A stretch of 64,000 nucleotides of DNA from Victivallales bacterium (GCA_017548425.1 JAFZAB010000081.1:1-64000); one strand, 5' to 3'; positions 1-64,000 are shown, numbered from the stretch's first letter. The notes: generated from the letters alone by a model not told the origin. Translations and numbers: made by a program.

Positions 1-20
1 CGTCATGCGAAGGCGGGCGC

Positions 21-1568
21 TTATTTCATTTTGTTGGCGAGCCAGGCATCCCAACGGTCTTGACGGACGCCGAGGAAGAGGAAGACGTTCGGACGGAGAG
101 AATGCGTCTCCCAGACATAGCCGTCAAGTTTCAGATCGACTTCCAAATCCGGCGTGGCGACGATGAAGACGGGAAGCGGAACGGGCGTGAAATCGTCCGG
201 CCAGTCTGTTCTGTATTCGATATCAGAACGGTCGCGGAAATACCATGGTAGCGGCCAAGCATCCTGATGGGAGGAGGTTGCGACGACGATGGCGTTGTCG
301 GACTGCGGTTTGTCCAATGTGATTTCGCGGACGCGGGCGACGAGATTCAAGAGGTCGCGTTGCGTATGCGAATAGACATACGGGTTGCGTTGATCCGCGC
401 AGTAACGGCCGCAAGTTTGTTGCGATTGGCGGATTTGATGGACGGATACGGCGATCAAGGCGCATGCGCAAATGATTCTGCCCCATGGTTTTCCATTTGT
501 CAGAAAGGCGGCGAAGCCTGCGGCGGAGAGGATGAGGACGGACTGCCAGACGTTCAGGATGCACCACGGCGTCTTGTAAGGGATGGCGGAATAGACGATC
601 AGTTGGACGACGGCGTAGATGGCGAGAAACTGCAACGGCAGGCGTTTTTTCAATGGAATTTTCGGAAGGAAGGCGGCGACAGTTCCGACGATGGCGGCGA
701 CAATAAGCGGCCATTCGGTCCAGATCGGGCCGGGAGCGGTTTTATGCCATATCAGCCGTTGGATGAAATAGATCCACGGTTGCGCAAAATCCTCCTGTGA
801 CGATTGGGCGGCGCCCTGGAAAAGGCCGTGGATGGCGTCCAACGGCCCGCTCCAATTCGTGAAGAAGGATGAATAGAGGACGACGACGGGCAGCAGAAAA
901 GCGATGATGATTGCGGACAACGTCGGTATGTATCGCTTCAAATCATTGCGCGAGAGATGGATGTCGCGACGGTGGAGAATGGTGAGAACAACGCTTGCGC
1001 AGAACATGGCGAAGGCGGTGATGAGCCATGTCTCTTTGGAAGCGGCGGCCAGTCCGATGAAAAACGCGGCGAGCGGTAGCCAGATGGAACGCGGCTGTAA
1101 TGGTTGCCAATGGGCTGCGGCGGCAAAAGCCGCCGCAACGAAAAGCACCATCAGCGGCTCCTGTATATAATAGGTACTGTAAAAGACAAAAGGCGTGGAT
1201 ATGGCCGTCAGCGCGGCGGCTAGAATGGCGGTCAACTGGCCGATAATGGCACCTTGGCAGCCGACGAGCAGAATCAGCAGGGCGGTGGCCGCCAGCGGGA
1301 CGGAACGGATGGTCGCCTCCGTGCAGTGCGCGATGTCATGCGCTCCCGCGAGGCGTGCGGCTGGAAGTGTCGCGTAATAGAGCGTCGGCCCATGGTGGCC
1401 CTGCGGGTCGTATCGATAGCCGCGCCCTTCCAGCAGGTCACCGAAACGGATGGCCTGATTGGCTTCGTCATGGTGCATGGGACGCACGGAAATGATGCGT
1501 GCGTTGACGATGACGAAGGCCAATGCGATGGCCAGCGGGATGAGCTTCAGGGCGTGGTTCACAAACAA
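21..1568 (-). CDS. TIGR03663/Agl23-like GT-C membrane glycosyltransferase
   Basis: Polytopic inner-membrane protein of about 515 residues resembling the TIGR03663 (Agl23-like) branch of the GT39/GT-C dolichyl- or undecaprenyl-phosphate sugar transferases. An N-terminal membrane segment is followed by the motif HHDEANQA near residue 33, where GT-C enzymes keep an Asp/Glu pair in the first periplasmic loop. Around ten further hydrophobic segments follow, then a soluble tail of about 110 residues. The donor and acceptor cannot be read from sequence. The start is uncertain: position 1568 is a TTG, and a GTG lies two codons downstream. It sits 6 bp after the YhcH-family gene on the same strand, so the two are probably co-transcribed. 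Confidence 0.75.
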   Translation of the reverse strand: MFVNHALKLIPLAIALAFVIVNARIISVRPMHHDEANQAIRFGDLLEGRGYRYDPQGHHGPTLYYATLPAARLAGAHDIAHCTEATIRSVPLAATALLILLVGCQGAIIGQLTAILAAALTAISTPFVFYSTYYIQEPLMVLFVAAAFAAAAHWQPLQPRSIWLPLAAFFIGLAAASKETWLITAFAMFCASVVLTILHRRDIHLSRNDLKRYIPTLSAIIIAFLLPVVVLYSSFFTNWSGPLDAIHGLFQGAAQSSQEDFAQPWIYFIQRLIWHKTAPGPIWTEWPLIVAAIVGTVAAFLPKIPLKKRLPLQFLAIYAVVQLIVYSAIPYKTPWCILNVWQSVLILSAAGFAAFLTNGKPWGRIICACALIAVSVHQIRQSQQTCGRYCADQRNPYVYSHTQRDLLNLVARVREITLDKPQSDNAIVVATSSHQDAWPLPWYFRDRSDIEYRTDWPDDFTPVPLPVFIVATPDLEVDLKLDGYVWETHSLRPNVFLFLGVRQDRWDAWLANKMK

Positions 1569-1574
1569 AACGGC

Positions 1575-2018
1575 TTATGCCAATACTTTAATGACGACCT
1601 TGCGGCAGGTTCCTTCGCCGACGCAGGGGGCGTGGGCGTCCTGCGGATAGAAGAGGGCGAAGCAGCCCGGACGGACGGGGAACCAGGCCATCGGCTTGTC
1701 AGAGAAGAAGCCGCAATCCTTTTTCGTGTCGAATTCCGTGGCTTTTCCACAGCCTTCAACAGGGGACCATCCCATGGTCTCGTCGCCGGAAATGACATAC
1801 TGAATGTCGATGTATTTACGATGTGATTCAAGCTTCGCGGCCTCCTGCGGGCGGAGTGAAGGTTCTTGGATCATGGCGTAGATTTCATCGCCGTCGATGT
1901 CGTAGCGTCCGCACGGAAGCGTGGCGAGCGGCTGGGAAATCAAAAAAGCGAACGCCTTCTGGAAGCGCGGGTGGGCGTTGGCGTAGGCGGAGCAGTTCGA
2001 AAGTGCGTCGAGAATCAT
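1575..2018 (-). CDS. YhcH/YjgK/YiaL family cupin-like protein
   Basis: A 147-residue protein of the YhcH/YjgK/YiaL (DUF386) family, the family also annotated as beta-galactosidase subunit beta. Family hallmarks visible here are the stretch EAAKLESHRKYIDIQYVISG near residues 58-77 and the late PQDAHAPC segment, which supply the His/Glu residues of the cupin-like metal site. Members are linked to sialic-acid, ascorbate and other sugar-acid catabolism, but the reaction is not established for most. It lies between a hypothetical gene (15 bp upstream) and the GT-C gene (6 bp downstream), consistent with one minus-strand operon. Confidence 0.85.
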   Translation of the reverse strand: MILDALSNCSAYANAHPRFQKAFAFLISQPLATLPCGRYDIDGDEIYAMIQEPSLRPQEAAKLESHRKYIDIQYVISGDETMGWSPVEGCGKATEFDTKKDCGFFSDKPMAWFPVRPGCFALFYPQDAHAPCVGEGTCRKVVIKVLA

Positions 2019-2033
2019 AGTTTTTCGGAAATG

Positions 2034-2885
2034 TTAGGAGTTCAATGGCTTATGGTGGATGGACGGTGGACGGACAAAGGAGAGCGTCCCGTCGTCGCTG
2101 AATTTAAGACCGAGCATGTCGTTGACCTGCCGTGCGCTGGCGAACAACATGTTCTGGATGAGATGCATTTGCATTTCGGGCGGAATCTCATGAAATTTCG
2201 GTTCGGAGACAAGCGTCGCGGTTTCCGTTTCGATATTGACGGAGAACAAGCCCCAGTCTTCGAGCAGTTCATTGGGGGCCAATGTACCTTCCGGAACGGC
2301 AAGATAGTGGAGATTAGAGCATTGCGACGCGTCAATTCTCGCGAATCGCGTACCTTTAAAGAGAGTGCCCTCCAGATTGATGAGCCGATGGCGGTTTTGA
2401 TGATAGGCTTGAGACTGCGATTTCGAGTAGTCCCATGAGGCGAATTCGTCAAACAACATGTCGCTGGTGCGCAGTTCTGGTTCTTTGACGCGGATTTCCG
2501 CCTCTTGTCTTTCGAGTTCTGCCTTCAGATCCGTGATTTCGCGGAGGATGGTTTCTGCATCCGTACATTCTGGCCAACAGTCTTCACGCGTTTGGCAGCA
2601 GAGGACGACGGCAGTCTGAGTCGGTTGATAAACGCTTAAACGCGAAGATGTTGTCTTGTGAAGTGCCGACCAGACGAAGGCGACATCGACCTTCAGCGAA
2701 GCAGGACGCGTCGAAACGTCAATGCCGATGCCGTTTGGCGGCATATTTTCCCAGAACCATTTTGCGACAGCGCGTCGCATAGTCAGTTTCTGGCTGACGG
2801 TTTTGCGCGTTTCAGTCTTGGAAAGTGAAAAAAGCATCTGCATGGCGGATCGTGCGGCGGGGCTTGAGTGTTGAAAAAACGTCAT
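2034..2885 (-). CDS. Hypothetical protein
   Basis: A 283-residue soluble protein that I do not recognise. There is no signal peptide or membrane segment. The N-terminal third contains KVDVAFVWSAL, then a Cys-rich stretch (CCQTREDCWPEC, about residues 95-107) followed by a short predicted coiled coil (EITDLKAELERQEAEIRVKE). The C-terminal half looks like a compact alpha/beta domain. It is the first gene of a probable three-gene minus-strand operon with the YhcH-family and GT-C genes. The close Cys residues could bind metal, but this is only inference. Confidence 0.6.
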   Translation of the reverse strand: MTFFQHSSPAARSAMQMLFSLSKTETRKTVSQKLTMRRAVAKWFWENMPPNGIGIDVSTRPASLKVDVAFVWSALHKTTSSRLSVYQPTQTAVVLCCQTREDCWPECTDAETILREITDLKAELERQEAEIRVKEPELRTSDMLFDEFASWDYSKSQSQAYHQNRHRLINLEGTLFKGTRFARIDASQCSNLHYLAVPEGTLAPNELLEDWGLFSVNIETETATLVSEPKFHEIPPEMQMHLIQNMLFASARQVNDMLGLKFSDDGTLSFVRPPSIHHKPLNS

Positions 2886-2943
2886 GTTATCAATATGACT
2901 GTTATTTCAAAGATTTCTAGAGAATTCCAATGATTTCTTGCGA

Positions 2944-3729
2944 TTACTCTAGAAAAAAATCCGCGCAGGCTTGAAGGGCCATGCAATGTTGCAGGATGTT
3001 TTCGTTTTGACGGAGATGTGGACAAAACACGACAAGTCCGTCAAAGGCGTTGGCTTTCAACAGATCGGCCCATTCGGTGAGTTCGTCTTCGAAAAGCGAT
3101 TCGCCAAGAGACGGAGTGTAGTGGAATTCAACGACATGGAGATGCGGTAGAATGTCTGCGACGATATCCTGCGGAGCGGGGGGCGTATCATCGAAATCGC
3201 CGGAATGGAGCTGCAGGGAGATGCCGATGCGTTTCGAATCCGCCATGTCGCAAATATCCCGTGCGCGTTTCCATTCTTGTGAAAGCGGATATTGGAATGG
3301 AAAGCGAATCTGCAGATCGAGCTTGAAAGGCTTCTCCAATGGCGTCAGCAGAAGTTTGCGGAGGAAAGCGGCAGTTTTGCGAATGCGGTTCTCTTCATCT
3401 GGAAATGGTTCATCCAACCGCATTTGCAGACTGAAATGGGAGACGCCCGCGTTCTCCGCCGACAGCATGGAATGGATGATGGATTTGCGTAAATTGTTGA
3501 ACGCCTGGTCGTTGGGGGCTTCATTCAGAAAACGGGCCGTTTCCGGTGGAAGGATGTCCCGCGCATGGGCACCATACAGGGAATGCCTGTCCAGTGATTT
3601 CAGAAAATCCAGACAGAACGAAAAAAGCGCGGCGTCGCATTCGATGTGGCGGATTTTTGGAGTGGCCGCGACGGCGTCAAGCCACTCCGCCCACTGTTCA
3701 TCGTCGATTTTAATGGCGGGGGTAATCAT
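2944..3729 (-). CDS. TIM-barrel (sugar isomerase/AP endonuclease-like) hypothetical protein
   Basis: A 261-residue protein whose alternating beta/alpha pattern suggests a divergent sugar phosphate isomerase/epimerase-type TIM barrel. Barrel-strand-like segments include HFSLQMRLDEPF, FKLDLQIRFPF, RIGISLQLHSGDF and LHVVEFHYTPS. The usual metal-binding Glu/Asp/His set is not obvious, so a catalytic role is unproven. It starts one base after the rsmE stop codon, so it is translationally coupled to rsmE as the last gene of the ssb-rsmE operon. Downstream 2886-2943 is a short AT-rich gap. Confidence 0.55.
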   Translation of the reverse strand: MITPAIKIDDEQWAEWLDAVAATPKIRHIECDAALFSFCLDFLKSLDRHSLYGAHARDILPPETARFLNEAPNDQAFNNLRKSIIHSMLSAENAGVSHFSLQMRLDEPFPDEENRIRKTAAFLRKLLLTPLEKPFKLDLQIRFPFQYPLSQEWKRARDICDMADSKRIGISLQLHSGDFDDTPPAPQDIVADILPHLHVVEFHYTPSLGESLFEDELTEWADLLKANAFDGLVVFCPHLRQNENILQHCMALQACADFFLE

Positions 3730-3730
3730 G

Positions 3731-4447
3731 TCAATGGAATTGTGTCAGCAAGGAACCGAGCAGGGCGGTGACGGCGGTTTCAACGCGGAGGATCCACGGA
3801 CCAACGGTCAGTGGTATAAGTCCTTTTATACGAAGGGCTTGCTCTTCTTCCAGCGAGAAACCGCCTTCGGGGCCGACCCACAATGAAAGGCGTGATGGTG
3901 TATAGGGCAGGGAGGATGTCCGGAGGTCGTCTTCGCGCGGCACGGCGCCGAAAAAGCCGTCGCCGTCGCTTGCGGACAAGGCGTCGGAGAAGGCTATTGG
4001 CGCGTTAAGCTCCGGCAACCATGGGTTGCCGGATTGCTTCATGGCGGTGACGAGCGTCTGCGACCACGATGCGGCGGCGGAGGCGTCCGGACGGGAGACC
4101 GCGTAACGGCAGATGACGGGAACGATGCGGGCCACGCCAAGCTCCGTCGCGGACTTCAACACCGTGTCCATGTTTTTGTTGCGCGGAGGCGCAACATACA
4201 GGACGATCGATAGTTGTGGACGCGGAACGGTTTCCGTTGACTCAATGCGGCAAGAGGCTTCGCGGATCTTGCATGTCGGTCCGTCGTCCAAAAGAACGGC
4301 GGCCGCGCGGCCACCACAGCCATTGAGCAGCGTCAGGCGTTCGCCTGGCTCAAGGCGCATGACGCGCAGGGCGTGAGCGGTCTCGTCCGCCGAAAGGCGG
4401 ACGGTTTCGCCGACATTGAAAGTCTCTGGAAGATAATAACTTGGCAT
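3731..4447 (-). CDS. rsmE: 16S rRNA (uracil-1498-N3)-methyltransferase
   Basis: RsmE methylates N3 of U1498 in 16S rRNA using S-adenosylmethionine. The 238-residue length fits the family. The N-terminal PUA-like domain carries the segment AHALRVMRLEPGERLTLLNG. The C-terminal SPOUT domain has the characteristic LATELGV-type helix (KSATELGVARIVPV), the cofactor-loop motif WVGPEGGFSLEE near residues 188-199, and a terminal ILRVETAVTALL segment in place of the commoner ILRTETA. The knotted SPOUT fold is known to dimerise. It lies 18 bp downstream of ssb and one base upstream of the TIM-barrel gene. Confidence 0.93.
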   Translation of the reverse strand: MPSYYLPETFNVGETVRLSADETAHALRVMRLEPGERLTLLNGCGGRAAAVLLDDGPTCKIREASCRIESTETVPRPQLSIVLYVAPPRNKNMDTVLKSATELGVARIVPVICRYAVSRPDASAAASWSQTLVTAMKQSGNPWLPELNAPIAFSDALSASDGDGFFGAVPREDDLRTSSLPYTPSRLSLWVGPEGGFSLEEEQALRIKGLIPLTVGPWILRVETAVTALLGSLLTQFH

Positions 4448-4465
4448 GGAAAACCGTTACGGTGG

Positions 4466-5326
4466 TTAGAACGGCATGTCGTCCACAACCTCTTCGGGAT
4501 CAGTGAGTTGTGACGACTGCGGTATGGGTGCGGGCGGCTCAGGTGGCTCAGGGGGAGGTTTGGACGCAGGCTGCTGTTGCGCAGATGGTTGCGGCTGAGC
4601 CGTTTGTGCGGACTGTTGTGGTGCTGTTTGTTGCGGAGCAGGCTGCGTCGGCTGTTGCGAAGGCTGCGCAGATGGTTGCGGTTGCACAGACTGTTGCGGT
4701 TGGGCCGTTTGGACAGGTTTTACAGGCTGTGTCGGCTGTTGCGCAGATGGTTGCGGCTGAGCAGGTTGTTGCGGTTGACCGGCTGGCCGTGGCTGCTGTT
4801 GCGGCAATGGCTGATACGGTTGTTGCGGTAGCGGTTGGTAGGGTTGTTGTTGGGCAGGTGGATAGCCGCCCGGTTGCTGCTGATAGCCGTAATTTGGCAT
4901 GGGCTGACCATAGCCCGGCGGCGGGTAGGGTGGTTGCTGCTGTCCATAACCGGCAGACTGATAGTACTGCTGATCAGGAACTTGCAAGTTTTTCCTGTCC
5001 AGATTGTAGAGGGTATCGACCACGACGCGCAGTCTGGAACGGTTCTTGCCCGTGTCTTTGTCTTGCCATGATTCAAAACGCAGATGGCCTTCCACGTAGA
5101 TCGTGCTTCCTTTAGTCAAGTTTTTGGCGCAATAGTCAGCGAGATGTCCATAGGTGATCAGCTCGACATAGACGACATCTTCCCGTTCTTCGCCCGACGC
5201 CGACTTGTAGCGACGATTGACGGCCAGACCCATATCGCAGACAGGCATTCCTGTTTGCTGGACGGCCCTGGATTGCGGATCGCGAGTCAGATTGCCCATG
5301 AGAAGGACTTTGTTGAGGTTCGCCAT
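4466..5326 (-). CDS. ssb: Single-stranded DNA-binding protein with long Gln/Pro linker
   Basis: SSB binds single-stranded DNA during replication, repair and recombination. Residues 1-110 form the OB fold, opening with NKVLLMGNLTRDP and including AVNRRYKS and the YVEGHLR strand. Residues 125-275 are a very long low-complexity linker built mainly of Gln, Pro, Ala and Tyr, with repeated PQQP/SAQ blocks. The last residues, DDMPF, are the acidic tip that recruits partner proteins. At 286 residues it is clearly longer than the usual 150-200. AGGAG lies 9 bp upstream of the ATG. It is the first gene of an ssb-rsmE-TIM barrel operon. Confidence 0.96.
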   Translation of the reverse strand: MANLNKVLLMGNLTRDPQSRAVQQTGMPVCDMGLAVNRRYKSASGEEREDVVYVELITYGHLADYCAKNLTKGSTIYVEGHLRFESWQDKDTGKNRSRLRVVVDTLYNLDRKNLQVPDQQYYQSAGYGQQQPPYPPPGYGQPMPNYGYQQQPGGYPPAQQQPYQPLPQQPYQPLPQQQPRPAGQPQQPAQPQPSAQQPTQPVKPVQTAQPQQSVQPQPSAQPSQQPTQPAPQQTAPQQSAQTAQPQPSAQQQPASKPPPEPPEPPAPIPQSSQLTDPEEVVDDMPF

Positions 5327-5660
5327 AATTGGTGTGCTCCTACTTTTGAGATGTTTCCTTACTTATACCATACTATAATAACGAAAAATTTCCTGTCATG
5401 GCGACGGATTTTGCCCGTTGTCGCGTTGCAAAAGAAAAATACATTGGAAAATTCATTTTTCAAGAAAAATGCAAGAAATAATATTTGCATTAATGAAAAA
5501 ATGATTTATCTTTATTGTGTCAATCGGAGAAGTCCATTTATATGCTTTATATGAAATGCAAAAAATGCCACTTGCCGGGCCTGATGGACTTCGAAGGGAG
5601 ATACAATACAATGTGAAATGGCGGCACGGGCTCGGTTGGTGGCGCCAAGGAGGATTTGTT
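5327..5660. other. Intergenic region between divergent ssb and small exported protein
   Basis: A 334-bp AT-rich gap between divergently oriented genes. The left part holds the likely ssb promoter on the minus strand (5372-5399). The right part contains TTTATATG-type AT-rich stretches that could carry the promoter of the rightward gene, and ends in the Shine-Dalgarno AAGGAGG at 5648-5654. A longer in-frame reading from about 5517 exists but lacks a ribosome binding site and would precede the signal peptide, so I treat it as untranslated. Confidence 0.5.
5372..5399 (-). promoter_or_regulatory. Putative sigma-70 promoter of ssb
   Basis: Read on the minus strand, ATGACA (5394-5399) and TATAGT (5372-5377) are separated by exactly 16 bp, close to the -35 TTGACA and -10 TATAAT consensus. 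The -10 is followed by ATGGTATAAG. This is the best promoter match in the window, about 45 bp upstream of the ssb start. Similar TATAGT boxes occur upstream of several other genes here. Confidence 0.5.
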
Positions 5661-6029
5661 ATGAAGAAATTCTTGTGTCGGTGCATGTTGGCGATGTTGC
5701 TGTCATGCGGAGGCTGGCGCGCCATGGCGCAGGAGGCAGAAGCTCCTGCGCCGCGGGACGAGAAGGCGGTTGTGAAAGTGGAGGAAGAGGCGAAAAAAGA
5801 GAAAAGCCCCGTGGCGAAGCTGCGTGGCAAGCTCCTCTACAAGAAGAGTCAGATCAGGAAGTTGGAGAAGGCGGCCGCGACAGCGGACGCCGTTCTGGCG
5901 GAGAAGTTGCAGGAACTGGAGAACCAGCGCCGCGCGTTGCTGTCGTCCGCTGAGCCGCGTCTGGCTGCGTTGTATGCGGAGCATGACAGCATGGAGGATG
6001 AAATCCAGAAGATGACAGAGAAAAAGTAA
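5661..6029 (+). CDS. Small exported coiled-coil protein
   Basis: A 122-residue protein of unknown function. The start at 5661 is chosen because AAGGAGG ends 6 bp upstream and the product then begins with a signal peptide (MKKFLCRCMLAMLLSCGG... ending near AMAQ). A Cys near residue 19 leaves open a lipoprotein. The mature part is highly charged: an Ala/Pro/Glu/Lys-rich linker, then a heptad-like helical segment (about residues 55-120, rich in Leu, Glu, Lys and Ala) likely to form a coiled coil. It ends shortly before a 10-bp tandem array. It may be an envelope spacer protein, but this is only inferred from composition. Confidence 0.65.
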   Translation: MKKFLCRCMLAMLLSCGGWRAMAQEAEAPAPRDEKAVVKVEEEAKKEKSPVAKLRGKLLYKKSQIRKLEKAAATADAVLAEKLQELENQRRALLSSAEPRLAALYAEHDSMEDEIQKMTEKK

Positions 6030-6050
6030 AAAAAAGTGCCAAAAAAGTCG

Positions 6051-6170
6051 TAGAAAGTCATAGAAAATCATAAAAAGTCATAGAGAATCGTAAAGAATCA
6101 TAGAAAGTCATAGAAAGTCATAGAAAATAACAGAAAGTCATAAAGAGTCATAAGGAATAATAAAGAATCA
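6051..6170 (+). repeat. Decamer tandem array (consensus TAGAAAGTCA)
   Basis: Twelve consecutive 10-bp units in perfect register, consensus TAGAAAGTCA, with degenerate copies such as TAGAGAATCG, TAAAGAATCA and CAGAAAGTCA. The array begins about 20 bp after the stop codon of the small exported protein. It is followed by TATGATTTTGAATGATTTT, whose TGATTTT blocks are complementary to the AAAATCA variant, so the end can fold back. There are no spacers, so it is not CRISPR. Confidence 0.9.
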
Positions 6171-6273
6171 TATGATTTTGAATGATTTTATATGACAAAG
6201 AAAGAATCAAGAAGAACAAGACTGCTCGGGAAGAGAAATAGAAAGGCAATGGCCCAGAAAGGCGCAAGATAGA

Positions 6274-6636
6274 ATGGATATGGAAGCAGAGAGCCTAGAT
6301 GGCCGTCTTGTCCGATACACGGCTGAAATAGTGGCGTTGTCGGGCTGGATGCCGTCGGGCCAGGCTGCGCAGGAGGTAGCGACCGGGCTGTTGCAGGCAG
6401 TAATGGGATTGTTGCCGCGTTATCATGCGGCTTGTGAGATGGATTCTGACCGTGCGTTTTCGCGGAAGTTACGGCAATGCCGTCGAATGCTGCGGGAAGC
6501 TCGGGTTTGGTTAAGTGTAATAGAGAAGAGTGGATTGTTGCCGCATGATAGGATACAGGGAATGCAGAGCGATACGGTCGCCATGGAGGCGATCTTTTCA
6601 CGGATTATACATGAGATTGAGCGGCGTTTGGTTTGA
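6274..6636 (+). CDS. Four-helix-bundle protein (23S rRNA IVS-type family)
   Basis: A 120-residue all-helical protein matching the four-helix-bundle family named after proteins encoded in 23S rRNA intervening sequences (TIGR02436-like). The family pattern is visible: an N-terminal LDGRLVRYTAEIVAL helix, the PSGQAAQEVATGLLQA turn-helix, a YHAACEMDSDRAFSRKLRQC helix and a REARVWLSVIEKSGLL helix. Members form pentameric bundles, but no molecular role is established. No rRNA gene is nearby. The gene is flanked on both sides by short tandem arrays, which suggests a repeat-rich accessory spot. Confidence 0.75.
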   Translation: MDMEAESLDGRLVRYTAEIVALSGWMPSGQAAQEVATGLLQAVMGLLPRYHAACEMDSDRAFSRKLRQCRRMLREARVWLSVIEKSGLLPHDRIQGMQSDTVAMEAIFSRIIHEIERRLV

Positions 6637-6666
6637 GCTTTTTCCGAGTAGTCTTTTTTGTGAAGC

Positions 6667-6737
6667 TCTAGGCGGCTAGCCGCCTAGAAGGCTAGGAGGC
6701 TAGGAGGCTAGAAGGCTAGGAGCCTAGGAGCCTAGAA
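6667..6737. repeat. Octamer tandem array (consensus GGCTAGGA) with 20-bp palindrome
   Basis: Units of 8 bp (GGCTAGGA, GGCTAGAA, GCCTAGGA) run in tandem 30 bp after the four-helix-bundle stop codon. The left edge (6668-6687) is a perfect 20-bp palindrome, CTAGGCGGCTAGCCGCCTAG, preceded by a T-rich stretch at 6650-6660. The palindrome could act as a transcript end. CTAG, rare in many bacteria, is dense here. Confidence 0.85.
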
Positions 6738-6743
6738 TACAAT

Positions 6744-6787
6744 TGCCATAAGCCATAGGCCATAAGCCATTGGCCATAAGCCATCAG
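6744..6787. repeat. Heptamer tandem array (consensus GCCATAA)
   Basis: Six consecutive 7-bp units: GCCATAA, GCCATAG, GCCATAA, GCCATTG, GCCATAA, GCCATCA. The array follows the octamer array after about 6 bp and ends about 15 bp before the stop codon of the GH2-like gene. Two arrays of different unit length and unrelated sequence therefore sit side by side between convergent genes. Confidence 0.9.
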
Positions 6788-6802
6788 CGCCGCCATTGGC
6801 GG

Positions 6803-9800
6803 CTACCAGCGGTAATAGCGGTAGGGATCGTCTTCGGCTTTGGGCTCCTGCAAGTAGTAGGAGTTGAGCCAGGCGTTTTCCTGCGGTGGATTCGCGACAA
6901 TCTCCAGAATCGGATTGTCGAAATCAGCGCCTAAGTTCGCAAGAAGTTTCGCGATCGCGAAGACAGAACGTCTGTAGGATGTTCGCAGATAGGGCTTTGC
7001 GACATAATCGAAATCCCATGGGCCAGTCTGCAGACAGATGGTCGCGCGTCGTTCGTGGAGCAGCACATAGAGGGAGGGGGTGCTAATGACATATTTGTCG
7101 AGTTCTTTTTTCGGCGTCAGGGCGACGGCTGTTTTAGCGAGCGAGGCATGCCAATAGAGGTCGGCGGACGTCAGGCCGCGGAGCATTTCGAAGGCGGTCT
7201 CGGCGATATCAGTATCGGGCTTGTTTTTAATGTAATCTTTGAGGGATTGTTTGTTACGTTTTTGCTTGCCCTTTTTCTCAAGATGGTTTTCTTCTGGAAG
7301 CGGAACGGCGACGGCGAGGGACGTGCCTTTGTCCAAACCGGCTTGTTTCGTTTTTAATTCGATGCGATGGAGCGTTTCTTCAAGGAGATTCGGAATGCCT
7401 TCCGCCTCCGCTTTGGCGAGCTCGTTCGCTTCGTTCTTGAAACCGATGCGTTCCAGGTAGATGATGATATTCTTGAGCTTGAAATAGTTGAATTCAGGAA
7501 CGGGATCAAAGTCCAGTCTGGCGAGTTCAAGCTTCTCCTTTATGTGCAGGAGGGCTTGGTCGATGTCACTGGTTACGCCTTGCTCTATTAGTAACTTAAG
7601 TTCTTCCACTTCTTCTTTGAACTCTTTGCGTTCAAGATAATCGATGATTTTGTCGTAGTTTCTGATATCGAAATCGACTTTGAAATCAGACGGAACGCCT
7701 GCGAGAGCGAGTTCTTTGAGATCAAATCCAACGGTGATAAGTCCGGCAGGGACTTTTTCCGCGCGGTCTAGTTTCTCAAGAATATTCTTTGGTTCCTGTG
7801 CATGCAGGTTGGTTTGTTCCAGAATCTTTCGGGGCGCGCCATGTGCGAGGAAAAGGATGGCATTGAGCAATGACGGATGCTTAAGCTTATTCGTCAAATT
7901 GACTTTGTAATCATCCGAATCCACATTCAAATCCTCTGTAAAAGGCTTGTGGTCTTCGAAATTGACTTTCAGTTTTACGAGCAATTCGCGTCCTTCTGGA
8001 CCGCCCGCATAATAGACCTTTCGTTTGACGCCTGTGTCTGGAGCGTAGATGAGATAATGGATGAGACGGCAGGCGATGCGATCCGCAACGGGATCGTTTT
8101 CCGTGCGGTTCGTGACATCGAGCTGGCAGAAGATCGTGCGGCCTTTGTCTACAATCAATTCCATAAGCGCCGTGTACTGAAGGTCAAAGCCGCCGACGGC
8201 GAGAGGCCGCCAATCGCCGATTTCCGGTTTTTCAATCAGAACGGAGGCGACGGTTCCCTGGTTGCCGGCCGTCCAGACGCGTGTGTTTTCGAAGCCGAGC
8301 CAATTCCATTTCGGATTGTGCGTTTCCTGTTCGGGAACGTCCAGATAGGGCGGCGTCATCGTGGATGCGCCACGCCAATTCTTCAAAGCCGTGTTGGCGG
8401 CCTGCTCTTCGTTTTCCTCCATGGGCGACACGCAGTCGCGGAAGGCCGGATGGATGTATTTCGTGACGAAGAGTTCGCGAAGGCCATGGATGTTGGCGCG
8501 GAATCCAAGTCGTTTGGTAAGAGCATCATAGGATTGCTCGAAGATGAGCACTTTCCCTTTGGAGATGGCGTCTGGCAACCATTTGATGGCGGTTGGATCG
8601 TCCAACGCCTCGCGGCCGATGATGATGGGATCCTGTGGTTGGGTGAAATCAATATCGGCGTCCGCTGTCAGTGGCTTCAGCATGAGCATGGAAATTTCCT
8701 GCATGTATTGGGTCGTCAAGCCTTTCGGATCATAGATCCATGCGGAGAAGCCTTCCAAAAGCTTGTCCTGGATGGGAAGCGTCTGGAAATCGAACTGATC
8801 CGTCCAGACGTCGCCGTTGTCGAATTTCGCGGTCATCATGATGCGTGAGGCGAACGTGTGGTTTTGAAGGCCGGAATCGCCGACGACGCAGGAGATGGGG
8901 CAGAGGGTGACAGTTCCCGGCTGGAGCTTGACTTTGAAGGACTTGCGGATGCTTTGGCAACGCCAGTCAACGGTGGCGACGCGTGTTTTACGCGTGTCGT
9001 TGATGAGCACGATGGTCTTCTGGATCGTTTCGCCTTGGCGGTAGCTGTGCGTCTTGTCCGTGATAGGGGTGGAGGACAGTTTGGTTCTGGATATCAGGCG
9101 TTTCTGCTTGCGTGAGACGAAATGTTGGTGCTGTTGGTTATCGCTTCTCACGACGGGAACCATCTCGTCGTCTTCCGTGATGACGTCTGTTTGCGTCGTG
9201 GTTTCTTCTTCATTGGCGCCGCCGATGAATGCGCAAGTATCTTGATTCCAACGAAGGAAGGCCTCTCCTAGAGGAGACGGCTCCCATCCTTCCGGATCGG
9301 TTTTGCCGTAGATGAACTGTGATGGCATTGCGTTCATCCTGTCAGGGAAGAGACCAGGCTGCTTGAGGACGCTGAGATCGTTCAAATGAGGCTTGGGATT
9401 GACGTTTTTGGGAGTTTTCCAAAGGGCGCCTTGGTCCCACGGCAGCATGGCGGAGACGCCGAAAGCCCTGTGGGAACGCCAGTTGTCAGTGGCGTATTTC
9501 GCCATAACCTGATGGTAGAACGGATATTGCGCGATAGGCTTGTTGAGTTCGGACCATGCGAACGGCTTGTTTGTCTCCCATAGTTTCTGTTCATGGGCAA
9601 GAGGTTCTCCACCGAAATCGGACGCCTGGCGGTATGCTTCTTCGCCAATTTCCGCGGCGGCGTATTCCGTCGCCCAGAGGCTTTGGAAGGCTTTTGTCCG
9701 CCAAATGAATCCAGGGCCACGGTAGCTTGACCAACTGGAGATGTGGGGAAGGCCCCATTCGACGAAGAAGACTGGCTTGACGCCGTTCAGCGCCCAGTGT

Positions 9801-11941
9801 TTCATCCAGTCCGACCGCTCCTGTAAAGGCGCCCAGTTCAAGTAGATATTGACGCTGTGGAGGTCACCGAGATTGCCGGATTCGTGGTGGTAAACGAGTC
9901 GTGTCGGATCAAGATATTTGACGATTTTTTCCGCATGGGAGGCTTGGTTGCGGCGGTTCCCTTCAATTGGAAAATCGGATTCGACGTCTTTTTCATGATG
10001 GTATTTGCCGTCGATTTTCAAGGGGTTCTGATCGCCGTAATAGCCGCAGGAATTGTGGTTCATGGCGTACATGACGACGGCTGGATTGTTGGCGACCTTG
10101 CGGATGAGGAAGCGCGTCAGCCATGTGTAGCGGTTCTGGACGCTTTGTTCATGGAGCTTCCAGCCGAATTGATTCAAATGCGGCAATGAGAAGGACATGA
10201 GGAAGCCGTTCTTTTCGGCGGCCGCGAGCAGTCCTTCCAGATAATTCATGGCGCCGTAATTGAAATTGTAGTGCGCGTTGATAAGGAAGTTGAAGCCGTA
10301 TTGACGCATGCGGCGGAGCATTTCCGTCGCCTCCGGTTCGGCGGAGCATTCGACATTGATGGAGGTTCCCGCTTCGCAATGGAGGGCGCGGAGATGGACG
10401 GGTATGCCATTGAGATAGAGGTCTTTACCGCGTGCTTCGAATTCACGGAAGCCGAACGTGAAGGGAATCGTGCGGTCGATAAGCGTCTCGCCATCCGCCG
10501 AATAGAGGGAGACGGAGGCCGTGAGCAGTTGCGGATTGTCCATCTCCCAAAGCGGCGCGTTTTTCCAGCTGGAGGTGAAGACGATGCTGTTCCGTTCGTC
10601 CGGAACGGACGGCAGTTTGGGACTGAAGGTTTTGACGGAGCCGTCTGGAAGTGTCACTTCCGCAACGACTTTGTAGGGGATGTTGGCGGCGTCTTCCAAT
10701 TCCGTCCGGAAGGTAATCGTGTTTTCTCGGACGGACGGGATCGCGTGGACGAAAACGATGCGCTGCCCCTTCGGGCGTGACGTGAGATAGACGTCGCCGT
10801 TGATGCCTTTGTTTTTGACGACGGCGTTCTCCTTGACGATGCGGTCCGGAGCCATGAACGCGTCCAGATTATCGGAGAGCGGGATGGCTTCGACGAGAAT
10901 CGCGATGGACTGCCGTTTGCCTGGAAGAAGCTTCCCTGTCAGATCGACTTCACCGCCGGGGAACCATAGTTCTCCGGCTTGAGCGTTGTCAACAAACACT
11001 TTGGCATGCGTGTTAACCAATGAGAATTCCATGACGATTTGGCGGTCTTCCCAATGGGACGGGACGTTGATGGTCCGTTTGTACCACGCTTTTTCCGGAA
11101 CGGCATTGTCTTTTGTAAGAATATTGTCTTCAAAGTATTGCGCAAGAATGGGAGACTGATAGGCTTCGTCGTTGTCCCAGCGGTCCGGCCAAATGGCAGG
11201 CAGTTTGAACCAACCCCATGAGTCGTTTTCTGCGGGAACGCTGTCTCCTTTTTTTGCTTGCGGTTCGTTTGCGTCCGCTGCGGTGGTTTCCGTCAGGGCG
11301 GGGCGGAATTGCCAAAGGCCGTTCAATGAGATGGTTTCGCGTGTCGGCGTCGTGCGCGTCCATGCGTCTTCGATGGATTGCGCGGCTTCTTCATGCATGG
11401 GGCACGGGGCGTTGGCGGGCTTGTCGAGACGGTTGGCGGTCACGGTGAAGCGGATATTCTTGAATTCGACCATTCCTGAGATGCCGAAAAGGGAGGCGTT
11501 GAAGGAAAGCCGCGTGGCGCCTTTCGGGATGATGTATCGGCGGATGCAATGGCGCCATTCAGACGTGCCGCTCCAGCCGAAGACGCGCGGCCATTCGCCA
11601 ACTCGTTTGCCGTCAGCATCTTGGAATGCCATGGCGAGACGGCCCGTATGCCAGCTTTCTTCGCCTTGGACGACGTTCGTCGTTTTCATCCAGAAGTCCA
11701 ATTCAAGATGGGCGTATTCCGGTTTGAGCTCAAGAATCTGCGACAGGCCGGCGTTGCGCGCGTCCAGAATGACAGCCTTGTTCATGCCGTCCACATCCGG
11801 AATGATGCGGACGGCGTTGTCGCATTTCCAGCCGATAGGCTTTCCTTTTTCGTCCAGTTCGGAGAAATCCGGATTGACAACCAGCTGCTGTGCGGTGAGC
11901 GCGGTTGTGAGAAGAATGATGGCGTATAGGTGAATTTTCAT
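6803..11941 (-). CDS. Very large exported GH2-like protein with altered catalytic motif
   Basis: A 1712-residue exported protein. Residues 1-19 are a signal peptide ending at TAQQ; a carbohydrate-binding-like beta domain follows (NPDFSELDEKGKPIGW, about 22-180). Next come GH2-type sugar-binding and immunoglobulin-like domains (about 195-500) and a TIM barrel (about 505-900). The putative nucleophile loop VFFVEWGLP is present near residue 728. The acid/base loop, normally ending Gly-Asn-Glu, instead reads VVMYAMNHNSCGYYG near residue 622, so standard retaining catalysis is doubtful. The C-terminal half contains Ig-like and Rossmann-like parts and a helical tandem repeat (about 1385-1515). It is divergent from the FAD oxidoreductase and transporter genes, suggesting polysaccharide handling outside the inner membrane. 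Confidence 0.7.
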   Translation of the reverse strand: MKIHLYAIILLTTALTAQQLVVNPDFSELDEKGKPIGWKCDNAVRIIPDVDGMNKAVILDARNAGLSQILELKPEYAHLELDFWMKTTNVVQGEESWHTGRLAMAFQDADGKRVGEWPRVFGWSGTSEWRHCIRRYIIPKGATRLSFNASLFGISGMVEFKNIRFTVTANRLDKPANAPCPMHEEAAQSIEDAWTRTTPTRETISLNGLWQFRPALTETTAADANEPQAKKGDSVPAENDSWGWFKLPAIWPDRWDNDEAYQSPILAQYFEDNILTKDNAVPEKAWYKRTINVPSHWEDRQIVMEFSLVNTHAKVFVDNAQAGELWFPGGEVDLTGKLLPGKRQSIAILVEAIPLSDNLDAFMAPDRIVKENAVVKNKGINGDVYLTSRPKGQRIVFVHAIPSVRENTITFRTELEDAANIPYKVVAEVTLPDGSVKTFSPKLPSVPDERNSIVFTSSWKNAPLWEMDNPQLLTASVSLYSADGETLIDRTIPFTFGFREFEARGKDLYLNGIPVHLRALHCEAGTSINVECSAEPEATEMLRRMRQYGFNFLINAHYNFNYGAMNYLEGLLAAAEKNGFLMSFSLPHLNQFGWKLHEQSVQNRYTWLTRFLIRKVANNPAVVMYAMNHNSCGYYGDQNPLKIDGKYHHEKDVESDFPIEGNRRNQASHAEKIVKYLDPTRLVYHHESGNLGDLHSVNIYLNWAPLQERSDWMKHWALNGVKPVFFVEWGLPHISSWSSYRGPGFIWRTKAFQSLWATEYAAAEIGEEAYRQASDFGGEPLAHEQKLWETNKPFAWSELNKPIAQYPFYHQVMAKYATDNWRSHRAFGVSAMLPWDQGALWKTPKNVNPKPHLNDLSVLKQPGLFPDRMNAMPSQFIYGKTDPEGWEPSPLGEAFLRWNQDTCAFIGGANEEETTTQTDVITEDDEMVPVVRSDNQQHQHFVSRKQKRLISRTKLSSTPITDKTHSYRQGETIQKTIVLINDTRKTRVATVDWRCQSIRKSFKVKLQPGTVTLCPISCVVGDSGLQNHTFASRIMMTAKFDNGDVWTDQFDFQTLPIQDKLLEGFSAWIYDPKGLTTQYMQEISMLMLKPLTADADIDFTQPQDPIIIGREALDDPTAIKWLPDAISKGKVLIFEQSYDALTKRLGFRANIHGLRELFVTKYIHPAFRDCVSPMEENEEQAANTALKNWRGASTMTPPYLDVPEQETHNPKWNWLGFENTRVWTAGNQGTVASVLIEKPEIGDWRPLAVGGFDLQYTALMELIVDKGRTIFCQLDVTNRTENDPVADRIACRLIHYLIYAPDTGVKRKVYYAGGPEGRELLVKLKVNFEDHKPFTEDLNVDSDDYKVNLTNKLKHPSLLNAILFLAHGAPRKILEQTNLHAQEPKNILEKLDRAEKVPAGLITVGFDLKELALAGVPSDFKVDFDIRNYDKIIDYLERKEFKEEVEELKLLIEQGVTSDIDQALLHIKEKLELARLDFDPVPEFNYFKLKNIIIYLERIGFKNEANELAKAEAEGIPNLLEETLHRIELKTKQAGLDKGTSLAVAVPLPEENHLEKKGKQKRNKQSLKDYIKNKPDTDIAETAFEMLRGLTSADLYWHASLAKTAVALTPKKELDKYVISTPSLYVLLHERRATICLQTGPWDFDYVAKPYLRTSYRRSVFAIAKLLANLGADFDNPILEIVANPPQENAWLNSYYLQEPKAEDDPYRYYRW

Positions 11942-12086
11942 GTGATCTTCAAAAAAAATGGGTATATTTTACTTCGGCATGTATATAAATTATTATGTTG
12001 GGTGTATATTTCAAATAAAGCGTTTGTATAATACACTATATTTAATAGAAAAACAATCCGTCCAGGAGGGCGGCAAAGGAGCGACC

Positions 12087-13397
12087 ATGGCCATCATGTA
12101 TCAGAAGAAGATCGAAGTCCGTCAGTCCGTCGATGTGTTTGTGGCGGGCGGCGGTCCTGCGGGCGTCGCCGCCGCGTTGGTGGCGGCGCGTGCGGGCAAA
12201 AGCGTTTTTCTGGCGGAAGGCGAGGCCTGTTTCGGCGGTATGGGAACGAGCGGTCTTGTGCCTGTGTTCATGATGTTCGGCGATGGCGTGAACTTCCTCG
12301 CGGGCGGTATCGGCCGCGAAATCTACGACAAGCTCAACGACATGAAAGGTCCGAAAGACGCGGCCATCAGCAAAACAAGCTGCCCGGCGGAATTGATGAA
12401 ACGGCTCTACGACAAGCTGTTGACAGAGGCTGGCGTGAAGATGTCTCTCATGACGCAAGTCGTTGACATTGTGAAGGAAGGACAGGAAGTCAAGCAGTTG
12501 ATCTGCCACGCGAAGAGCGGCTTTTTCGCAATCGAGGCGAAAATGGTCGTCGATTGCACGGGCGACGGCGACATCTGCGCATGGGCGGGGGCTCCCGTGG
12601 AGATGGACGAAACGATGCCCGGAACACTCTGCAGCCTGTGGGGCTACATCGATTATGAGAAACGTCAGCAGAATCCTGTGAACGTCCATGAACAGTTGAT
12701 GCGCGCGTTTGAGGACGGCGGAATCTTCACGGTGAACGATCCGCATCATTCCGGCATGTTCCGCATCGGCGAACATACGGCGGGCGGCAACATGGGCCAC
12801 GCCTTCGGAATCAACGCATTGGACGAGCAATCGGTGACGGAGCATCTGATCGCCTGCCGCAAGATGATGCCGGAATTCGAGGCGTTCTACAAAAAGTATA
12901 TTCCTGGATTCGAGAATGTTACGTTGTTGCAAACGGGAGCCTTGATGGGTATTCGCGAAAGCCGCCGCATCATGGGCGACTATGTTTTGGACATGGCGGA
13001 TTTCACGGCGCGGGCGGTTTTCGACGACGAAATCGGCCGTTATTGCTATCCTGTTGATATTCATCCGTCCAAGCCGGATCCGAAATTGTACGCGGCGTTC
13101 GAAAAGGAGTTTGGCAAGACGGGGCGCTATGGAAAGGGCGAAAGCTACGGCATTCCGTATCGTACGCTGACGCCGCGCAATCTGGACAATGTGCTGGTCG
13201 CGGGCCGTTGCATCAGTACGGACCGCAAGCTGCAAGGCTCAATCCGCGTCATGCCAGGCTGCTACATCACGGGACAGGCCGCCGGCATGGCCGCCTGCGA
13301 GGCGTTGGACAAAGAGACGGACATCCGCGGCATCGACGTTCATGTCTTGCAGCAACGGCTGCTGGATATTGGCGCTTTCCTGCCGAACTTCAAGTAG
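12087..13397 (+). CDS. FAD-dependent oxidoreductase (FAD_oxidored family)
   Basis: A 436-residue flavoprotein of the pfam12831 type. The dinucleotide-binding motif VFVAGGGPAGVAAALVAARAG lies at about residues 16-36, followed by GMGTSGLVPVFM, which is typical of this family. The second flavin segment is MVVDCTGDGDICAWAG near 195, and a C-terminal LVAGRCISTDR / RVMPGCYITGQAAGMAA closes the FAD site. Substrates are unknown; relatives sit in sugar-degradation loci. The start is at 12087, with AAAGGAG 6 bp upstream; an upstream in-frame reading overlaps the likely promoter region (TATAAT at 12027-12032). It heads the rightward carbohydrate locus. Confidence 0.88.
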   Translation: MAIMYQKKIEVRQSVDVFVAGGGPAGVAAALVAARAGKSVFLAEGEACFGGMGTSGLVPVFMMFGDGVNFLAGGIGREIYDKLNDMKGPKDAAISKTSCPAELMKRLYDKLLTEAGVKMSLMTQVVDIVKEGQEVKQLICHAKSGFFAIEAKMVVDCTGDGDICAWAGAPVEMDETMPGTLCSLWGYIDYEKRQQNPVNVHEQLMRAFEDGGIFTVNDPHHSGMFRIGEHTAGGNMGHAFGINALDEQSVTEHLIACRKMMPEFEAFYKKYIPGFENVTLLQTGALMGIRESRRIMGDYVLDMADFTARAVFDDEIGRYCYPVDIHPSKPDPKLYAAFEKEFGKTGRYGKGESYGIPYRTLTPRNLDNVLVAGRCISTDRKLQGSIRVMPGCYITGQAAGMAACEALDKETDIRGIDVHVLQQRLLDIGAFLPNFK

Positions 13398-13419
13398 TCT
13401 TAAACTGCAAGTAACTGGT

Positions 13420-13498
13420 ATTCTGGATGTTCTGGAAAATCTGGAAGTTCTGGAAATAATCCGAATCCAGCAAATCCAGGACTTCCAGTAAATCCAGC
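13420..13498. repeat. Inverted pair of 9-10-bp arrays (TTCTGGAA / TTCCAG)
   Basis: The left arm (13420-13457) has four tandem copies of a TTCTGGAnnn unit. After about 7 bp, the right arm (13464-13498) has four copies of the complementary nnATCCAG/CTTCCAG unit. The transcript would fold into one long imperfect hairpin. It starts 23 bp after the stop of the FAD oxidoreductase and ends 7 bp before the transporter-fusion ATG. A near-identical design recurs at 43601-43712. Confidence 0.85.
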
Positions 13499-13505
13499 CA
13501 TCATT

Positions 13506-16500
13506 ATGAAAAAAGCGTTGTCGGTTTTCATCTTCATGTTATTGCTTTTGGCCTTGCCGCTTTTCGGCGGAAAGGTCGAAAGCCGTGACATCGTGGAGGA
13601 AAACGGCGAACGCGTTCGCCGAACGGTCGTGACGGTGATTGCGTGGAGCCTTCCGGATCCGACGCGCACGGACACGAATACGCGTGCGCAAGTGGCGGTC
13701 TTGAAGGAGTTTGTGAAACGATATCCGCAAATCGTGCAGGAAAAGTATCGTGCGCGTTATGAGGCTGATCCAGACAAATACGGCGCGTTTGATTGGGAGA
13801 ATGTCACGGTGGAGCTTGTGCCGCGAAGCGGCATTCAAGTGGAAGGCAGCGGAATGGATTCGGGGCCGTTGATGGCGATCGCGGGCGGCGTGGCACCGGA
13901 CATCATGTATGTCAACTTCCGCCAGTCGGACACGTATATTCAGGAAGGATTTCTGTATCCTCTTGACAAGGAGGAAGATGGCTATTTCGCGGGAATGAGC
14001 GACGACGAGCGTTCGTTCATCTTCCATGAAAAAGTCATGCCGGTTGTGAAACGAAAAGGGCCTGGCGGTGAACATGTCTGGGCGATGCCGACGGGCGGAT
14101 TGCTTGGAAAAGTGTTTTTGTATCGTAAAGATCTGCTGGCGAAATACGGCGTGGCGGAGCCAAAGCCTGACTGGACATGGGAGGATTTGTTCGACGCATG
14201 CAAGAAAATCACGCATCCGGCGGAGGGCATCTACGGCATCCGCTTTAGCAAGGGAAGAGGCGAAAGCTGGCATTGGACGACATTCCTTTGGTCGGCTGGC
14301 GGTGACGTCATGGCCTATGACGCGGAGAAAGATGAATGGACGGCGACGTTTGATTCGGATGAAGCGGTGACGGCGTTGGATTTCTATGTCCGCCTCACGT
14401 CGGAACATTGGCGCGATCCGTTGGACGGTCGTGACCGCTACGGCTATGCGACGAAGGAGACGGATTCCAGCCAAAAGTGGGATCTGGGCCAAATTGGTTT
14501 CTTTCCGACGTATATCGACGCGCGGCTGTTCGCGACCATCGATCCGGATGTCGTCGGCATGGTTCCCGTGCCGAGGGGATATCCGGACAAGAATGGCGTG
14601 CGTCATCGCGGCGGTGAATTGAACTCGCGCATGCAGGGCATTTTCGCGGGATGCAACAATCCAGTCGTCCGCGACGCCGCATGGGAATACATGCGATTCT
14701 GCGAATCAAAGGAAGGTGTGGAAATCTACACGCGTGTCATGGTCGAAGGTGGTTTAGGGCGTTTCATCAATCCGGATTATCTACGACAATTTGGCTATGA
14801 AGACATGATCCGTCTGGCCCCTAGCGGATGGGAGGACACGTTCAAAGTCGCAATCGACTCCGGTATTCCGGAACCATATGGAAAAAACTGTAATCTCGTC
14901 TATTACCAAATGACGAAACCGCTCGAACGCGCGGAGCAGATGGCGATGGGCGGCAAACTGCCGTTGAGTAGTTCGACAAGCATGAGACGTGCGTCGGCGA
15001 ACCTTCTGGCAAAACGCCGCGACATTCTGAAGAAACTGCTGGAGGCAGGCGTGGCGGACGCGAATGAGAAGATGCTCGGCATCCTGTCGCCGCGTGAACA
15101 GAGGATGCGGCGGACGGCTGCGGCCGCCATGATGGCGGCGATTGTCGTCGCGTTTGTGCTTGTTTTCCGCAAAGTCGTCAAAGTGTTCACGCCACCGAAA
15201 ATCGTGGGCGTAGAGTTTCGCTCGTGGGGCTTTGTGAAATACCGCTGGGCTTATCTATGTCTCTTGCCTGCCGTGCTTTCCATCTTGCTGTGGCGATACA
15301 TACCATTATTAATGGGCTCCGTGATGGCGTTGCAGGACTATCGGATCATGGGCGGCTCGCAATGGGTCTGGCTGGACAATTTCGGCAATGTTCTGTGGGA
15401 CGGCGAATGGTGGCGTTCCGTTTGGAATTCCATCCGCTATTGTTTTTTGGTCATCACGTTGACCTTCTTGCCGCCCGTGATTCTTGCGGTTCTGCTACAG
15501 GAGATTCCGCGCGGTAAAGTGTTCTTCCGCACGGTGTTCTATCTGCCGGCCGTCATCACGGGGCTGGTCGTCATCTATCTGTGGCGCTCCTTCTACGAAA
15601 AGACGGAATATGGCGTTTTGAACGCCATCATGCTGAAACTGCCCGCCATCGCGTATATCGGCCTAGCGGTGCTTTTCTTCTACATCCTGCTCTTTTTCGG
15701 GAAGCGTTTATTCTTGCATGAAAACTACTTAGGTGGTTTGTTATGCCTACTGGCGGGGCTTGTCCTGTACTTTTTCTTCTTTTCATTCGCGACGCCGATT
15801 CTGCGCATGGATGAATTGGACTGGCCTGCGGAAACGCTTGCCCGTTGGAATATCGTATTTTACATCACTTTGATTGTATCTGGCTTGGTCATGCTGTTTC
15901 TGGCGGGGCTTTCCTTTGCCAAAGGACGGACATCCATTGGCTTGGCCTATTTCATCATCATCATTCTAGGAACAGTAGCCATTCTCGCATCCTATTGGTA
16001 TTCAAAGGATTGGTGCTATCCTATGCGTCTTTTCCTACGGTTGTTCCGCACCATGAAGAATCCATATCGGTGGCTGGACGATCCGAGCACGGCGATGATC
16101 TGTTGCGTCCTGCCGATGATTTGGGCGGGCATGGGGCCGGGCTGTCTTATCTATCTGGCCGCATTGAAAGGCATTTCCGACGATTTCTACGAAGCGGCGG
16201 ACATTGACGGAGCGACGTTTGCGGACAAGATTCTGTTTGTCGTCCTGCCGATCCTGAAACCGTTGCTGATCATCCAGTTCGTGGGTGTTTTCATCAGTTC
16301 GTGGGCCAGTACATCGTTCATTCTGGCGATGACGGGCGGCGCGAACCAGACGGAAGTCGCCGAACTGCACATTTTCTACAAAGCGTATCTATACTTGAAT
16401 TTCGGTCCCGCCACGGCGATGGCGTGGGTGCTCGGCTTCATGCTGATCGGCTTCACGGTCTATCAGTTGCAGATACTTTCGAAACTGGAGTTCAAGGCGA

Positions 16501-16517
16501 CAGATTCGAAAAAATAA
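13506..16517 (+). CDS. Fused solute-binding protein and MalF-type ABC permease
   Basis: A 1003-residue fusion. Residues 1-22 are a signal peptide; about 40-520 form an extracellular solute-binding protein of the carbohydrate type (GGVAPDIMYVNFRQSDTYIQEG, later WEYMRFCESKEG). A membrane anchor follows at about 538-560, then a MalF-like permease from about 575. The EAA cytoplasmic loop that docks the ATPase is EAADIDGATFADKILFVVLP near residues 896-915. Between the early permease helices and NPYRWLDDPST there is an insertion of about 145 residues (706-850) with roughly four extra hydrophobic segments. The binding protein would sit in the periplasm, tethered to its own channel. It pairs with the permease at 16589. 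No ATPase gene is present here. Confidence 0.85.
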   Translation: MKKALSVFIFMLLLLALPLFGGKVESRDIVEENGERVRRTVVTVIAWSLPDPTRTDTNTRAQVAVLKEFVKRYPQIVQEKYRARYEADPDKYGAFDWENVTVELVPRSGIQVEGSGMDSGPLMAIAGGVAPDIMYVNFRQSDTYIQEGFLYPLDKEEDGYFAGMSDDERSFIFHEKVMPVVKRKGPGGEHVWAMPTGGLLGKVFLYRKDLLAKYGVAEPKPDWTWEDLFDACKKITHPAEGIYGIRFSKGRGESWHWTTFLWSAGGDVMAYDAEKDEWTATFDSDEAVTALDFYVRLTSEHWRDPLDGRDRYGYATKETDSSQKWDLGQIGFFPTYIDARLFATIDPDVVGMVPVPRGYPDKNGVRHRGGELNSRMQGIFAGCNNPVVRDAAWEYMRFCESKEGVEIYTRVMVEGGLGRFINPDYLRQFGYEDMIRLAPSGWEDTFKVAIDSGIPEPYGKNCNLVYYQMTKPLERAEQMAMGGKLPLSSSTSMRRASANLLAKRRDILKKLLEAGVADANEKMLGILSPREQRMRRTAAAAMMAAIVVAFVLVFRKVVKVFTPPKIVGVEFRSWGFVKYRWAYLCLLPAVLSILLWRYIPLLMGSVMALQDYRIMGGSQWVWLDNFGNVLWDGEWWRSVWNSIRYCFLVITLTFLPPVILAVLLQEIPRGKVFFRTVFYLPAVITGLVVIYLWRSFYEKTEYGVLNAIMLKLPAIAYIGLAVLFFYILLFFGKRLFLHENYLGGLLCLLAGLVLYFFFFSFATPILRMDELDWPAETLARWNIVFYITLIVSGLVMLFLAGLSFAKGRTSIGLAYFIIIILGTVAILASYWYSKDWCYPMRLFLRLFRTMKNPYRWLDDPSTAMICCVLPMIWAGMGPGCLIYLAALKGISDDFYEAADIDGATFADKILFVVLPILKPLLIIQFVGVFISSWASTSFILAMTGGANQTEVAELHIFYKAYLYLNFGPATAMAWVLGFMLIGFTVYQLQILSKLEFKATDSKK

Positions 16518-16535
16518 CGGCGGCGTCCCCGCCGT
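16517..16535 (+). terminator. Weak hairpin after the transporter fusion
   Basis: ACGGCGG (16517-16523) and CCGCCGT (16529-16535) form a 7-bp stem with a 5-nt loop, followed by CGTAAAAAC. There is no T-run, so intrinsic termination is doubtful. It may be a repeat remnant or an intercistronic mRNA-processing hairpin, since the next permease gene begins 54 bp later on the same strand. Confidence 0.35.
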
Positions 16536-16588
16536 CGTAAAAACATAATTATAAGACAGTAAAGATGTATGAAAGGTAAAAGACGCTC

Positions 16589-18610
16589 ATGGCGATTATT
16601 TCGGCAATAGGAAGAAAATCGTGGAAGGTCCGCCTGCTGTTTCTGGTGATGTATCTGTTTCTCATCGCCGGCGGCGCGACGATGGTCTATCCATTTCTGC
16701 TGATGCTGTCGGGCAGCACGAAAAGCGCGATGGACATCCGCTATTTCGACGCCTTCCCGAAGTTCTGGCATGACGATGTCTGGATGTGCCGCAAGCATCT
16801 GGAAGGACTTTTCAATGAACGACTTCAGGATTTGAATGTGGCATATGATCTCGACGAGGCGTCGTTCGACAGTCTGGCCGACTACGGCGAGCCGAACGTA
16901 GCGCTTGCGCATGAATGGGAGACTTTTCTGAATGAGACGAAATTGCCGTCGTATTCGTTCGCGGCGGGATATTTGAGCACGCAGCTGTCGAAAACGATAC
17001 CGTCCGCGCAACGTGAATTCAAGCGTCGTATGCAGGAGAAATATGGTCGGAAGATAGAGGATGTGAATCGCAATTTGGGAACGGATTTTGCGGGATGGTA
17101 CAGCGTCTATATTGAAGTCCCGTGTATTTTGATGCGACGGGAAAAGCCTCAAGACACGCCATTTGCGAAGTTTCTGACGGATTTTCTGATTGAACAGCCA
17201 TATGGTCTGCGGTATTATTTTTCGCCGCAGGGCTTCTACAAGAAGCAGTTTTTGAAAACACAATACACGACCGTCCTTTCGCGGTACAACATGCGGCATC
17301 AGACGAACTATCGCACGTGGGGGCAGATCACGCTGCCACGGCGATGGCCGAAAGACGGCACGCCGCAGGAACAGGACGATTGGGAGAAATTCGTGCGTGC
17401 GACATTGGCCAGCCAATGGATTCGTGTCAACGGATTGGCGTTGGCGGAATATCATGACATGCTGAAAGCGAAGTATCTGGATATCAAGACGTTGAATCTG
17501 CGTTACGGTACGTCTTATTCGTCTTTTGACGACGTTCCTGTCTATGTGGGGAATGTTGAAAACGCGCGGCGGGAAATCGCCGCGCGGCCAGGCGGTTTGG
17601 CCGCTTTCAATCGCGATTGCGGAACGGCATATGCCTCCATCGATGCGGTGCCGTTTAGCGAAGTGCCTCCGTGCCTTGGACTTGTGGCATCAGACTGGGA
17701 TGCGTTCCTGACAGGCTACAAGGATCCGTTGGATGGCCGTTTGTATGCGGCGCCGCTTGAAAGTCTGGAGATTTACAGCGTGGAATTTCTCTTTCAAGAT
17801 TGGATGATGGCGCGGCATAAAAACATTGAGGCGATGAATGAAAAATTCGGAACGCATTGGGAGAAGACCGCAGACATCCGCATGCCGCAACGCGATTTGC
17901 ATCTGTCGTATTTTCAAAAACATCTGAAAGAACTGCGATGGGAATTCACGACACGCAACTACAAGGCGGTGGCTGAATACATGCTGTTCCATGGTCGCGG
18001 CATCTTCAATACAATACTCTATTGCGCATTGGCGATTGCGACGGCTCTCTTGGTCAATCCGCTGGCGGCGTATGCGATGAGCCGCTTCCGCATGCCGTCG
18101 TCATACAAGATTCTGCTGTTTTTGATGTGCACGATGACGTTTCCGCCGATGGTGACGGCAATTCCAAGCTTTATCATGTTGCGGCAGTTCAACTTACTGA
18201 ACACGTTTGCAGCGCTGATTCTGCCAGGCATGGCGAACGGCTATTCGATTTTCCTGCTGAAAGGCTTCTTTGATTCGTTACCGCAGGAACTGTACGAAAG
18301 CGCACAGTTGGACGGCGCGAACGAATGGGTGCTTTTCTGGCAGATCACGATGGGGCTTTCCAAGCCGATTCTGGCCGTCGTCGCGTTGAACGCATTCACG
18401 GCGGCATATTCGAATTTCATGTTCGCGTTCGTCGTCTGCCAAGATCGACGGATGTGGACGATGATGGTGTGGCTGTACGAACTACAGCAGCAGAGCGGAC
18501 AGGCCGTCATGTACGCGTCGTTGGTAATCGCCGCGATACCGACGTTTTTGATATTCCTGTTCTGCCAGAATATCATCATGCGCGGTATCGTCGTGCCGTC
18601 TGAAAAATGA
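16589..18610 (+). CDS. MalG-type ABC permease with giant periplasmic insertion
   Basis: A 673-residue permease, roughly 2.4 times the usual MalG length of about 280. TM1 is at about residues 14-36. The other helices begin near 455 and contain the EAA loop ELYESAQLDGANEWVLFWQI (about 569-588), the ATPase docking site. The roughly 415 residues between them should be periplasmic and are not a standard permease domain. They contain about five copies of a unit resembling KYG-I--LN--YGT-Y-S---VP, for example LNLRYGTSYSSFDDVPV, FNRDCGTAYASIDAVPF and MNEKFGTHWEKTADIRMP. This unit resembles a segment common in GH42-like beta-galactosidases. It is the partner of the upstream binding-protein/permease fusion. 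Confidence 0.85.
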   Translation: MAIISAIGRKSWKVRLLFLVMYLFLIAGGATMVYPFLLMLSGSTKSAMDIRYFDAFPKFWHDDVWMCRKHLEGLFNERLQDLNVAYDLDEASFDSLADYGEPNVALAHEWETFLNETKLPSYSFAAGYLSTQLSKTIPSAQREFKRRMQEKYGRKIEDVNRNLGTDFAGWYSVYIEVPCILMRREKPQDTPFAKFLTDFLIEQPYGLRYYFSPQGFYKKQFLKTQYTTVLSRYNMRHQTNYRTWGQITLPRRWPKDGTPQEQDDWEKFVRATLASQWIRVNGLALAEYHDMLKAKYLDIKTLNLRYGTSYSSFDDVPVYVGNVENARREIAARPGGLAAFNRDCGTAYASIDAVPFSEVPPCLGLVASDWDAFLTGYKDPLDGRLYAAPLESLEIYSVEFLFQDWMMARHKNIEAMNEKFGTHWEKTADIRMPQRDLHLSYFQKHLKELRWEFTTRNYKAVAEYMLFHGRGIFNTILYCALAIATALLVNPLAAYAMSRFRMPSSYKILLFLMCTMTFPPMVTAIPSFIMLRQFNLLNTFAALILPGMANGYSIFLLKGFFDSLPQELYESAQLDGANEWVLFWQITMGLSKPILAVVALNAFTAAYSNFMFAFVVCQDRRMWTMMVWLYELQQQSGQAVMYASLVIAAIPTFLIFLFCQNIIMRGIVVPSEK

Positions 18611-18620
18611 TGGATTTAGA

Positions 18621-18642
18621 ACCACGAATGGACACGAATGGA
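18621..18642 (+). repeat. CACGAATGGA decamer repeat, module A
   Basis: Two tandem copies of a 10-bp unit (ACCACGAATG, GACACGAATG) beginning 11 bp after the permease stop. The same unit recurs at 29329-29360 and, as a variant, in the 5' part of the glgA gene near 47770-47800. A related form (CACAGATTAC) is at 42218-42255. Confidence 0.75.
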
Positions 18643-18690
18643 TCTGGAACGGTCAAGGCCGCAACCAATACATTATCATGTCGATCTTGC

Positions 18691-18874
18691 GTCTGACCGT
18701 CTGACGTCTTTTGCCACGTCTCACGTCTCACGCCTCGCGTCAAAACGCGTGATGGCGAGGCCATCGCGCACCTCCATTGGAAAGGGGAAAAGCAATCAGG
18801 ATTGCTTTTGGGGAAGGGCGTGAGACGAGAGACGAGAGACGTGATGAGACGGGAGACAACGAGACCAGAAGAGA
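18691..18874. repeat. Inverted heptad arrays (GTCTCAC / GAGACGA), module E
   Basis: The left part (18691-18740) contains GTCTGAC-type units, then ACGTCTC-ACGTCTC-ACGCCTC-GCGTC in 7-bp steps. The right part (18818-18874) contains the complementary GAGACGA, GAGACGA, GAGACGT series. Between the arms lie two smaller hairpins, GATGGCgagGCCATC and AAAAGCAATcaggATTGCTTTT. The whole element is a nested stem between the transporter and the next gene. It accounts for much of the 438-bp gap 18611-19048; the remaining part (18900-18970) is a GC-rich CGGCGG segment of the same class as those at 29427 and 42256. Confidence 0.8.
18788..18809 (+). terminator. Perfect 9-bp hairpin downstream of the ABC permease
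   Basis: AAAAGCAAT (18788-18796), a CAGG loop, and ATTGCTTTT (18801-18809) form a perfect stem whose 3' arm ends in four T residues, flanked by GGGG on both sides. It could terminate the transporter transcript, though the T-run is inside the stem. It also lies at the centre of the inverted heptad element. Confidence 0.45.
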
Positions 18875-18987
18875 TAAAAAACTTTTTTATCTTTTAAACT
18901 CCTCGAAAGCGGCTTGGCTTCCGGCGGTTACGGCGGTCTGAATCCGCTTCGCGGGAGAGGGCTTCGTGAAAAAACAAGAAGATGAAC

Positions 18988-18997
18988 TATAGTAGTA
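18988..18997 (+). promoter_or_regulatory. Putative -10 box TATAGTAGTA
   Basis: TATAGTAGTA lies 51 bp upstream of the next ATG. The TATAGT hexamer matches the one in the ssb promoter, and RGTA-type bases follow as in copies at 33015, 43535 and 63014. A CGTGAA at -35 with 17-bp spacing is only a weak match, so this is tentative. Confidence 0.35.
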
Positions 18998-19048
18998 CAA
19001 AAATTAGAAGAAAGTTAAATATTTTTGAGATGCTTTGGATGTGAGAAT

Positions 19049-21076
19049 ATGTTGAAAATAAAGATATTAGGTCTGGTGATGCTGCTTGCGGTGGTAGCGG
19101 CGGCACAACAACGCGAAATGTGGCATCATGCGACATCCAACTATCGCGCCGTCTATGACATCACGTCGAGGCCGAGCCATGCGAAGGGCGGTCTGTTGCT
19201 CAACGTGCCCGTTTGCGGCATCGGCATGGCGGAAGGGGAAGATGTCTATTGCTTTGACGAACGCGGCCGCCAATTGTCGCGTATGTCGTTGGGCGCCAGT
19301 ACAGAAAACTGCGCATTGGTTTTGACACAGGCTCCAGATGACGCGAAGCGGATTTACGCGTATTTCGGCTCGAAGATTCCCGCTCCTGTGAAGGAAGGGC
19401 TTGTTGCGCCGTTGATTTGCGAAGTGCGGACGCTGCCCGAAGGTCCGGCGAAAAATTGGCCGCAAGTCGAGGAATTGTTGAAAAAGTCAAAAGTGCTTGG
19501 ACGCGTGTCAGTTGACGCTGTGAAGCAGGCCTTCAATCCCGTTGATTCGCGAACGCGTTGCATAATGGTTTTCACTGGCATGTACGATGCGCGGAAGGCG
19601 AAGCGTTTCTTTCCTTATATAACGGTGAACGGCGCGGGATATCTGTTTTTGGACGGCAAGCTTGTCCATGACTTGAGCGGTTCGCACCATCATAGCGAGA
19701 CGAGCAGCGGACAGCAGCGAAAAGACACGGATTTCACGGCTGGATTGCATGAAGTGAAAATCGTTGGTTTGCGGTTGGATGAACGCGGCTTCATCGGTTT
19801 GGGCGAGGCGCATGTGCAGAACGGAAAAGTCACGGCGAACAGCTACATTTCCGGAGCGGATTTTGTGACGGCCGGCAAGACGGAATTGAAGCTTGTGGAA
19901 GGCAAGTCGAAGACGTCGTCGAATCCCGTCTTCTGGTATAAAATCATATCCTACATGGCTGTGGGGGAAGATTTTATGAATGAAGTTGAATTGGGCACGT
20001 ACAGCGAACAGGAGGCTGTATGGAAATTCGGCGACGGCTTGACGTTGCAGGGGGCGAAAGTCAAGCGAATCATCTGCGGCATGGACGCCATGAAAGTGAA
20101 GGTGACCGTCAAGAAAGCGACGGCGGCCGGACGAATCCAATTCTCTGAAAACGCTCCTGAGACAACTCGTAACGTTGGAAACAACAAGGACTTCGACTAT
20201 GTCGCCAAACTATTGGAAAAACAGGATTTCAGCAGTTTGACGGATTGGAAGGCGCTTGCGTTGCAGTTGCAATTTTTCAAGCATCGTGACTTCCATCCCA
20301 TGCAAGTAACGGTGGGTGAGACAATTATGGCGTTGAAGGATGTTCCGGGAGATGTCCGCATGGACGCCATGGTCTGCGTGGCGCGAGCGGGCGGTGCGCA
20401 TGCGGAGGACAAGGCGCAGGCCGCTTTTGAGAAAATCTTAAAGCGGAATCTGGACAAGAATGAACGTGAACAGTATTTGGGCGAGGCAATCGAATTCGCC
20501 GTCTATGGGAAGCGCGATTTTGAGTTGGCGCGTCAATGGCTGGACAAATATTGCAATCCGTTGAAGAAAAGTTCCAAGATCGTGGAAGCCATGATGATGG
20601 ATATCGAACTCCAGACGGGAAACAGGGAAAAGGCATTGGAATTGTTTACGGACATGTTGGAGGGCAAACGGCTTGGGGCGACTCAACGGGAGGCGGCTGT
20701 CCATGGTGTGTCGTTGCATGAAGAAGCGATGCGAGCGATTTTGGACAATCGCCTTCTGGAGGCCCGTGAAAAACTATGCCAATGGTCGAAAGAAGCCCCG
20801 ATGGATCGTGGCAATGGAAGTTTTAACTTGGTGCGGTCACGGTACTTCCGCCGTCGTGGCTGGTTAGCTGGCGCATTGGGTGAATTGGATGGCGCGATAT
20901 TGATGGATCCGTTGCTGCCGAATCTGCCGGACGTCGAATTTGAAAAGGCGCAAATCTATGAATCGATGAAGAATCGAGAGAAGGCGATGGAGCTTTACAG
21001 GAAGATAAAGGACGAATATCCAAACCATGTCGCCGCGCCATGGGCGCGCGAAGGGCTGATTCGTCTGAGGCAATAA
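19049..21076 (+). CDS. Exported protein with carbohydrate-binding-like and TPR-like regions
   Basis: A 675-residue exported protein. The start at 19049 gives a clean signal peptide (MLKIKILGLVMLLAVVAAAQ); an upstream in-frame ATG at 19025 would only add eight residues. The first half is beta-rich and includes a lectin- or PA14-like segment (YLFLDGKLVHDLSG, then GLHEVKIVGLRLDERG, about 205-260). The second half is alpha-helical with TPR-like units: ARQWLDKYC, NREKALELFTDML and finally YESMKNREKAMELYRKIKDEYP. It may be a periplasmic scaffold that binds glycans and partners, but this is inferred from fold appearance only. The previous gene is the ABC permease, the next another exported protein. 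Confidence 0.7.
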   Translation: MLKIKILGLVMLLAVVAAAQQREMWHHATSNYRAVYDITSRPSHAKGGLLLNVPVCGIGMAEGEDVYCFDERGRQLSRMSLGASTENCALVLTQAPDDAKRIYAYFGSKIPAPVKEGLVAPLICEVRTLPEGPAKNWPQVEELLKKSKVLGRVSVDAVKQAFNPVDSRTRCIMVFTGMYDARKAKRFFPYITVNGAGYLFLDGKLVHDLSGSHHHSETSSGQQRKDTDFTAGLHEVKIVGLRLDERGFIGLGEAHVQNGKVTANSYISGADFVTAGKTELKLVEGKSKTSSNPVFWYKIISYMAVGEDFMNEVELGTYSEQEAVWKFGDGLTLQGAKVKRIICGMDAMKVKVTVKKATAAGRIQFSENAPETTRNVGNNKDFDYVAKLLEKQDFSSLTDWKALALQLQFFKHRDFHPMQVTVGETIMALKDVPGDVRMDAMVCVARAGGAHAEDKAQAAFEKILKRNLDKNEREQYLGEAIEFAVYGKRDFELARQWLDKYCNPLKKSSKIVEAMMMDIELQTGNREKALELFTDMLEGKRLGATQREAAVHGVSLHEEAMRAILDNRLLEAREKLCQWSKEAPMDRGNGSFNLVRSRYFRRRGWLAGALGELDGAILMDPLLPNLPDVEFEKAQIYESMKNREKAMELYRKIKDEYPNHVAAPWAREGLIRLRQ

Positions 21077-21105
21077 TGAAATAAAAACAGTTGAAAACCT
21101 TGTCA

Positions 21106-21150
21106 GCCTCGAAGAGGCGTGATTTGAGTAACCCCAGGTGAAGCCTGGGG
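21106..21150 (+). repeat. Double hairpin (GCCTC..GAGGC and CCCCAGG..CCTGGGG)
   Basis: GCCTCgaaGAGGC (21106-21118) is followed by a perfect 7-bp stem CCCCAGGtgaagCCTGGGG (21132-21150). The second stem ends 3 bp before the TAAGGA ribosome-binding site of the gene at 21165. The pair looks like a REP-type intergenic element; its position could also affect translation of the downstream gene. Confidence 0.65.
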
Positions 21151-21164
21151 ATAAGGAATAACCA

Positions 21165-21986
21165 ATGAAAAAGTTGCTGATAAAATGGTTGGCTTGCGTT
21201 CTAGTGTGCTGCGGCGGAATGGCTTGGTGCGGCGGAAGCGTCGTGCCCGTCGGCGGTTATCTCTATGCGAACGAAAACAAGGTGGATGACGCGAAAGGCT
21301 CGTTGGAAGTACATTTCACGACGCCGTCGCCCAAACGGATGGTCGTCGCGTTGGGGCGGAAATACCGCAAGACGCGGACAAGCCGCGACGGCACGACGGA
21401 AGATCAGCGGGAGAATTTCAAACCGCGGCTGGCGAAAATGTCGCAAAACGGGACAGTTGCGTTCTTTGCGAAATTGCCGCCGGATTACTATGATCTTGTT
21501 GTCATTGAGTCTGATGAGATGATGCTGTATGAAGGCCTGCTTCTCCATGACGAGTATTCTGAGGAAGAGAAGCTTCCTGCGGAGAAACTGAAGGAGTTCA
21601 CGGCGCAGATTGGAAAAAGCCTCGGCATTGGCCATGGGCTGATCGGCCGCTGGGAGCAGTTCTTCGACGAGAAGCGGATCGAGCGTGTGGAGATGGCTGG
21701 GCGGCAGGCCGGCGTGTTTTTGCAGCAGATGCGGCTAGGTGTGGCGTTGGCCGAAAGTGGCGCAAAACTGAATGGATGCATTCATAGCATCGACATCGTG
21801 TGGGTGGAGCAGACGACGGACGCGGAGAATACATGGCAGGTCATCACGCGCCAGCAACTATACCGCGACGAAATCGTTTCGCGCAACTTTTTTACCTACA
21901 GACATGTAGAGGCGTTGCACGGCATCCGCGTCGGGACGCGCGCGAAAGTGCTGCATGAACCAATTGCCTTGCCGAAAGCGGATTAG
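21165..21986 (+). CDS. Exported hypothetical protein
   Basis: A 273-residue protein of unknown function with a signal peptide (MKKLLIKWLACVLVCCGGMAWCGG). A CGG after the hydrophobic stretch leaves a lipoprotein possible but without a clear lipobox. The mature part starts with a beta-rich domain (GSLEVHFTTPSPKRMVVALGRKY). A helical central region (about 120-200) precedes a C-terminal part containing GCIHSIDIVWVEQTTDAENTW and an ITRQQLYRDEIVSRNFFTYRHVEALHGIRV strand pair. TAAGGA is the ribosome-binding site. It follows the carbohydrate-locus protein at 19049 by 88 bp and may be co-expressed with it. Confidence 0.65.
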   Translation: MKKLLIKWLACVLVCCGGMAWCGGSVVPVGGYLYANENKVDDAKGSLEVHFTTPSPKRMVVALGRKYRKTRTSRDGTTEDQRENFKPRLAKMSQNGTVAFFAKLPPDYYDLVVIESDEMMLYEGLLLHDEYSEEEKLPAEKLKEFTAQIGKSLGIGHGLIGRWEQFFDEKRIERVEMAGRQAGVFLQQMRLGVALAESGAKLNGCIHSIDIVWVEQTTDAENTWQVITRQQLYRDEIVSRNFFTYRHVEALHGIRVGTRAKVLHEPIALPKAD

Positions 21987-21992
21987 GAAAGA

Positions 21993-23213
21993 TTACTTCT
22001 TCTTCTCCGTCACCCACTTCATGATGTTCTCCAGCAAGGCGTTACGGGCGGCGCTTGTTTCGCAGCCAAGAAGGACGACGACGAATTCGCCCGCTTCGTT
22101 TTCCGCATGGGTGACGACACAGCAGCCTGAACGGCGGATATAACCGGTTTTGATACCATCAACGCCGTATTTCCCAAGAAGCGGCGTATGGCCGTGGAAA
22201 GACGTCGGTTTTTCAACGCCCGTGGTCAGCGGAATGACAGGCGTCTTGACCCATTGGCGTGCTAAATCATGTTTCCACAGCTCTTTAGCGAGTTTGACAA
22301 GATCGCGCGGCGTGGAGACATTGTCCTTTTCCGGCGTTTCGCCCGGCAATCCATGCGCATTGAAATATTTGGTATTTTTCATGTGCAGGGCCTTCGCCTT
22401 GGCGTTGGCTTTCTTGGCGAAGCCTTCTATCGTGCCGCCGCCGATGAATTCGCCTGCACAGGTCGCGCAGTCGTTGCAGCTGACAATGATCATGACGCTG
22501 AGCAGTTCGCCGAGTTTGATTTCCTTTCCGGCGATGAGGCAGGCTTTCGTCGGCCATTCGTCCGCGGCGGCTTTGCTGATGGGAACCATCGTGTCCAACG
22601 TGATCTTGGGATTTGATTCAAGTTGCTCTAACGCAAGAAGTAGCGTCATCATCTTCGTGACGGATGCGATCGGCACGGGCTTGGCTTCATTCTGCCCCCA
22701 AAGTTCTTTCTTCCGTTTCACGTCATAGACGAGCACGCTGTAGTTGGGCTTGACGCCTTCGAACGGCGCCTTTTTCACGGTTGGCGCGGGGCCGGCCTTG
22801 ATGTAATCGCCATGGACGAAAATTTTCAGCCCTTTGGGATTCGTGACGGCGATTTTGCTCCAGTCGCCTTCGCGGCCAAGAACTTTGACGACAAGATGTT
22901 TTTTGAGAATACCCATGGCGGTCGCTTTTTCTGAAGGCTCATTACGAAATTCCGTGTTCATGAGTATCCTGCTGCCTTTCAGCGATTTGGTGATGACATA
23001 GCCTTCGACGACGGCTTTCGGATTGATTTGATACCATTGGCCGGACGTGCCGACGATGGAGACGGAGGCTCCAGGCGGCAGCACGCCGATGACGGGATGG
23101 TTGACGCCAGGCCCGAGACGCATATTGAGATCATCCGTGACAGTGCCTTCCTTGGCAATGAGAACGGCGCAGGATGAAAGCATTAGAAACAGAATGGACA
23201 GACGGTGTGACAT
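21993..23213 (-). CDS. D-alanyl-D-alanine carboxypeptidase with SH3-like domains
   Basis: A penicillin-binding-protein-5-type (S11 family) enzyme that trims the terminal D-Ala from peptidoglycan peptides in the periplasm. After a signal peptide (MSHRLSILFLMLSSCAVLIA) two SH3-like repeats span about residues 25-145 (LNMRLGPGVNHPVIGVLPPG and a second, RNEPSEKATAMGILKKH). The transpeptidase-like domain shows SVTK (Ser-x-x-Lys, about residue 187), SCND (Ser-x-Asn) and IKTGY (Lys-Thr-Gly). The C-terminal amphipathic anchor of PBP5 is not obvious. The start at 23213 is preferred over an upstream ATG because AAGGAA lies 7 bp before it. It is convergent with the exported gene ending 7 bp away. Confidence 0.92.
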   Translation of the reverse strand: MSHRLSILFLMLSSCAVLIAKEGTVTDDLNMRLGPGVNHPVIGVLPPGASVSIVGTSGQWYQINPKAVVEGYVITKSLKGSRILMNTEFRNEPSEKATAMGILKKHLVVKVLGREGDWSKIAVTNPKGLKIFVHGDYIKAGPAPTVKKAPFEGVKPNYSVLVYDVKRKKELWGQNEAKPVPIASVTKMMTLLLALEQLESNPKITLDTMVPISKAAADEWPTKACLIAGKEIKLGELLSVMIIVSCNDCATCAGEFIGGGTIEGFAKKANAKAKALHMKNTKYFNAHGLPGETPEKDNVSTPRDLVKLAKELWKHDLARQWVKTPVIPLTTGVEKPTSFHGHTPLLGKYGVDGIKTGYIRRSGCCVVTHAENEAGEFVVVLLGCETSAARNALLENIMKWVTEKKK

Positions 23214-23371
23214 ATAAGGTTCCTTTTGTTGGTTAAAAGTATTCATACAATGTAATTCAAGATGATGGAAAAACAAGAATCATGGCTGACGTGGACATTC
23301 AGGTTCTGTTTATTATATTATTATAGGATGATTTTCAACGCGCCCAAAGCGCATTCAAGAAGGAAATGACG

Positions 23372-24028
23372 ATGATGATTCAAGCGGCTATCGATACATC
23401 ACTGACCTGTGTTTTCGCCGTGGCGGATGGCGAACGGATTCTGTTCAAGGGAAGTCTGGATTCGGCCAGTCGCGATAACGACCAAAAACTGCCGCCGTGG
23501 ATTCTGGAGAAACTGTCGGAATGTGGCTTGAAATTGCAGAATATCCATCGTTGGACGGTCGGCATCGGCCCTGGCAGTTTCGCAGGCCTTCGCTCTGGAA
23601 TCGCCTTTATTAAAGGGATTTGCGCCGTGACGGGTGCGGAACTTTGTGGTGTTCCATCCGCTGTGGCGACGGCCGCCGCCGCCCAGGGTGTTGCCGCCGA
23701 TGCGCGGATTGGTGTTTTGATGGATGGTCGTTGCGGACAAGTCATTTTCGCACCAATTCGTAATATGAAACTTGATGGCGAACCCGTCGCATTGGATCCG
23801 GAACAGCTTCTCGACGGCGAAAATGCCTGTGATGCATGGATTACGCCGCAGGCGGATTTGCTTCCGCCGTTGCCGGAAGCTGTGCAGAGCCGCCTGCAGA
23901 TTGTGACGCAGTTGGATCCAACTGTATTTTTGCGCGATGACGTTACGAAATCGCCGTCCTGCGAACCGCTTTACGTCCGTCAGGCCGTGTTCGTTAAACC
24001 AAAGGAAGTGAAGACGTTGCAGGTGTGA
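23372..24028 (+). CDS. tsaB: tRNA threonylcarbamoyladenosine biosynthesis protein TsaB
   Basis: TsaB is the dimerisation partner and activator of TsaD in making N6-threonylcarbamoyladenosine at position 37 of ANN-decoding tRNAs. The 218-residue length fits. The N-terminal ASKHA fold shows AIDTSLTCVFAVADG, and the family signature GIGPGSFAGLRSGIAFIKGI lies near residues 64-83. TsaB lacks the metal site of TsaD, as here. Three ATG codons lie in frame; the one at 23366 is too close to AAGGA, so 23372 or 23375 is the likely start. No tsaD, tsaE or rimI gene is adjacent. Confidence 0.93.
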   Translation: MMIQAAIDTSLTCVFAVADGERILFKGSLDSASRDNDQKLPPWILEKLSECGLKLQNIHRWTVGIGPGSFAGLRSGIAFIKGICAVTGAELCGVPSAVATAAAAQGVAADARIGVLMDGRCGQVIFAPIRNMKLDGEPVALDPEQLLDGENACDAWITPQADLLPPLPEAVQSRLQIVTQLDPTVFLRDDVTKSPSCEPLYVRQAVFVKPKEVKTLQV

Positions 24029-24130
24029 TGGAGAGAGAGAGGAGGGAGTGTCCCGTAGATACGCGTTGAAGAATTTTCCTCTGAAGCTCCATTCCATTTA
24101 AAAAAACATGTTGTGGGAAAAATTGTTAAG

Positions 24131-24187
24131 AATTAAATATATGGGAAATATTGGTAATTTATTAAATATCCTGTATATTTAATAAAT
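24131..24187 (+). repeat. Left direct repeat bordering the AbiE-like cassette
   Basis: A 57-bp AT-rich segment that aligns without gaps to 26087-26143 on the other side of the two-gene cassette, with about 42 of 57 bases equal by hand count. The outer blocks are best conserved: AATTAAA-ATATGGGAA at the left and CCTGTATATTTAATA at the right. The repeat ends just before the abiEi-like ribosome-binding site. Confidence 0.7.
24157..24187 (+). promoter_or_regulatory. Perfect 13-bp inverted repeat, probable operator
   Basis: ATTTATTAAATAT (24157-24169) and ATATTTAATAAAT (24175-24187) are exact reverse complements separated by CCTGT. The dyad lies 22 bp upstream of the antitoxin ATG. AbiEi antitoxins are known to repress their own promoters by binding inverted repeats, so this is the natural operator candidate. 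The downstream copy of the direct repeat keeps only the right half of the dyad. Confidence 0.6.
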
Positions 24188-24209
24188 ATCTTTAAAAAGG
24201 AGTGGAATC

Positions 24210-25229
24210 ATGGATAATCAAGCGGAAATTGATTTAATTGAAGCATTCTTGAAAAAGACACTTACTGAAAATGGGCTGATCGGTCATTTCAATGGTCGTT
24301 CACGCAATGGCGAGACCATATTTGTCAGTCAGTCTGGACTGCATGTGATTATTTTCTTCAGGACTGCGTTGAGCGTTAATTTCGTTGAGAGGACAATGAG
24401 GGAGATGGCGACCAAACTGTCCCAGGGGGGGCATCTCATGTTTGTGGCTACACGCATTTCGCAACAACTCATTGATTCCCAAAATGTAAAGGGAGTTCAT
24501 TTCTTTTCTCCCGATGGTTTTTCGCGGATACGGCTTCCAGGCTTTACTTACATCGTCCATCCACCTGTCACAAAAGTTGCTATACGTATGGGAAATGCTG
24601 GAAGTGCTTTCGTTGGAAAGGCTTCTATCATCCCACGCTTGTTCTTTAAAGAACCTGAACGAATCTGGTTGCAAGGTGAACTCGCGGAAGAAGCAAACCT
24701 TACCCGCGCGTACATTTCCATCGTCATCCGACGTATGGTGGCTGCTGGTTATATTCGGCAGGAGGGGAAGGGATATCGATTGCAATCGCCTGAGCAGATG
24801 CTGGATGATTGGGTGGCAGTCTATCGATTTGACCGTTATGTAAAAAGACAGGAATTTGCGATGTCGTTCCAACACTTACGGGAAGGGATGGACAAACTTA
24901 CGAGGCTGTTTTCAGAAAAATCAATGCAATTTGCCATGATGGGACCATGTGGAGCGTATCTACGATGCCCGTACATGGAGCCTTCCGTTGTGACAACATA
25001 TGTGTCTGAATTGGTGGAAGACCTGCCTGGTCTGTATCCAGTAGAAAGAGATGGCAATGTAGTTTTGTATCTTCCCGCGAATAAAGGATTTTTTGTGGGA
25101 ACAAACAAGATTGAGGGCATACCTGTCGTTTCAGCTCTCCAGTTGTATCTTGATTTGAAAAAAATGCCCGGACGTAGTGGTGATCAGGCCGACTATCTAC
25201 GGGAAAACTTGTTGAACTGGAGTGAATAG
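24210..25229 (+). CDS. AbiEi-family type IV antitoxin / transcriptional regulator
   Basis: A 339-residue protein interpreted as the antitoxin of an AbiE-type toxin-antitoxin pair. A winged-helix segment (WLQGELAEEANLTRAYISIVIRRMVAAGYIRQEG, about 152-185) is the likely DNA-binding domain. The C-terminal part ends with VSALQLYLDLKKMPGRSGDQADYLRE, a signature seen in AbiEi-like proteins with a buried effector domain. The wing sits mid-protein rather than at the N-terminus, so it is a divergent member. AAAGGAG is the ribosome-binding site. The nucleotidyltransferase gene starts 2 bp after its stop, as expected for a coupled pair. The locus is visibly more AT-rich than its neighbours. Confidence 0.8.
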   Translation: MDNQAEIDLIEAFLKKTLTENGLIGHFNGRSRNGETIFVSQSGLHVIIFFRTALSVNFVERTMREMATKLSQGGHLMFVATRISQQLIDSQNVKGVHFFSPDGFSRIRLPGFTYIVHPPVTKVAIRMGNAGSAFVGKASIIPRLFFKEPERIWLQGELAEEANLTRAYISIVIRRMVAAGYIRQEGKGYRLQSPEQMLDDWVAVYRFDRYVKRQEFAMSFQHLREGMDKLTRLFSEKSMQFAMMGPCGAYLRCPYMEPSVVTTYVSELVEDLPGLYPVERDGNVVLYLPANKGFFVGTNKIEGIPVVSALQLYLDLKKMPGRSGDQADYLRENLLNWSE

Positions 25230-25231
25230 TA

Positions 25232-26083
25232 ATGCCAGACTTCAATACTTCCATACATAACTACAGTCATTCCATGACCAGAAAAGTCGAGATGGCACTT
25301 TTGGACATTTGGGGACGTTTGGGTGAATATAGAGATTATCTTGTTCTTATTGGTGGACTTGCACCAAGATACATTACTGCTCCGAAGGGCACGTTGGATT
25401 ACAATGTATCATCTCATTGTGGAACAATGGATATTGATTTTGGTGTGTCTATTGCATTGTCTGATGCAGAAAAATATAGAAGTATTGGAAAAATTCTCAA
25501 AGAAGCGGGATATCAGAACCGAATTAATGAGCATGGGAACAAACGTCTTCATTCTTTTGTAAAAGGAACGGCAGCAGATGCAGTAGTCATTGATTTTCTA
25601 ACTACAACATATTCTGGGCCAGATAATTCACTGATGCATCGGATGACGGATGAAATTTCAGCTATTCAGACTAAAGGTTTGGGACTTGCTCTCATAAATC
25701 CTTTAAAAGTCAAAATTCAAGGTATTTCAGCTGATGGAAACATTCAGGAGGAAATCATCAATGTATGCAGAGCAGCCGCATACATCCCGCTGAAGGCACT
25801 TGCATATGATGGAAGGCGGAATGGTAAGGATGTCTATGATCTGATTTTTGTCTTGCAGAACTATTTGCAAGGAGTTGATTCTGTTGTAGAAGAAACAACA
25901 GATGACGATTTTGCGTCGCCTTTTTTTCAAGAGGCGTTGGAAACTTTGTCACGTCATTTCAAGACAGTTAGCCATATTGGTCCTGCCGCGTACACTAAAT
26001 TCTGCGGAAAAACGCAGGAGCGTGCATATGCATTTTCAATTGTGCAAGACTATCTGGAGAAAATTGCTCGTAGATTTATTTGA
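25232..26083 (+). CDS. AbiEii/AbiGii-like nucleotidyltransferase toxin
   Basis: A 283-residue predicted nucleotidyltransferase of the AbiEii/AbiGii toxin superfamily (DNA polymerase beta fold). The catalytic signature is visible as LIGGLAPRY (Gly-Gly, about residue 40) followed by TMDIDFGVS (Asp-x-Asp, about 66-74). The helical C-terminal part contains RRNGKDVYDLIFVLQNYL (about 197-214), a Lys-Asp-x-x-Asp-Leu element typical of this family. Characterised relatives use NTPs to modify tRNA 3' ends or bind GTP; which applies here is unknown. Phage defence through abortive infection is a reported role of AbiE systems. It is translationally coupled to the antitoxin. Confidence 0.82.
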   Translation: MPDFNTSIHNYSHSMTRKVEMALLDIWGRLGEYRDYLVLIGGLAPRYITAPKGTLDYNVSSHCGTMDIDFGVSIALSDAEKYRSIGKILKEAGYQNRINEHGNKRLHSFVKGTAADAVVIDFLTTTYSGPDNSLMHRMTDEISAIQTKGLGLALINPLKVKIQGISADGNIQEEIINVCRAAAYIPLKALAYDGRRNGKDVYDLIFVLQNYLQGVDSVVEETTDDDFASPFFQEALETLSRHFKTVSHIGPAAYTKFCGKTQERAYAFSIVQDYLEKIARRFI

Positions 26084-26086
26084 ATA

Positions 26087-26143
26087 AATTAAAAATATGG
26101 GAATTTAAATATAATATTTAATTACCCTGTATATTTAATAATT
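26087..26143 (+). repeat. Right direct repeat bordering the AbiE-like cassette
   Basis: The 57-bp partner of 24131-24187, starting 3 bp after the toxin stop codon. CCTGTATATTTAATA is fully conserved and AATATGGGAA nearly so, while the centre has drifted and the left half of the operator dyad is lost. Direct orientation on both sides suggests an ancient cassette boundary or duplicated regulatory region. No integrase is nearby. Confidence 0.7.
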
Positions 26144-26209
26144 TGTTATGCAAGCCAAATTCATTGGGGTATTTTAACGTGGGGGGCATTTATTTACAAT
26201 CCGATAATA

Positions 26210-29200
26210 TTATTCCGCCACCAATTCAAAGAACACGGTGGGGCCGTCTTTAAGTGTTGCGGTATCAATGGATATGGAGGTTTTGCCGTTGCGTTTGACA
26301 AGAGGAAGTTCCTCTCGTCGTGCGCCATTGAAGCCGAGAGCATACAGCTTGAAGCCTTTGGCGGGGCGGTCGAATTGAAGCTGTAGTTGACCGCAACGGA
26401 GCAGGGTGGGGGGATGGCCGGACTGGATGTTCGTTGAACGGTCTGGCGAAAGTGTCAAATTGGAATTGGCGACCATCGTCGAATAGATGAATACGATGCG
26501 TTTAGAAGTCGAAAGCGGTTGATTGTCAATGGCGATGGCGGCGACACAGGCTGGCGTTGAGGAGGCATTGACGGTTATGTAGGCAAGTTTTTCCTCCTTG
26601 TTGGCGTCCATACAGACGACTTCTGATTTCGGCGTGATGACTTTCAAAAGATGTTCTTTTGCCCAAAGTGTGATTTCTTCCGTATCGCTTTGGAAGATAA
26701 GATTTTCTGCATCTGATAAATTGGCGGCGGGAAGGATGCCCTGAACCTTGAGTTTCTGGAGGAGATTGTCAAGAGAGAAGGAGCCGTTGGGATTGTCGAT
26801 GAGATTGATGAACCAATCGGCGGCTTGAATCGTGGATGTTCCTTCGGGCAGAATCTGGCAGTCCGCTTTTGGAGCGACGACGGTTCCATTGGCGGGCTTG
26901 CGGTCAGGAAACGCGATGGAGAAGCCTGTTACCAAAGCTAGCAGGCTTTGCTGGCCTGCGACGCCGCCAATGGCCAAATTGTTGCTGTTCAATGCCGTAT
27001 CGGGTATGGCAAGTTCGATGCGGCGTTGTGATGGCTTCACATCGCCGCGTTGGAAGAGATGGGTGGTGATGAATTCATTCGCACGCACAATAGGATTGTT
27101 GCCGCAGGAGAAACTGCCGATGGCCTGCGGCATGGTTGATGAATTCATGAGAATCGGATTTTCGTGTATCTGCAAGGCGTTGAAGCCTTGCAGGGCGGAA
27201 TAGGCGCCCATGACGGCGCCGTTTTCATATTGATATGGATTCCAGAAGCAGTGGTTGTATTCCGTAATGGTGAACGGACGCCCAGCCATGCGGGACGTGT
27301 TGGCGGTTCGCCAATAGTTGACGGCACCAGACAGAGAACTGTCCTGTCCCACACGGCAGCTGGGGGCTCCCCAACCGCCGATAGGATGTTGGTAATACGT
27401 GTTTTGGCAAACATATTGGCATGTTGACCAACGGGCGGCCGCGTCAGCGATTCTACGGGCGACATTGTAATTGCTCAACAGGCCTTTGTAGCCTGTGTCG
27501 CGCACGACTTTTTCGCACCATGCGTAGGATTTTTCCGCAAGCGTGATGGTGAAGAGCGCATAGGCGTTGGCCAATGCGCTTTTGCGGTCTTTCGGCGACG
27601 GCAGTTCCGCTTCCGCCAAAGGCTTGCCGTTCAGTTCTTTCTGAAGCTCTAGAGGAATGGCGTCTTTGTATTTGACGACGAGCCATTCGCGGAACTGACG
27701 GCGCAGTTCCGCCTTGAGATTCGGATATTTGGCGAGTACGGGAGCAACGCGTTCAAGACCGAGCTCCTGCTCATTGTAGAATTCGACGAAGGCGATGGCG
27801 GGATCGTCCTTCCATGCAAGTTTCGTATAGGGGTTCACATGATTGAGAACAGTCTTGGCTCCGTAGATGAAATGATCCCGTATCCATCTGTTGCCGAGAT
27901 ACATCTGGAGTTTGTGCTTGTCGCGTTCTTCAAACAGGGTATTGCGTGGCGTGGCGTCGTCGTAGAGACCAAATGAAAGAAGTGTGACATGGAGATAGAT
28001 TCCCGCCTGCTTCAATTCGTTCAAAAGAAAATCCCAACGATCGAGCTGTGCGGGATTGATTTCCATATCTTTATGGGAACCGTGGCAAAGCGTGCGGTCG
28101 AACGAACCATGTGTGCGGAACAGGCGGAAGCCAGCCCGTCTGGCGGCCTGCGCGAAATCATGGGCCTGTTTTTTGAAGTCGTCGTCCGATTCAAGCGTCA
28201 GAAGATTGTAGGGATAGCCATTGAAACCCATGAGATGGAGCGGTTCGTCCGGACGTTGTTCCAAGACCAAATCGCCAGTCTTGCCGATGACGGCGCGGCC
28301 GAATTTACCGGCTGGCGATTCGACTTGATGCGACAGGTCAAGTGCCGATCCTGCAATGATTTCTGACTGGCCGTAAAGATTGAACGGTTTCCATTCGTTG
28401 TTGGTTACATAACGGATAGGTGGTCGTGGCTGACCACAGACGAAACGCCATCCGGCGGAACCTGCCAAAATACGGATTGCCAAGATATTACGGCCTTTTT
28501 CGACTGGTATGTCCAACACGATGTCGTCCGGAGTGAAGGCATTGGATGGATTTCCGCGGGCGAGATTTTCGTAGATTTGTTCTCCGTTCATGAAGATTTC
28601 CATCCACCAGTCTGCGGAGAAACCGATGTGCATGACGCCTGTAATGTCGCTTTTAAAGACATTATAGAGAATGGCTTGTGACTTTTCTGGCACACGGCCG
28701 CCAACAAGAGCGGCGAGATTGATGGTATTGTTCTGCAAGGCGACCTGCTTGACGTCTTTTACTTTTGGTAAAGTCTCATAAGATGCAGGAACGTCGGAAT
28801 TTAGATAGACGGACCATTTAGAGGCCAATTTGGAGACAGGAACGTCATGCGCTTCCACAAGACTGATGTCATGGAGAGTGACCGTGCCACGTAAGTTGCT
28901 TAGATTAAACGTCAGATGGGCGTCCTCTCCGTCGGATCCACCCGCCGTGAAAAAGGCAGTGATACGGTTCCGCCCCGCCTTGACGGGGCGATTTTCCGCA
29001 AGACCGATACTTGAATAGGGCGGTCTGCTCATTTGGTAGATATGACGCATGACGCCAGATTCTGTGCAGTCAAGCGTGTAGAGCAGGCGGCAGGGCGTGC
29101 CATACTTAATCCTTAGTTTCTGTAAAAGAAGGAGTTCCGTCGAATGCAACGATGCCTTCGACGGAATGTTGACGGTGAGTTTTCCATTCTCGATGTTATA

Positions 29201-29407
29201 AGTGACGCCTTTCGCCGTCAAGGCTTCAGTCTGCGAAAACCCCCAGCCTTTCAGCCCGTTTTCGAAAGACGGATTCTGCAGGATGTTTTGTGCTGAAACC
29301 ACCAATGAAAACATCAAAAATAAAATGGAACCACGAATAAACACGAATGGACACGAAAAAGTGCCTCGCCGCCGTCGGCATTGATGCTGAAGATTTTGAG
29401 CAGACAT
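26210..29407 (-). CDS. Large exported GH-A-clan glycoside hydrolase
   Basis: A roughly 1065-residue exported protein. After a hydrophobic export signal ending VVSAQ there is a carbohydrate-binding-like domain opening NPSFENGLKGW, then a beta-sandwich (ADWWMEIFMNGEQIY) and a (beta/alpha)8 barrel (FNGYPYNLLTLES, FRLFRTHGSFDR). Clan GH-A catalytic residues are present: acid/base in VEFYNEQELG and nucleophile in FTITEYNHCFWN. The family number and substrate are unclear. The start is uncertain: ATG 29407, GTG 29344 and ATG 29314 all lack a Shine-Dalgarno. The signal peptide region overlaps the CACGAAT repeat, which supplies the residues PFVFIRGS. It lies directly downstream of the three-enzyme fusion gene. 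Confidence 0.8.
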   Translation of the reverse strand: MSAQNLQHQCRRRRGTFSCPFVFIRGSILFLMFSLVVSAQNILQNPSFENGLKGWGFSQTEALTAKGVTYNIENGKLTVNIPSKASLHSTELLLLQKLRIKYGTPCRLLYTLDCTESGVMRHIYQMSRPPYSSIGLAENRPVKAGRNRITAFFTAGGSDGEDAHLTFNLSNLRGTVTLHDISLVEAHDVPVSKLASKWSVYLNSDVPASYETLPKVKDVKQVALQNNTINLAALVGGRVPEKSQAILYNVFKSDITGVMHIGFSADWWMEIFMNGEQIYENLARGNPSNAFTPDDIVLDIPVEKGRNILAIRILAGSAGWRFVCGQPRPPIRYVTNNEWKPFNLYGQSEIIAGSALDLSHQVESPAGKFGRAVIGKTGDLVLEQRPDEPLHLMGFNGYPYNLLTLESDDDFKKQAHDFAQAARRAGFRLFRTHGSFDRTLCHGSHKDMEINPAQLDRWDFLLNELKQAGIYLHVTLLSFGLYDDATPRNTLFEERDKHKLQMYLGNRWIRDHFIYGAKTVLNHVNPYTKLAWKDDPAIAFVEFYNEQELGLERVAPVLAKYPNLKAELRRQFREWLVVKYKDAIPLELQKELNGKPLAEAELPSPKDRKSALANAYALFTITLAEKSYAWCEKVVRDTGYKGLLSNYNVARRIADAAARWSTCQYVCQNTYYQHPIGGWGAPSCRVGQDSSLSGAVNYWRTANTSRMAGRPFTITEYNHCFWNPYQYENGAVMGAYSALQGFNALQIHENPILMNSSTMPQAIGSFSCGNNPIVRANEFITTHLFQRGDVKPSQRRIELAIPDTALNSNNLAIGGVAGQQSLLALVTGFSIAFPDRKPANGTVVAPKADCQILPEGTSTIQAADWFINLIDNPNGSFSLDNLLQKLKVQGILPAANLSDAENLIFQSDTEEITLWAKEHLLKVITPKSEVVCMDANKEEKLAYITVNASSTPACVAAIAIDNQPLSTSKRIVFIYSTMVANSNLTLSPDRSTNIQSGHPPTLLRCGQLQLQFDRPAKGFKLYALGFNGARREELPLVKRNGKTSISIDTATLKDGPTVFFELVAE

Positions 29408-29485
29408 GGTATTGTGATTGCTAAAGATTTGCATGGCCGCCGGCGGCTCGGCGGTTTTCATCCGCTTTGCGGGGGCGAGAAAAGC
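29329..29485. repeat. Modules A and C: CACGAAT decamers plus GC-rich GCCGCC segments
   Basis: CCACGAATAA-ACACGAATGG-ACACGAA (29331-29357) is three 10-bp units, read into the N-terminus of the adjacent glycosidase. It is followed by CCTCGCCGCCGTCGGC (29364-29379) and, after 50 bp, by GCCGCCGGCGGCTCGGCGG (29434-29452) with GCTTTGCGGGGGCGAG. Related GC-rich segments are at 18900-18970, 29531-29548, 42256-42355 and 53452-53490. Confidence 0.7.
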
Positions 29486-29565
29486 AAGTATTTTTGAATG
29501 ATGAAAGTGGTACTGAGGAAAAAACAGATTGCCTCGCCGCCATCGGCCATGGTCTGAAGTGTCTG

Positions 29566-29604
29566 CATTTGCTTTAAGCTTTAAGCTTTTAGCTTTTAGC
29601 TTGT
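29566..29604. repeat. Heptad array (GCTTTAA), module B, at a stop codon
   Basis: CATTTGC followed by GCTTTAA, GCTTTAA and GCTTTTA-type units, about five copies at 7-8-bp spacing. The array runs up to the stop codon (29604-29606) of the leftward three-enzyme fusion gene. The edge sequence ATTTGC before the first GCTTT also occurs at 43723-43728 and 53582-53587 and, inverted, at 53442-53447. Confidence 0.85.
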
Positions 29605-32600
29605 TAGAGCCCTTCTTCTTTGAAGATGGCTTCAAGTGCTTCCGACCAAACGGCATAGCCGTTTTCGTTCAGATGGCAGTTGTCGCGATAGAGCGACGTG
29701 TTCAGTTCGCCGTCTTTCATCATGCGCGGGCTGATGTCCAGTAGCGTGACGTTCACCAAGCCGCGGCATTCTGCCGTGAGCAAAGCGTTCAGCTTGTTGA
29801 TCTTATCGCGATACGGCTCATGGTTGAGGCCGCGCGGGAAGACTTTCATGACGACGACGCGCGTCTTCGGCGAGGCCGCAAGCACGTGTTCGACGACGGA
29901 GAGGATGCCTTTGACGACCTGTTCGGGCGTGTCGCCCGGATAGTTGGCCGTCTGTGTCAGATTGTTTGTTCCGATGTGTAGAACGAATACTTTGGGCTTT
30001 TGATTTGCGAATTCGCCATTTTCGAGACGATAGATGAGATTGCATGTGCGATCCCAGCCGAAACCGAGGTTGAGGACGTCGCGGTTGGCAAAGAGTTTCT
30101 TCCATGATTCAGGCCCGTGCAGCGTCTCCCAGAAGTGCGTGATGGAATCGCCCATGAGGATGATGTCGTAGCGGTGCTTTTTGGCGGCTTCGCATTTTTC
30201 TTTATGGCGTTCGAACCAGTCGTAGCTGTCGTTTTCGATTTTCGTCTGCGGCGTGCAGGAACGTTCTGGCGTAAATGCCTTGACATGATGGACTTCGCCT
30301 GGAACGGGAATGGTGGTCGCAAGCGACGGATATTTGACTTTCATGTAATCCGTGAACAGTTGTGGATTCTCCGTGTTTCCTTTGAACATGTCGAAATGGG
30401 CGGGAATGGAGAGGCGTGGACGGATGGCTCCTGCGAGATCGGCGGCCTCCTGGAAGGTCATATTACCGATGCAATTGCCGCCGAGGCGGCGTGCGTCACG
30501 GCCGTTGATGGGAAGCATGACGGCATCGAGCGGGCAGAAGCGGCGGAGCCTGTCGAGCATGCCTTCATAGACGCAAGTGTCTCCCGCATGGTAGATTCGG
30601 ACGCCGTTTCCTTCGATGATGTAGCCGAGATATGGGTAATTGCCGGTTTGTGGATTGCGATCGAGAAACTCATGGGCGGACGGAATGGCGGTGATTTTGA
30701 CATCGCCGATCGTGACGGATGTGCCGTCCGTGAGTCCGATGAAGCGGTCTGCGTCAATTTTCGTCGCTTTCTGGACTTGTGGGAAAACGTCTGCGGGAAT
30801 GATGAATTTTAGGTCTGGATTAGCCGCGGCGAGTTTGGGCCAGAGCGGTCGGTCAATATGGTCGCTATGGTCATGGGTGCCGAGGGCGGCGGCGACTTTC
30901 TTGTATTGCGCAGGGAAGAGGAGCGGCGGAATCTGGCGGGCCTTGCTTGGCGTGAGATAGGCATCGACGGAGATGACCGTCTTGCCGAGCTTCAGGAGGA
31001 AGCCCTGCTGCCCGAGATGATACCAGGCAAATTCGCCCGGCTGGAGCTCGATGTTGTCCAGTGGTGTGCTGATGTTGTCCATAAGTTGTTTCTTTTGTTC
31101 GGCTTGCGGGTTTTCATTGGAGACGAGATAAACGCCGACATGGCGTGGCGGAATGACGGCATTGAAGGCGTAAGTGCCTTGATTCATGGAGACTGGACGG
31201 TCGTGGAGCAAATCCGTGATGGTGGTGGCGGCCGTGATGGCGAGGCCTGTCTCCTGTACGGGAATCTTGACGGTGAAATCGCCGTAGGCGTCTTTTGACG
31301 GATTCGGAACGACGATGATCGCCTTGCCGCCGGCATAACGGGCGTATGCCGTAAGTCCTTTCAAACCATCGACTTCAGTCTTGCAGATGTTTGTTTCGCG
31401 GTGGTTGATCGGATAGTATTCGAAAATGTCGCGGAATTGGCGGCGGATGGCGATCGCCTTCTTGACGTCCTCCATGAAGAAGGCGTTGGCGGGTTGGTTG
31501 GCAAGATTGTAGTCGGTCTCCTGATGGTAGATGACCATTTTGGGGGAGGTAAGGCCGAATTCGTCGCCTTGGAACCAAATGGGAATGAACGGCGCGAGAA
31601 CGGCGGCGTAATTGATTTTCAGACGGTCGCCGCAGACGTCGCGCCGCTGGTAGTCGTGATTCGTGATGCAGTTCGGATAGAAACGGAATTTGCCGCGTTT
31701 CTCTGCATCATTTTGCAGATTGGCGGGGCCGAGGCCTGTGCCGTTTTTGCATGAATCAACGATGTCCAAGATGCCGTCCACGAAAAAGTTAACGGGATTC
31801 TGATAGAGCTGGCCACGATGCATTTTGCTGTAGTCCAAAACGCCGTCCTGCTCCATGTCGAAGGCGTCCTGCCGGTCGTTGCAGTCTTCGGCGATGGCGA
31901 TGATATGCTTCCCCGCTTTGGCGAGGCGTCTGCGGATTTCCGCAAAGTTCTTGTAACCAGCGTGGTACGGCTCGCAGTCGCAGCGGAATCCGTCAATATC
32001 CGTGTCCAGAACGAGTTGGACGGTATTCTGAATGAACCATTCGACGAATTCCGGATTTTTCCAATTGAAGGCTTCATTGCCCCATGCCTTGCCGCTGAAC
32101 CAGTCCGGATGGTCTTTGATGAGCTGGCAGTTGGTCATGGCGCCCCATGTGATGATATCCAATAGGATATGGATGTTCCGCTGATGGGCCTGATCGACAA
32201 AACGGCGGAGCGACTGGCGGGCGGCCTGCTGGTCGGTCGTTTCCGCATAGGCGGGTTCGAGCAGATGGACGCCTTGGTTGCCGTAGCCGTTGCCGCCGGG
32301 GCCTTTTTCAAAGACGGGGCAGAGCCATAACGCGTTGACGCCGAGCGACGAATAGTGGTCGAGCAGGGGGAGGGCCTTGTTGAATGTCCGGCCAAGCGAA
32401 GCGGTTTGCAGATGGACTTCGACCAATACCATGGATTTCACCCAGTCCGGTGTCATGAGCTTCCCTTCCGCATCCGATGGTTCAAGCTTTACGTCTTTGC
32501 TGTAGCGGTATTTAGGAAGCAGGCCGAAGTTGTCCAGCCGTTTTTCCGCGAATTTGTAATGGATGTCTGTGCCTTGCGGAACGGCGAACGCCGTCGCCGT

Positions 32601-32975
32601 CGCAAATTCCGTGACAAGCGTGTCCAACGCTCTTTCGAGAGCGACGGCGGAGCCTGCCTCGATGGACGGCTGAGTTGGATTCTGGAAGGAAATCCGATAA
32701 TCACGCGGTTCGAATGACGGCGTGTTTGGATTCACAAGTATTTTGGGCAACGTGGATTGTGCATCTTCTGGAAGCTTCGCGTGGTATTTTTGCTGCAAAA
32801 AGGCCTGCAATCTGGCGATGGCGGCTTTTGTCTGGTCGTCTGCATTTTGCGGAATGGCGATGGCGAATTTGGGCTGTGCGTCAAGAACGATGGGAATCAT
32901 GTTTTTCTCCAATGCGAGGCTGAATTGGAAAGCCGTCATGACGGCGAAGGCTGCCAATGTGATTTTTCCGGTCAT
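29604..32975 (-). CDS. Exported three-enzyme fusion: GH13 amylase, UlaG-like MBL and SGNH hydrolase
   Basis: A 1123-residue exported protein. Residues 1-22 are a signal peptide; an N-terminal alpha/beta domain (about 25-165) resembles accessory domains of other glycosidases. A GH13 barrel follows (about 180-600) with DGFRCDCEP (nucleophile Asp, ~329), IAIAEDC (Glu, ~361) and TNHDY (~438). Residues ~640-900 are a metallo-beta-lactamase-fold hydrolase like UlaG ascorbate-6-phosphate lactonase: GTHDHSDHID (~699), YHAGDTCVYEG (~797) and PINGRDARRLGGN. The C-terminus (about 915-1123) is an SGNH esterase: LMGDSITHFW (~942), HIGTNN (~999) and DNCHLNENGY. All three active sites look intact. UlaG is normally cytosolic, so its export here is odd. 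Confidence 0.88.
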   Translation of the reverse strand: MTGKITLAAFAVMTAFQFSLALEKNMIPIVLDAQPKFAIAIPQNADDQTKAAIARLQAFLQQKYHAKLPEDAQSTLPKILVNPNTPSFEPRDYRISFQNPTQPSIEAGSAVALERALDTLVTEFATATAFAVPQGTDIHYKFAEKRLDNFGLLPKYRYSKDVKLEPSDAEGKLMTPDWVKSMVLVEVHLQTASLGRTFNKALPLLDHYSSLGVNALWLCPVFEKGPGGNGYGNQGVHLLEPAYAETTDQQAARQSLRRFVDQAHQRNIHILLDIITWGAMTNCQLIKDHPDWFSGKAWGNEAFNWKNPEFVEWFIQNTVQLVLDTDIDGFRCDCEPYHAGYKNFAEIRRRLAKAGKHIIAIAEDCNDRQDAFDMEQDGVLDYSKMHRGQLYQNPVNFFVDGILDIVDSCKNGTGLGPANLQNDAEKRGKFRFYPNCITNHDYQRRDVCGDRLKINYAAVLAPFIPIWFQGDEFGLTSPKMVIYHQETDYNLANQPANAFFMEDVKKAIAIRRQFRDIFEYYPINHRETNICKTEVDGLKGLTAYARYAGGKAIIVVPNPSKDAYGDFTVKIPVQETGLAITAATTITDLLHDRPVSMNQGTYAFNAVIPPRHVGVYLVSNENPQAEQKKQLMDNISTPLDNIELQPGEFAWYHLGQQGFLLKLGKTVISVDAYLTPSKARQIPPLLFPAQYKKVAAALGTHDHSDHIDRPLWPKLAAANPDLKFIIPADVFPQVQKATKIDADRFIGLTDGTSVTIGDVKITAIPSAHEFLDRNPQTGNYPYLGYIIEGNGVRIYHAGDTCVYEGMLDRLRRFCPLDAVMLPINGRDARRLGGNCIGNMTFQEAADLAGAIRPRLSIPAHFDMFKGNTENPQLFTDYMKVKYPSLATTIPVPGEVHHVKAFTPERSCTPQTKIENDSYDWFERHKEKCEAAKKHRYDIILMGDSITHFWETLHGPESWKKLFANRDVLNLGFGWDRTCNLIYRLENGEFANQKPKVFVLHIGTNNLTQTANYPGDTPEQVVKGILSVVEHVLAASPKTRVVVMKVFPRGLNHEPYRDKINKLNALLTAECRGLVNVTLLDISPRMMKDGELNTSLYRDNCHLNENGYAVWSEALEAIFKEEGL

Positions 32976-33014
32976 TTGGTTTTCCTCTGATTACGTAGTT
33001 TTATAAAATAGTGG

Positions 33015-33020
33015 TATAGT
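33015..33020 (+). promoter_or_regulatory. Putative -10 box TATAGT before the GDPD gene
   Basis: TATAGT preceded by AATAGTGG lies about 95 bp upstream of the GDPD start, in the gap between divergent genes. It resembles the ssb -10 box. No convincing -35 is seen (TTACGT at 18-bp spacing is a poor match). Confidence 0.3.
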
Positions 33021-33113
33021 AAAGACAATATGAAAAGTATGTTTTCAAAGAAGAAAAGTCAAGTCGCCTGAACAAGAAAGGCGAGAAAAAGCCATTGTCA
33101 AGGAGTTTTTGAA

Positions 33114-33962
33114 ATGCAGGAAACGAGCAAGAAGATTTTTGAAGCCGCGAAAGACCATCTGCTGATCGCCGCCCATCGCGGTACTGCCGGCGGCAACATC
33201 CCGTGCAACACGATCCAGTCCTATGAGGCGGCGTTGCTTCAGGGCGCGGATATCATGGAGATTGACGTGTCGGTTTCGAAAGACCGCAAACTGTTCGTCT
33301 TCCATCCTGGAATGGAACCCGCCCATCTTCGTAGCAGCCGTTATATCAAGGATATGACGGCGGACGAAGTCGCGCAGTTGCGTTTTGTGAACCAAGATGG
33401 CACGCCCACGGAGTGCCCCGTCAGCACGCTGGATGAAATCTTTGATCTGTTTAAAGGCCGCTGCTTCATCAACGTCGATAAATTCTGGACGGCGATTCCG
33501 GAAATTACGGACTGCATCCGCCGCCATGGCATGCAGGATCAAGTCATCGTGAAGACCTCCCCGAAGGAAGAATGGTTCAAGCAGATCGAAGACTACGCTC
33601 CCGAACTGCCGTACATGCCGATCATCCAGAGCAACGATAAGATCACGGACATGCTGTTGACGCGCAAACTGAATTTCATCGGCGCGGAAGTGCTTTTCGA
33701 CAAGGATGATGAAGAGACGGCGTCGGACGCCTACATCGAGAAGATGCACAAGCATGGTCTTCTGCTGTGGGTCAACGCCATCATCTATAATTACAAGAAG
33801 CAGTTGTCGGCAGGCCATTCGGACGACGTGTCCATCATCGGCAAGATGGACGACGGCTGGGGCTGGCTGGCGGACAAGAAATTCGATATCGTCCAGACAG
33901 ATTGGATGCTGCCGATTCGCGAATACTACAAAGGCCGCGGCATGAAGGTCAAACAGCTCTAA
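33114..33962 (+). CDS. Glycerophosphodiester phosphodiesterase family protein
   Basis: A 282-residue GDPD-type TIM barrel predicted to hydrolyse glycerophosphodiesters to glycerol 3-phosphate and an alcohol. Metal and catalytic motifs include AAHRGTAGG (His-Arg, ~19), NTIQSYEAALLQGADIMEIDVS (Glu-x-Asp) and VFHPGMEP, where the usual His-Asp is His-Pro. No signal peptide is visible, so it is likely cytosolic. This variant (NIPCNTIQ instead of PENT) suggests a subfamily with a different substrate. AAGGAG lies 8 bp before the ATG. A second, more canonical GDPD is at 43758-44495. Confidence 0.85.
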   Translation: MQETSKKIFEAAKDHLLIAAHRGTAGGNIPCNTIQSYEAALLQGADIMEIDVSVSKDRKLFVFHPGMEPAHLRSSRYIKDMTADEVAQLRFVNQDGTPTECPVSTLDEIFDLFKGRCFINVDKFWTAIPEITDCIRRHGMQDQVIVKTSPKEEWFKQIEDYAPELPYMPIIQSNDKITDMLLTRKLNFIGAEVLFDKDDEETASDAYIEKMHKHGLLLWVNAIIYNYKKQLSAGHSDDVSIIGKMDDGWGWLADKKFDIVQTDWMLPIREYYKGRGMKVKQL

Positions 33963-34036
33963 TCGCATGATGCCAAACCTCTTGCATCCATGTGAAATGG
34001 ATGCAAGAGGATGGAGGAAGGTGTCAAAACAAAGGT

Positions 34037-34621
34037 GTGACATTGCAAGAGGCTTCAGAAAAAATCTTGATTCTGGCGTCCAATTCGCCGCGGCGGCGCG
34101 AACTGCTTGCCGAAGCTGGCGTGCGGTTCGAAATCCATGCCTATGAGACGGATGAACAGCGGATGGAAGGCGAGACGGCAGCGCATCTTGTCCAACGGCT
34201 ATCCTGTTTGAAGGCGCGTGCGGCGGAGACGCATCATCCTGGACGGGTGATACTTGGAGCGGATACCGTGGTGGTTCTTGATGACCGGATTCTGGGAAAG
34301 CCGAAGAACATGGATGAAGCGAAACGTTTTCTGCATGACTTGTCCGGACGGACGCATGTTGTGCTGACAGGCGTGACGTTGATTGATGGTCGTGGCCATG
34401 CAGATACGTGGCTTGCGACTTCCCATGTGACGTTCAAGACGTTGACGGACAAGATCATAGATGAATATTTCCGTTTGACGAATCCGCTGGACAAGGCGGG
34501 AGCGTATGGAATTCAGTCGCATGGGGAGATGCTTGTCGAACGCGTGGACGGTTTGATGAGCAATGTGATTGGCCTTCCCGTGGAGGAAGTCGTCCAGCGG
34601 CTGGAAACAATAGAATGGTGA
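34037..34621 (+). CDS. maf: Maf-family nucleoside triphosphate pyrophosphatase
   Basis: Maf proteins hydrolyse non-canonical or modified nucleotides (dTTP/UTP or m7GTP type) to monophosphates. The family opening [18 protein letters not shown] is followed by [20 protein letters not shown] and [13 protein letters not shown]. The late [20 protein letters not shown] segment carries the IQG-like loop with Ser in place of Gly. Length is close to the usual 190-200. An in-frame ATG at 33992 would add 15 unlike residues; GTG 34037 or TTG 34043 after AAAGG are the more likely starts. It begins the maf-dtd-cysE-glcD-like run, with dtd following after 4 bp. Confidence 0.9.
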
Positions 34622-34625
34622 TGAC

Positions 34626-35087
34626 ATGCGGGCATTGGTGCAACGAGTTTCAGAAGCGTCGGTAACGGTTGACGGCGAATGCATTGGAAAGATTGGAAAA
34701 GGCTTTCTCGTGCTGTTCGGCGTGACGCATAGCGATACGAAGGCGGAGGCGGATTTTCTTGTCGATAAGGTCGTGAATCTTCGGATTTTCGAAGACGACG
34801 AAGGAAAGTTGAATCGCTCTCTGCTGGATGTCGGTGGCGAACTGCTTGTGGTCAGCCAATTTACGTTGTACGGCGATGCGCGGAAGGGGCGTCGCCCAAG
34901 CTTCGTCGATGCGGCGCCGGGCAATGTTTCGGAACCGATGTATGAATATTTTGTCTGTAAGTTGCGCGAGACAGGCGTGCATGTGGAGACGGGGCGTTTC
35001 GGGGCGGACATGAAAGTGGCGCTTGTGAACGACGGTCCTGTTACATTGATGTTGGAGAAAGATGCGCAGGATGTGACAAAACGATAA
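34626..35087 (+). CDS. dtd: D-aminoacyl-tRNA deacylase
   Basis: Dtd removes D-amino acids (and glycine from tRNA-Ala) mischarged on tRNA, working as a homodimer. At 153 residues the length is standard. The protein starts [17 protein letters not shown], contains [17 protein letters not shown] (the catalytic SQFTL motif) and ends with [12 protein letters not shown], a variant of the usual NxGPVT cross-subunit motif in which the second position is Asp. It lies 4 bp downstream of maf and upstream of a serine acetyltransferase gene, all on the plus strand. Confidence 0.95.
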
Positions 35088-35111
35088 GATTTTGGAAGGT
35101 TGTCGGAAACA

Positions 35112-36089
35112 ATGGAATCGAAGCGGAATTTAGGTTATAAACTGTCAAAGTGGATTAACGGGACGTCATGGACGGACGAGAAGGCGCGCAGTTTGACGGA
35201 GCGCCTCTGCGGAAGCTATGCGAATGAAATCGGCGTGAACTACAACGAACGTTGCGGCATGCCGCAGCGTGAGGCTATTTTCAACGTCTTGGAACAGCTT
35301 CTGGATCTGTTGTTTCCAGGCTACACGGGTAACCGTTCGTTCACGACGACGGAGCAGTATTTCGTCGTTGGCAGCATGGTGAATACTGTTTTCCGTGAAC
35401 TTTCCTCCCAGTTGACGCACGCCTTGGCGTTCAATTGCATGAAAGCGAACTGCGAAGGGGATTGCTTCCGCAGCGGCGAGGAGATCGCCGAACGGCTGAT
35501 GATGAAACTGCCGGAAATCCGCGAAATTCTGTTGACGGACGCACAGGCGGCTTTGGATGGTGATCCTGCCGCTAAGTCGTTGGATGAGATTATCTTGGCG
35601 TATCCAGGCTTCAAGGCGATCAGCATCCATCGCATTGCCCATGAACTGTATGCGGAGAAGATTCCGTTCATTCCGCGCGTCATGAGCGAATACGCCCATA
35701 CGATTACAGGAATCGACATCAATCCAGGCGCGACGATTGGCCCGTCGTTCTTCATCGACCACGGCACAGGCGTCGTGGTTGGCGAGACCGCCGTCATCGG
35801 CGCACGCGTAAAGCTCTATCAAGGCGTGACTTTGGGTGCCTTAAGCTTCCCGAAGGACGCCTGCGGGGCGATCATCAAAGGACGCAAACGGCATCCGAAT
35901 ATCGAAGACGATGTGACGATCTATTCCGAAGCCTCGATTCTGGGCGACATCACAATCGGCCATCATTCCATCATCGGCGGTAACGTCTGGTTGACGGAAT
36001 CCGTGCCACCGTACAGCAAAGTGACGGTTTCGCCTGCGGAATTGTCGATCACACAGCGCAAGGCACATGGCGTTGAAGAAAAGCGTTAA
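35112..36089 (+). CDS. cysE: Serine O-acetyltransferase
   Basis: Transfers acetyl from acetyl-CoA to L-serine to form O-acetylserine, the precursor of cysteine. It is about 325 residues, the longer EpsC-like type. The N-terminal helical domain ends with the conserved AHELYAEKIPFIPRVMSEYAH segment (about 178-198). The left-handed beta-helix shows GIDINPGATIGPSFFIDHGT (catalytic Asp/His), VVVGETAVIGARVKLYQGVT, KRHPNIEDDVTIYSEASILG and IGHHSIIGGNVWL. A TTG at 35100 could extend it by four residues. No cysK is present in the window. It lies between dtd and the GlcD-type oxidase. Confidence 0.93.
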   Translation: MESKRNLGYKLSKWINGTSWTDEKARSLTERLCGSYANEIGVNYNERCGMPQREAIFNVLEQLLDLLFPGYTGNRSFTTTEQYFVVGSMVNTVFRELSSQLTHALAFNCMKANCEGDCFRSGEEIAERLMMKLPEIREILLTDAQAALDGDPAAKSLDEIILAYPGFKAISIHRIAHELYAEKIPFIPRVMSEYAHTITGIDINPGATIGPSFFIDHGTGVVVGETAVIGARVKLYQGVTLGALSFPKDACGAIIKGRKRHPNIEDDVTIYSEASILGDITIGHHSIIGGNVWLTESVPPYSKVTVSPAELSITQRKAHGVEEKR

Positions 36090-36123
36090 TGCCTCTAGAT
36101 AGTTGGAACAGAGGATATTCGGT

Positions 36124-37740
36124 ATGAGCGGAAATATTGCGAAAGCCAGTCAGACGCCTGTGGGCGGAATGCCGCAGATGGTGGTTGGCGAAGCGTTGTC
36201 GTCATGGCGGAAATATTTCAGTGACGAATCTCGCAAGGAAGGCGATGCGGATTGCATCGCGTTGCCGCAGAATGCTGAAGAGGTTGCCATGGCGGTTCGC
36301 GAAGCCGCTCGCAATGGATGGAATGTGACGATTTCCGGTGCGCGGACAGGTATTACGGCCGCCGCCGTTCCAGATGGCGGACTTGTGTTGAGTTTGGAAC
36401 GAATGAACCATGTGCTCGGCCTGCGCAAAAATGAACGCGGCGATTTTTTTGTTCATTGCGAATCTGGCGTCCGTTTGGGCGATTTACAGAAGTCGTTGCA
36501 AACTGGCATGTTCGCGGATTCGAAGGATTGGTCGGAAGAGAGCAGGGCGTTGTTGACGGAATTGCGTGACGCGAAACTTTTCTATCCGCCGGATCCGACG
36601 GAGACGAGTGCGTCCATCGGCGGCACGGTCGCCTGCAACGCGTCTGGCGCGCATACGTTCGGCTATGGGCCGACGCGTCCCTACGTGGAAGCGATGCATG
36701 TCGTCTTGGCGGATGGTTCATCATTGGATTTGCATCGTGGCGAATGGATGGCTGATGATGACGGTGCATTTGCATTGCAAATGCCTGATGGGACGATTCT
36801 TAACGGTAAAATGCCATCGTATCCATGGCCGAAGACGAAAAGTGCGGCGGGATATTTTTCCGGTGGGCGTGACGTGATGGATTTGTTCATCGGTTCGGAA
36901 GGGACGTTGGGCGTCGTGACGGACGTTGAATTACGGCTTGTGCCGCGTCCAGAGCGGAGCATCATGGTGATGTGCTTTTGGGCGGATGAAGCGACCGCAT
37001 TGAAGTTCGTCCATGCGTTACGGGCTGAACGCAAACAACTTGGGCTTGAAGCCGTAGAGTATTTCGGGGCGGATGCGTTGGACATGCTGCGTGAACGCCG
37101 CCGTCTGCTAGGCGCGGCGTCTGGTGTGCCCGCCTGTTTGGAAGACGATATGCGGCATGGCGTTTTTCTGGACGTCGGTTGCAGCGCGGCGGATGAACGC
37201 GATGTGTTGCAACGCCTTCAAAAGGTCATCAAATCCTTGGGTGGTGATGCGGGAAAGTGCTGGTGCGCAACGGAAAACGACACACGTGAAAGGCTCCGGC
37301 TGTTCCGCCATGCATTGCCGGAAACCGTTAATGGATTGATTGCGCAAATCCGCCGTCAATATCCGACAGTGACAAAATTGGGCACCGACATGGCGGTGCC
37401 AGATGAGCGTCTGGAGGAATATGTAGCGATGTTCCATGAAGAGCTGGGAGCCGCTGGACTGCGGTATGTGACGTTTGGTCATGTCGGCGACAACCATTTG
37501 CATGTGAACATCTTGCCACGTAATCCAGACGAATATGCCAAAGGAAAGGCCTTGTATTTTGATTTGGCGAAACGCGTCGTCGCGATGGGGGGCTCCCCTG
37601 CCGCCGAACATGGCATCGGCAAGCTGAAGACAAACTTTTTGGAGTTGCTGATTGGCAAACAGGGCGTGGAGGAAATGCGTGCGATCAAAGCACTTTTTGA
37701 TCCGCACGGCATGCTTGGCCCAAAGACGCTGATGGGCTAG
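36124..37740 (+). CDS. FAD-binding oxidase of the GlcD / D-lactate dehydrogenase type
   Basis: A 538-residue flavoprotein of the D-2-hydroxyacid dehydrogenase (GlcD/Dld-like) family. The N-terminal FAD_binding_4 domain shows TISGARTGITAAAVPDGG and SIGGTVACNASGAHTFGYGP. The C-terminal FAD-oxidase domain has HVGDNHLHVNILPRN and AAEHGIGKLKTNFLELL, followed by a terminal DPHGMLGPKTLM. The likely reaction is oxidation of glycolate, lactate or a larger hydroxyacid to a keto acid. No GlcE/GlcF partner is adjacent. The start is set at ATG 36124, with AGAGGA 9 bp upstream; a TTG at 36103 is less likely. It lies 34 bp after the serine acetyltransferase. Confidence 0.88.
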   Translation: MSGNIAKASQTPVGGMPQMVVGEALSSWRKYFSDESRKEGDADCIALPQNAEEVAMAVREAARNGWNVTISGARTGITAAAVPDGGLVLSLERMNHVLGLRKNERGDFFVHCESGVRLGDLQKSLQTGMFADSKDWSEESRALLTELRDAKLFYPPDPTETSASIGGTVACNASGAHTFGYGPTRPYVEAMHVVLADGSSLDLHRGEWMADDDGAFALQMPDGTILNGKMPSYPWPKTKSAAGYFSGGRDVMDLFIGSEGTLGVVTDVELRLVPRPERSIMVMCFWADEATALKFVHALRAERKQLGLEAVEYFGADALDMLRERRRLLGAASGVPACLEDDMRHGVFLDVGCSAADERDVLQRLQKVIKSLGGDAGKCWCATENDTRERLRLFRHALPETVNGLIAQIRRQYPTVTKLGTDMAVPDERLEEYVAMFHEELGAAGLRYVTFGHVGDNHLHVNILPRNPDEYAKGKALYFDLAKRVVAMGGSPAAEHGIGKLKTNFLELLIGKQGVEEMRAIKALFDPHGMLGPKTLMG

Positions 37741-37812
37741 ATGGCTGGGAGTATCCTCTTGTCCAGTGCCGACGGCGGAAGTCGTCGCGTGAAGGCGGGA
37801 CGCATGCGCCAC

Positions 37813-37989
37813 TTATGGTCTTTGAAGACGGTGCTTTCTGGAGATTTGTGATTCTGAATTAGTTGGATTTTCTAGATTCTCTGGATCTTGAGCAATCTCC
37901 CGTCTTTGCTTTTTTACGTTTTCTAGCTTGCCCTGCTTGTAGGCAATTGCTTCCTCAAGACTCTTCTTCAGATCTTCAAAATTGCTCAT
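37813..37989 (-). pseudogene. Broken HTH-type antitoxin-like gene truncated in a repeat
   Basis: Only about 58 codons. The N-terminus, MSNFEDLKKSLEEAIAYKQG, strongly resembles the N-terminal helix of XRE/HigA-type antitoxins, which normally continue into a helix-turn-helix. Here the reading enters a degenerate TTCTGGA/TCCAG repeat (about 37845-37890, giving PENLENPTNSESQ) and stops, so the DNA-binding domain is missing. GGAGA precedes the ATG by about 6 bp, so it may still be translated. No toxin gene is adjacent. It could also be a distinct short protein. Confidence 0.5.
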
Positions 37990-38008
37990 GATTTCTCTCC
38001 TTTCAAGA

Positions 38009-38542
38009 TTATTTCGCCACAATACGATAGCCAATCTCACCAAGCAGTTCATCTATCTTGATGCCATGCTTTGATTTTTTTACATTTGGAGAGCTGTATA
38101 AAAAGTAATCCCCTAGCTTGAACACTCCACTAGAACCAAAACTGCCTTTAGGCATGCCGACCATGAAATCTTTTGTTTCGAACTCGTCCATTGCTTTGAT
38201 TAAGCCTGACTTATTCATAATGAAAAGGTTCGTGAAGTGAAGATTGACTCCTTCATTACGGACAAGGACTCCAAGATACTGCGGAGCAGACTCAAATTTG
38301 TTAATTGAAGTAATTGGCCTATTGAAAATGACACCATCTTTTGTAACAACCTCAAAATACAGAGATTTTTCTGTGCCGATAATGGGTTTGATATCATAGC
38401 AATAATATGATATCTTCAGCCATGGGGCTAGCATCTCTATCGTCAGCGAAGGTTTCTTCTCCCGTTCCTCTTCCGCCACTCCAGCTGGAACTTGAAGCAA
38501 GAACAACACGGCTGCAAAGAAAATCATTGTTTTATGTTTCAT
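38009..38542 (-). CDS. Exported hypothetical protein
   Basis: A 177-residue protein with a signal peptide (MKHKTMIFFAAVLFLLQVPAGVAEE). The mature domain looks like a single beta-rich fold, with segments SLTIEMLAPWLKISYYCYD, LYFEVVTKDGVIFNRPI and PQYLGVLVRNEGVNLHF. I do not recognise a family. AAGGAG precedes the ATG by about 7 bp. Its base composition is more AT-rich than most neighbours, and it lies between the broken antitoxin-like gene and the DUF4175-type gene, so horizontal acquisition is possible. Confidence 0.6.
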   Translation of the reverse strand: MKHKTMIFFAAVLFLLQVPAGVAEEEREKKPSLTIEMLAPWLKISYYCYDIKPIIGTEKSLYFEVVTKDGVIFNRPITSINKFESAPQYLGVLVRNEGVNLHFTNLFIMNKSGLIKAMDEFETKDFMVGMPKGSFGSSGVFKLGDYFLYSSPNVKKSKHGIKIDELLGEIGYRIVAK

Positions 38543-38585
38543 GAATGACTCCTTGGCTAATCTCTGATAAAAGGCTAAAAGTCTC

Positions 38586-41500
38586 TTACTTATCCAAACT
38601 ACGGTAGTAATTGTTAATCAAGCCTTTGTATTCGTCTGAAACATTGTCCAGGTTGATATCCGCCGCGGCGCTGCCGCCTTGTCGTGAGCCGGAAGCGACT
38701 GGAAGAGGAAGGATGGCGCCTGATTGGGCGGAAACCTGCGTGTCCGAAAGATTTCGCAGGACACGCTTCCGAACTGTGTTCAAATCCTTCAAATCCGGCG
38801 GCTGGTTTTCGACAGCCCGCAGTTCACGAGCCGCTTCACCAAGATTGCCTGGATTGACATAAAGCATTCTGGCGGATGCATACATGGCTTCCGTCTCCTT
38901 GCGAATCTGCCGTGGATTCGTGCCATGCGCGGCAGTATGGAGGTCGCGTCGTGGCGCGTTGCCGAACATGCCGATGGCTTCCGATTCGCCGCCGAGTTTG
39001 CCGCCGCCTGTGGCGCGCGCTTTCATCGTGGAATCTTTATCCTCTGTGACCATGCCTTTCTGGAATTGATCCTGCGTGCGGCGGGCATGCGTTTCGCGGC
39101 CTTCATAGCCTTTGACATGGTTTTCGACGAGTTCACCGTCGGCCTGACCTTCGCGTCCGGAACCGGAACGGCCTGTCATTTCGTTGTCGTTGGGGCGCGT
39201 GTTGCCAGTCTTGCCTTTGGCGGCGAAGCTCGGCATGTTGCCGTCCATGATGGCCCAACCCATTTCGGCATCCGCTACGATGTTGTTTCCTGTGCCGTCC
39301 TGCGACTGATCGTCGATTTGATTATCTTGGTCAAGTAGTTCTCCGACAATGTCTTCCAACTCTTCAGGCAGTTCGACGAGCGGAATTTCCGGAAATTCAT
39401 CCGTATCAAAGGATTCCATATTCCAGACAAAATGATCCGGCGTGTCGGGAAGCCACATTTCGACGTCGTCGATGCGCTCTTTCGTGCCACGGATGGCGTC
39501 CAGAATGCCGTCTTCCTTCTGGACGGCGATTTCAACGGCTTCCGCCTTTTCGGAATCTCTGGCCTGCGTGACATCTTCATAGATTTCGCGCATCTTGGAA
39601 TTCAATTCGTTACAGAGCGGAAGCTCAGGGAACTGATAAAGGTCGTTGGCGGCTTTTTCAATCATGTCGAGCATTTCCTCATGCTCTTTCGCGGCTTTCG
39701 CAAGTTCTTCTTTTGCTTCATCGTCCATATTGGCGTTGGCCTTGATTTCTCGCACGGTGGAGGTGATGGCGGCTTGCTTTTTCTCCATCGCATCCAAAAC
39801 GTCCTTTGCTTCCGCAAGGACCTTTTTCACATCGTCGATGGTCTTTTTGAAATTGGTGAGACGCCATTTGTTGAGAATGGCCAGAACGTCGGCTAGAACT
39901 TTGAGCGTGGCCTTCTGGTCGTCGATGGCCGCGTCAAGATCATTGTCTTCAATGGCTTCCGCCGCTCCGAGCGCATGGTCGTAGGCTTTCCCATCGTCGA
40001 TGGTCTTATTGGCGACCTTCAATTGATTGGCGAAATCATCGTCCGCATGCTCCGTCACGTATGACGCGCAGAGCACCTGTATGTTCAGAATGCCATGCGC
40101 GACCGTGTCTTGATTGCGTGCGAGCGCGGAAAGGACGATTTTCTGGCCTTTCTTGGCATCCATGGCGTCTTTCAAGGCAGTCTGCTGCTTTTTCAGCAAG
40201 GCTTGGATGGCGGCGAAAATATCCGTTTTGGCCTGATGTTCTTGTTCGCGAGCCAATGCGTCCAGATTCATATTGGAGAGGGCGGCGACGATGGCGGTCT
40301 GCAAGGCCGTGCATTTGCGGATGGCGTCGGCCTTTTGCTGACGGGGGGCCTGATGGATTTCATCAAACGCGGCAATGGCTTGAAGCATCTCTTGATTGAC
40401 CAGTCCGACGATGGTGTCAGCGAATCCGCCGAGAGCGGCACGGTTGTCCAACAGCTTGATGGATTCTTCGCGGATGGTGCGTTGGCGTGCATGGATGTCC
40501 GCCAGTCTATCTTCTGGAAGTTTCTTGTTTGTAATGGTTTGTTCAAGAAGCAGATTGGTGTCTTTCAGGGCCGTCTTCTGCATTTTCAGAATGTCGGCGA
40601 TACCGATCGCAATCTCGCGGAGCGTTTCCGCCTTGTTGGCAACATTGTTCTCCGACTGCTGGATTTTCACATGGATGATGGCGGATTTTGCGCGACGACG
40701 GCTGGCGGACGGCGTTTCATCCTCCGCCCACAAACGGAAGCGAAGTTCTTCCTTTTGGTTGAACGTCGCGGTCTCGACGGTGAAACGAGCGGAGAACACT
40801 TTCGTGCGTTCTTCTGGCGAAACGGCGCGGACTTCCTCCGTGCCATTGTCTTCCAACAGGCGGTCGATACCCGCACGGGCGACGCCGAAATCGTCGGTCG
40901 CACGGAAAGCGACGGCGAACGGTTCGTCTGGACGGACGGTGATGACGGTCGGCGTATCGAGAAGTTGGATGGACGGTTGGCGGTCCGCTAAGATGTTGAC
41001 AGGGAAGGGGATGGAGACGCTGGAATCGTTTTCATCCGTCATTTTTAGAATGATTTGTCCGTCCAACAGCGTGGCGAAATCAACGTCAATGGCATCCGAT
41101 TGATTTTCCTTTGACAGACAAGATGTCAGAACCGTATCATTCTGAATAAGTTCCGCTTGCGTCAGTGGTTTGGAGATTTGCGCATGGAGCTTCAGGCGGG
41201 AACCGCCGATGACGGATGGCTTCTCCTGCGTGGAGTTGAATTGGGCGGGCGGCATTTCCGTGTAGGCGGGGGGCACCACCGTCGCTTCCCAATGGAGCAG
41301 GGCGGGGGGATTGTCCAACGTAACGTATTGCCAATCAGATGTGCTGTCGCCTGCCATGAGGCGGAATCTGGCCTGATCGAAAACAGGCGGCGTGATGACG
41401 CTGAAGTTCGGTTCCGTTTCGTCCGTGCTTCGTTTCATGGAAAGTTTTTCAATGGAGGCGTCTGGCGCCGCGCACCATTGGATGATCGTTTCAGACGGAA

Positions 41501-42167
41501 TGTCGCCTTCCAGAATGGCCGCGATGGTGAGCTGTTCACCACGTTGGACACGTGCGTTTTGCGGCAGGAGACTGACGATGCGTGTCTTCGCATAGGGGAG
41601 CAAGTCACTGCCCGGACGGAGGATACGTTGCAATGCGACGGTCATCCGTTCGGGAGCCGCAACCATGGAAATCACAACGGCGAGCAACACGGCGGGCAGG
41701 GTGGCGGCCAGCCATTTCAATGGTCGTTTGGAATACAGCTCCGACGCTTTGATGGTGGCGGGATTGACATCCGTGTCCGCCAAAAGTGTTTCGACGATTT
41801 CCGTCGGCGTGTTTTCAGAATCCGCGAATTGGACGGCGTTTATGAAAGCGTTGTCGGCATCCGGGCGGGCCTTTTCCAATAGGGTGGCCATGGCTTGGTC
41901 CGACAGTTTGACCAAGGCGGTCCGGATGACGAAAACAAACGCGGCAATTACGGCTAAAGCTGTGATACCGAAGGCGATATAGCGAGACGGATGGCTGAAA
42001 TGGCATAGCACGTCCAGACCTGCGGCTACGAAAAGAATGACGACCGCAGGAAGCAGACTCCAAAGGGCGGCGATGGCTGTCAGTTGGAGCTTGCGTTTGC
42101 GTTTCAAGGCATGGATGCTGTCAAGCAGATGACGCAGGCATGGCCCTGTCTGGGCGGGGTTGACCAT
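38586..42167 (-). CDS. DUF4175-type large membrane protein with coiled coil
   Basis: A roughly 1193-residue membrane-anchored protein resembling the DUF4175 family. Two hydrophobic segments lie near the N-terminus (AALWSLLPAVVILFVAAGL and FGITALAVIAAFVFVI) and a third near residue 180 (AATLPAVLLAVVISMVAAP). A beta-rich region follows, then a long charged helical region (about 530-930) likely to form coiled coil, and a Gly/Asn/Ser-rich C-terminal tail. Relatives are usually near MoxR AAA ATPase and von Willebrand A genes, but none is found here. The start at 42167 has GGAGA upstream; a longer reading (42251) would be translated through a CACAGAT repeat (residues CNLCDLW) and is rejected. Confidence 0.75.
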   Translation of the reverse strand: MVNPAQTGPCLRHLLDSIHALKRKRKLQLTAIAALWSLLPAVVILFVAAGLDVLCHFSHPSRYIAFGITALAVIAAFVFVIRTALVKLSDQAMATLLEKARPDADNAFINAVQFADSENTPTEIVETLLADTDVNPATIKASELYSKRPLKWLAATLPAVLLAVVISMVAAPERMTVALQRILRPGSDLLPYAKTRIVSLLPQNARVQRGEQLTIAAILEGDIPSETIIQWCAAPDASIEKLSMKRSTDETEPNFSVITPPVFDQARFRLMAGDSTSDWQYVTLDNPPALLHWEATVVPPAYTEMPPAQFNSTQEKPSVIGGSRLKLHAQISKPLTQAELIQNDTVLTSCLSKENQSDAIDVDFATLLDGQIILKMTDENDSSVSIPFPVNILADRQPSIQLLDTPTVITVRPDEPFAVAFRATDDFGVARAGIDRLLEDNGTEEVRAVSPEERTKVFSARFTVETATFNQKEELRFRLWAEDETPSASRRRAKSAIIHVKIQQSENNVANKAETLREIAIGIADILKMQKTALKDTNLLLEQTITNKKLPEDRLADIHARQRTIREESIKLLDNRAALGGFADTIVGLVNQEMLQAIAAFDEIHQAPRQQKADAIRKCTALQTAIVAALSNMNLDALAREQEHQAKTDIFAAIQALLKKQQTALKDAMDAKKGQKIVLSALARNQDTVAHGILNIQVLCASYVTEHADDDFANQLKVANKTIDDGKAYDHALGAAEAIEDNDLDAAIDDQKATLKVLADVLAILNKWRLTNFKKTIDDVKKVLAEAKDVLDAMEKKQAAITSTVREIKANANMDDEAKEELAKAAKEHEEMLDMIEKAANDLYQFPELPLCNELNSKMREIYEDVTQARDSEKAEAVEIAVQKEDGILDAIRGTKERIDDVEMWLPDTPDHFVWNMESFDTDEFPEIPLVELPEELEDIVGELLDQDNQIDDQSQDGTGNNIVADAEMGWAIMDGNMPSFAAKGKTGNTRPNDNEMTGRSGSGREGQADGELVENHVKGYEGRETHARRTQDQFQKGMVTEDKDSTMKARATGGGKLGGESEAIGMFGNAPRRDLHTAAHGTNPRQIRKETEAMYASARMLYVNPGNLGEAARELRAVENQPPDLKDLNTVRKRVLRNLSDTQVSAQSGAILPLPVASGSRQGGSAAADINLDNVSDEYKGLINNYYRSLDK

Positions 42168-42217
42168 ATTTTCTCCTGAGGCAATTTCAAAATTGCTCAA
42201 ATGTCTATGTAAAGGAA

Positions 42218-42370
42218 ACCACAGATCACACAGATTACACTGATTTTTCACAGATAGCCTTGCCGCCGAGGCCGATAAAAACGCTTAAGATTCTGATTAT
42301 AAAAAGAATATAAAAAACAAACAGGATTCATCGGCCTCCGGCGCCAAGGCTGGTTCTGAAAATCACAGAT
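42218..42370. repeat. Module A variant (CACAGATTAC) and GC-rich module C
   Basis: CCACAGATCA-CACAGATTAC-ACTGATTTTT-CACAGAT is a 10-bp-period array (about 42219-42255). GCCTTGCCGCCGAGGCC follows at 42257-42273, and a reverse-oriented GGCCTCCGGCGCCAAGGC at 42333-42350, so the GC-rich parts form a loose inverted pair. This is most of the 288-bp gap between the DUF4175-type gene and the oxidoreductase. Confidence 0.7.
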
Positions 42371-42455
42371 AAAAAACAGGCTCAAGTTAGACTTTTGAAA
42401 TTATCTCTCCTATTACAGAAATGAAAAACAGGCGCTTTTCGTTGAATGGAAATAA

Positions 42456-43493
42456 TTACAGATAAACGACTTGTCCAGTCTTCTCGGACTTGTGGACGGC
42501 ATCGACAACCTGCATGAGTTTCAGTTCTTCGTCAAGCGAAACGACTGGTTCCGCAACGCCGATGAGCGCATCGCGGAAGTTTTCGTAGTAGGAGCGCCAA
42601 CGGCCGGGCAATGTTGGAATAATCTGCTCGCCTTTTCTGTTCTTGAGGATGCCGTAGTTTTTGGGTGCGTCGCATGCGGCGTCGATGTCGCCCGCGATCA
42701 TGGCGTTTTCCTGCGGATCAAGGCCGAATTTGACGAATGTGGCGTTGCTGCCTTTGACAAGATAGCGCGGCTTGTCGATGTAGGACATGGATGAGAGATC
42801 GACGACGGCGGTCTTGTTGTTCTTGTAGTTGATGAAAATCGTGGCTTCCGATTCGATGTCCGCGTCCGGCCAGTCGTAATGCGTGCGGCAATAGACGGAT
42901 TCGACGGGCTGCGGGAAGAACTGGAGAGCCTGATCAATCAGATGGGCACCCAAATCATAGATGCGGCCACCGCCCAAGTCCTTCTTGCCACGCCAGTTGC
43001 CCCATTTGCCGAAGCCGATCCACGCCTGTTCGATCCATGAGACGTCGCCCAACGCGCCATTCTGCATGAGCCATTTGACGGTGAGATAGTCGCCGTCGAA
43101 ACGGCGGTTCTGGAAGACGGTGAGCAGTTTGTGGTTGGCTTCCGCGGCGGCCATCATGCGTTTGCATTCGTCCGCGTTGAGGCACATGATCTTGTCCGTC
43201 AACACATGTTTGCCTGCGTTGAGGGCCTTGACGGCTAGATCGACGTGAGTTACGGATGGTGTGGCGAGCACGACGGCATCGACGAGCGGGTCGTTGATGG
43301 CTTGATCAAACGTCTCGTATGTCATACAATGGCGGTCATGTTCGGCCTGTTTGCGTTTTTCAGCGTCCGAAGAGACGACGCAGCGCAGTTCAAGGCCTTC
43401 CGTGAGATTGATAAGATACGTGTGGCACTGCCTGCCCCAGCGTCCATAACCGATGACGGCGATACGTGGCGTGTGATCAACAAATGTGCGCAT
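42456..43493 (-). CDS. Gfo/Idh/MocA family oxidoreductase
   Basis: A 345-residue NAD(P)-dependent sugar or inositol dehydrogenase-like protein. The Rossmann motif RIAVIGYGRWGRQCH lies at about 10-24 and the family signature AGKHVLTDKIMCLN near 92-105, with Asp in place of the usual Glu in GKHVxxEKP. GGGRIYDLGAHLIDQALQFF (about 174-193) gives the catalytic His region. The substrate is unknown. AAGGGA precedes the ATG by 6 bp, and a TATAGT box lies 40-50 bp upstream. It stands alone, separated by repeat-rich gaps from both neighbours. Confidence 0.9.
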   Translation of the reverse strand: MRTFVDHTPRIAVIGYGRWGRQCHTYLINLTEGLELRCVVSSDAEKRKQAEHDRHCMTYETFDQAINDPLVDAVVLATPSVTHVDLAVKALNAGKHVLTDKIMCLNADECKRMMAAAEANHKLLTVFQNRRFDGDYLTVKWLMQNGALGDVSWIEQAWIGFGKWGNWRGKKDLGGGRIYDLGAHLIDQALQFFPQPVESVYCRTHYDWPDADIESEATIFINYKNNKTAVVDLSSMSYIDKPRYLVKGSNATFVKFGLDPQENAMIAGDIDAACDAPKNYGILKNRKGEQIIPTLPGRWRSYYENFRDALIGVAEPVVSLDEELKLMQVVDAVHKSEKTGQVVYL

Positions 43494-43534
43494 GGATGTT
43501 CCCTTGTTATTGTAGGTTTGGTATTTCAGACTAT

Positions 43535-43540
43535 ACTATA
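43535..43540 (-). promoter_or_regulatory. Putative -10 box TATAGT upstream of the Gfo/Idh gene
   Basis: On the minus strand TTATAGTATAGTC is nearly identical to the ssb promoter core TTATAGTATGGTA. It lies about 42 bp upstream of the start codon. The -35 region is not convincing. Confidence 0.4.
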
Positions 43541-43600
43541 ACATATAAGGGAATATGAAAGTAGCAAATGATTTTTCCACGATTCTTGCAGTAGTGAGAT

Positions 43601-43712
43601 ACTAGATGTTCTAGATGTTCTGGAAGTTCTGGATGTTCTGGATATTCTGGATATTCTGGATATGGCAAAATTCAACCAATCCAGTCATTCCAGAAAATCC
43701 AGTCAATCCAGC
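43601..43712. repeat. Inverted pair of 9-10-bp arrays (TTCTGGATA / CCAGTCAAT)
   Basis: The left arm (43601-43664) holds about seven units such as TTCTAGATG, TTCTGGAAG, TTCTGGATG and TTCTGGATA. The right arm (43673-43712) holds about four complementary units (AATCCAGTC, ATTCCAGAA, AATCCAGTC, AATCCAGC). It has the same design and core as the element at 13420-13498, with arms extended unevenly. Confidence 0.85.
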
Positions 43713-43721
43713 ATGACTCTT

Positions 43722-43757
43722 GTATTTGCTTTCAGCTTTAAGCTTTAAGCTTTAAGC
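43722..43757. repeat. Heptad array (GCTTTAA), module B, at the GDPD stop codon
   Basis: TATTTGC then GCTTTCA-GCTTTAA-GCTTTAA-GCTTTAA-GCTTA in exact 7-bp steps, running directly into the stop codon (43758-43760) of the leftward GDPD gene. It has the same edge (ATTTGC) and the same 3'-end position as the arrays at 29566 and 53580. Confidence 0.88.
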
Positions 43758-44495
43758 TTACATGAGGCCTTTCTGCTTCATCAAGGGGACGGTCACATCC
43801 AGTTTGTTGCTGGTCAACGTCACGACGCCGCATTCCAATGCCTTGTCAAGCGTCGCTTCGTCGTCGATGCCCCAGCTGTCGATTTCGATGCCCATGTCGT
43901 TGAAGGCCTTAACCTCTTCCTTGACGACTTTCGAAATGTGGATGCCAATGCGTTTCATGATCTTATAGGAGCCGGGGATGAAATTCGCCATGTCGCATTC
44001 ACGGAAACCGTGGAGGAATGTGTTCGGATCGATTTCGTGCAGATGATGGAGCTGCGCGATGATGAAACTGATGAACGAGCAGGACTGCAGCTTGTTGCGC
44101 TTTTTCAGCTCTTCATAGCAGATTTCCGCGCATTTCGGATTGGGATCCTTGACTTCGCAGGCGATGAAAATGTCCGGTTTCCGGGAAAGAATGAAATCCA
44201 GAACTTCCTGCAACGTAGGAATCTGCGTTCCTGCAAACTGTTCGCCCTTCCATTTGCCGAAATCATATGTTCGGATTTCATCGAACGTCAGATCGTTGAT
44301 GACGCCTGTATGGTCGCAGCAACGGCCGATTTTGCCGTCATGGCTGATGACGGGCACGCCGTCCTTCGTCAGATGCACGTCGAATTCAATGGCGGAGACG
44401 CCCATCTCAAGCGCCTTTTCGAACGAAATCAACGTATTTTCCGGATACGATCCGCAAAAGCCACGATGTCCAATCAAAATCGGTTTCGTCAACAT
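43758..44495 (-). CDS. Glycerophosphodiester phosphodiesterase
   Basis: A 245-residue cytosolic GDPD hydrolysing glycerophosphodiesters to glycerol 3-phosphate and alcohol. All canonical motifs are visible: LIGHRGFCGSYPENTLISFE (His-Arg, about 8-27), GVSAIEFDVHLTKDGVPVISHD (Glu-x-Asp and His-Asp) and a later FIACEVKDPNPK (Glu and Lys). AAGGA precedes the ATG. It is the last gene of the leftward cluster that begins with the glycogen genes, 17 bp after the TPR lipoprotein gene. Its stop codon touches a heptad array. Confidence 0.93.
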   Translation of the reverse strand: MLTKPILIGHRGFCGSYPENTLISFEKALEMGVSAIEFDVHLTKDGVPVISHDGKIGRCCDHTGVINDLTFDEIRTYDFGKWKGEQFAGTQIPTLQEVLDFILSRKPDIFIACEVKDPNPKCAEICYEELKKRNKLQSCSFISFIIAQLHHLHEIDPNTFLHGFRECDMANFIPGSYKIMKRIGIHISKVVKEEVKAFNDMGIEIDSWGIDDEATLDKALECGVVTLTSNKLDVTVPLMKQKGLM

Positions 44496-44512
44496 GTCAA
44501 TTCCTTTTTATG

Positions 44513-45004
44513 TTATTTCATATCCCGCAGCATCTTACGGTATTCCGTGTTTTCACGCTGCAATTCTTCGATCCATTTTTTCTGACGCATGGCGTGCTCT
44601 TCCAGAAGCGTCACTTTCAGTTGAAGGGCCTCCTGCGCCTCCTGACGGCCTTCCGTCTGCAAATGCGCGAGCACCGCATCCGCGTTGCGCTCCACGGCGG
44701 CCCGTATGTCCGGCATCTCCTTGGCGTCTTTTGGCGTGTGTTTTAGAGCCTGTTCGTAATGCCACAGGGCCAGAAGATCATGGCTTCCGAGCCGTTCATA
44801 GTAGAACGCCAATTGCAGATGGCTGTCCCGTACGCGCTCCGCCTTGCGGATGGACGCTTCCAACGCTTCCACAGCCGCGTCATTCTCTTCCTTCTGCATG
44901 AGTTCGACGCCACGCTGGTAGTCCGCCTCCGCTTGGCGACGGCAACCGCAAAGAGGCAGTAAAGCACTCAAAGACAACAAGATGGCGATGATCCGTTTCA
45001 TCAT
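44513..45004 (-). CDS. TPR-like lipoprotein
   Basis: A 163-residue predicted lipoprotein: signal MMKRIIAILLSLSALLPLCGC with lipobox LCGC at about 18-21. The mature part begins with TPR-like helices (ADYQRGVELMQKEENDAAVEALEASI, then LAFYYERLGSHDLLALWHYEQALKHTP) and ends in a charged coiled coil (about 120-163). Its ATG overlaps the TGA of the IMPase-family gene in an ATGA arrangement, so translation is coupled. It is probably an outer- or inner-membrane-anchored assembly factor or scaffold; the specific role is unknown. Confidence 0.8.
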   Translation of the reverse strand: MMKRIIAILLSLSALLPLCGCRRQAEADYQRGVELMQKEENDAAVEALEASIRKAERVRDSHLQLAFYYERLGSHDLLALWHYEQALKHTPKDAKEMPDIRAAVERNADAVLAHLQTEGRQEAQEALQLKVTLLEEHAMRQKKWIEELQRENTEYRKMLRDMK

Positions 45005-45852
45005 CGCTGTAGTTTCTCCAACAATGCGTTCAGCACTTCCGGACGGGCAATCCGTACATCGGCGTTCAATGCCCAGCATTTCGGCGACGCCGTATCCAGA
45101 TTGAACGTGCCGTTCGTGATGTCGCAATCCATCATCATGCCGTTCGTCATCTTCCCGACGATGCCCAGACGCGCCATCATCGGCAGCACGCCCGCGACAT
45201 CCCACAGCTTCATGTGGCCGATATAGGCCTCCGCCTTTCCGCTCATGACGCTGGCGAGAGCCTGCACGGCACTGCCGCTGGACATGACGGGATTCGGCAG
45301 CGGAATCCGCTCGTACCGCGTGCATTTCTGGCCGAGCATCAGCATGCCGCCGTCGGTCCATTGATCCGACGGCTTGTCGAGAACGACCCATGGAAGCACC
45401 GCGGCATCATCCGTCAATTCAAAGTCTTGCGCATATTTGACGGTTTCGCCGTCCGTCGTCAGAATCTCATGCGTGTCCGGCAGGACGACGGTGCCGTTGG
45501 TCAATCGGCCCTGTTGCATATAACCGATGGAAACGCCCCATGTCGGGAAGCCATGCGCAAACGGCGCCGTCCCGTCGATGGGATCCACGACCCAACAGCG
45601 GTTCGCCAAGGCATTTGCGATATAATCCGCTCCGCAGGAAAGGACGGTCTCCTCGCCGATGAAATACGAGCCGTCATCCAAACGAAGAAGATTTTCCTTC
45701 AGAAACTTTTCGTTGCGCGCATCAACGGCCGTCACGAGCGAACCATCTGATTTCAAATCATATCCGATGCCTGTGCGGCGACGATGGGAGACTGCGAACC
45801 GTGCGCAGTCCAACGCCAAATCACAGACTTCTTTCCATTTCCACGAATCCAT
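45001..45852 (-). CDS. Inositol-monophosphatase-family phosphatase
   Basis: A 283-residue Mg-dependent, Li-sensitive-type phosphatase of the IMPase/HisN/CysQ superfamily. Motifs are FIGEETVLS (catalytic Glu, ~68), WVVDPIDGTAPFAHGFPTWG (metal-binding Asp-x-x-Asp, ~88-107) and LWDVAGVLPMMARLG (Asp of motif III, ~213). The substrate could be histidinol phosphate, inositol phosphate, a sugar phosphate or PAP; the motif Asp-Gly-Thr-Ala-Pro-Phe does not decide. AAGGA precedes the ATG. It lies between a small hypothetical protein and the TPR lipoprotein in the glycogen cluster. Confidence 0.9.
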   Translation of the reverse strand: MDSWKWKEVCDLALDCARFAVSHRRRTGIGYDLKSDGSLVTAVDARNEKFLKENLLRLDDGSYFIGEETVLSCGADYIANALANRCWVVDPIDGTAPFAHGFPTWGVSIGYMQQGRLTNGTVVLPDTHEILTTDGETVKYAQDFELTDDAAVLPWVVLDKPSDQWTDGGMLMLGQKCTRYERIPLPNPVMSSGSAVQALASVMSGKAEAYIGHMKLWDVAGVLPMMARLGIVGKMTNGMMMDCDITNGTFNLDTASPKCWALNADVRIARPEVLNALLEKLQR

Positions 45853-45872
45853 ATTGATATTCCTTCAAGCCA

Positions 45873-46223
45873 TTAAAAAAACTTCTTCTGCCGTCTTTTC
45901 GCCGCCGCCAGATGCTCCAGCAATTCAGTCATAAGTCTCTTGCGGACAGATACATCCTGCGTTCCCGCCATGCGGCCGACATAGGATCGAAGCATTTGCG
46001 CCTTCGGCAGTTTTTCGCATACCGTGAGCAAGCTGTCCAAGGCGTCCGTCATCAAACGGTTTTCCTGCTGCCCTTTGAACTGCTGCATGATACGAGTCTG
46101 CGCTTCAAGACTATACAGCAAATCCGTCAGCAACGATGTCGTTGCATTGACTGGCAGTCCGAGAAAGCTTCCCAGAGCTTGCTTCAGTTCATTTGCAAAT
46201 TTGTCGTTCGCGGCGGAATCCAT
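45873..46223 (-). CDS. Small helical hypothetical protein
   Basis: A 116-residue soluble, all-helical protein without recognisable family. It starts MDSAANDKFANELKQALGSF and ends in a basic tail, AKRRQKKFF. Helical segments such as TSLLTDLLYSLEAQTRIMQQF and RLMTDALDSLLTVCEKL have hydrophobic faces suggesting a bundle. It lies 27 bp downstream of glgA and 20 bp upstream of the IMPase-family gene on the same strand, so it is probably co-transcribed with them. Confidence 0.6.
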   Translation of the reverse strand: MDSAANDKFANELKQALGSFLGLPVNATTSLLTDLLYSLEAQTRIMQQFKGQQENRLMTDALDSLLTVCEKLPKAQMLRSYVGRMAGTQDVSVRKRLMTELLEHLAAAKRRQKKFF

Positions 46224-46250
46224 CGTCTTGTGTAAATCGCTACCTCTTGT

Positions 46251-47807
46251 TTACGGAATGAGTGGCCGATCCATCATCTTCTCGTACAGTTTGATATAGG
46301 CTTCAGCCGTCACGTTGTGGGTGAACTGCTGTTTGGCCTCCTGCATGATACGGGAAATCTGCTTTTGGCGTACGGCTTCCGGCATGGAGTAGAAGGCCAT
46401 CGCCTGATCAATCGCCCAACGGAGCCCCGGCGCGTCATAGAATTTGAACATGAAGCCGTTACCCGTTCCCGCCGTGACGTTTAAATCCTGCACTGTGTCA
46501 TGGATGCCGCCCGTGTCGTGCACGACCGGCAGGCTGCCGTAGATCGGTCCGATCATCTGTGGCAGGCCGCAGGGCTCGAATTTGGACGGCATCAGCACGA
46601 AATCGCTCGCCGCATAGCCTAGATGCGACAGTTGTTCGCTGAACGGGTGCACCGCCACACGGTCGTCGAAACCATGCATGCGGATGATATCGTAGAAATA
46701 CGGCTGGAATGGACCGTCCGCGACGACCGCGATCTGCAAATCCTTCTCCCAGTAGTCATGGATGATGGAATACATGATTTCCGTCAGCAACTGCGGCCCT
46801 TTCTGGATGGGATCGAGGCGAGACGGCCAGTAGAACAACGGAGCGTTCGGGTCTTCCCGCAAGCCTAAAGCACGCTGGAAGGCCAGTTTGTTCTGACGCT
46901 TTTTCTCCATGTGGTTTTCCGCCGTATAGGTGGCGTCCAAAGCAATGTCGTTGGACGGATTGTAATCCGGATCCGGCGCATTCAGAATACCTTCCGCGCA
47001 GTTGTGGTAGTATTTGTTTTTGATTTCCTCTCGAACGTGGTAGGGGATGAAATCATGGTATCCATCCACGATTTCCTTCAGGAAGGTCGGGCTGACCGTG
47101 TTGATGAAGTGCGCCCCGAAAATGCCGCTGGCGAGCAGATCGACGCGGTTGTAGCGGCGCGATTCGTCGTAGCCCGACGGCAAATGCGTGAAATAGAGGT
47201 TGTTCCAGAACGGCTTCGTATCGATTTCATAATCTTCAATCCGCTCGAGCGTCGTCTCCACCGTATGGATATTGTGGACGGTGAACAGGCTGCGGATGCC
47301 CAGAATTCGCGCGAACGACGGAATCAGGCCTGTCATCCAGTCGTTGCAGTGGATCAAATCCGGATTGACTTCCGGAATGATCGTGTTGATGACTTCACGC
47401 TGGAAGGCGAGGCTTCGCTGCAGGCATTCATCCGTCGTGCAGCCATAGACGCGGTTGCTTGTATTGAACAGACGGCTGGAGGCGAGATGGACGCGTTTCA
47501 CATGGTCTTTTTCACCGCCCTGGATGACTTCGCGCAGCATTTTCTGGTTGGTGTCCTCCATGTTCGTATAGTCTGTCTTGTACATCTGGCGGTAGTGCGG
47601 AATCGCCACATGGACGTCTGCGCCCAAATCAAACAACGCCTTCACAAGCGTCGCCGACACGTCGGCCATGCCGCCGGCCTTGGCGCTCAGATGCGTCGAT
47701 ATGTTGCCCATGCCTGCGGGAATATACGTGATTTCCGGAGTCACGACCAACACTTTCATTTTACGTCCGTGCACTTTGTGTTCGTGATGTTCGTGGTTTT
47801 TACTCAT
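46251..47807 (-). CDS. glgA: Glycogen synthase (GT5)
   Basis: Transfers glucose from ADP-glucose (or UDP-glucose) to the non-reducing end of alpha-1,4-glucan. It is about 518 residues, a GT-B fold. The N-terminal substrate loop reads SAKAGGMADVSATLVKAL, equivalent to the KxGGLxDV motif, with Ala-Gly-Gly-Met here. The C-terminal donor site shows SKFEPCGLPQMIGPIYGSLPVVHDTGGIHDTV. Two starts are possible: 47807 after AAAAGG gives an N-terminal HEHHEHKVHGRK tail encoded by a CACGAAC repeat, while MKVLVVTPE at 47759 matches where other GlgA proteins begin. It is 150 bp downstream of the debranching enzyme gene. Confidence 0.92.
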   Translation of the reverse strand: MSKNHEHHEHKVHGRKMKVLVVTPEITYIPAGMGNISTHLSAKAGGMADVSATLVKALFDLGADVHVAIPHYRQMYKTDYTNMEDTNQKMLREVIQGGEKDHVKRVHLASSRLFNTSNRVYGCTTDECLQRSLAFQREVINTIIPEVNPDLIHCNDWMTGLIPSFARILGIRSLFTVHNIHTVETTLERIEDYEIDTKPFWNNLYFTHLPSGYDESRRYNRVDLLASGIFGAHFINTVSPTFLKEIVDGYHDFIPYHVREEIKNKYYHNCAEGILNAPDPDYNPSNDIALDATYTAENHMEKKRQNKLAFQRALGLREDPNAPLFYWPSRLDPIQKGPQLLTEIMYSIIHDYWEKDLQIAVVADGPFQPYFYDIIRMHGFDDRVAVHPFSEQLSHLGYAASDFVLMPSKFEPCGLPQMIGPIYGSLPVVHDTGGIHDTVQDLNVTAGTGNGFMFKFYDAPGLRWAIDQAMAFYSMPEAVRQKQISRIMQEAKQQFTHNVTAEAYIKLYEKMMDRPLIP

Positions 47808-47956
47808 AAACCAAGCCTTTTGACACCCCTCTCTCAACAGGGAGGCTGAAATATCGTTCTATAAACTAATTAACATAATCGCAATATGTTCCAAATGCAA
47901 ATTTTCCGTTTTTTATTCAGAGGAAAGTCCCATCGGCTGGGCTCCCCTGACACTAC

Positions 47957-50900
47957 CTACAGCAATGTGTGAATTCGGTAGAATTCGCACATGCTCCACG
48001 CCTGCGCGGGGCAGCCGCGCGGCGTATGCGGCGCGTCGCCGTCGCAGATTTCAGGCAGATGGCCGATGCAACGCCGTTCCATGACGTCCGCCGCGGAACC
48101 CCAGATCGCTGTCGCCGCCGGAAGTGCTTCCGTTCCATAGACTTTCAGCAACGCCTCGCAATAGAGCGGCATCTGCCAGCCCCATGCCGTGCCGTTGTGG
48201 TAGGCGGGTTTGCGATGTGTGTCTTCAACGCCCGTGTATTGGCCCCAATAGGGATGGAACGGATCATTCAACTGCTTGCCGTCAAGCATGATACGAATCG
48301 GCGTCGTGACATCGGTGGAGGCCAGGGAGCGAATGGCCGCCGGCACGAGCAACCGTGCGCAGTCCGCTAGAATGTCCATGGCGGTCGCCGTATGGTCGAA
48401 GACATCCGTCAACGTCAACGCCAGCAACTGGTTGGGGCGGACAGCATCGTCTGCCGTCGCCTCCTGCGCGCCGATTTGCGGCCCATCCGCGTGGAGGCAG
48501 TCGCTCAAGCCTTTTCCATCGCCTCGGAGATACAGTTTTGACAGGCTGTTTCGCGCTTTTTCCAGCCAGCCGACAAGATCTTTCTTCTTGCCGATGTCTT
48601 TGAGCAATGTCAGGGCATATATCCAAAGAGCCTGTATTTCAATGGGATAGCCTTGACGCGGCGTTCCGGCGGGATAGTTTGTGTCCATCCATGTGTAATG
48701 CGACGGACTGTACAGGAGACCGCTGGCCTTGTCCATGCGGACGCCGTTCTCCGCCCCTGCGACAAGATTCTCCGCAATGGATTCCAGAATGGCCAGTAGC
48801 GGACGGCCGCCGCAGTCCATCGACAGGATGTCCTTTCCCGACGGCGCGTTTTTGATGAAATCGCCGACGGCGACGAACAGCCACAACGGTGCGTCCGAAG
48901 TCGCTCTGTCCGAGGCGTCTCCGCCGCGAATCATGTTCGGGATCGTGCCGTTCTTTTCAAACGATGCGAATTGTCGGATGATGTCTCGGCTTTCGTCCAG
49001 ACGGCCAGCCGCAATGTAGCCGCGCAGGCAGATCAGCGTGTCGCGCCCCCAGTCCAGGAACCATGGGTAGCCTGCGATGACGGTTCGATTGCTGCCGCGG
49101 AACGCCAAATAGGCATCCATTCCTTGGCGAAGGGCTTCCGCCAACGGCAAATCCGTCGGCATGGCCTTTTCGGAAGATTCCTTCGACGGCGGGCAAGCTG
49201 TTCCAAGTTCCGAATTCGCAGTCGCTTCCACATCCAGTAAGAATGTATCGCCGCCGCGCAATTCGCAACGGAATTCGCCTGGCGAAAATTCATCGCTCAA
49301 GGCATCCAGACCACGTTCCGCATCCTCTGGAAACGCCTGTTTGTAATTCCATACTGGCTTTTTCTTAAAGCATGAATCCGACCACATCCGCAGGCCGAAA
49401 CCGCCATTCGGCACGAAGACGAAGCCGTGTCCGTCCGTTTCTTTCACGGCGGCAGGATAGGCGTTTTCCGCCCATTGATAGGCTTTCGTCGTCTCATGGT
49501 TTGGCCGACAGTCGATTTCGGGGCGGACCCGTAGCGTGACGGGCTCTATATTGGCTAATTCATGGTGTTCGTTATTCGTTGTATCCGTGCGGGTTATCTG
49601 CAAATGGCAACGATTCCGCTTGCCCTTTTCCATGGAATACAGAACGTCCAGCCGAACCGTTTGACCCATGTCGGACGGGACAGCGAATTCCCACCGCAGG
49701 CGGTTGTCATAGGAAGCCGTGAAGGAAGTCTGGCAGTCGTGGCTCAGTTCAACGCTATAGTCGCGGAACCCGACTTCCACATGGAAACGGGAGACCATCA
49801 CCTTGCGATCCGCCGGATAGTCAGGAGACGGGCAGGCGGCTAAAAACGCGTCGTATTTGCTCTGCAAATCTCCCCAGCATGCACGGACTTGCGCGTAGCC
49901 ACCTAAACTGTTGGTGCACAGCCCCAAAAGCTCAGGCTTCAGTTGGTCTTCATTGACTGTCATCGTGACGCGACGCGATGCGCCATCCGGCAGCAGAATC
50001 AATTTACCGGCGGCCCGCCATGTCGTGTCCTGATTATGAAGCTCGACTTGGATTTCCGCCTCATGTACTTTGGCCGGAAGAGTTTGCGGCATGAAGAACG
50101 CATGATGCCGCCCATCCGCGCCACGGAAAGAAGGCAGCCGTTGCAGGCAACGTCCACCTGCCATCAGCGACGCACGGAAACGATGCGCATGCTCCACGAG
50201 AAGCACATGGTCCGGCGGAACCATGACGACGCGCCGCGCGTCCTGTTCAGGATTCCATTCCACGAACGGAAGATAATGCGCATTCTGTTTCGACATGCCA
50301 TGCTTATGCGGGAAAAGATTGTGCGGCTCGAACAGATGGCGCAGAAACGCGCGCGTATCCTGATGAAGGAGCTTCGCTAGCCCATTCAAATCCAAACCAG
50401 TCACGTCTAGGCACTTATAGTAATGGACAATTGCCTTCAGAACGTAGTCGTGCGTCAGTTGCCAATCATTGAAATCCGATTCTTCATCGCCAAGCGGACG
50501 GGAGGCGAGGCAGAGCAATTGACCAGGCTGCAAATCCACGCGGCAACGTCCGTTCACGCATGGCAATTGGACATGGGCGCCGCCAAGGAGATCAACCGCC
50601 GTGCGGCCGATGTCGAACTCCTGGATTTCCCATTCAAACCACGTTGAATGCTCAACATCCGGATTTGCAATGACTAAGACGGAATCAAGATTGTTGTGGC
50701 AACGGCGGATGACACCTACGCCGCCACCACGGCCGCTCTCCGACACACGAAGCTCCACATCCGGCCCGAATGCGGCGGAGCAACGCAGGATTTTGTTCAG
50801 ACGGCTGATGTAATCGACAAGATTCGGCGAAGCCCCCCAGTTCAGGGAAGCCGCGCCATGGACGTCGATTTTCTCCGTCGCCAGCCATTCCACGCCGTTG

Positions 50901-52237
50901 GCGATGCCGAATGCGCCGTTGACGCTCATCAGCGCGGCGATGCCAGTCCGCAACGCCGCCCATTGCGGCGACGTGGCCGCCAGGCGGTTGTTGTCGTGCG
51001 TCTCCGCGAAATTCACAAGACAGCCGTTGCGTCTTGAAAATTCGTACGCATGGCGAAGATATTTCTTCATATCTTCTGCAGTAAAGTTTTGGAACAGTTC
51101 GGAATAGGCCCAGTTCAGACGGCCTTCCTGCAACAATTCCTCCGTGGCGTACGGCGGTCCGCCAAGACCTTCCAGAAAGAAAATCGTGTCTGGATACTGC
51201 TCGCGGACTTTCGCCGCGATGTATTCCCAAACGCGCATCGGCACCATGTAGCCTGCGTCGCAACGGAAGCCATCAACGCCCAGTTTCGCCCAGCCGAGAA
51301 AGACTTCCGCCATATATTTCCACAGATTGTGGTCTGCAAAGTTCAGTTTGCAGAGATCCGCCCATGTGACGCCCCAGGCTCCAGGGCTTGCAAACGAACC
51401 GTCGTTGTCACGGCAAAACCATTCTGGATGCCTGACTTGCATCGTCGAAGCCCAACCGGTATGGTCCGCCGGCAGGTCGATCAGCACCATGCCGCGCTTC
51501 GAATGGACGGAGTCAAGCAATTCGCGGAACTGCTCAAGAGGCGTCGTCCGCCTGTCGAACACGGCCATGCCCGAATCGACCGTGGAGAAGTCGATTGGCG
51601 CGAAAGGACTGCCGAAACGGCCCATTCGCGCGAATGTCGCGGGAACGGGATGGATGGGAAGCAGTTGCACGATACGGAAGCCCAAGTTCTTCATAATGAA
51701 CGGCAAATGCTTCTGCAAGTCACGGAATTTGCCCGACGGCGGAATGACCGTATAGTCCTTTCCGTCCAGCAGTTGTTCCGCCGCATGATGCTCCGCCGTC
51801 CATGCGCCGCCGCCCATGTTGGGGCCGAATTGCCGCACGAACGCATTGTAAATCGTGTTGTTCGAAGCGGTTACCGCTGGCTCCACTTTGATGCGGCTGT
51901 TCTCTCCACGAACCCACAACGGTTCGCTTTCGCCTTTCGGAAGAAAGAAGCATTTGAATTCGAACATGCCGACTTCGCACAGCGGCATCGTCAGCGAATA
52001 CGTGCCCGGCAACGTTTCCGGCATGGGAATGTCATGCCAGTCGCGACCGAATCGCGCCTTTCCATGTTCCACTTGTTCAATGACTTCGCGACGGCGCAAG
52101 TCACCGCGGCATAGATTGGTTCGGACGAACGCCTTGCCTTCCGTCGGTTCGTTCAACGTCAGACTTAATTGAAGGCATTCGCCGCTGTATTTGACAAGCC
52201 GTTCGCCTGTATTCGGCCTTTGGGTCAATGTTATCAT
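47957..52237 (-). CDS. Bifunctional glycogen debranching enzyme (GH13 + GH133)
   Basis: A roughly 1426-residue fusion combining an alpha-amylase-fold glucanotransferase with an amylo-alpha-1,6-glucosidase, the architecture of eukaryotic AGL. The GH13 barrel (about 130-500) has DLPADHTG, GVDGFRCDAG (nucleophile, ~325), FFLEGLGG (acid/base, ~358) and FAETHDNNR. After beta-rich linker domains, the GH133 (alpha/alpha)6 domain (about 1010-1426) shows YPWFLDWGRDTLICLRG, NMIRGGDASDRATSDAPLW, SPSHYTWMDTNYP and NQLLALTLTD. The start at ATG 52237 has AAGGAG 6 bp upstream; ATG 52258 would put the Shine-Dalgarno inside the gene. It heads the leftward glycogen cluster with glgA. Confidence 0.92.
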   Translation of the reverse strand: MITLTQRPNTGERLVKYSGECLQLSLTLNEPTEGKAFVRTNLCRGDLRRREVIEQVEHGKARFGRDWHDIPMPETLPGTYSLTMPLCEVGMFEFKCFFLPKGESEPLWVRGENSRIKVEPAVTASNNTIYNAFVRQFGPNMGGGAWTAEHHAAEQLLDGKDYTVIPPSGKFRDLQKHLPFIMKNLGFRIVQLLPIHPVPATFARMGRFGSPFAPIDFSTVDSGMAVFDRRTTPLEQFRELLDSVHSKRGMVLIDLPADHTGWASTMQVRHPEWFCRDNDGSFASPGAWGVTWADLCKLNFADHNLWKYMAEVFLGWAKLGVDGFRCDAGYMVPMRVWEYIAAKVREQYPDTIFFLEGLGGPPYATEELLQEGRLNWAYSELFQNFTAEDMKKYLRHAYEFSRRNGCLVNFAETHDNNRLAATSPQWAALRTGIAALMSVNGAFGIANGVEWLATEKIDVHGAASLNWGASPNLVDYISRLNKILRCSAAFGPDVELRVSESGRGGGVGVIRRCHNNLDSVLVIANPDVEHSTWFEWEIQEFDIGRTAVDLLGGAHVQLPCVNGRCRVDLQPGQLLCLASRPLGDEESDFNDWQLTHDYVLKAIVHYYKCLDVTGLDLNGLAKLLHQDTRAFLRHLFEPHNLFPHKHGMSKQNAHYLPFVEWNPEQDARRVVMVPPDHVLLVEHAHRFRASLMAGGRCLQRLPSFRGADGRHHAFFMPQTLPAKVHEAEIQVELHNQDTTWRAAGKLILLPDGASRRVTMTVNEDQLKPELLGLCTNSLGGYAQVRACWGDLQSKYDAFLAACPSPDYPADRKVMVSRFHVEVGFRDYSVELSHDCQTSFTASYDNRLRWEFAVPSDMGQTVRLDVLYSMEKGKRNRCHLQITRTDTTNNEHHELANIEPVTLRVRPEIDCRPNHETTKAYQWAENAYPAAVKETDGHGFVFVPNGGFGLRMWSDSCFKKKPVWNYKQAFPEDAERGLDALSDEFSPGEFRCELRGGDTFLLDVEATANSELGTACPPSKESSEKAMPTDLPLAEALRQGMDAYLAFRGSNRTVIAGYPWFLDWGRDTLICLRGYIAAGRLDESRDIIRQFASFEKNGTIPNMIRGGDASDRATSDAPLWLFVAVGDFIKNAPSGKDILSMDCGGRPLLAILESIAENLVAGAENGVRMDKASGLLYSPSHYTWMDTNYPAGTPRQGYPIEIQALWIYALTLLKDIGKKKDLVGWLEKARNSLSKLYLRGDGKGLSDCLHADGPQIGAQEATADDAVRPNQLLALTLTDVFDHTATAMDILADCARLLVPAAIRSLASTDVTTPIRIMLDGKQLNDPFHPYWGQYTGVEDTHRKPAYHNGTAWGWQMPLYCEALLKVYGTEALPAATAIWGSAADVMERRCIGHLPEICDGDAPHTPRGCPAQAWSMCEFYRIHTLL

Positions 52238-52436
52238 GGATGCTCCTTGTGAGTTCATACCAATAATATAATCGTTGCCGCTCTACAAACCACTTCCACG
52301 CCTATTCAATCAAGACGGAATTCTTGGTTTGTGCGGCAATGTCCTTTTGCTTTTTCATTTCTTGCAGAAACGAAAACAAAACCATATATTAATAAGTAAG
52401 AATGTTCATCAATTCACCATTCATCATGATTGCATT

Positions 52437-53417
52437 ATGGGTTACACGACACTGAAATTTCCGGAAGGAAGCCGTTTTCTGGTAACGGGCGGGGCTGGTT
52501 TCATCGGCTCCAACCTTTGCGAGGCGATTCTCAAGCTCGGCTACAAAGTCCGCTGTCTGGACGATCTTTCGACTGGCTTCCAGAAGAACGTCGATTTGTT
52601 CATCGGCAATCCGAATTATGAATTCATGAAAGGCGATATCAAGGACTTAGACACTTGTCTGGCTGCCTGCGACGGTATGGACTACGTCATGAACGAAGCC
52701 GCATGGGGCAGTGTACCGCGATCCATCGAAATGCCGCTTTTCTATTGCGCGAACAACATCATGGGCACGTTGAACATGATGGAGGCGGCGCGACGGAAAG
52801 GCGTGAAGAAATTCGTCTATGCGTCCAGTTCCTCTGTTTACGGCGACGAACCGAACCTGCCGAAGACGGAGGGCCGTGAAGGCAATCTGCTGTCGCCCTA
52901 CGCGTTGACGAAACGCTGCGACGAAGAGTGGGGCAAGCAGTATTCGCGTCATTACGGCCTGCCGACCATTGGTTTGCGTTATTTCAACGTCTTCGGTCGG
53001 CGGCAGGATCCAGACGGCGCGTATGCGGCCGTCATTCCGAAATTCATCAAGCAGTTGCTGAAAGGCGAACGGCCGACCATCAACGGCGACGGACGCCAGT
53101 CCCGTGACTTCACCTATGTCGAAAATGTCGTCGAAGCGAATCTGAAAGCCTGTCTGGCTCCTGAAGAGGCTTCCGGCGAGGCATTCAACGTGGCGTACGG
53201 CGGCCGCGAATATCTGATCGACATCTATTACACGCTGACGAAGGCGTTGGGCGTCGATGTCGAACCAAACTTCGGCCCCGATCGCAAAGGCGACATCAAG
53301 CATTCCAACGCGGACATTTCCAAAGCGAAACGCCTGCTCGGCTATGATCCGGACTACGATTTCGCCCGCGGTCTGAACGAAGCCATCGAATGGTACAAGG
53401 TTGCTCTACAGAGCTAA
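52437..53417 (+). CDS. NAD-dependent sugar-nucleotide epimerase/dehydratase
   Basis: A 326-residue extended SDR protein resembling WbpP/Gne-type UDP-N-acetylglucosamine or UDP-glucose 4-epimerases. The NAD motif FLVTGGAGFIGSNLCEAIL lies at about 14-32, followed by LDDLSTG, AAWGSVPRSIEMP, YASSSSVYGD and the catalytic SPYALTKRCDEEW (Tyr-x-x-x-Lys). FNVFGRRQDPDGAYAAVIPKF is typical of this subgroup. Likely products feed surface polysaccharide synthesis. No Shine-Dalgarno is seen before ATG 52437; an upstream reading to 52275 is unlike the family. It is convergent with the xylose isomerase gene across a repeat and terminator region. Confidence 0.9.
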   Translation: MGYTTLKFPEGSRFLVTGGAGFIGSNLCEAILKLGYKVRCLDDLSTGFQKNVDLFIGNPNYEFMKGDIKDLDTCLAACDGMDYVMNEAAWGSVPRSIEMPLFYCANNIMGTLNMMEAARRKGVKKFVYASSSSVYGDEPNLPKTEGREGNLLSPYALTKRCDEEWGKQYSRHYGLPTIGLRYFNVFGRRQDPDGAYAAVIPKFIKQLLKGERPTINGDGRQSRDFTYVENVVEANLKACLAPEEASGEAFNVAYGGREYLIDIYYTLTKALGVDVEPNFGPDRKGDIKHSNADISKAKRLLGYDPDYDFARGLNEAIEWYKVALQS

Positions 53418-53618
53418 AAGCTTAAAGCTGAAAGCCTAAAGCAAATACAGGTTGCCTTCGGCGTGAGGTTTTAAGCGCTTCGCTTATTGCCTTAAGTATT
53501 AAACATTGAAAAGGCTCACCGATAAGACTGTCGGCGAGCCTTTTTGTGTTGTCATTCGGCCCTTCTCAAGGCCTTTTTGTATTTGCTTTAAGCTTTTAAG
53601 CTTTAGGCTTTAGGCTTA
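53412..53618. repeat. Inverted module-B heptad arms flanking a terminator
   Basis: The left arm (53415-53447: AAAAGCTTAAAGCTGAAAGCCTAAAGC..AAATAC) begins inside the stop region of the epimerase gene. The right arm (53580-53618: GTATTTGCTTTAAGC...GGCTTTAGGCTTA) reaches the stop codon of the convergent xylose isomerase gene. The arms are reverse complements over most of about 39 bp, with the ATTTGC edge facing inward on both. Between them lie a GC-rich module C remnant (53452-53490) and a terminator. Confidence 0.85.
53511..53545 (+). terminator. Strong bidirectional terminator between convergent genes
   Basis: AAGGCTCaCCGA (53511-53522) pairs with TCGGcGAGCCTT (53531-53542), 11 of 12 positions, with an 8-nt loop followed by a T run (53541-53545). 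AAAA precedes the stem at 53508-53512, so it works in the opposite direction too. It serves the epimerase gene and probably xylose isomerase. Confidence 0.85.
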
Positions 53619-54650
53619 TTTGCCCATGAGGGCGTGTATGATGAACAGTTCGAGCTCTTCGTAGTCGCGATCCGCGATGAGCTTGTCGATCTTCTTCTGA
53701 TCGAGGCCGCGGGAGATGGCGAGCAGTTCTTTGAAGAGCGTGATGGAGTTGGAGAGATGCTTCAAGTTGGCGTTCTGCTTCTGCGTTCTCATGACCTTCA
53801 CATCGAGACCGACGGATTCGCCGTTCTTGCCGTAGTTGTGCTGATCGAGAATGCGGACCTGGTTGAAGGCACGGCGGATATCGACGGCGCCGAACGACTT
53901 GTCCTGGTCGAACTTAAGTCCGTTCTGGTCGTTGAGATGGACGGAGAACAGTTTCTTGTGGGCGAGAGCGTATCCCATTTCGTCCGAAGGATCGAGATTG
54001 GCGAGAATGGCGTGCGCGCTTTCAATGTTGACGCCGACGCGGCTCGGATCGCGTGTCAGCATACCGAGAGCGATGGCATGGCCGGTCGTCGGAATGTAGG
54101 CGTGGTCAACGGGTTCGTTGGGCTTCGGCTCGATGGCGATTTTGATCTTCTTGTCGTAATCGAGCATTTCGTCGATGACTTTTGCGATGCGCTGCACGGC
54201 GACGCAGGAGTCCTTTGATTCGCGGATGTAGGTGCCTTCGCGGGCGAGCCAGAGGACGATCAACTTGGCGCCGAGGATGTTGGCGATATCGATGGATTTC
54301 TTGAAGCGGTCTTTCGCGTAGGCGCGGCACTTCGCATCGTTGGACGTGAAACCGCCGTCGATGGTCTTCGGATCAAACCAGAGGCGCGGCGCGACGAATT
54401 CCGCGTAGAGGCCTGCGTCATCCAGTTTCTTGCGGAGCGCTTTGGCGACGGCAGTGATCTGGGCGGGCGTCTTGCCGTTGATTTCGGGAACTGCGTCGTC
54501 GTCATGGAACTGGACGCCGTCGAAGCCGAGTTTCTTGAAAAGCGGCAGTTTCTGATCGAAAGTGAGCGGTTCACGGACATCGGGACCGAACGGATCCGCG
54601 CCTTCATGAATGTTCCACGGGCCAAATGTGAATCTAAACGTGCCAGCCAT
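53616..54650 (-). CDS. xylA: Xylose isomerase
   Basis: Interconverts D-xylose and D-xylulose (and glucose/fructose) with two divalent metals. The 344-residue length resembles class I actinobacterial-type enzymes, slightly short. The catalytic His motif is GVQFHDDDAVP (~46-56). Metal ligands sit in IAIEPKPNEP (~171-180), GVNIESAHA and HLNDQNGLKFDQDKSFGAVD (~236-255). The usual WGGREG motif is represented by VLWLAREG. AGGAG precedes the ATG by 7 bp. No xylulokinase gene is nearby. It stops against the module-B heptad array. Confidence 0.92.
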   Translation of the reverse strand: MAGTFRFTFGPWNIHEGADPFGPDVREPLTFDQKLPLFKKLGFDGVQFHDDDAVPEINGKTPAQITAVAKALRKKLDDAGLYAEFVAPRLWFDPKTIDGGFTSNDAKCRAYAKDRFKKSIDIANILGAKLIVLWLAREGTYIRESKDSCVAVQRIAKVIDEMLDYDKKIKIAIEPKPNEPVDHAYIPTTGHAIALGMLTRDPSRVGVNIESAHAILANLDPSDEMGYALAHKKLFSVHLNDQNGLKFDQDKSFGAVDIRRAFNQVRILDQHNYGKNGESVGLDVKVMRTQKQNANLKHLSNSITLFKELLAISRGLDQKKIDKLIADRDYEELELFIIHALMGK

Positions 54651-54810
54651 GAAAATCTCCTGTGTTTTGTGTTGGTTAAAACTTGTGGAAACGATTTGCC
54701 AGTATTGAAAACATCCATTACCTTAAAGCCATAACCAACATATTTCAATAGGTTCTTGTCAAAAAATCGCTTTTACGGCGGTGTTTTGTCATTAAATATG
54801 GAAGAAAGTC

Positions 54811-55452
54811 ATGGATGAACTGAAAAAAATACTGAAACGCGAATGGGAATGGATCGCGTTGGGATGCGCGTTGCTTCTCGCCGTGGCGCTGTTGATCATC
54901 GTGCTGTCTAGTAATTCCACAGGCGGATGGACGTTTGGTCGCGGGGCTGTTGCGGTCAACCGCCCTGTGACGCTGAAGAAGAGCGCGTTCGCCTTTTTGC
55001 AGAATGGCGGCGAACAGACGGTGATTGGACGGAATCCGTTTTCCTCCGGCCTGTCGATGCCGGAGCCGCCGAAGCCAGTTGTTGTGAAAAAGTCCGAACC
55101 GGTTGTGGTTGCTCCGCCACCGCCTGCTGTGGAGGAAAAGGTTGAAGTTCCTGCGGTGGAAGAAGTGGTGGAAGAGGCGAAGCCTGCGGAACCGAAAGGG
55201 CCGCAAAAAGTCGTCGGCTTCGCCAATTATTCATTCATGAACGTGAACAACAGCGGCAAGACGGTCGCCGTGTTTTCCATCCAGACGTCGGCGAAGGATA
55301 CGGAAAATTTCGCTTTGGGAGTAGGGGAAAGTGGTGGCGGCGTGAAAGTGTTGGCGATTACGAATGATGCGTTGTTGCTTTTGGACGCATCAAACCGTCG
55401 ATGGAAGATTCCGAAAGGCAAGCCTTGCCGGATGGTGGTGGTGAAAGAATAG
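54811..55452 (+). CDS. Membrane-anchored hypothetical protein with Pro/Val/Glu linker
   Basis: A 213-residue protein with one N-terminal membrane segment (about 16-35, ALGCALLLAVALLIIVL) and a short cytoplasmic tail. The periplasmic part has a first segment ending RNPFSSG, then a Pro/Val/Glu/Lys-rich spacer (about 85-130) and a small beta domain (KVVGFANYSFMNVNNSG... WKIPKGKPCRMVVV). The layout resembles GspC/PilP-type secretion or pilus assembly proteins, but no such genes are adjacent, so I leave it unassigned. It is convergent with uvrA, with a hairpin between them. Confidence 0.6.
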   Translation: MDELKKILKREWEWIALGCALLLAVALLIIVLSSNSTGGWTFGRGAVAVNRPVTLKKSAFAFLQNGGEQTVIGRNPFSSGLSMPEPPKPVVVKKSEPVVVAPPPPAVEEKVEVPAVEEVVEEAKPAEPKGPQKVVGFANYSFMNVNNSGKTVAVFSIQTSAKDTENFALGVGESGGGVKVLAITNDALLLLDASNRRWKIPKGKPCRMVVVKE

Positions 55453-55453
55453 G

Positions 55454-55471
55454 GTCCCGCAGGAGCGGGAC
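55454..55471. terminator. Hairpin GTCCCGC/GCGGGAC between convergent genes
   Basis: GTCCCGC (55454-55460) and GCGGGAC (55465-55471) form a perfect 7-bp GC-rich stem with a 4-nt AGGA loop, in the 26-bp gap between the membrane-protein gene and uvrA. No T-run follows. It resembles the hairpin at 16517 in its trailing GCCGTCGT, so both may be copies of one small repeat. Confidence 0.45.
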
Positions 55472-55478
55472 GCCGTCG

Positions 55479-58316
55479 TTACAGAATGTCTTTCAGAAAT
55501 TGGCCGGTGTAGGAGGTTTTCACTTTCGCAACCTGCTCGGGCGTGCCTTGCGCGACGACGGTGCCGCCTTGATTGCCGCCTTCCGGGCCAAGGTCGATGA
55601 TGTGGTCGGCCACTTTGATGACATCGAGATTGTGTTCGATGACGAGAATCGTGTTGCCTTGATCACGAAGCGTCTGGAGGACTTTCAGAAGCTGCTCGAT
55701 ATCCGCGATATGGAGGCCGGTGGTCGGTTCGTCCAATATATATAAGGTATGTCCGACTGGCTTTCTGGCGAGTTCCGTGGCGAGTTTGACACGCTGCGCT
55801 TCGCCACCGGAAAGCGTCGTGGCGGGCTGCCCGAGATGGATGTAGCCGAGGCCGACGTCGCGAAGCGTTTCGAGCCGCGATTTGATTTTCGGAATCGCGT
55901 CGAAAACATCGCAGGCCTGATTGACGGTCAGTTCCAAGACTTCATAGATGTTGAGTCCTTTGTAGCGGACGTTCAGCGTCTCGTGGTTGTAGCGCTGTCC
56001 ATGGCATTGTTCACAAGGCACATAGACATCCGGCAGGAATTGCATTTCGATTTTCTGGATGCCGTCGCCGTGGCATTCTTCACAGCGTCCGCCTTTCACA
56101 TTGAAGGAAAAACGGCCTGGGCCGTAGCCGCGGACTTTGGCGTCTGGCGTCATGGCGAAAATCTGGCGGATGGTGTCGAAAAGCCCTGTGTAAGTGGCTG
56201 GATTGGAACGCGGCGTGCGGCCAATGGGCGACTGGTCGATGACAATCATCTTGTCGATGTGCTCAAGCCCTTCGATGGAATCGTATTTGCCTGGTTCGTC
56301 CGTTTTGATGCCAAGCTTCTTGTTGATGGCGCGGTTTAGGATGCGGTTGACTAACGTTGATTTGCCGGAGCCGGAAACACCTGTCACGCAAGTAAATGTG
56401 CCAAGCGGGAAGGTGACGTCGATATGCTTCAGATTGTTTTCCGCGGCGCCGCGAACCGTGATGAAATGGCCGTTGCCGGCAAGGCGTTTCTTCGGAACGG
56501 GAATGGCGCGTTTGCCGGAAAGAAACTGCCCCGTGACGGATGTCTTGCATGCACGGACTTCGTCCGGCGTTCCTGCGATGACCAGATGGCCGCCGTGTTC
56601 ACCGGCGGCCGGGCCGAGATCGACGATGAAATCGGCGGCGCGCATCGTGTCGAGATCGTGTTCGACGACGATGACCGTGTTTCCAAGATCACGAAGGCGT
56701 GTGAGCGTGGCAATGAGTTTGTCGTTGTCGCGCTGATGGAGACCGATGCTCGGTTCGTCCAAAATGTAGAGGACACCGACGAGACCGGAGCCAATCTGCG
56801 ACGCAAGGCGGATGCGTTGCGCTTCGCCGCCGGAGAGCGAACCAGATTCACGGTTCAGCGTCAAGTAGTTGAGCCCGACTGATTTAAGAAAACCGAGCCG
56901 TGCAGAAATCTCCTTGATCAGATCTTTGGCGATGGTCTGTTTGCTGCCGTCAAGCTTCAGATTGCGGATGAAATCGTATGCGTCGTCAATGGACAACGAG
57001 CAGAACTGATGGATGTTCAGATCATTGATGGTGACGGCGAGATATTCTGGCTTGAGGCGTGCGCCGTTGCAGACAGGGCATTTGACGAATGTCATCTGCT
57101 CTTGAAGGCGTTCGCGGACGTCGTCTGATTCGCTTTCGGCGAAACGGCGGAGGAGGTTCGGAATGATGCCTTCAAACGGCTTGCGCCATTCGTGGAGACG
57201 ACCGTGCATATAGGCGTCGAATATGACGATTTCGCTGCCGGAGCCATAGAGCAGAATCTGCTGCGTAGCTTCCGGAATGTCCTGCCACGGAGTCGTTAGT
57301 GAAAATCCGTACTGTTTGGCGAGACAGCGTAAGTAGTGATTGTAGAGCATGATCTGGCGATGGCCGCCGCGCCGCCACAGCGGGATGGCGCCGTCTTTTA
57401 TGGAAATCGTCGGATCGGGAATGACGGCTTCCGGCGTGAAGATAAGCTTGGCGCCGATGCCGTCGCATTCCGGGCAGGCTCCGAACGGGCTGTTGAAGGA
57501 GAAGTTGCGCGGGAGGAGTTCGCCGAAGGAGACGCCGCAATGGACACAGGCGAGATGTTCGGAGAGTTGTTCTTCACGCCAGCCGCCCTGCGCCGTGGGA
57601 TCTTCGACGAGCAGATTGAGGACGCCGTCGCCTTTTTTGAGAGCGAGTTCGACGGAATCTGTGAGACGCGTACCGTTGGTTTTGCCCGTGACGAGACGAT
57701 CGACGACGGCTTCGATGGTATGGCGTTTCGTTTTGGCGATTTTGAAATTGTCGTCAAGCGATTTGATTTCGCCATCGAGGCGGATTCGGACGAAGCCGTC
57801 CTTTCGGATATTGTCAATGACATCCACATGCTCGCCTTTACGGCCGTTGACGTAGGGGGCGAGAATCATGATTTTAAGGCCTGCGGGCATGGCGTCGATC
57901 TTGCGGCAGATGGCGTCGGCCGACTGCGGATGGATGACACGGCCGCAATGCGGGCAATGCGGCGTGCCGACATGCGCGTACAGAAGTCGCAGATAGTCAT
58001 AGATTTCCGTCGTTGTCGCGACGATGGAACGTGGCGAACTGGAGGCGGAGCGCTGTTCGATGGCGATGGCGGGTGAAAGGCCTTCGATATGATCGACCTG
58101 CGGTTTCTGCATGCGGTCCAAAAACATTCGCGCGTAGGCAGAGAGCGATTCGACGTAGCGGCGTTGCCCTTCTGCATAGAGCGTATCGAAGGCGAGAGAC
58201 GACTTTCCTGAGCCGCTGAGACCTGTGATGACGGTTAGCGAATCGCGCGGGATGGAAAGATTGAACCCCTTGAGGTTGTGCTGTTTAGCACCAAATATCT
58301 TAATGAATTCTGGCAT
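55479..58316 (-). CDS. uvrA: Excinuclease ABC subunit A
   Basis: UvrA is the damage-recognition ATPase of nucleotide excision repair, acting as a dimer that loads UvrB. At 945 residues it is full length. Two ABC halves are visible: Walker [15 protein letters not shown] (~31-44) and [12 protein letters not shown] (~640-651), each with its signature LSGGEAQR and an ILDEP Walker B. Zinc-binding pairs are present ([28 protein letters not shown] and CEQCHG). No uvrB gene is present in the window. It is 72 bp downstream of the sigma factor gene on the same strand. Confidence 0.97.
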
Positions 58317-58388
58317 GGTTGTATATGGTTTTACCGTATAGATGAAGATGGATGCCGTGCGGCTTGTTTGGGCGGACGAAAGCGACGG

Positions 58389-59636
58389 CTAGTTGTATCC
58401 TTCGAAGAATTGGATACTTTCTGGGCTTCTGAGTTTTTTGATGGCGTCGGCTTCGATTTGGCGGACGCGTTCGCTTGAGACATTGAGCAGTTCCGCAACT
58501 TGGTTGAGCGTCAACGGCTCTTTTTCATCCAGACCGAATCGTTTGATGATGACGATGCGTTCACGGGAATCCAGATTGGCGAGCGCTTTTTTGATGGAAT
58601 CCTTCAGGGAGGCGAAATCGGCCTCCGCGTTTGGGACGGGCGTGTTCGTGTCGGGAATGGTCTCCTCCAGATGTTTGTCCTGTTCCGTCGTCGCCTGGAG
58701 TGAAATAGGCTGTTCGGCCATTTTCAGCAAAGCGCTGACGCGCGAAGAGGAGAGTCCGACAACATCCGCAATGGCTTCAGGCGTAGCCTCTTCGCCAGTT
58801 TTCTGCTGGATTTCGGCGGCCGCCGCTTTGATGGCGGAGATCTGCTTGAGCGTGCTGGCGGAGATGCGGATGATACGGCTGCTGTTCGTCAACGAACGCG
58901 TGATCGACTGTGTGATCCAGTAGGTGACGTATGTTGACAATCGATAGCCCAGACGATAGTCGAATTTCTCGACGCCTTTCATCAGGCCGATGTTTCCTTC
59001 CTGAATCAAATCCGCCAACGAGACGCCGTCGCGAACGTATTTCTGCGCAATGGAGATGACGAGACGAAGGCTGCGTTCAACCAGAATGGCGGACGCGGAC
59101 TTGCGCGATTGGTCATAGTCGTCAAGGCGTTTTTTGACATCATTCCAGTCTTCGTCCGGAATGAACATCCGTCGGATGTCATCCTGTTTCAACAGCTCAT
59201 GGCAGTGTTCATAGAAGGCTGGCCGAAGCGAAAGATTCTTGACGATGTCGTCGAAACGGGCCGCATAGTCGCCGTCCTGTGGCAGTTCCTTAAGTTGTTC
59301 GATGACAAGCGGCAGCTGCGTCCGAATGAACGTCGCGTCATGCTTTTCCGTCAATTCGATGAAATTACCGATACGGACATCGTTTTTCTGGCTGTCCAAT
59401 TCCTGCAACGCATGGAGAATGAGCCGCGGATGCTTTTTCAGCTCTTCGATAAAGCTTTGCGTCTGCTCAAAGAACTGCCGCGTGTAATGGAGCTCTTCTT
59501 GCTCTGTAAGTCTCGGATATTCAGCAATTTGCTTTAGATAGATGTCCTGCCGCCCCTTGGATGAAAGCGAACTTCCGGCGACTTTCTGCTGATCGTCGCC
59601 AGGAAGTTGATTCGGATTTTCCATAGGGGAAGTCAC
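58389..59636 (-). CDS. Sigma-70 family RNA polymerase sigma factor
   Basis: A 415-residue sigma factor of the RpoD/RpoS group. Region 1.2 (YLKQIAEYPRLTEQEE) is followed by an enlarged insertion (about 55-185) before region 2 (RLVISIAQKYVRDGVSLADLIQEGNIGLMKGVEKF). Region 2.4 reads STYVTYWITQSITRS, replacing the usual TWWIRQAI with TYWITQSI. Region 3 is SRIIRISAS and region 4 RERIVIIKRFGLDEKEPLTLNQVAELLNVSSERVRQIEADAIKKL. The region 2.4 changes suggest an altered -10 preference or an alternative group 2 factor. The start may be GTG 59636 or ATG 59624. It lies between uvrA and an FHA protein. Confidence 0.93.
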   Translation of the reverse strand: MTSPMENPNQLPGDDQQKVAGSSLSSKGRQDIYLKQIAEYPRLTEQEELHYTRQFFEQTQSFIEELKKHPRLILHALQELDSQKNDVRIGNFIELTEKHDATFIRTQLPLVIEQLKELPQDGDYAARFDDIVKNLSLRPAFYEHCHELLKQDDIRRMFIPDEDWNDVKKRLDDYDQSRKSASAILVERSLRLVISIAQKYVRDGVSLADLIQEGNIGLMKGVEKFDYRLGYRLSTYVTYWITQSITRSLTNSSRIIRISASTLKQISAIKAAAAEIQQKTGEEATPEAIADVVGLSSSRVSALLKMAEQPISLQATTEQDKHLEETIPDTNTPVPNAEADFASLKDSIKKALANLDSRERIVIIKRFGLDEKEPLTLNQVAELLNVSSERVRQIEADAIKKLRSPESIQFFEGYN

Positions 59637-59657
59637 GACAGTAACAGGGATAAGCGG

Positions 59658-60431
59658 TTATTGCTTGGTGATTTGATAGAGGACAAGGGCCATGACGATG
59701 AAAATGACGATGACCAAGGCGATCAATGTCACCATCAGGATGTAACCGCCTCTTGAGACGGAGGATTTCTGATGCATTTTCGCCTGCGCGATGGCGCTGG
59801 CGGAGTGCGACTGCATGCGGTAGGCGTCCACAAGCGTGACGGATGTCTCGGCCATGGTGATGACGTCTCCCGCCTTGATTTGGACGGGATCGTTGCCGAG
59901 AACTTGCTCGCCGTTGATGAAGGACGGGTTGTCCGCGGCGGCGTGCCGATAGGTTATTCGGTCACTCAAGACGTTGATATATCCATGGATACGCGATATG
60001 TCCGGTGTGCGGACGGTGATATAGTTGTCATTGGAAGCGCCAATGGAATTCAGACCGGGCCACAGAACGGCACGTTGCGGGCCTTCTTCGCCTTCGATTT
60101 CCCATGTGATGTCATAGGCGGCGGGCCGTGCGGTCGCTCCGTAGCAGAGGAAGAGTTTGGTGAAGCGGATGACATCACCTTCCTCCAGTTCCGTCGTGAC
60201 GAATTTTATGCCGGATTTGAACATGCCGAAACGGCTTTTGTTGGTGACGGTCCACTTGTTGAGCATGCGTTCCATGACGAGATGTTCGCGGCTCACGGTG
60301 GTGTCCACCACGCCTTTCAGGCTGACCGTGCATTTGGACGAACGTCCAATCGTGATGACCGGCCCCATGGTATTGGTGTCAAATGTGGCCAGAAGATTGC
60401 CCAAAGTATTGTAGATACGGCATTCAGTCAT
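59658..60431 (-). CDS. FHA-domain protein with C-terminal membrane anchor
   Basis: A 257-residue protein with two forkhead-associated domains that bind phosphothreonine. The first (about 1-95) shows VITIGRSSKCTVSLKGVVDTTVSREHLVME, with Gly-Arg-Ser and Ser-x-x-His. The second (about 110-205) shows NSIGASNDNYITVRTPDISRIHGYI with a Ser-Arg-Ile-His core. A single C-terminal membrane segment (about 233-254) tail-anchors it with the FHA domains in the cytoplasm. It probably reads Ser/Thr kinase signals, but no kinase or phosphatase gene of that type is in the window. It lies 21 bp upstream of the sigma factor gene and 18 bp downstream of the EEP gene. Confidence 0.85.
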   Translation of the reverse strand: MTECRIYNTLGNLLATFDTNTMGPVITIGRSSKCTVSLKGVVDTTVSREHLVMERMLNKWTVTNKSRFGMFKSGIKFVTTELEEGDVIRFTKLFLCYGATARPAAYDITWEIEGEEGPQRAVLWPGLNSIGASNDNYITVRTPDISRIHGYINVLSDRITYRHAAADNPSFINGEQVLGNDPVQIKAGDVITMAETSVTLVDAYRMQSHSASAIAQAKMHQKSSVSRGGYILMVTLIALVIVIFIVMALVLYQITKQ

Positions 60432-60449
60432 GATCTCGGCCTTTGTGGG

Positions 60450-61211
60450 TTATTTAAGGATCAGCGTGACTTTGATGGGACGGTGGTCGGAGGCGACCAA
60501 TTCCTCAACGACTTTGATTTCAGCAACTTGCAAAGCCTGCTTGGGGTAGGTGAAGCAGTGGTCGATGGAAGAGCGCGGCTTTCCGGCGGGGAAGGTCGCC
60601 AACGGCTTGTCGCCCCATGCGGCGTCCCACGTTTCGGCGAAAGCCTTGTAGGGGGCGGAATTTGGCTGGCAGTTCATATCGCCGACGAGCACGGCTGGAA
60701 CAGTGAGTCCTTTCACCCATTCCGCGATGATGGCGGTGGATTTGAGGCGGTTTTCCGCGTCAAGATCCAAATGTGTGCAAGCGAACACGAACGGCGTGCC
60801 TTTTGCGCTCTTCGCCTGAATGGCGAACATGCAGCGCGGCTCCTTGCCCGGAAGCGGAATATGCTTGACGAGAACGGCTTCCGGATCTTTGGCGATGATG
60901 GCGTTACCGTATGCGCCGCCCGTCAACGGGATGGATTTGCCGAAGAACGGCTTGTAGCCAGTCAGTTCGCCGAGTATCATTGCTTCGTCGATTTTGCCTG
61001 AGCGTTTGACGTTCACATCGACTTCCTGGAAGGCGACGACATCCGGATTTTCACGTTTGACGACATCCGCGATGCGCTGCAGATCAAGCTTGCCATCCAT
61101 TCCTTCGCCGTGGTGGATGTTGTATGAGATGACGGTGATGGTGTCTTTCATGGTTTCTTGTGCAAAAATGGTTAATGAGATGGATAGGATTGAAAGGAGG
61201 ACTGCACGCAT
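60450..61211 (-). CDS. Exported endonuclease/exonuclease/phosphatase family protein
   Basis: A 253-residue EEP-superfamily hydrolase (Mg-dependent phosphodiesterase fold). A short signal peptide (MRAVLLSILSISLTIFAQE) indicates export. Active-site motifs are SYNIHHGEGMDG (~29-40), VVAFQEVDVN (catalytic Glu, ~60), CTHLDLD, LVGDMNCQP (Asp-x-Asn) and SDHRPI (Asp-His). Exported relatives act on nucleic acids, sphingomyelin or inositol phosphates. Its start is 5 bp after the proS stop, so translation is probably coupled to proS. Confidence 0.88.
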   Translation of the reverse strand: MRAVLLSILSISLTIFAQETMKDTITVISYNIHHGEGMDGKLDLQRIADVVKRENPDVVAFQEVDVNVKRSGKIDEAMILGELTGYKPFFGKSIPLTGGAYGNAIIAKDPEAVLVKHIPLPGKEPRCMFAIQAKSAKGTPFVFACTHLDLDAENRLKSTAIIAEWVKGLTVPAVLVGDMNCQPNSAPYKAFAETWDAAWGDKPLATFPAGKPRSSIDHCFTYPKQALQVAEIKVVEELVASDHRPIKVTLILK

Positions 61212-61216
61212 GGTTC

Positions 61217-62965
61217 TCAGACGTTGTATTTGTCAAATTCCGCTTGGATTTGTTGTTTGATGAAATCGACGATGCCGTCGAGGCTGATGAGCTGGAAGTT
61301 CTTTCCATCTTCGCGATGTTTGAATTCCGCCTGGTTGTTCGCCAACGTCTTGGGGGAGAGGGTGATACGGAGCGGGGCGCCGATGAGATCGGCATCCGCG
61401 AAAGAGAAACCGGCCTTTTCGCCGCGGTCGTCGTAGAGGACGTCCACGCCGGCGGCTTGCAAGTCGTCATAAAGTTTCTGGCAGGCGGTCTGGACTTCCG
61501 GCTGGTTGTGGTTGAGGCCGATGAGATGGACTTCGAACGGAGCAATGGTGATGGGCCAGACGGGGCCGTGGTCGTCATGGCACTGTTCGATGACGGCGGC
61601 CATGGCGCGGCCGACGCCGATGCCGTAGCAACCCATGATCATGGGTTTCGCCTTGCCATCCGCGTCCAGATAGGTGCATCCCATTGGTTCGGAGTACTTT
61701 GTGCCGAGCTGGAAGATGTTGCCGACTTCAATGCCTTTCAGCATCTGCAACGGCTGTCCTGTGACAGGGCAGGGGTCGCCTTCGCGGACGGTCGCGATGT
61801 CGTCGATGATGATTTTCGCCTTGTCTTCCGCAGGAACGTCACGATCAAAGTTGAAGTTGAGGCAATGGACGTCTTTCTTGTTGGCGCCGACGACGAGATT
61901 GGAAGATTCTGCGGCGGAATGGTCAAGAACGATGCGGATCTTGTCCGACGGCTTGATGCCGAGGATGGACGCGAAGCCCGGAACGGCTCCTGCGTCTTCG
62001 ATCAACGCGTCGTTCGCGAAGTCGATTTCAGGAGACTGCGTGATCTTCTTGAGTTTCGCTTCGTTGATTTCAAGATCGCCGCGGATGCAGGCGAAGATGA
62101 GCGTGCCGTCAAAATGCTTGTAGAAGACGGCCTTGCAGGTCTGTTCGGGCTTGATTCCGAGGAACTTCGCCAAATCGTCGATGGTCTTGCAATTCGGCGT
62201 TTCGACCTCTTGGAGCGGTTTGGGCTCTTCTTTGACGTAGTTCAGACGGGACGTGGCGATTTCGCGGTTGGCCTTGTATTCGCCGTTGGGGGAGACGAAG
62301 ATGGTGTCTTCGCCACAATCCGCGATGGCCATGAATTCATGGGAGATGGCGCCGCCGATCATGCCGGAGTCCGAAAGAATTGAGAGACAACGCTTAAGAC
62401 CAATCCGCTTGAAGATGCGCGTATAGGCTTCATGCTCTTTCGCGTAGTGCTCTTCAAGGGAGGCCTGAGACGTATGGAAGGAGTAGGCGTCCTTCATCGT
62501 GAATTCGCGGACGCGGATGAGGCCTGCGCGTGGGCGCGCTTCGTCACGGTATTTCGTCTGAATTTGATAAAGCATCGTCGGAAGTTGCTTGTAGGACGTC
62601 AGTTCTGTTCTTGCAACCTGCACGACGGCCTCTTCATGCGTCATGCCGAGAATCATGGCCTTGCTGTTGCGATCCGTAAAGCGGAGGAGCTCCTGCCCGA
62701 CCTTTTCATAACGGCCGCTTTCCTGCCAGAGTTCAGCCGGAAGGACGACCGGCATCAAGATTTCCTGACCGCCGATACGGTTCATTTCTTCGCGGATGAT
62801 GGCCTTGATTTTGTCTGTGATTTTATATCCGAGCGGCAGCAGGGTGAAGAGACCCGTGGAGACTGGGCGGCAGTAACCGCCACGAATCAAATAGATATGG
62901 GAGATGGTCTGTGCGTCTCTGGGGGCTTCTTTCAGACGCTGTCCGACGAGTTGGGAGAGTTTCAT
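61217..62965 (-). CDS. proS: Prolyl-tRNA synthetase
   Basis: Class II synthetase charging tRNA-Pro; 582 residues, bacterial type. Class motifs include TGLFTLLPLGYKITDKI and RDEARPRAGLIRVREFTMKDAYSFH (motif 2). An editing insertion (YbaK-like) spans about 235-390, with ACKAVFYKHFDG. GCYGIGVGRAMAAVIEQ (motif 3) precedes the anticodon-binding domain (LNHNQPEVQTACQKLYDDLQAAGVDVLYDDR). The ATG lies directly after a weak ribosome-binding region. It is the first gene of the leftward proS-EEP-FHA-sigma-uvrA series. A TATAGT box lies about 50 bp upstream. Confidence 0.97.
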   Translation of the reverse strand: MKLSQLVGQRLKEAPRDAQTISHIYLIRGGYCRPVSTGLFTLLPLGYKITDKIKAIIREEMNRIGGQEILMPVVLPAELWQESGRYEKVGQELLRFTDRNSKAMILGMTHEEAVVQVARTELTSYKQLPTMLYQIQTKYRDEARPRAGLIRVREFTMKDAYSFHTSQASLEEHYAKEHEAYTRIFKRIGLKRCLSILSDSGMIGGAISHEFMAIADCGEDTIFVSPNGEYKANREIATSRLNYVKEEPKPLQEVETPNCKTIDDLAKFLGIKPEQTCKAVFYKHFDGTLIFACIRGDLEINEAKLKKITQSPEIDFANDALIEDAGAVPGFASILGIKPSDKIRIVLDHSAAESSNLVVGANKKDVHCLNFNFDRDVPAEDKAKIIIDDIATVREGDPCPVTGQPLQMLKGIEVGNIFQLGTKYSEPMGCTYLDADGKAKPMIMGCYGIGVGRAMAAVIEQCHDDHGPVWPITIAPFEVHLIGLNHNQPEVQTACQKLYDDLQAAGVDVLYDDRGEKAGFSFADADLIGAPLRITLSPKTLANNQAEFKHREDGKNFQLISLDGIVDFIKQQIQAEFDKYNV

Positions 62966-63013
62966 GGTTGCTTGGTTGATTGTGTGGATGTTGACGAGTG
63001 GTTTTTCTTTACC

Positions 63014-63019
63014 ACTATA
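63014..63019 (-). promoter_or_regulatory. Putative -10 box TATAGT upstream of proS
   Basis: Minus-strand TTATAGTGGTAAAG, about 50 bp upstream of the proS ATG, shares the TATAGTRGTA core with 18988-18997. The -35 is not clear (TTAATT at 16 bp is a weak match). Confidence 0.38.
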
Positions 63020-63161
63020 AATAATGGAAAACGCAAATTAATAATATAGTGTTTTTTTCTCTTGAGACAAGTTTTTTCAAATAAATAGTGGTAGGGAAGT
63101 GACTAATGTTGGAATGCATGATTTGACAACTGAGAAAGAAATGTTAAAATAATATGCAAAA

Positions 63162-63259
63162 GTCCAAAAGAGACTGGAATCATTGGGATGTCATTGTGTC
63201 AGGCGAATGCGCGAGGCGATGAACCAAAAGAGATTGGAGTCATAGGGATGTCATTTGTG
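63162..63259 (+). repeat. Direct repeat with exact 60-bp spacing
   Basis: CCAAAAGAGACTGGAATCAT with the following TGGGATGTCATTGTG (63164-63198) recurs at 63224-63259 as CCAAAAGAGATTGGAGTCAT plus AGGGATGTCATTTGTG. The copies start exactly 60 bp apart and differ at about four positions plus one inserted T. The 25 bp between them are unique. It could be a tandem 60-bp duplication or an iteron-like control region at the edge of the AT-rich segment. Confidence 0.75.
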
Positions 63260-63403
63260 GGGATAATAAGATATCTCAACTTAGAATAATGCTAGATGGT
63301 TAAAGATGAAATACGTTATTTTCTCTAATAAAAATGGTAAACTTTATTTATTGTAAGTCAAAAATTTTACAAGCGTTTTTTATGGATAGAGATATCAACT
63401 ACA

Positions 63404-63670
63404 ATGATTGTTTATTATAGTTTAGAAAACCATGGTCTCTGGCTGTGGTTAGAGACAATCTACTATGCCTTCACGTACGCTTGGATGCATGGAAGGATTA
63501 CACGAAAACATGTTGGGGCGTTCGTACAATATGGAGCGAGCAAGACGGTTAACTTCGTCATTCGCTTCTGTTCCCCTATGGGTGACTTCAAATCAAGCCA
63601 TCCCCTCTGGGGTGATATTTATTTCTATGAATTAGAAGCAAATGAGGAAAGTTTTTCTTTTATGGGTTAA
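63404..63670 (+). CDS. Uncertain short ORF in the AT-rich segment
   Basis: An 88-codon open frame starting MIVYYSLENHGLWLWLE and ending FYELEANEESFSFMG. There is no Shine-Dalgarno and no recognised family. The centre includes the DNA hairpin-like stretch CCCCTATGGGTGAC...CCCCTCTGGGGTGAT, which looks more like a non-coding inverted element. I list it so the stretch is not blank, but it may not be a gene. Confidence 0.22.
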   Translation: MIVYYSLENHGLWLWLETIYYAFTYAWMHGRITRKHVGAFVQYGASKTVNFVIRFCSPMGDFKSSHPLWGDIYFYELEANEESFSFMG

Positions 63671-63740
63671 TAAATACATTGAAATATAAAAATAATTATT
63701 TTTAATACTTAATATACGAATGTCGATGGATCATTTATAA

Positions 63741-64000
63741 ATGAAAATATTATTAGATTTAAATATATTTAAGGATGTTAACAAGTGGAATCCGTGGAAA
63801 ATAAATCTACACAAGGAGATATTTAATTATATATTGTTGATAAATTTTGACCTATTTATTAGGAAATCCCAAAAAAAAATACTTTTTGATTTAATTTTAG
63901 CCTACAATTTTAATATTAATTGTAATTTGATTGATAATGATGTGAAGGTGATTGAGACAATGGGTGAGGAGGATGAATATGATGTATCTACTATCGAATA
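63741..64000 (+). CDS. Partial AT-rich gene cut by the window edge
   Basis: An open frame of 86 codons from ATG 63741 to the window end with no stop, despite roughly 70% or more A+T where stop codons are expected often. The product begins MKILLDLNIFKDVNKWNPW and continues with a hydrophobic/charged helical pattern and a late acidic MGEEDEYDVSTIE. The opening resembles the MKxLLDTNIF start of PIN-domain toxins, but the next residues do not support that family, so I leave it unassigned. No clear ribosome-binding site is visible. Confidence 0.5.
   Translation, partial: MKILLDLNIFKDVNKWNPWKINLHKEIFNYILLINFDLFIRKSQKKILFDLILAYNFNINCNLIDNDVKVIETMGEEDEYDVSTIE

Follow-up and report, generated by a model that had tools for sequence, protein, structure and literature searches.

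The window, by which we mean the whole stretch of 64,000 nucleotides from a rumen-type Victivallales bacterium analysed here, contains on its minus strand (29604-32975) a gene whose frame is uninterrupted over 1123 codons from an ATG at 32975 and which joins a GH13 part, an MBL-fold metal hydrolase domain and an SGNH (GDSL) esterase domain in a single chain. The original prediction, made without stating the strand, had given the right coordinates for this frame and had named its three domains. All the features of the gene described below lie on the minus strand.

Domain layout and neighbouring genes

A likely ribosome-binding site, AGAGGA (32983-32988), read from the sequence, lies 7 bases before the ATG. 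The signal peptide claimed by the original prediction is also predicted by hydropathy (2.15 over 12 residues) at about residues 1-22 (MTGKITLAAFAVMTAFQFSLAL; 32910-32975), with a charged start and a hydrophobic core, and this N-terminus is conserved in the sister genomes G002 and G004. It precedes an N-terminal domain (residues 23-140; 32556-32909) that had zero Pfam matches at E-values up to 5 and that is found again in the GH13 protein of G003. The remainder of the chain comprises the GH13 catalytic region with a C-terminal beta domain (residues 141-636; 31068-32555), the MBL domain (residues 640-900; 30276-31058) and the SGNH domain, of the PAF-AH Ib type (residues 905-1123; 29607-30263). 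The Pfam search, which had been proposed for each domain separately, recovered Alpha-amylase (4.5e-12), Lactamase_B_2 (7.9e-21, with Lactamase_B_3 also matched by the same part) and Lipase_GDSL_2 (4.2e-23), all above the gathering cut-offs and therefore not by chance.

The GH13 motifs GFRCD (residues 329-333), AED (362-364) and NHD (439-441) provide the region II arginine, the nucleophile aspartate, the acid/base glutamate and the transition-state aspartate (R331, D333, E363 and D441). Region I, however, reads D-I-I-T-W-G and not the canonical DxxxNH, and the same replacement is present in G003, L066, L067 and L068 (L011, L017 and L018, whose rows do not align, were left out of this comparison). 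The activity of this part may thus be unusual, and the proposal of three complete-looking active sites, which holds for the catalytic signatures, takes a caveat for this region. In profile and PDB searches, the barrel was matched best by TreZ and related GH13 amylases (PDB 1eh9, 4gkl); identity with TreZ itself was rejected (65.1 bits against a cut-off of 538.8 for TIGR02402). The predicted GH13 structure was poor (pLDDT 49, pTM 0.38) and was left out of the fold search. Two solo GH13 relatives (L066, 4933-7298; L068, 4776-7306) are each overlapped or directly adjoined by a gene whose product, of about 300 amino acids, resembles a lipoprotein; the one of these two products that was scanned had no Pfam match.

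The SGNH domain has the Ser, Gly, Asn and Asp-x-x-His blocks of the PAF-AH Ib type, in GDSIT (residues 942-946, with S944 as the serine), LNLGFG, GTNN (1002-1005) and DNCH (1098-1101), and matched PAF-AH Ib alpha in the PDB at 8e-29 (about 1e-28 over the whole domain). The MBL domain contains HDHSDH (701-706), AHE (767-769), GDT (798-800), INGRDARR (823-830) and PAHFDMF (858-864); indeed, HxHxDH, AHE, GD, INGRD and PxH(F/Y) are kept by every fused and solo MBL that we aligned.

The next gene (26210-29314, minus strand), about 290 bases downstream, encodes a mannanase-like glycosidase of about 1034 amino acids with an uncertain start codon (PDB endo-beta-mannanase 1rh9, 2e-4), and the same gene order was found in G002 and G004. 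Co-transcription of the two genes is possible; promoter and terminator scans of the locus gave results at or below chance level. On the other side, a GDPD-type gene with a DUF4996 Pfam domain (33114-33962, plus strand) is divergent from the fusion gene and has a common upstream region with it. Elsewhere in the window are a second GDPD-type gene, judged from its sequence (43758-44495, minus strand), and a gene for a 1221-residue protein (38586-42251, minus strand) that has hydrophobic stretches at its N-terminus and long segments that are charged and look helical, and for which no Pfam match was found.

Continuity and history of the fusion

The original prediction had singled out 30250-31100 as the place where an assembly join or a frameshift might have produced the fusion. 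The window genome is a draft of 248 contigs, 86% complete and 5% contaminated, and could in principle have joined separate genes artificially. Against this, the same continuous frame is present in two sister genomes obtained from other data sets: RUG12186 (G002) carries the entire three-part frame with 95% identity to the window protein, and RGIG7794 (G004, from water buffalo reticulum) carries residues 270-1123 in a single frame with 96% identity, its first 289 residues being on another contig, with the contig break inside GH13 and not at a domain junction. The dS between the window and these two genomes (0.30-0.49) indicates that the three are separate genomes. An artefact is thus hardly conceivable, and the search for the same domain order in other genomes, which had also been proposed, gave that order in G002 and, across residues 270-1123, in G004.

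Our searches covered relatives, the family and 388 genomes sampled from the phylum. The MBL-SGNH fusion was found in six genomes only, namely five species of the genus and G010, from a different genus within the family; the join to GH13 is present only in the window genome (G000), G002 and G004, that is in 3 of the 5 species of the genus. A pattern-based scan of genome contigs reaching other phyla gave this genus alone, and our search of the open-licence literature found no description of such a fusion. In the MBL tree, which has many weakly supported deep branches and a root that serves for drawing only, the six fused MBLs fall into a single group (support 97/91), placed within the class's solo MBLs. 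The MBL-SGNH fusion is probably older than the join to GH13. The window MBL begins MDNISTPLDNIELQPGEFAW, resembling the start of a free protein, and the SGNH part begins RSCTPQTKIENDSYDW, as solo SGNH proteins do, so that the joins look like end-to-end fusions of complete proteins. Neighbouring solo genes for MBL and SGNH were considered as the source of the fusion, but the solo loci examined showed no conserved adjacency of the two.

In G001 and G003, the MBL-SGNH unit is a 515-residue protein with its own predicted signal peptide, beside a GH5 gene; in G010 it has 496 residues and, by hydropathy, no signal peptide. The one-chain arrangement of the original prediction consequently stands for G000, G002 and G004 and does not extend to G001 and G003. 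There, in fused genes (L041, 7312-11163, plus strand; L042, 2-3613, plus strand), a GH13 that is 54-58% identical to that of the window runs on into a module of about 640 residues without Pfam family, which from its sequence we take to be a beta-sandwich with an alpha/alpha barrel and which had only marginal matches, none above threshold (C5-epimerase, E-value 0.044; cellobiose 2-epimerase, 0.006). On contig C42 of the window genome, this module is encoded by a gene of its own and has a predicted signal peptide (L125, 6141-8186, plus strand; 61% identical); the gene adjoins GH5, DLH-type esterase and DUF4838 genes, and the module is present in G002 and G004 too. The same GH13 has thus swapped partners within one genus, being fused either to the module of about 640 residues or to MBL-SGNH, and the retention of the unfused partner as a separate protein in each species argues that all the parts serve one process. 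Relatives of the module (43-61%) were also observed in other Lentisphaeria-type genomes.

The join, being recent and narrow (3 of 5 species), could also be fortuitous, MBL-SGNH then being a passenger on an exported GH13 without a role outside the cytoplasm. We consider this very improbable: the omega values between the window and its sisters (0.08-0.09 for GH13, 0.03 for MBL and 0.05-0.09 for SGNH) indicate that all the parts are kept by strong purifying selection, which for MBL and SGNH has acted after the join, and the MBL-SGNH protein of G001 and G003 has a predicted signal peptide separate from that of GH13.

Identity and proposed relocation of the MBL domain

The MBL domain has the fold, the HxHxDH motif and the later Asp and His ligands of the MBL superfamily, of UlaG-like or COG2220 type. 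Its predicted fold, obtained with an alignment of 5 sequences (pLDDT 70, pTM 0.77), had UlaG structures as best matches (3bv6 and 2wyl, E-values 4e-14 to 8e-14), followed by UPF0173 and NAPE-PLD. The profile scores were 54.3 bits for PRK00685/UPF0173 and 34.6 bits for UlaG, both far under the cut-offs (144 for NF001911 and 306 for NF008688, respectively), and membership of either family was rejected. For UlaG, identity to the E. coli protein is about 20% (19-22% in the PDB fold alignment), true orthology being held plausible above about 55% (PMC3219644), and the hexamer-building N-terminal helices, a conspicuous feature of the UlaG family (PMC3219644), are absent, since the domain begins at about UlaG residue 32. 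No ula regulon neighbours (PTS, UlaD, UlaE or UlaF genes) were present among the genes identified at the fusion locus in the window. The UlaG-like label of the original prediction is therefore right for fold and superfamily and wrong for family membership, and the role of UlaG in ascorbate-6-phosphate metabolism does not carry over to the fusion MBL.

The presence of NAPE-PLD and of a cAMP-bound UPF0173 protein among the structural matches, together with the PAF-AH Ib-like SGNH and the divergent GDPD gene, raises the alternative of glycolipid or phospholipid head-group degradation, in which MBL would be a phosphodiesterase (as NAPE-PLD), SGNH a lysophospholipid or PAF-type acetylhydrolase and GH13 would take off the sugar. 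We regard this as improbable, because the fold is nearer to that of UlaG, the GDPD gene lies on the opposite strand, the MBL-SGNH gene of G001 and G003 adjoins a GH5 gene instead, and the solo MBLs go with sugar-type dehydrogenases.

Solo MBLs, of about 270 amino acids, were observed in a conserved cluster that also has a zinc ADH and either an SDR or a second, glucose-dehydrogenase-like ADH, and in some cases LacI and PfkB genes (L088, 4577-7400; L089, L090, L093, L101 and others). Counting one locus for each of the 29 solo relatives, ADH1, ADH2 or SDR lies close by on the same strand in 15, against 0 of 24 comparison loci; Fisher's test gives 2e-5, a value that serves only as a guide, given the kinship among the loci. 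In ADH2, the C-terminal domain is that of glucose dehydrogenases (PF16912). Orthologues of ADH1 (68-72%) were present in each of the 4 solo-MBL genomes tested, in 2 of these outside the fetched neighbourhood, and none was found in the six fused-MBL genomes (best match 33% or less). This absence fits a change of pathway at relocation, though the comparison draws on only two lineages and on incomplete assemblies. A dehydrogenase that makes a sugar lactone beside a lactonase is a classical pair, and the solo clusters, possibly an undescribed pathway of sugar oxidation and lactone opening, support a lactonase role independently of the UlaG label. The lactonase proposed originally thus gains support through the solo relatives, the name UlaG lactonase being too specific, and the genomic context favours a sugar lactonase function for the MBL family.

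As an indicator of a Sec signal peptide, we took the highest hydropathy reached by any 12 consecutive residues among the first 32. Values of 2.0-2.4 were obtained for the window protein, for that of G002, for the GH13 protein of G003 and for the MBL-SGNH proteins of G001 and G003; the 16 solo MBLs examined gave 0.2-1.3, and the MBL-SGNH protein of G010 gave 0.9. Such a stretch is lacking in 3 of 4 solo SGNHs and present in solo GH13 relatives. By this hydropathy pattern, the chain consists of an exported-type glycosidase and two domains for which most of the nearest relatives have no export signal: the MBL and SGNH parts, usually inside the cell, appear to have been transferred to the outside and put to use in digestion.

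Proposed function and known systems

The partner swap and the mannanase-like or GH5 neighbours place these parts in glycan breakdown. We suggest, at about even confidence, that the chain is a secreted tri-catalytic carbohydrate hydrolase in which a relocated cytosolic lactonase and an esterase are wired to GH13, with acylated or lactone-bearing oligosaccharides as the inferred substrate. Under this proposal, MBL and SGNH would have joined first, then gained export and then become attached to GH13, and a single signal peptide would deliver all three domains outside the cytoplasm. There, SGNH would strip acyl (probably acetyl) groups, MBL would open a sugar lactone or a closely related carboxylic ester, and GH13 would cut the alpha-glycosidic bond of the cleaned oligosaccharide. 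The ancestor of the MBL lineage would have been a sugar lactonase of the cytosol, coupled to a glucose-dehydrogenase-like enzyme, and relocation would have freed the lineage from that pathway.

Several points count against this reading. The join of all three parts is confined to three species that are close relatives, no dehydrogenase lies next to the MBL gene at half of the solo loci, and the dehydrogenase association speaks for the solo MBL family and not directly for the relocated MBL. Moreover, it is not obvious where sugar lactones would come from outside cells in an anaerobic gut. Alternatively, MBL could hydrolyse esters of plant glycans (uronate, acyl or aryl esters) and not lactones, the chain then combining two complementary ester-stripping domains with a glycosidase. 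Indeed, wherever MBL is predicted to be exported, it is joined to an esterase, esterase-esterase and esterase-glycosidase fusions are known from gut bacteria (PMC7110780), and hydrolysis of carboxyl and phosphoryl esters has been inferred within the UlaG-like family (PMC3219644); the solo relatives, however, cluster with dehydrogenases and not with glycan-degrading genes, and we consider this alternative unlikely, while giving it real weight. The more specific form of the lactonase reading, to which we lean somewhat less than evenly, is that a dehydrogenase-linked cytosolic lactonase lineage was detached, fused to an esterase, exported and attached to a partner-exchanging GH13 hub, which would add to glycan digestion an extracellular step, so far undescribed, that opens a lactone or an ester.

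Secreted carbohydrate enzymes with several catalytic activities are already known. What would be unexpected is to find, on a glycosidase chain outside the cytoplasm, an MBL-fold enzyme that appears to descend from cytosolic, dehydrogenase-linked proteins. If the lactonase reading is true, it would point to gut or rumen glycans that carry a decoration not yet described (a lactone or an internal ester). The chain is of unusual architecture, and its history can be followed. The fusion offers several domain pairings that can be assayed apart, and the module exchange in one genus is a natural experiment on which activities belong together.

Compared with known systems, E. coli UlaG, the L-ascorbate-6-phosphate lactonase (PDB 2wyl/2wym), shares the MBL fold and the HxHxDH, GD and PxH motifs, whereas the AHE third motif and INGRDxxR are found in the fusion MBL and absent in UlaG, and the fusion MBL is fused and predicted to be exported, without N-terminal oligomerisation helices and without ula operon. 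The UPF0173/PRK00685 metal-dependent hydrolases (PDB 3x2z, 7e3v) resemble it by a core of 227-246 amino acids and by a profile score higher than that of UlaG, and differ from it as the fusion MBL has the INGRD insertion, is fused and is predicted to be exported. TreZ and the GH13 amylases that best match the barrel differ from the GH13 of the fusion, which is without the canonical NH in region I and has an extra N-terminal domain. The catalytic subunit of PAF acetylhydrolase Ib (PDB 1wab, 3dt6) has the same GDS, G, GxNN and DxxH blocks, the SGNH of the fusion being bacterial, predicted to be exported and the C-terminal part of a larger chain. Finally, the fused acetyl-feruloyl esterases of Bacteroidetes likewise have several glycan-acting catalytic domains in one exported chain, but these domains are established carbohydrate esterases, and the passages of PMC7110780 that describe them do not mention an MBL-fold domain.
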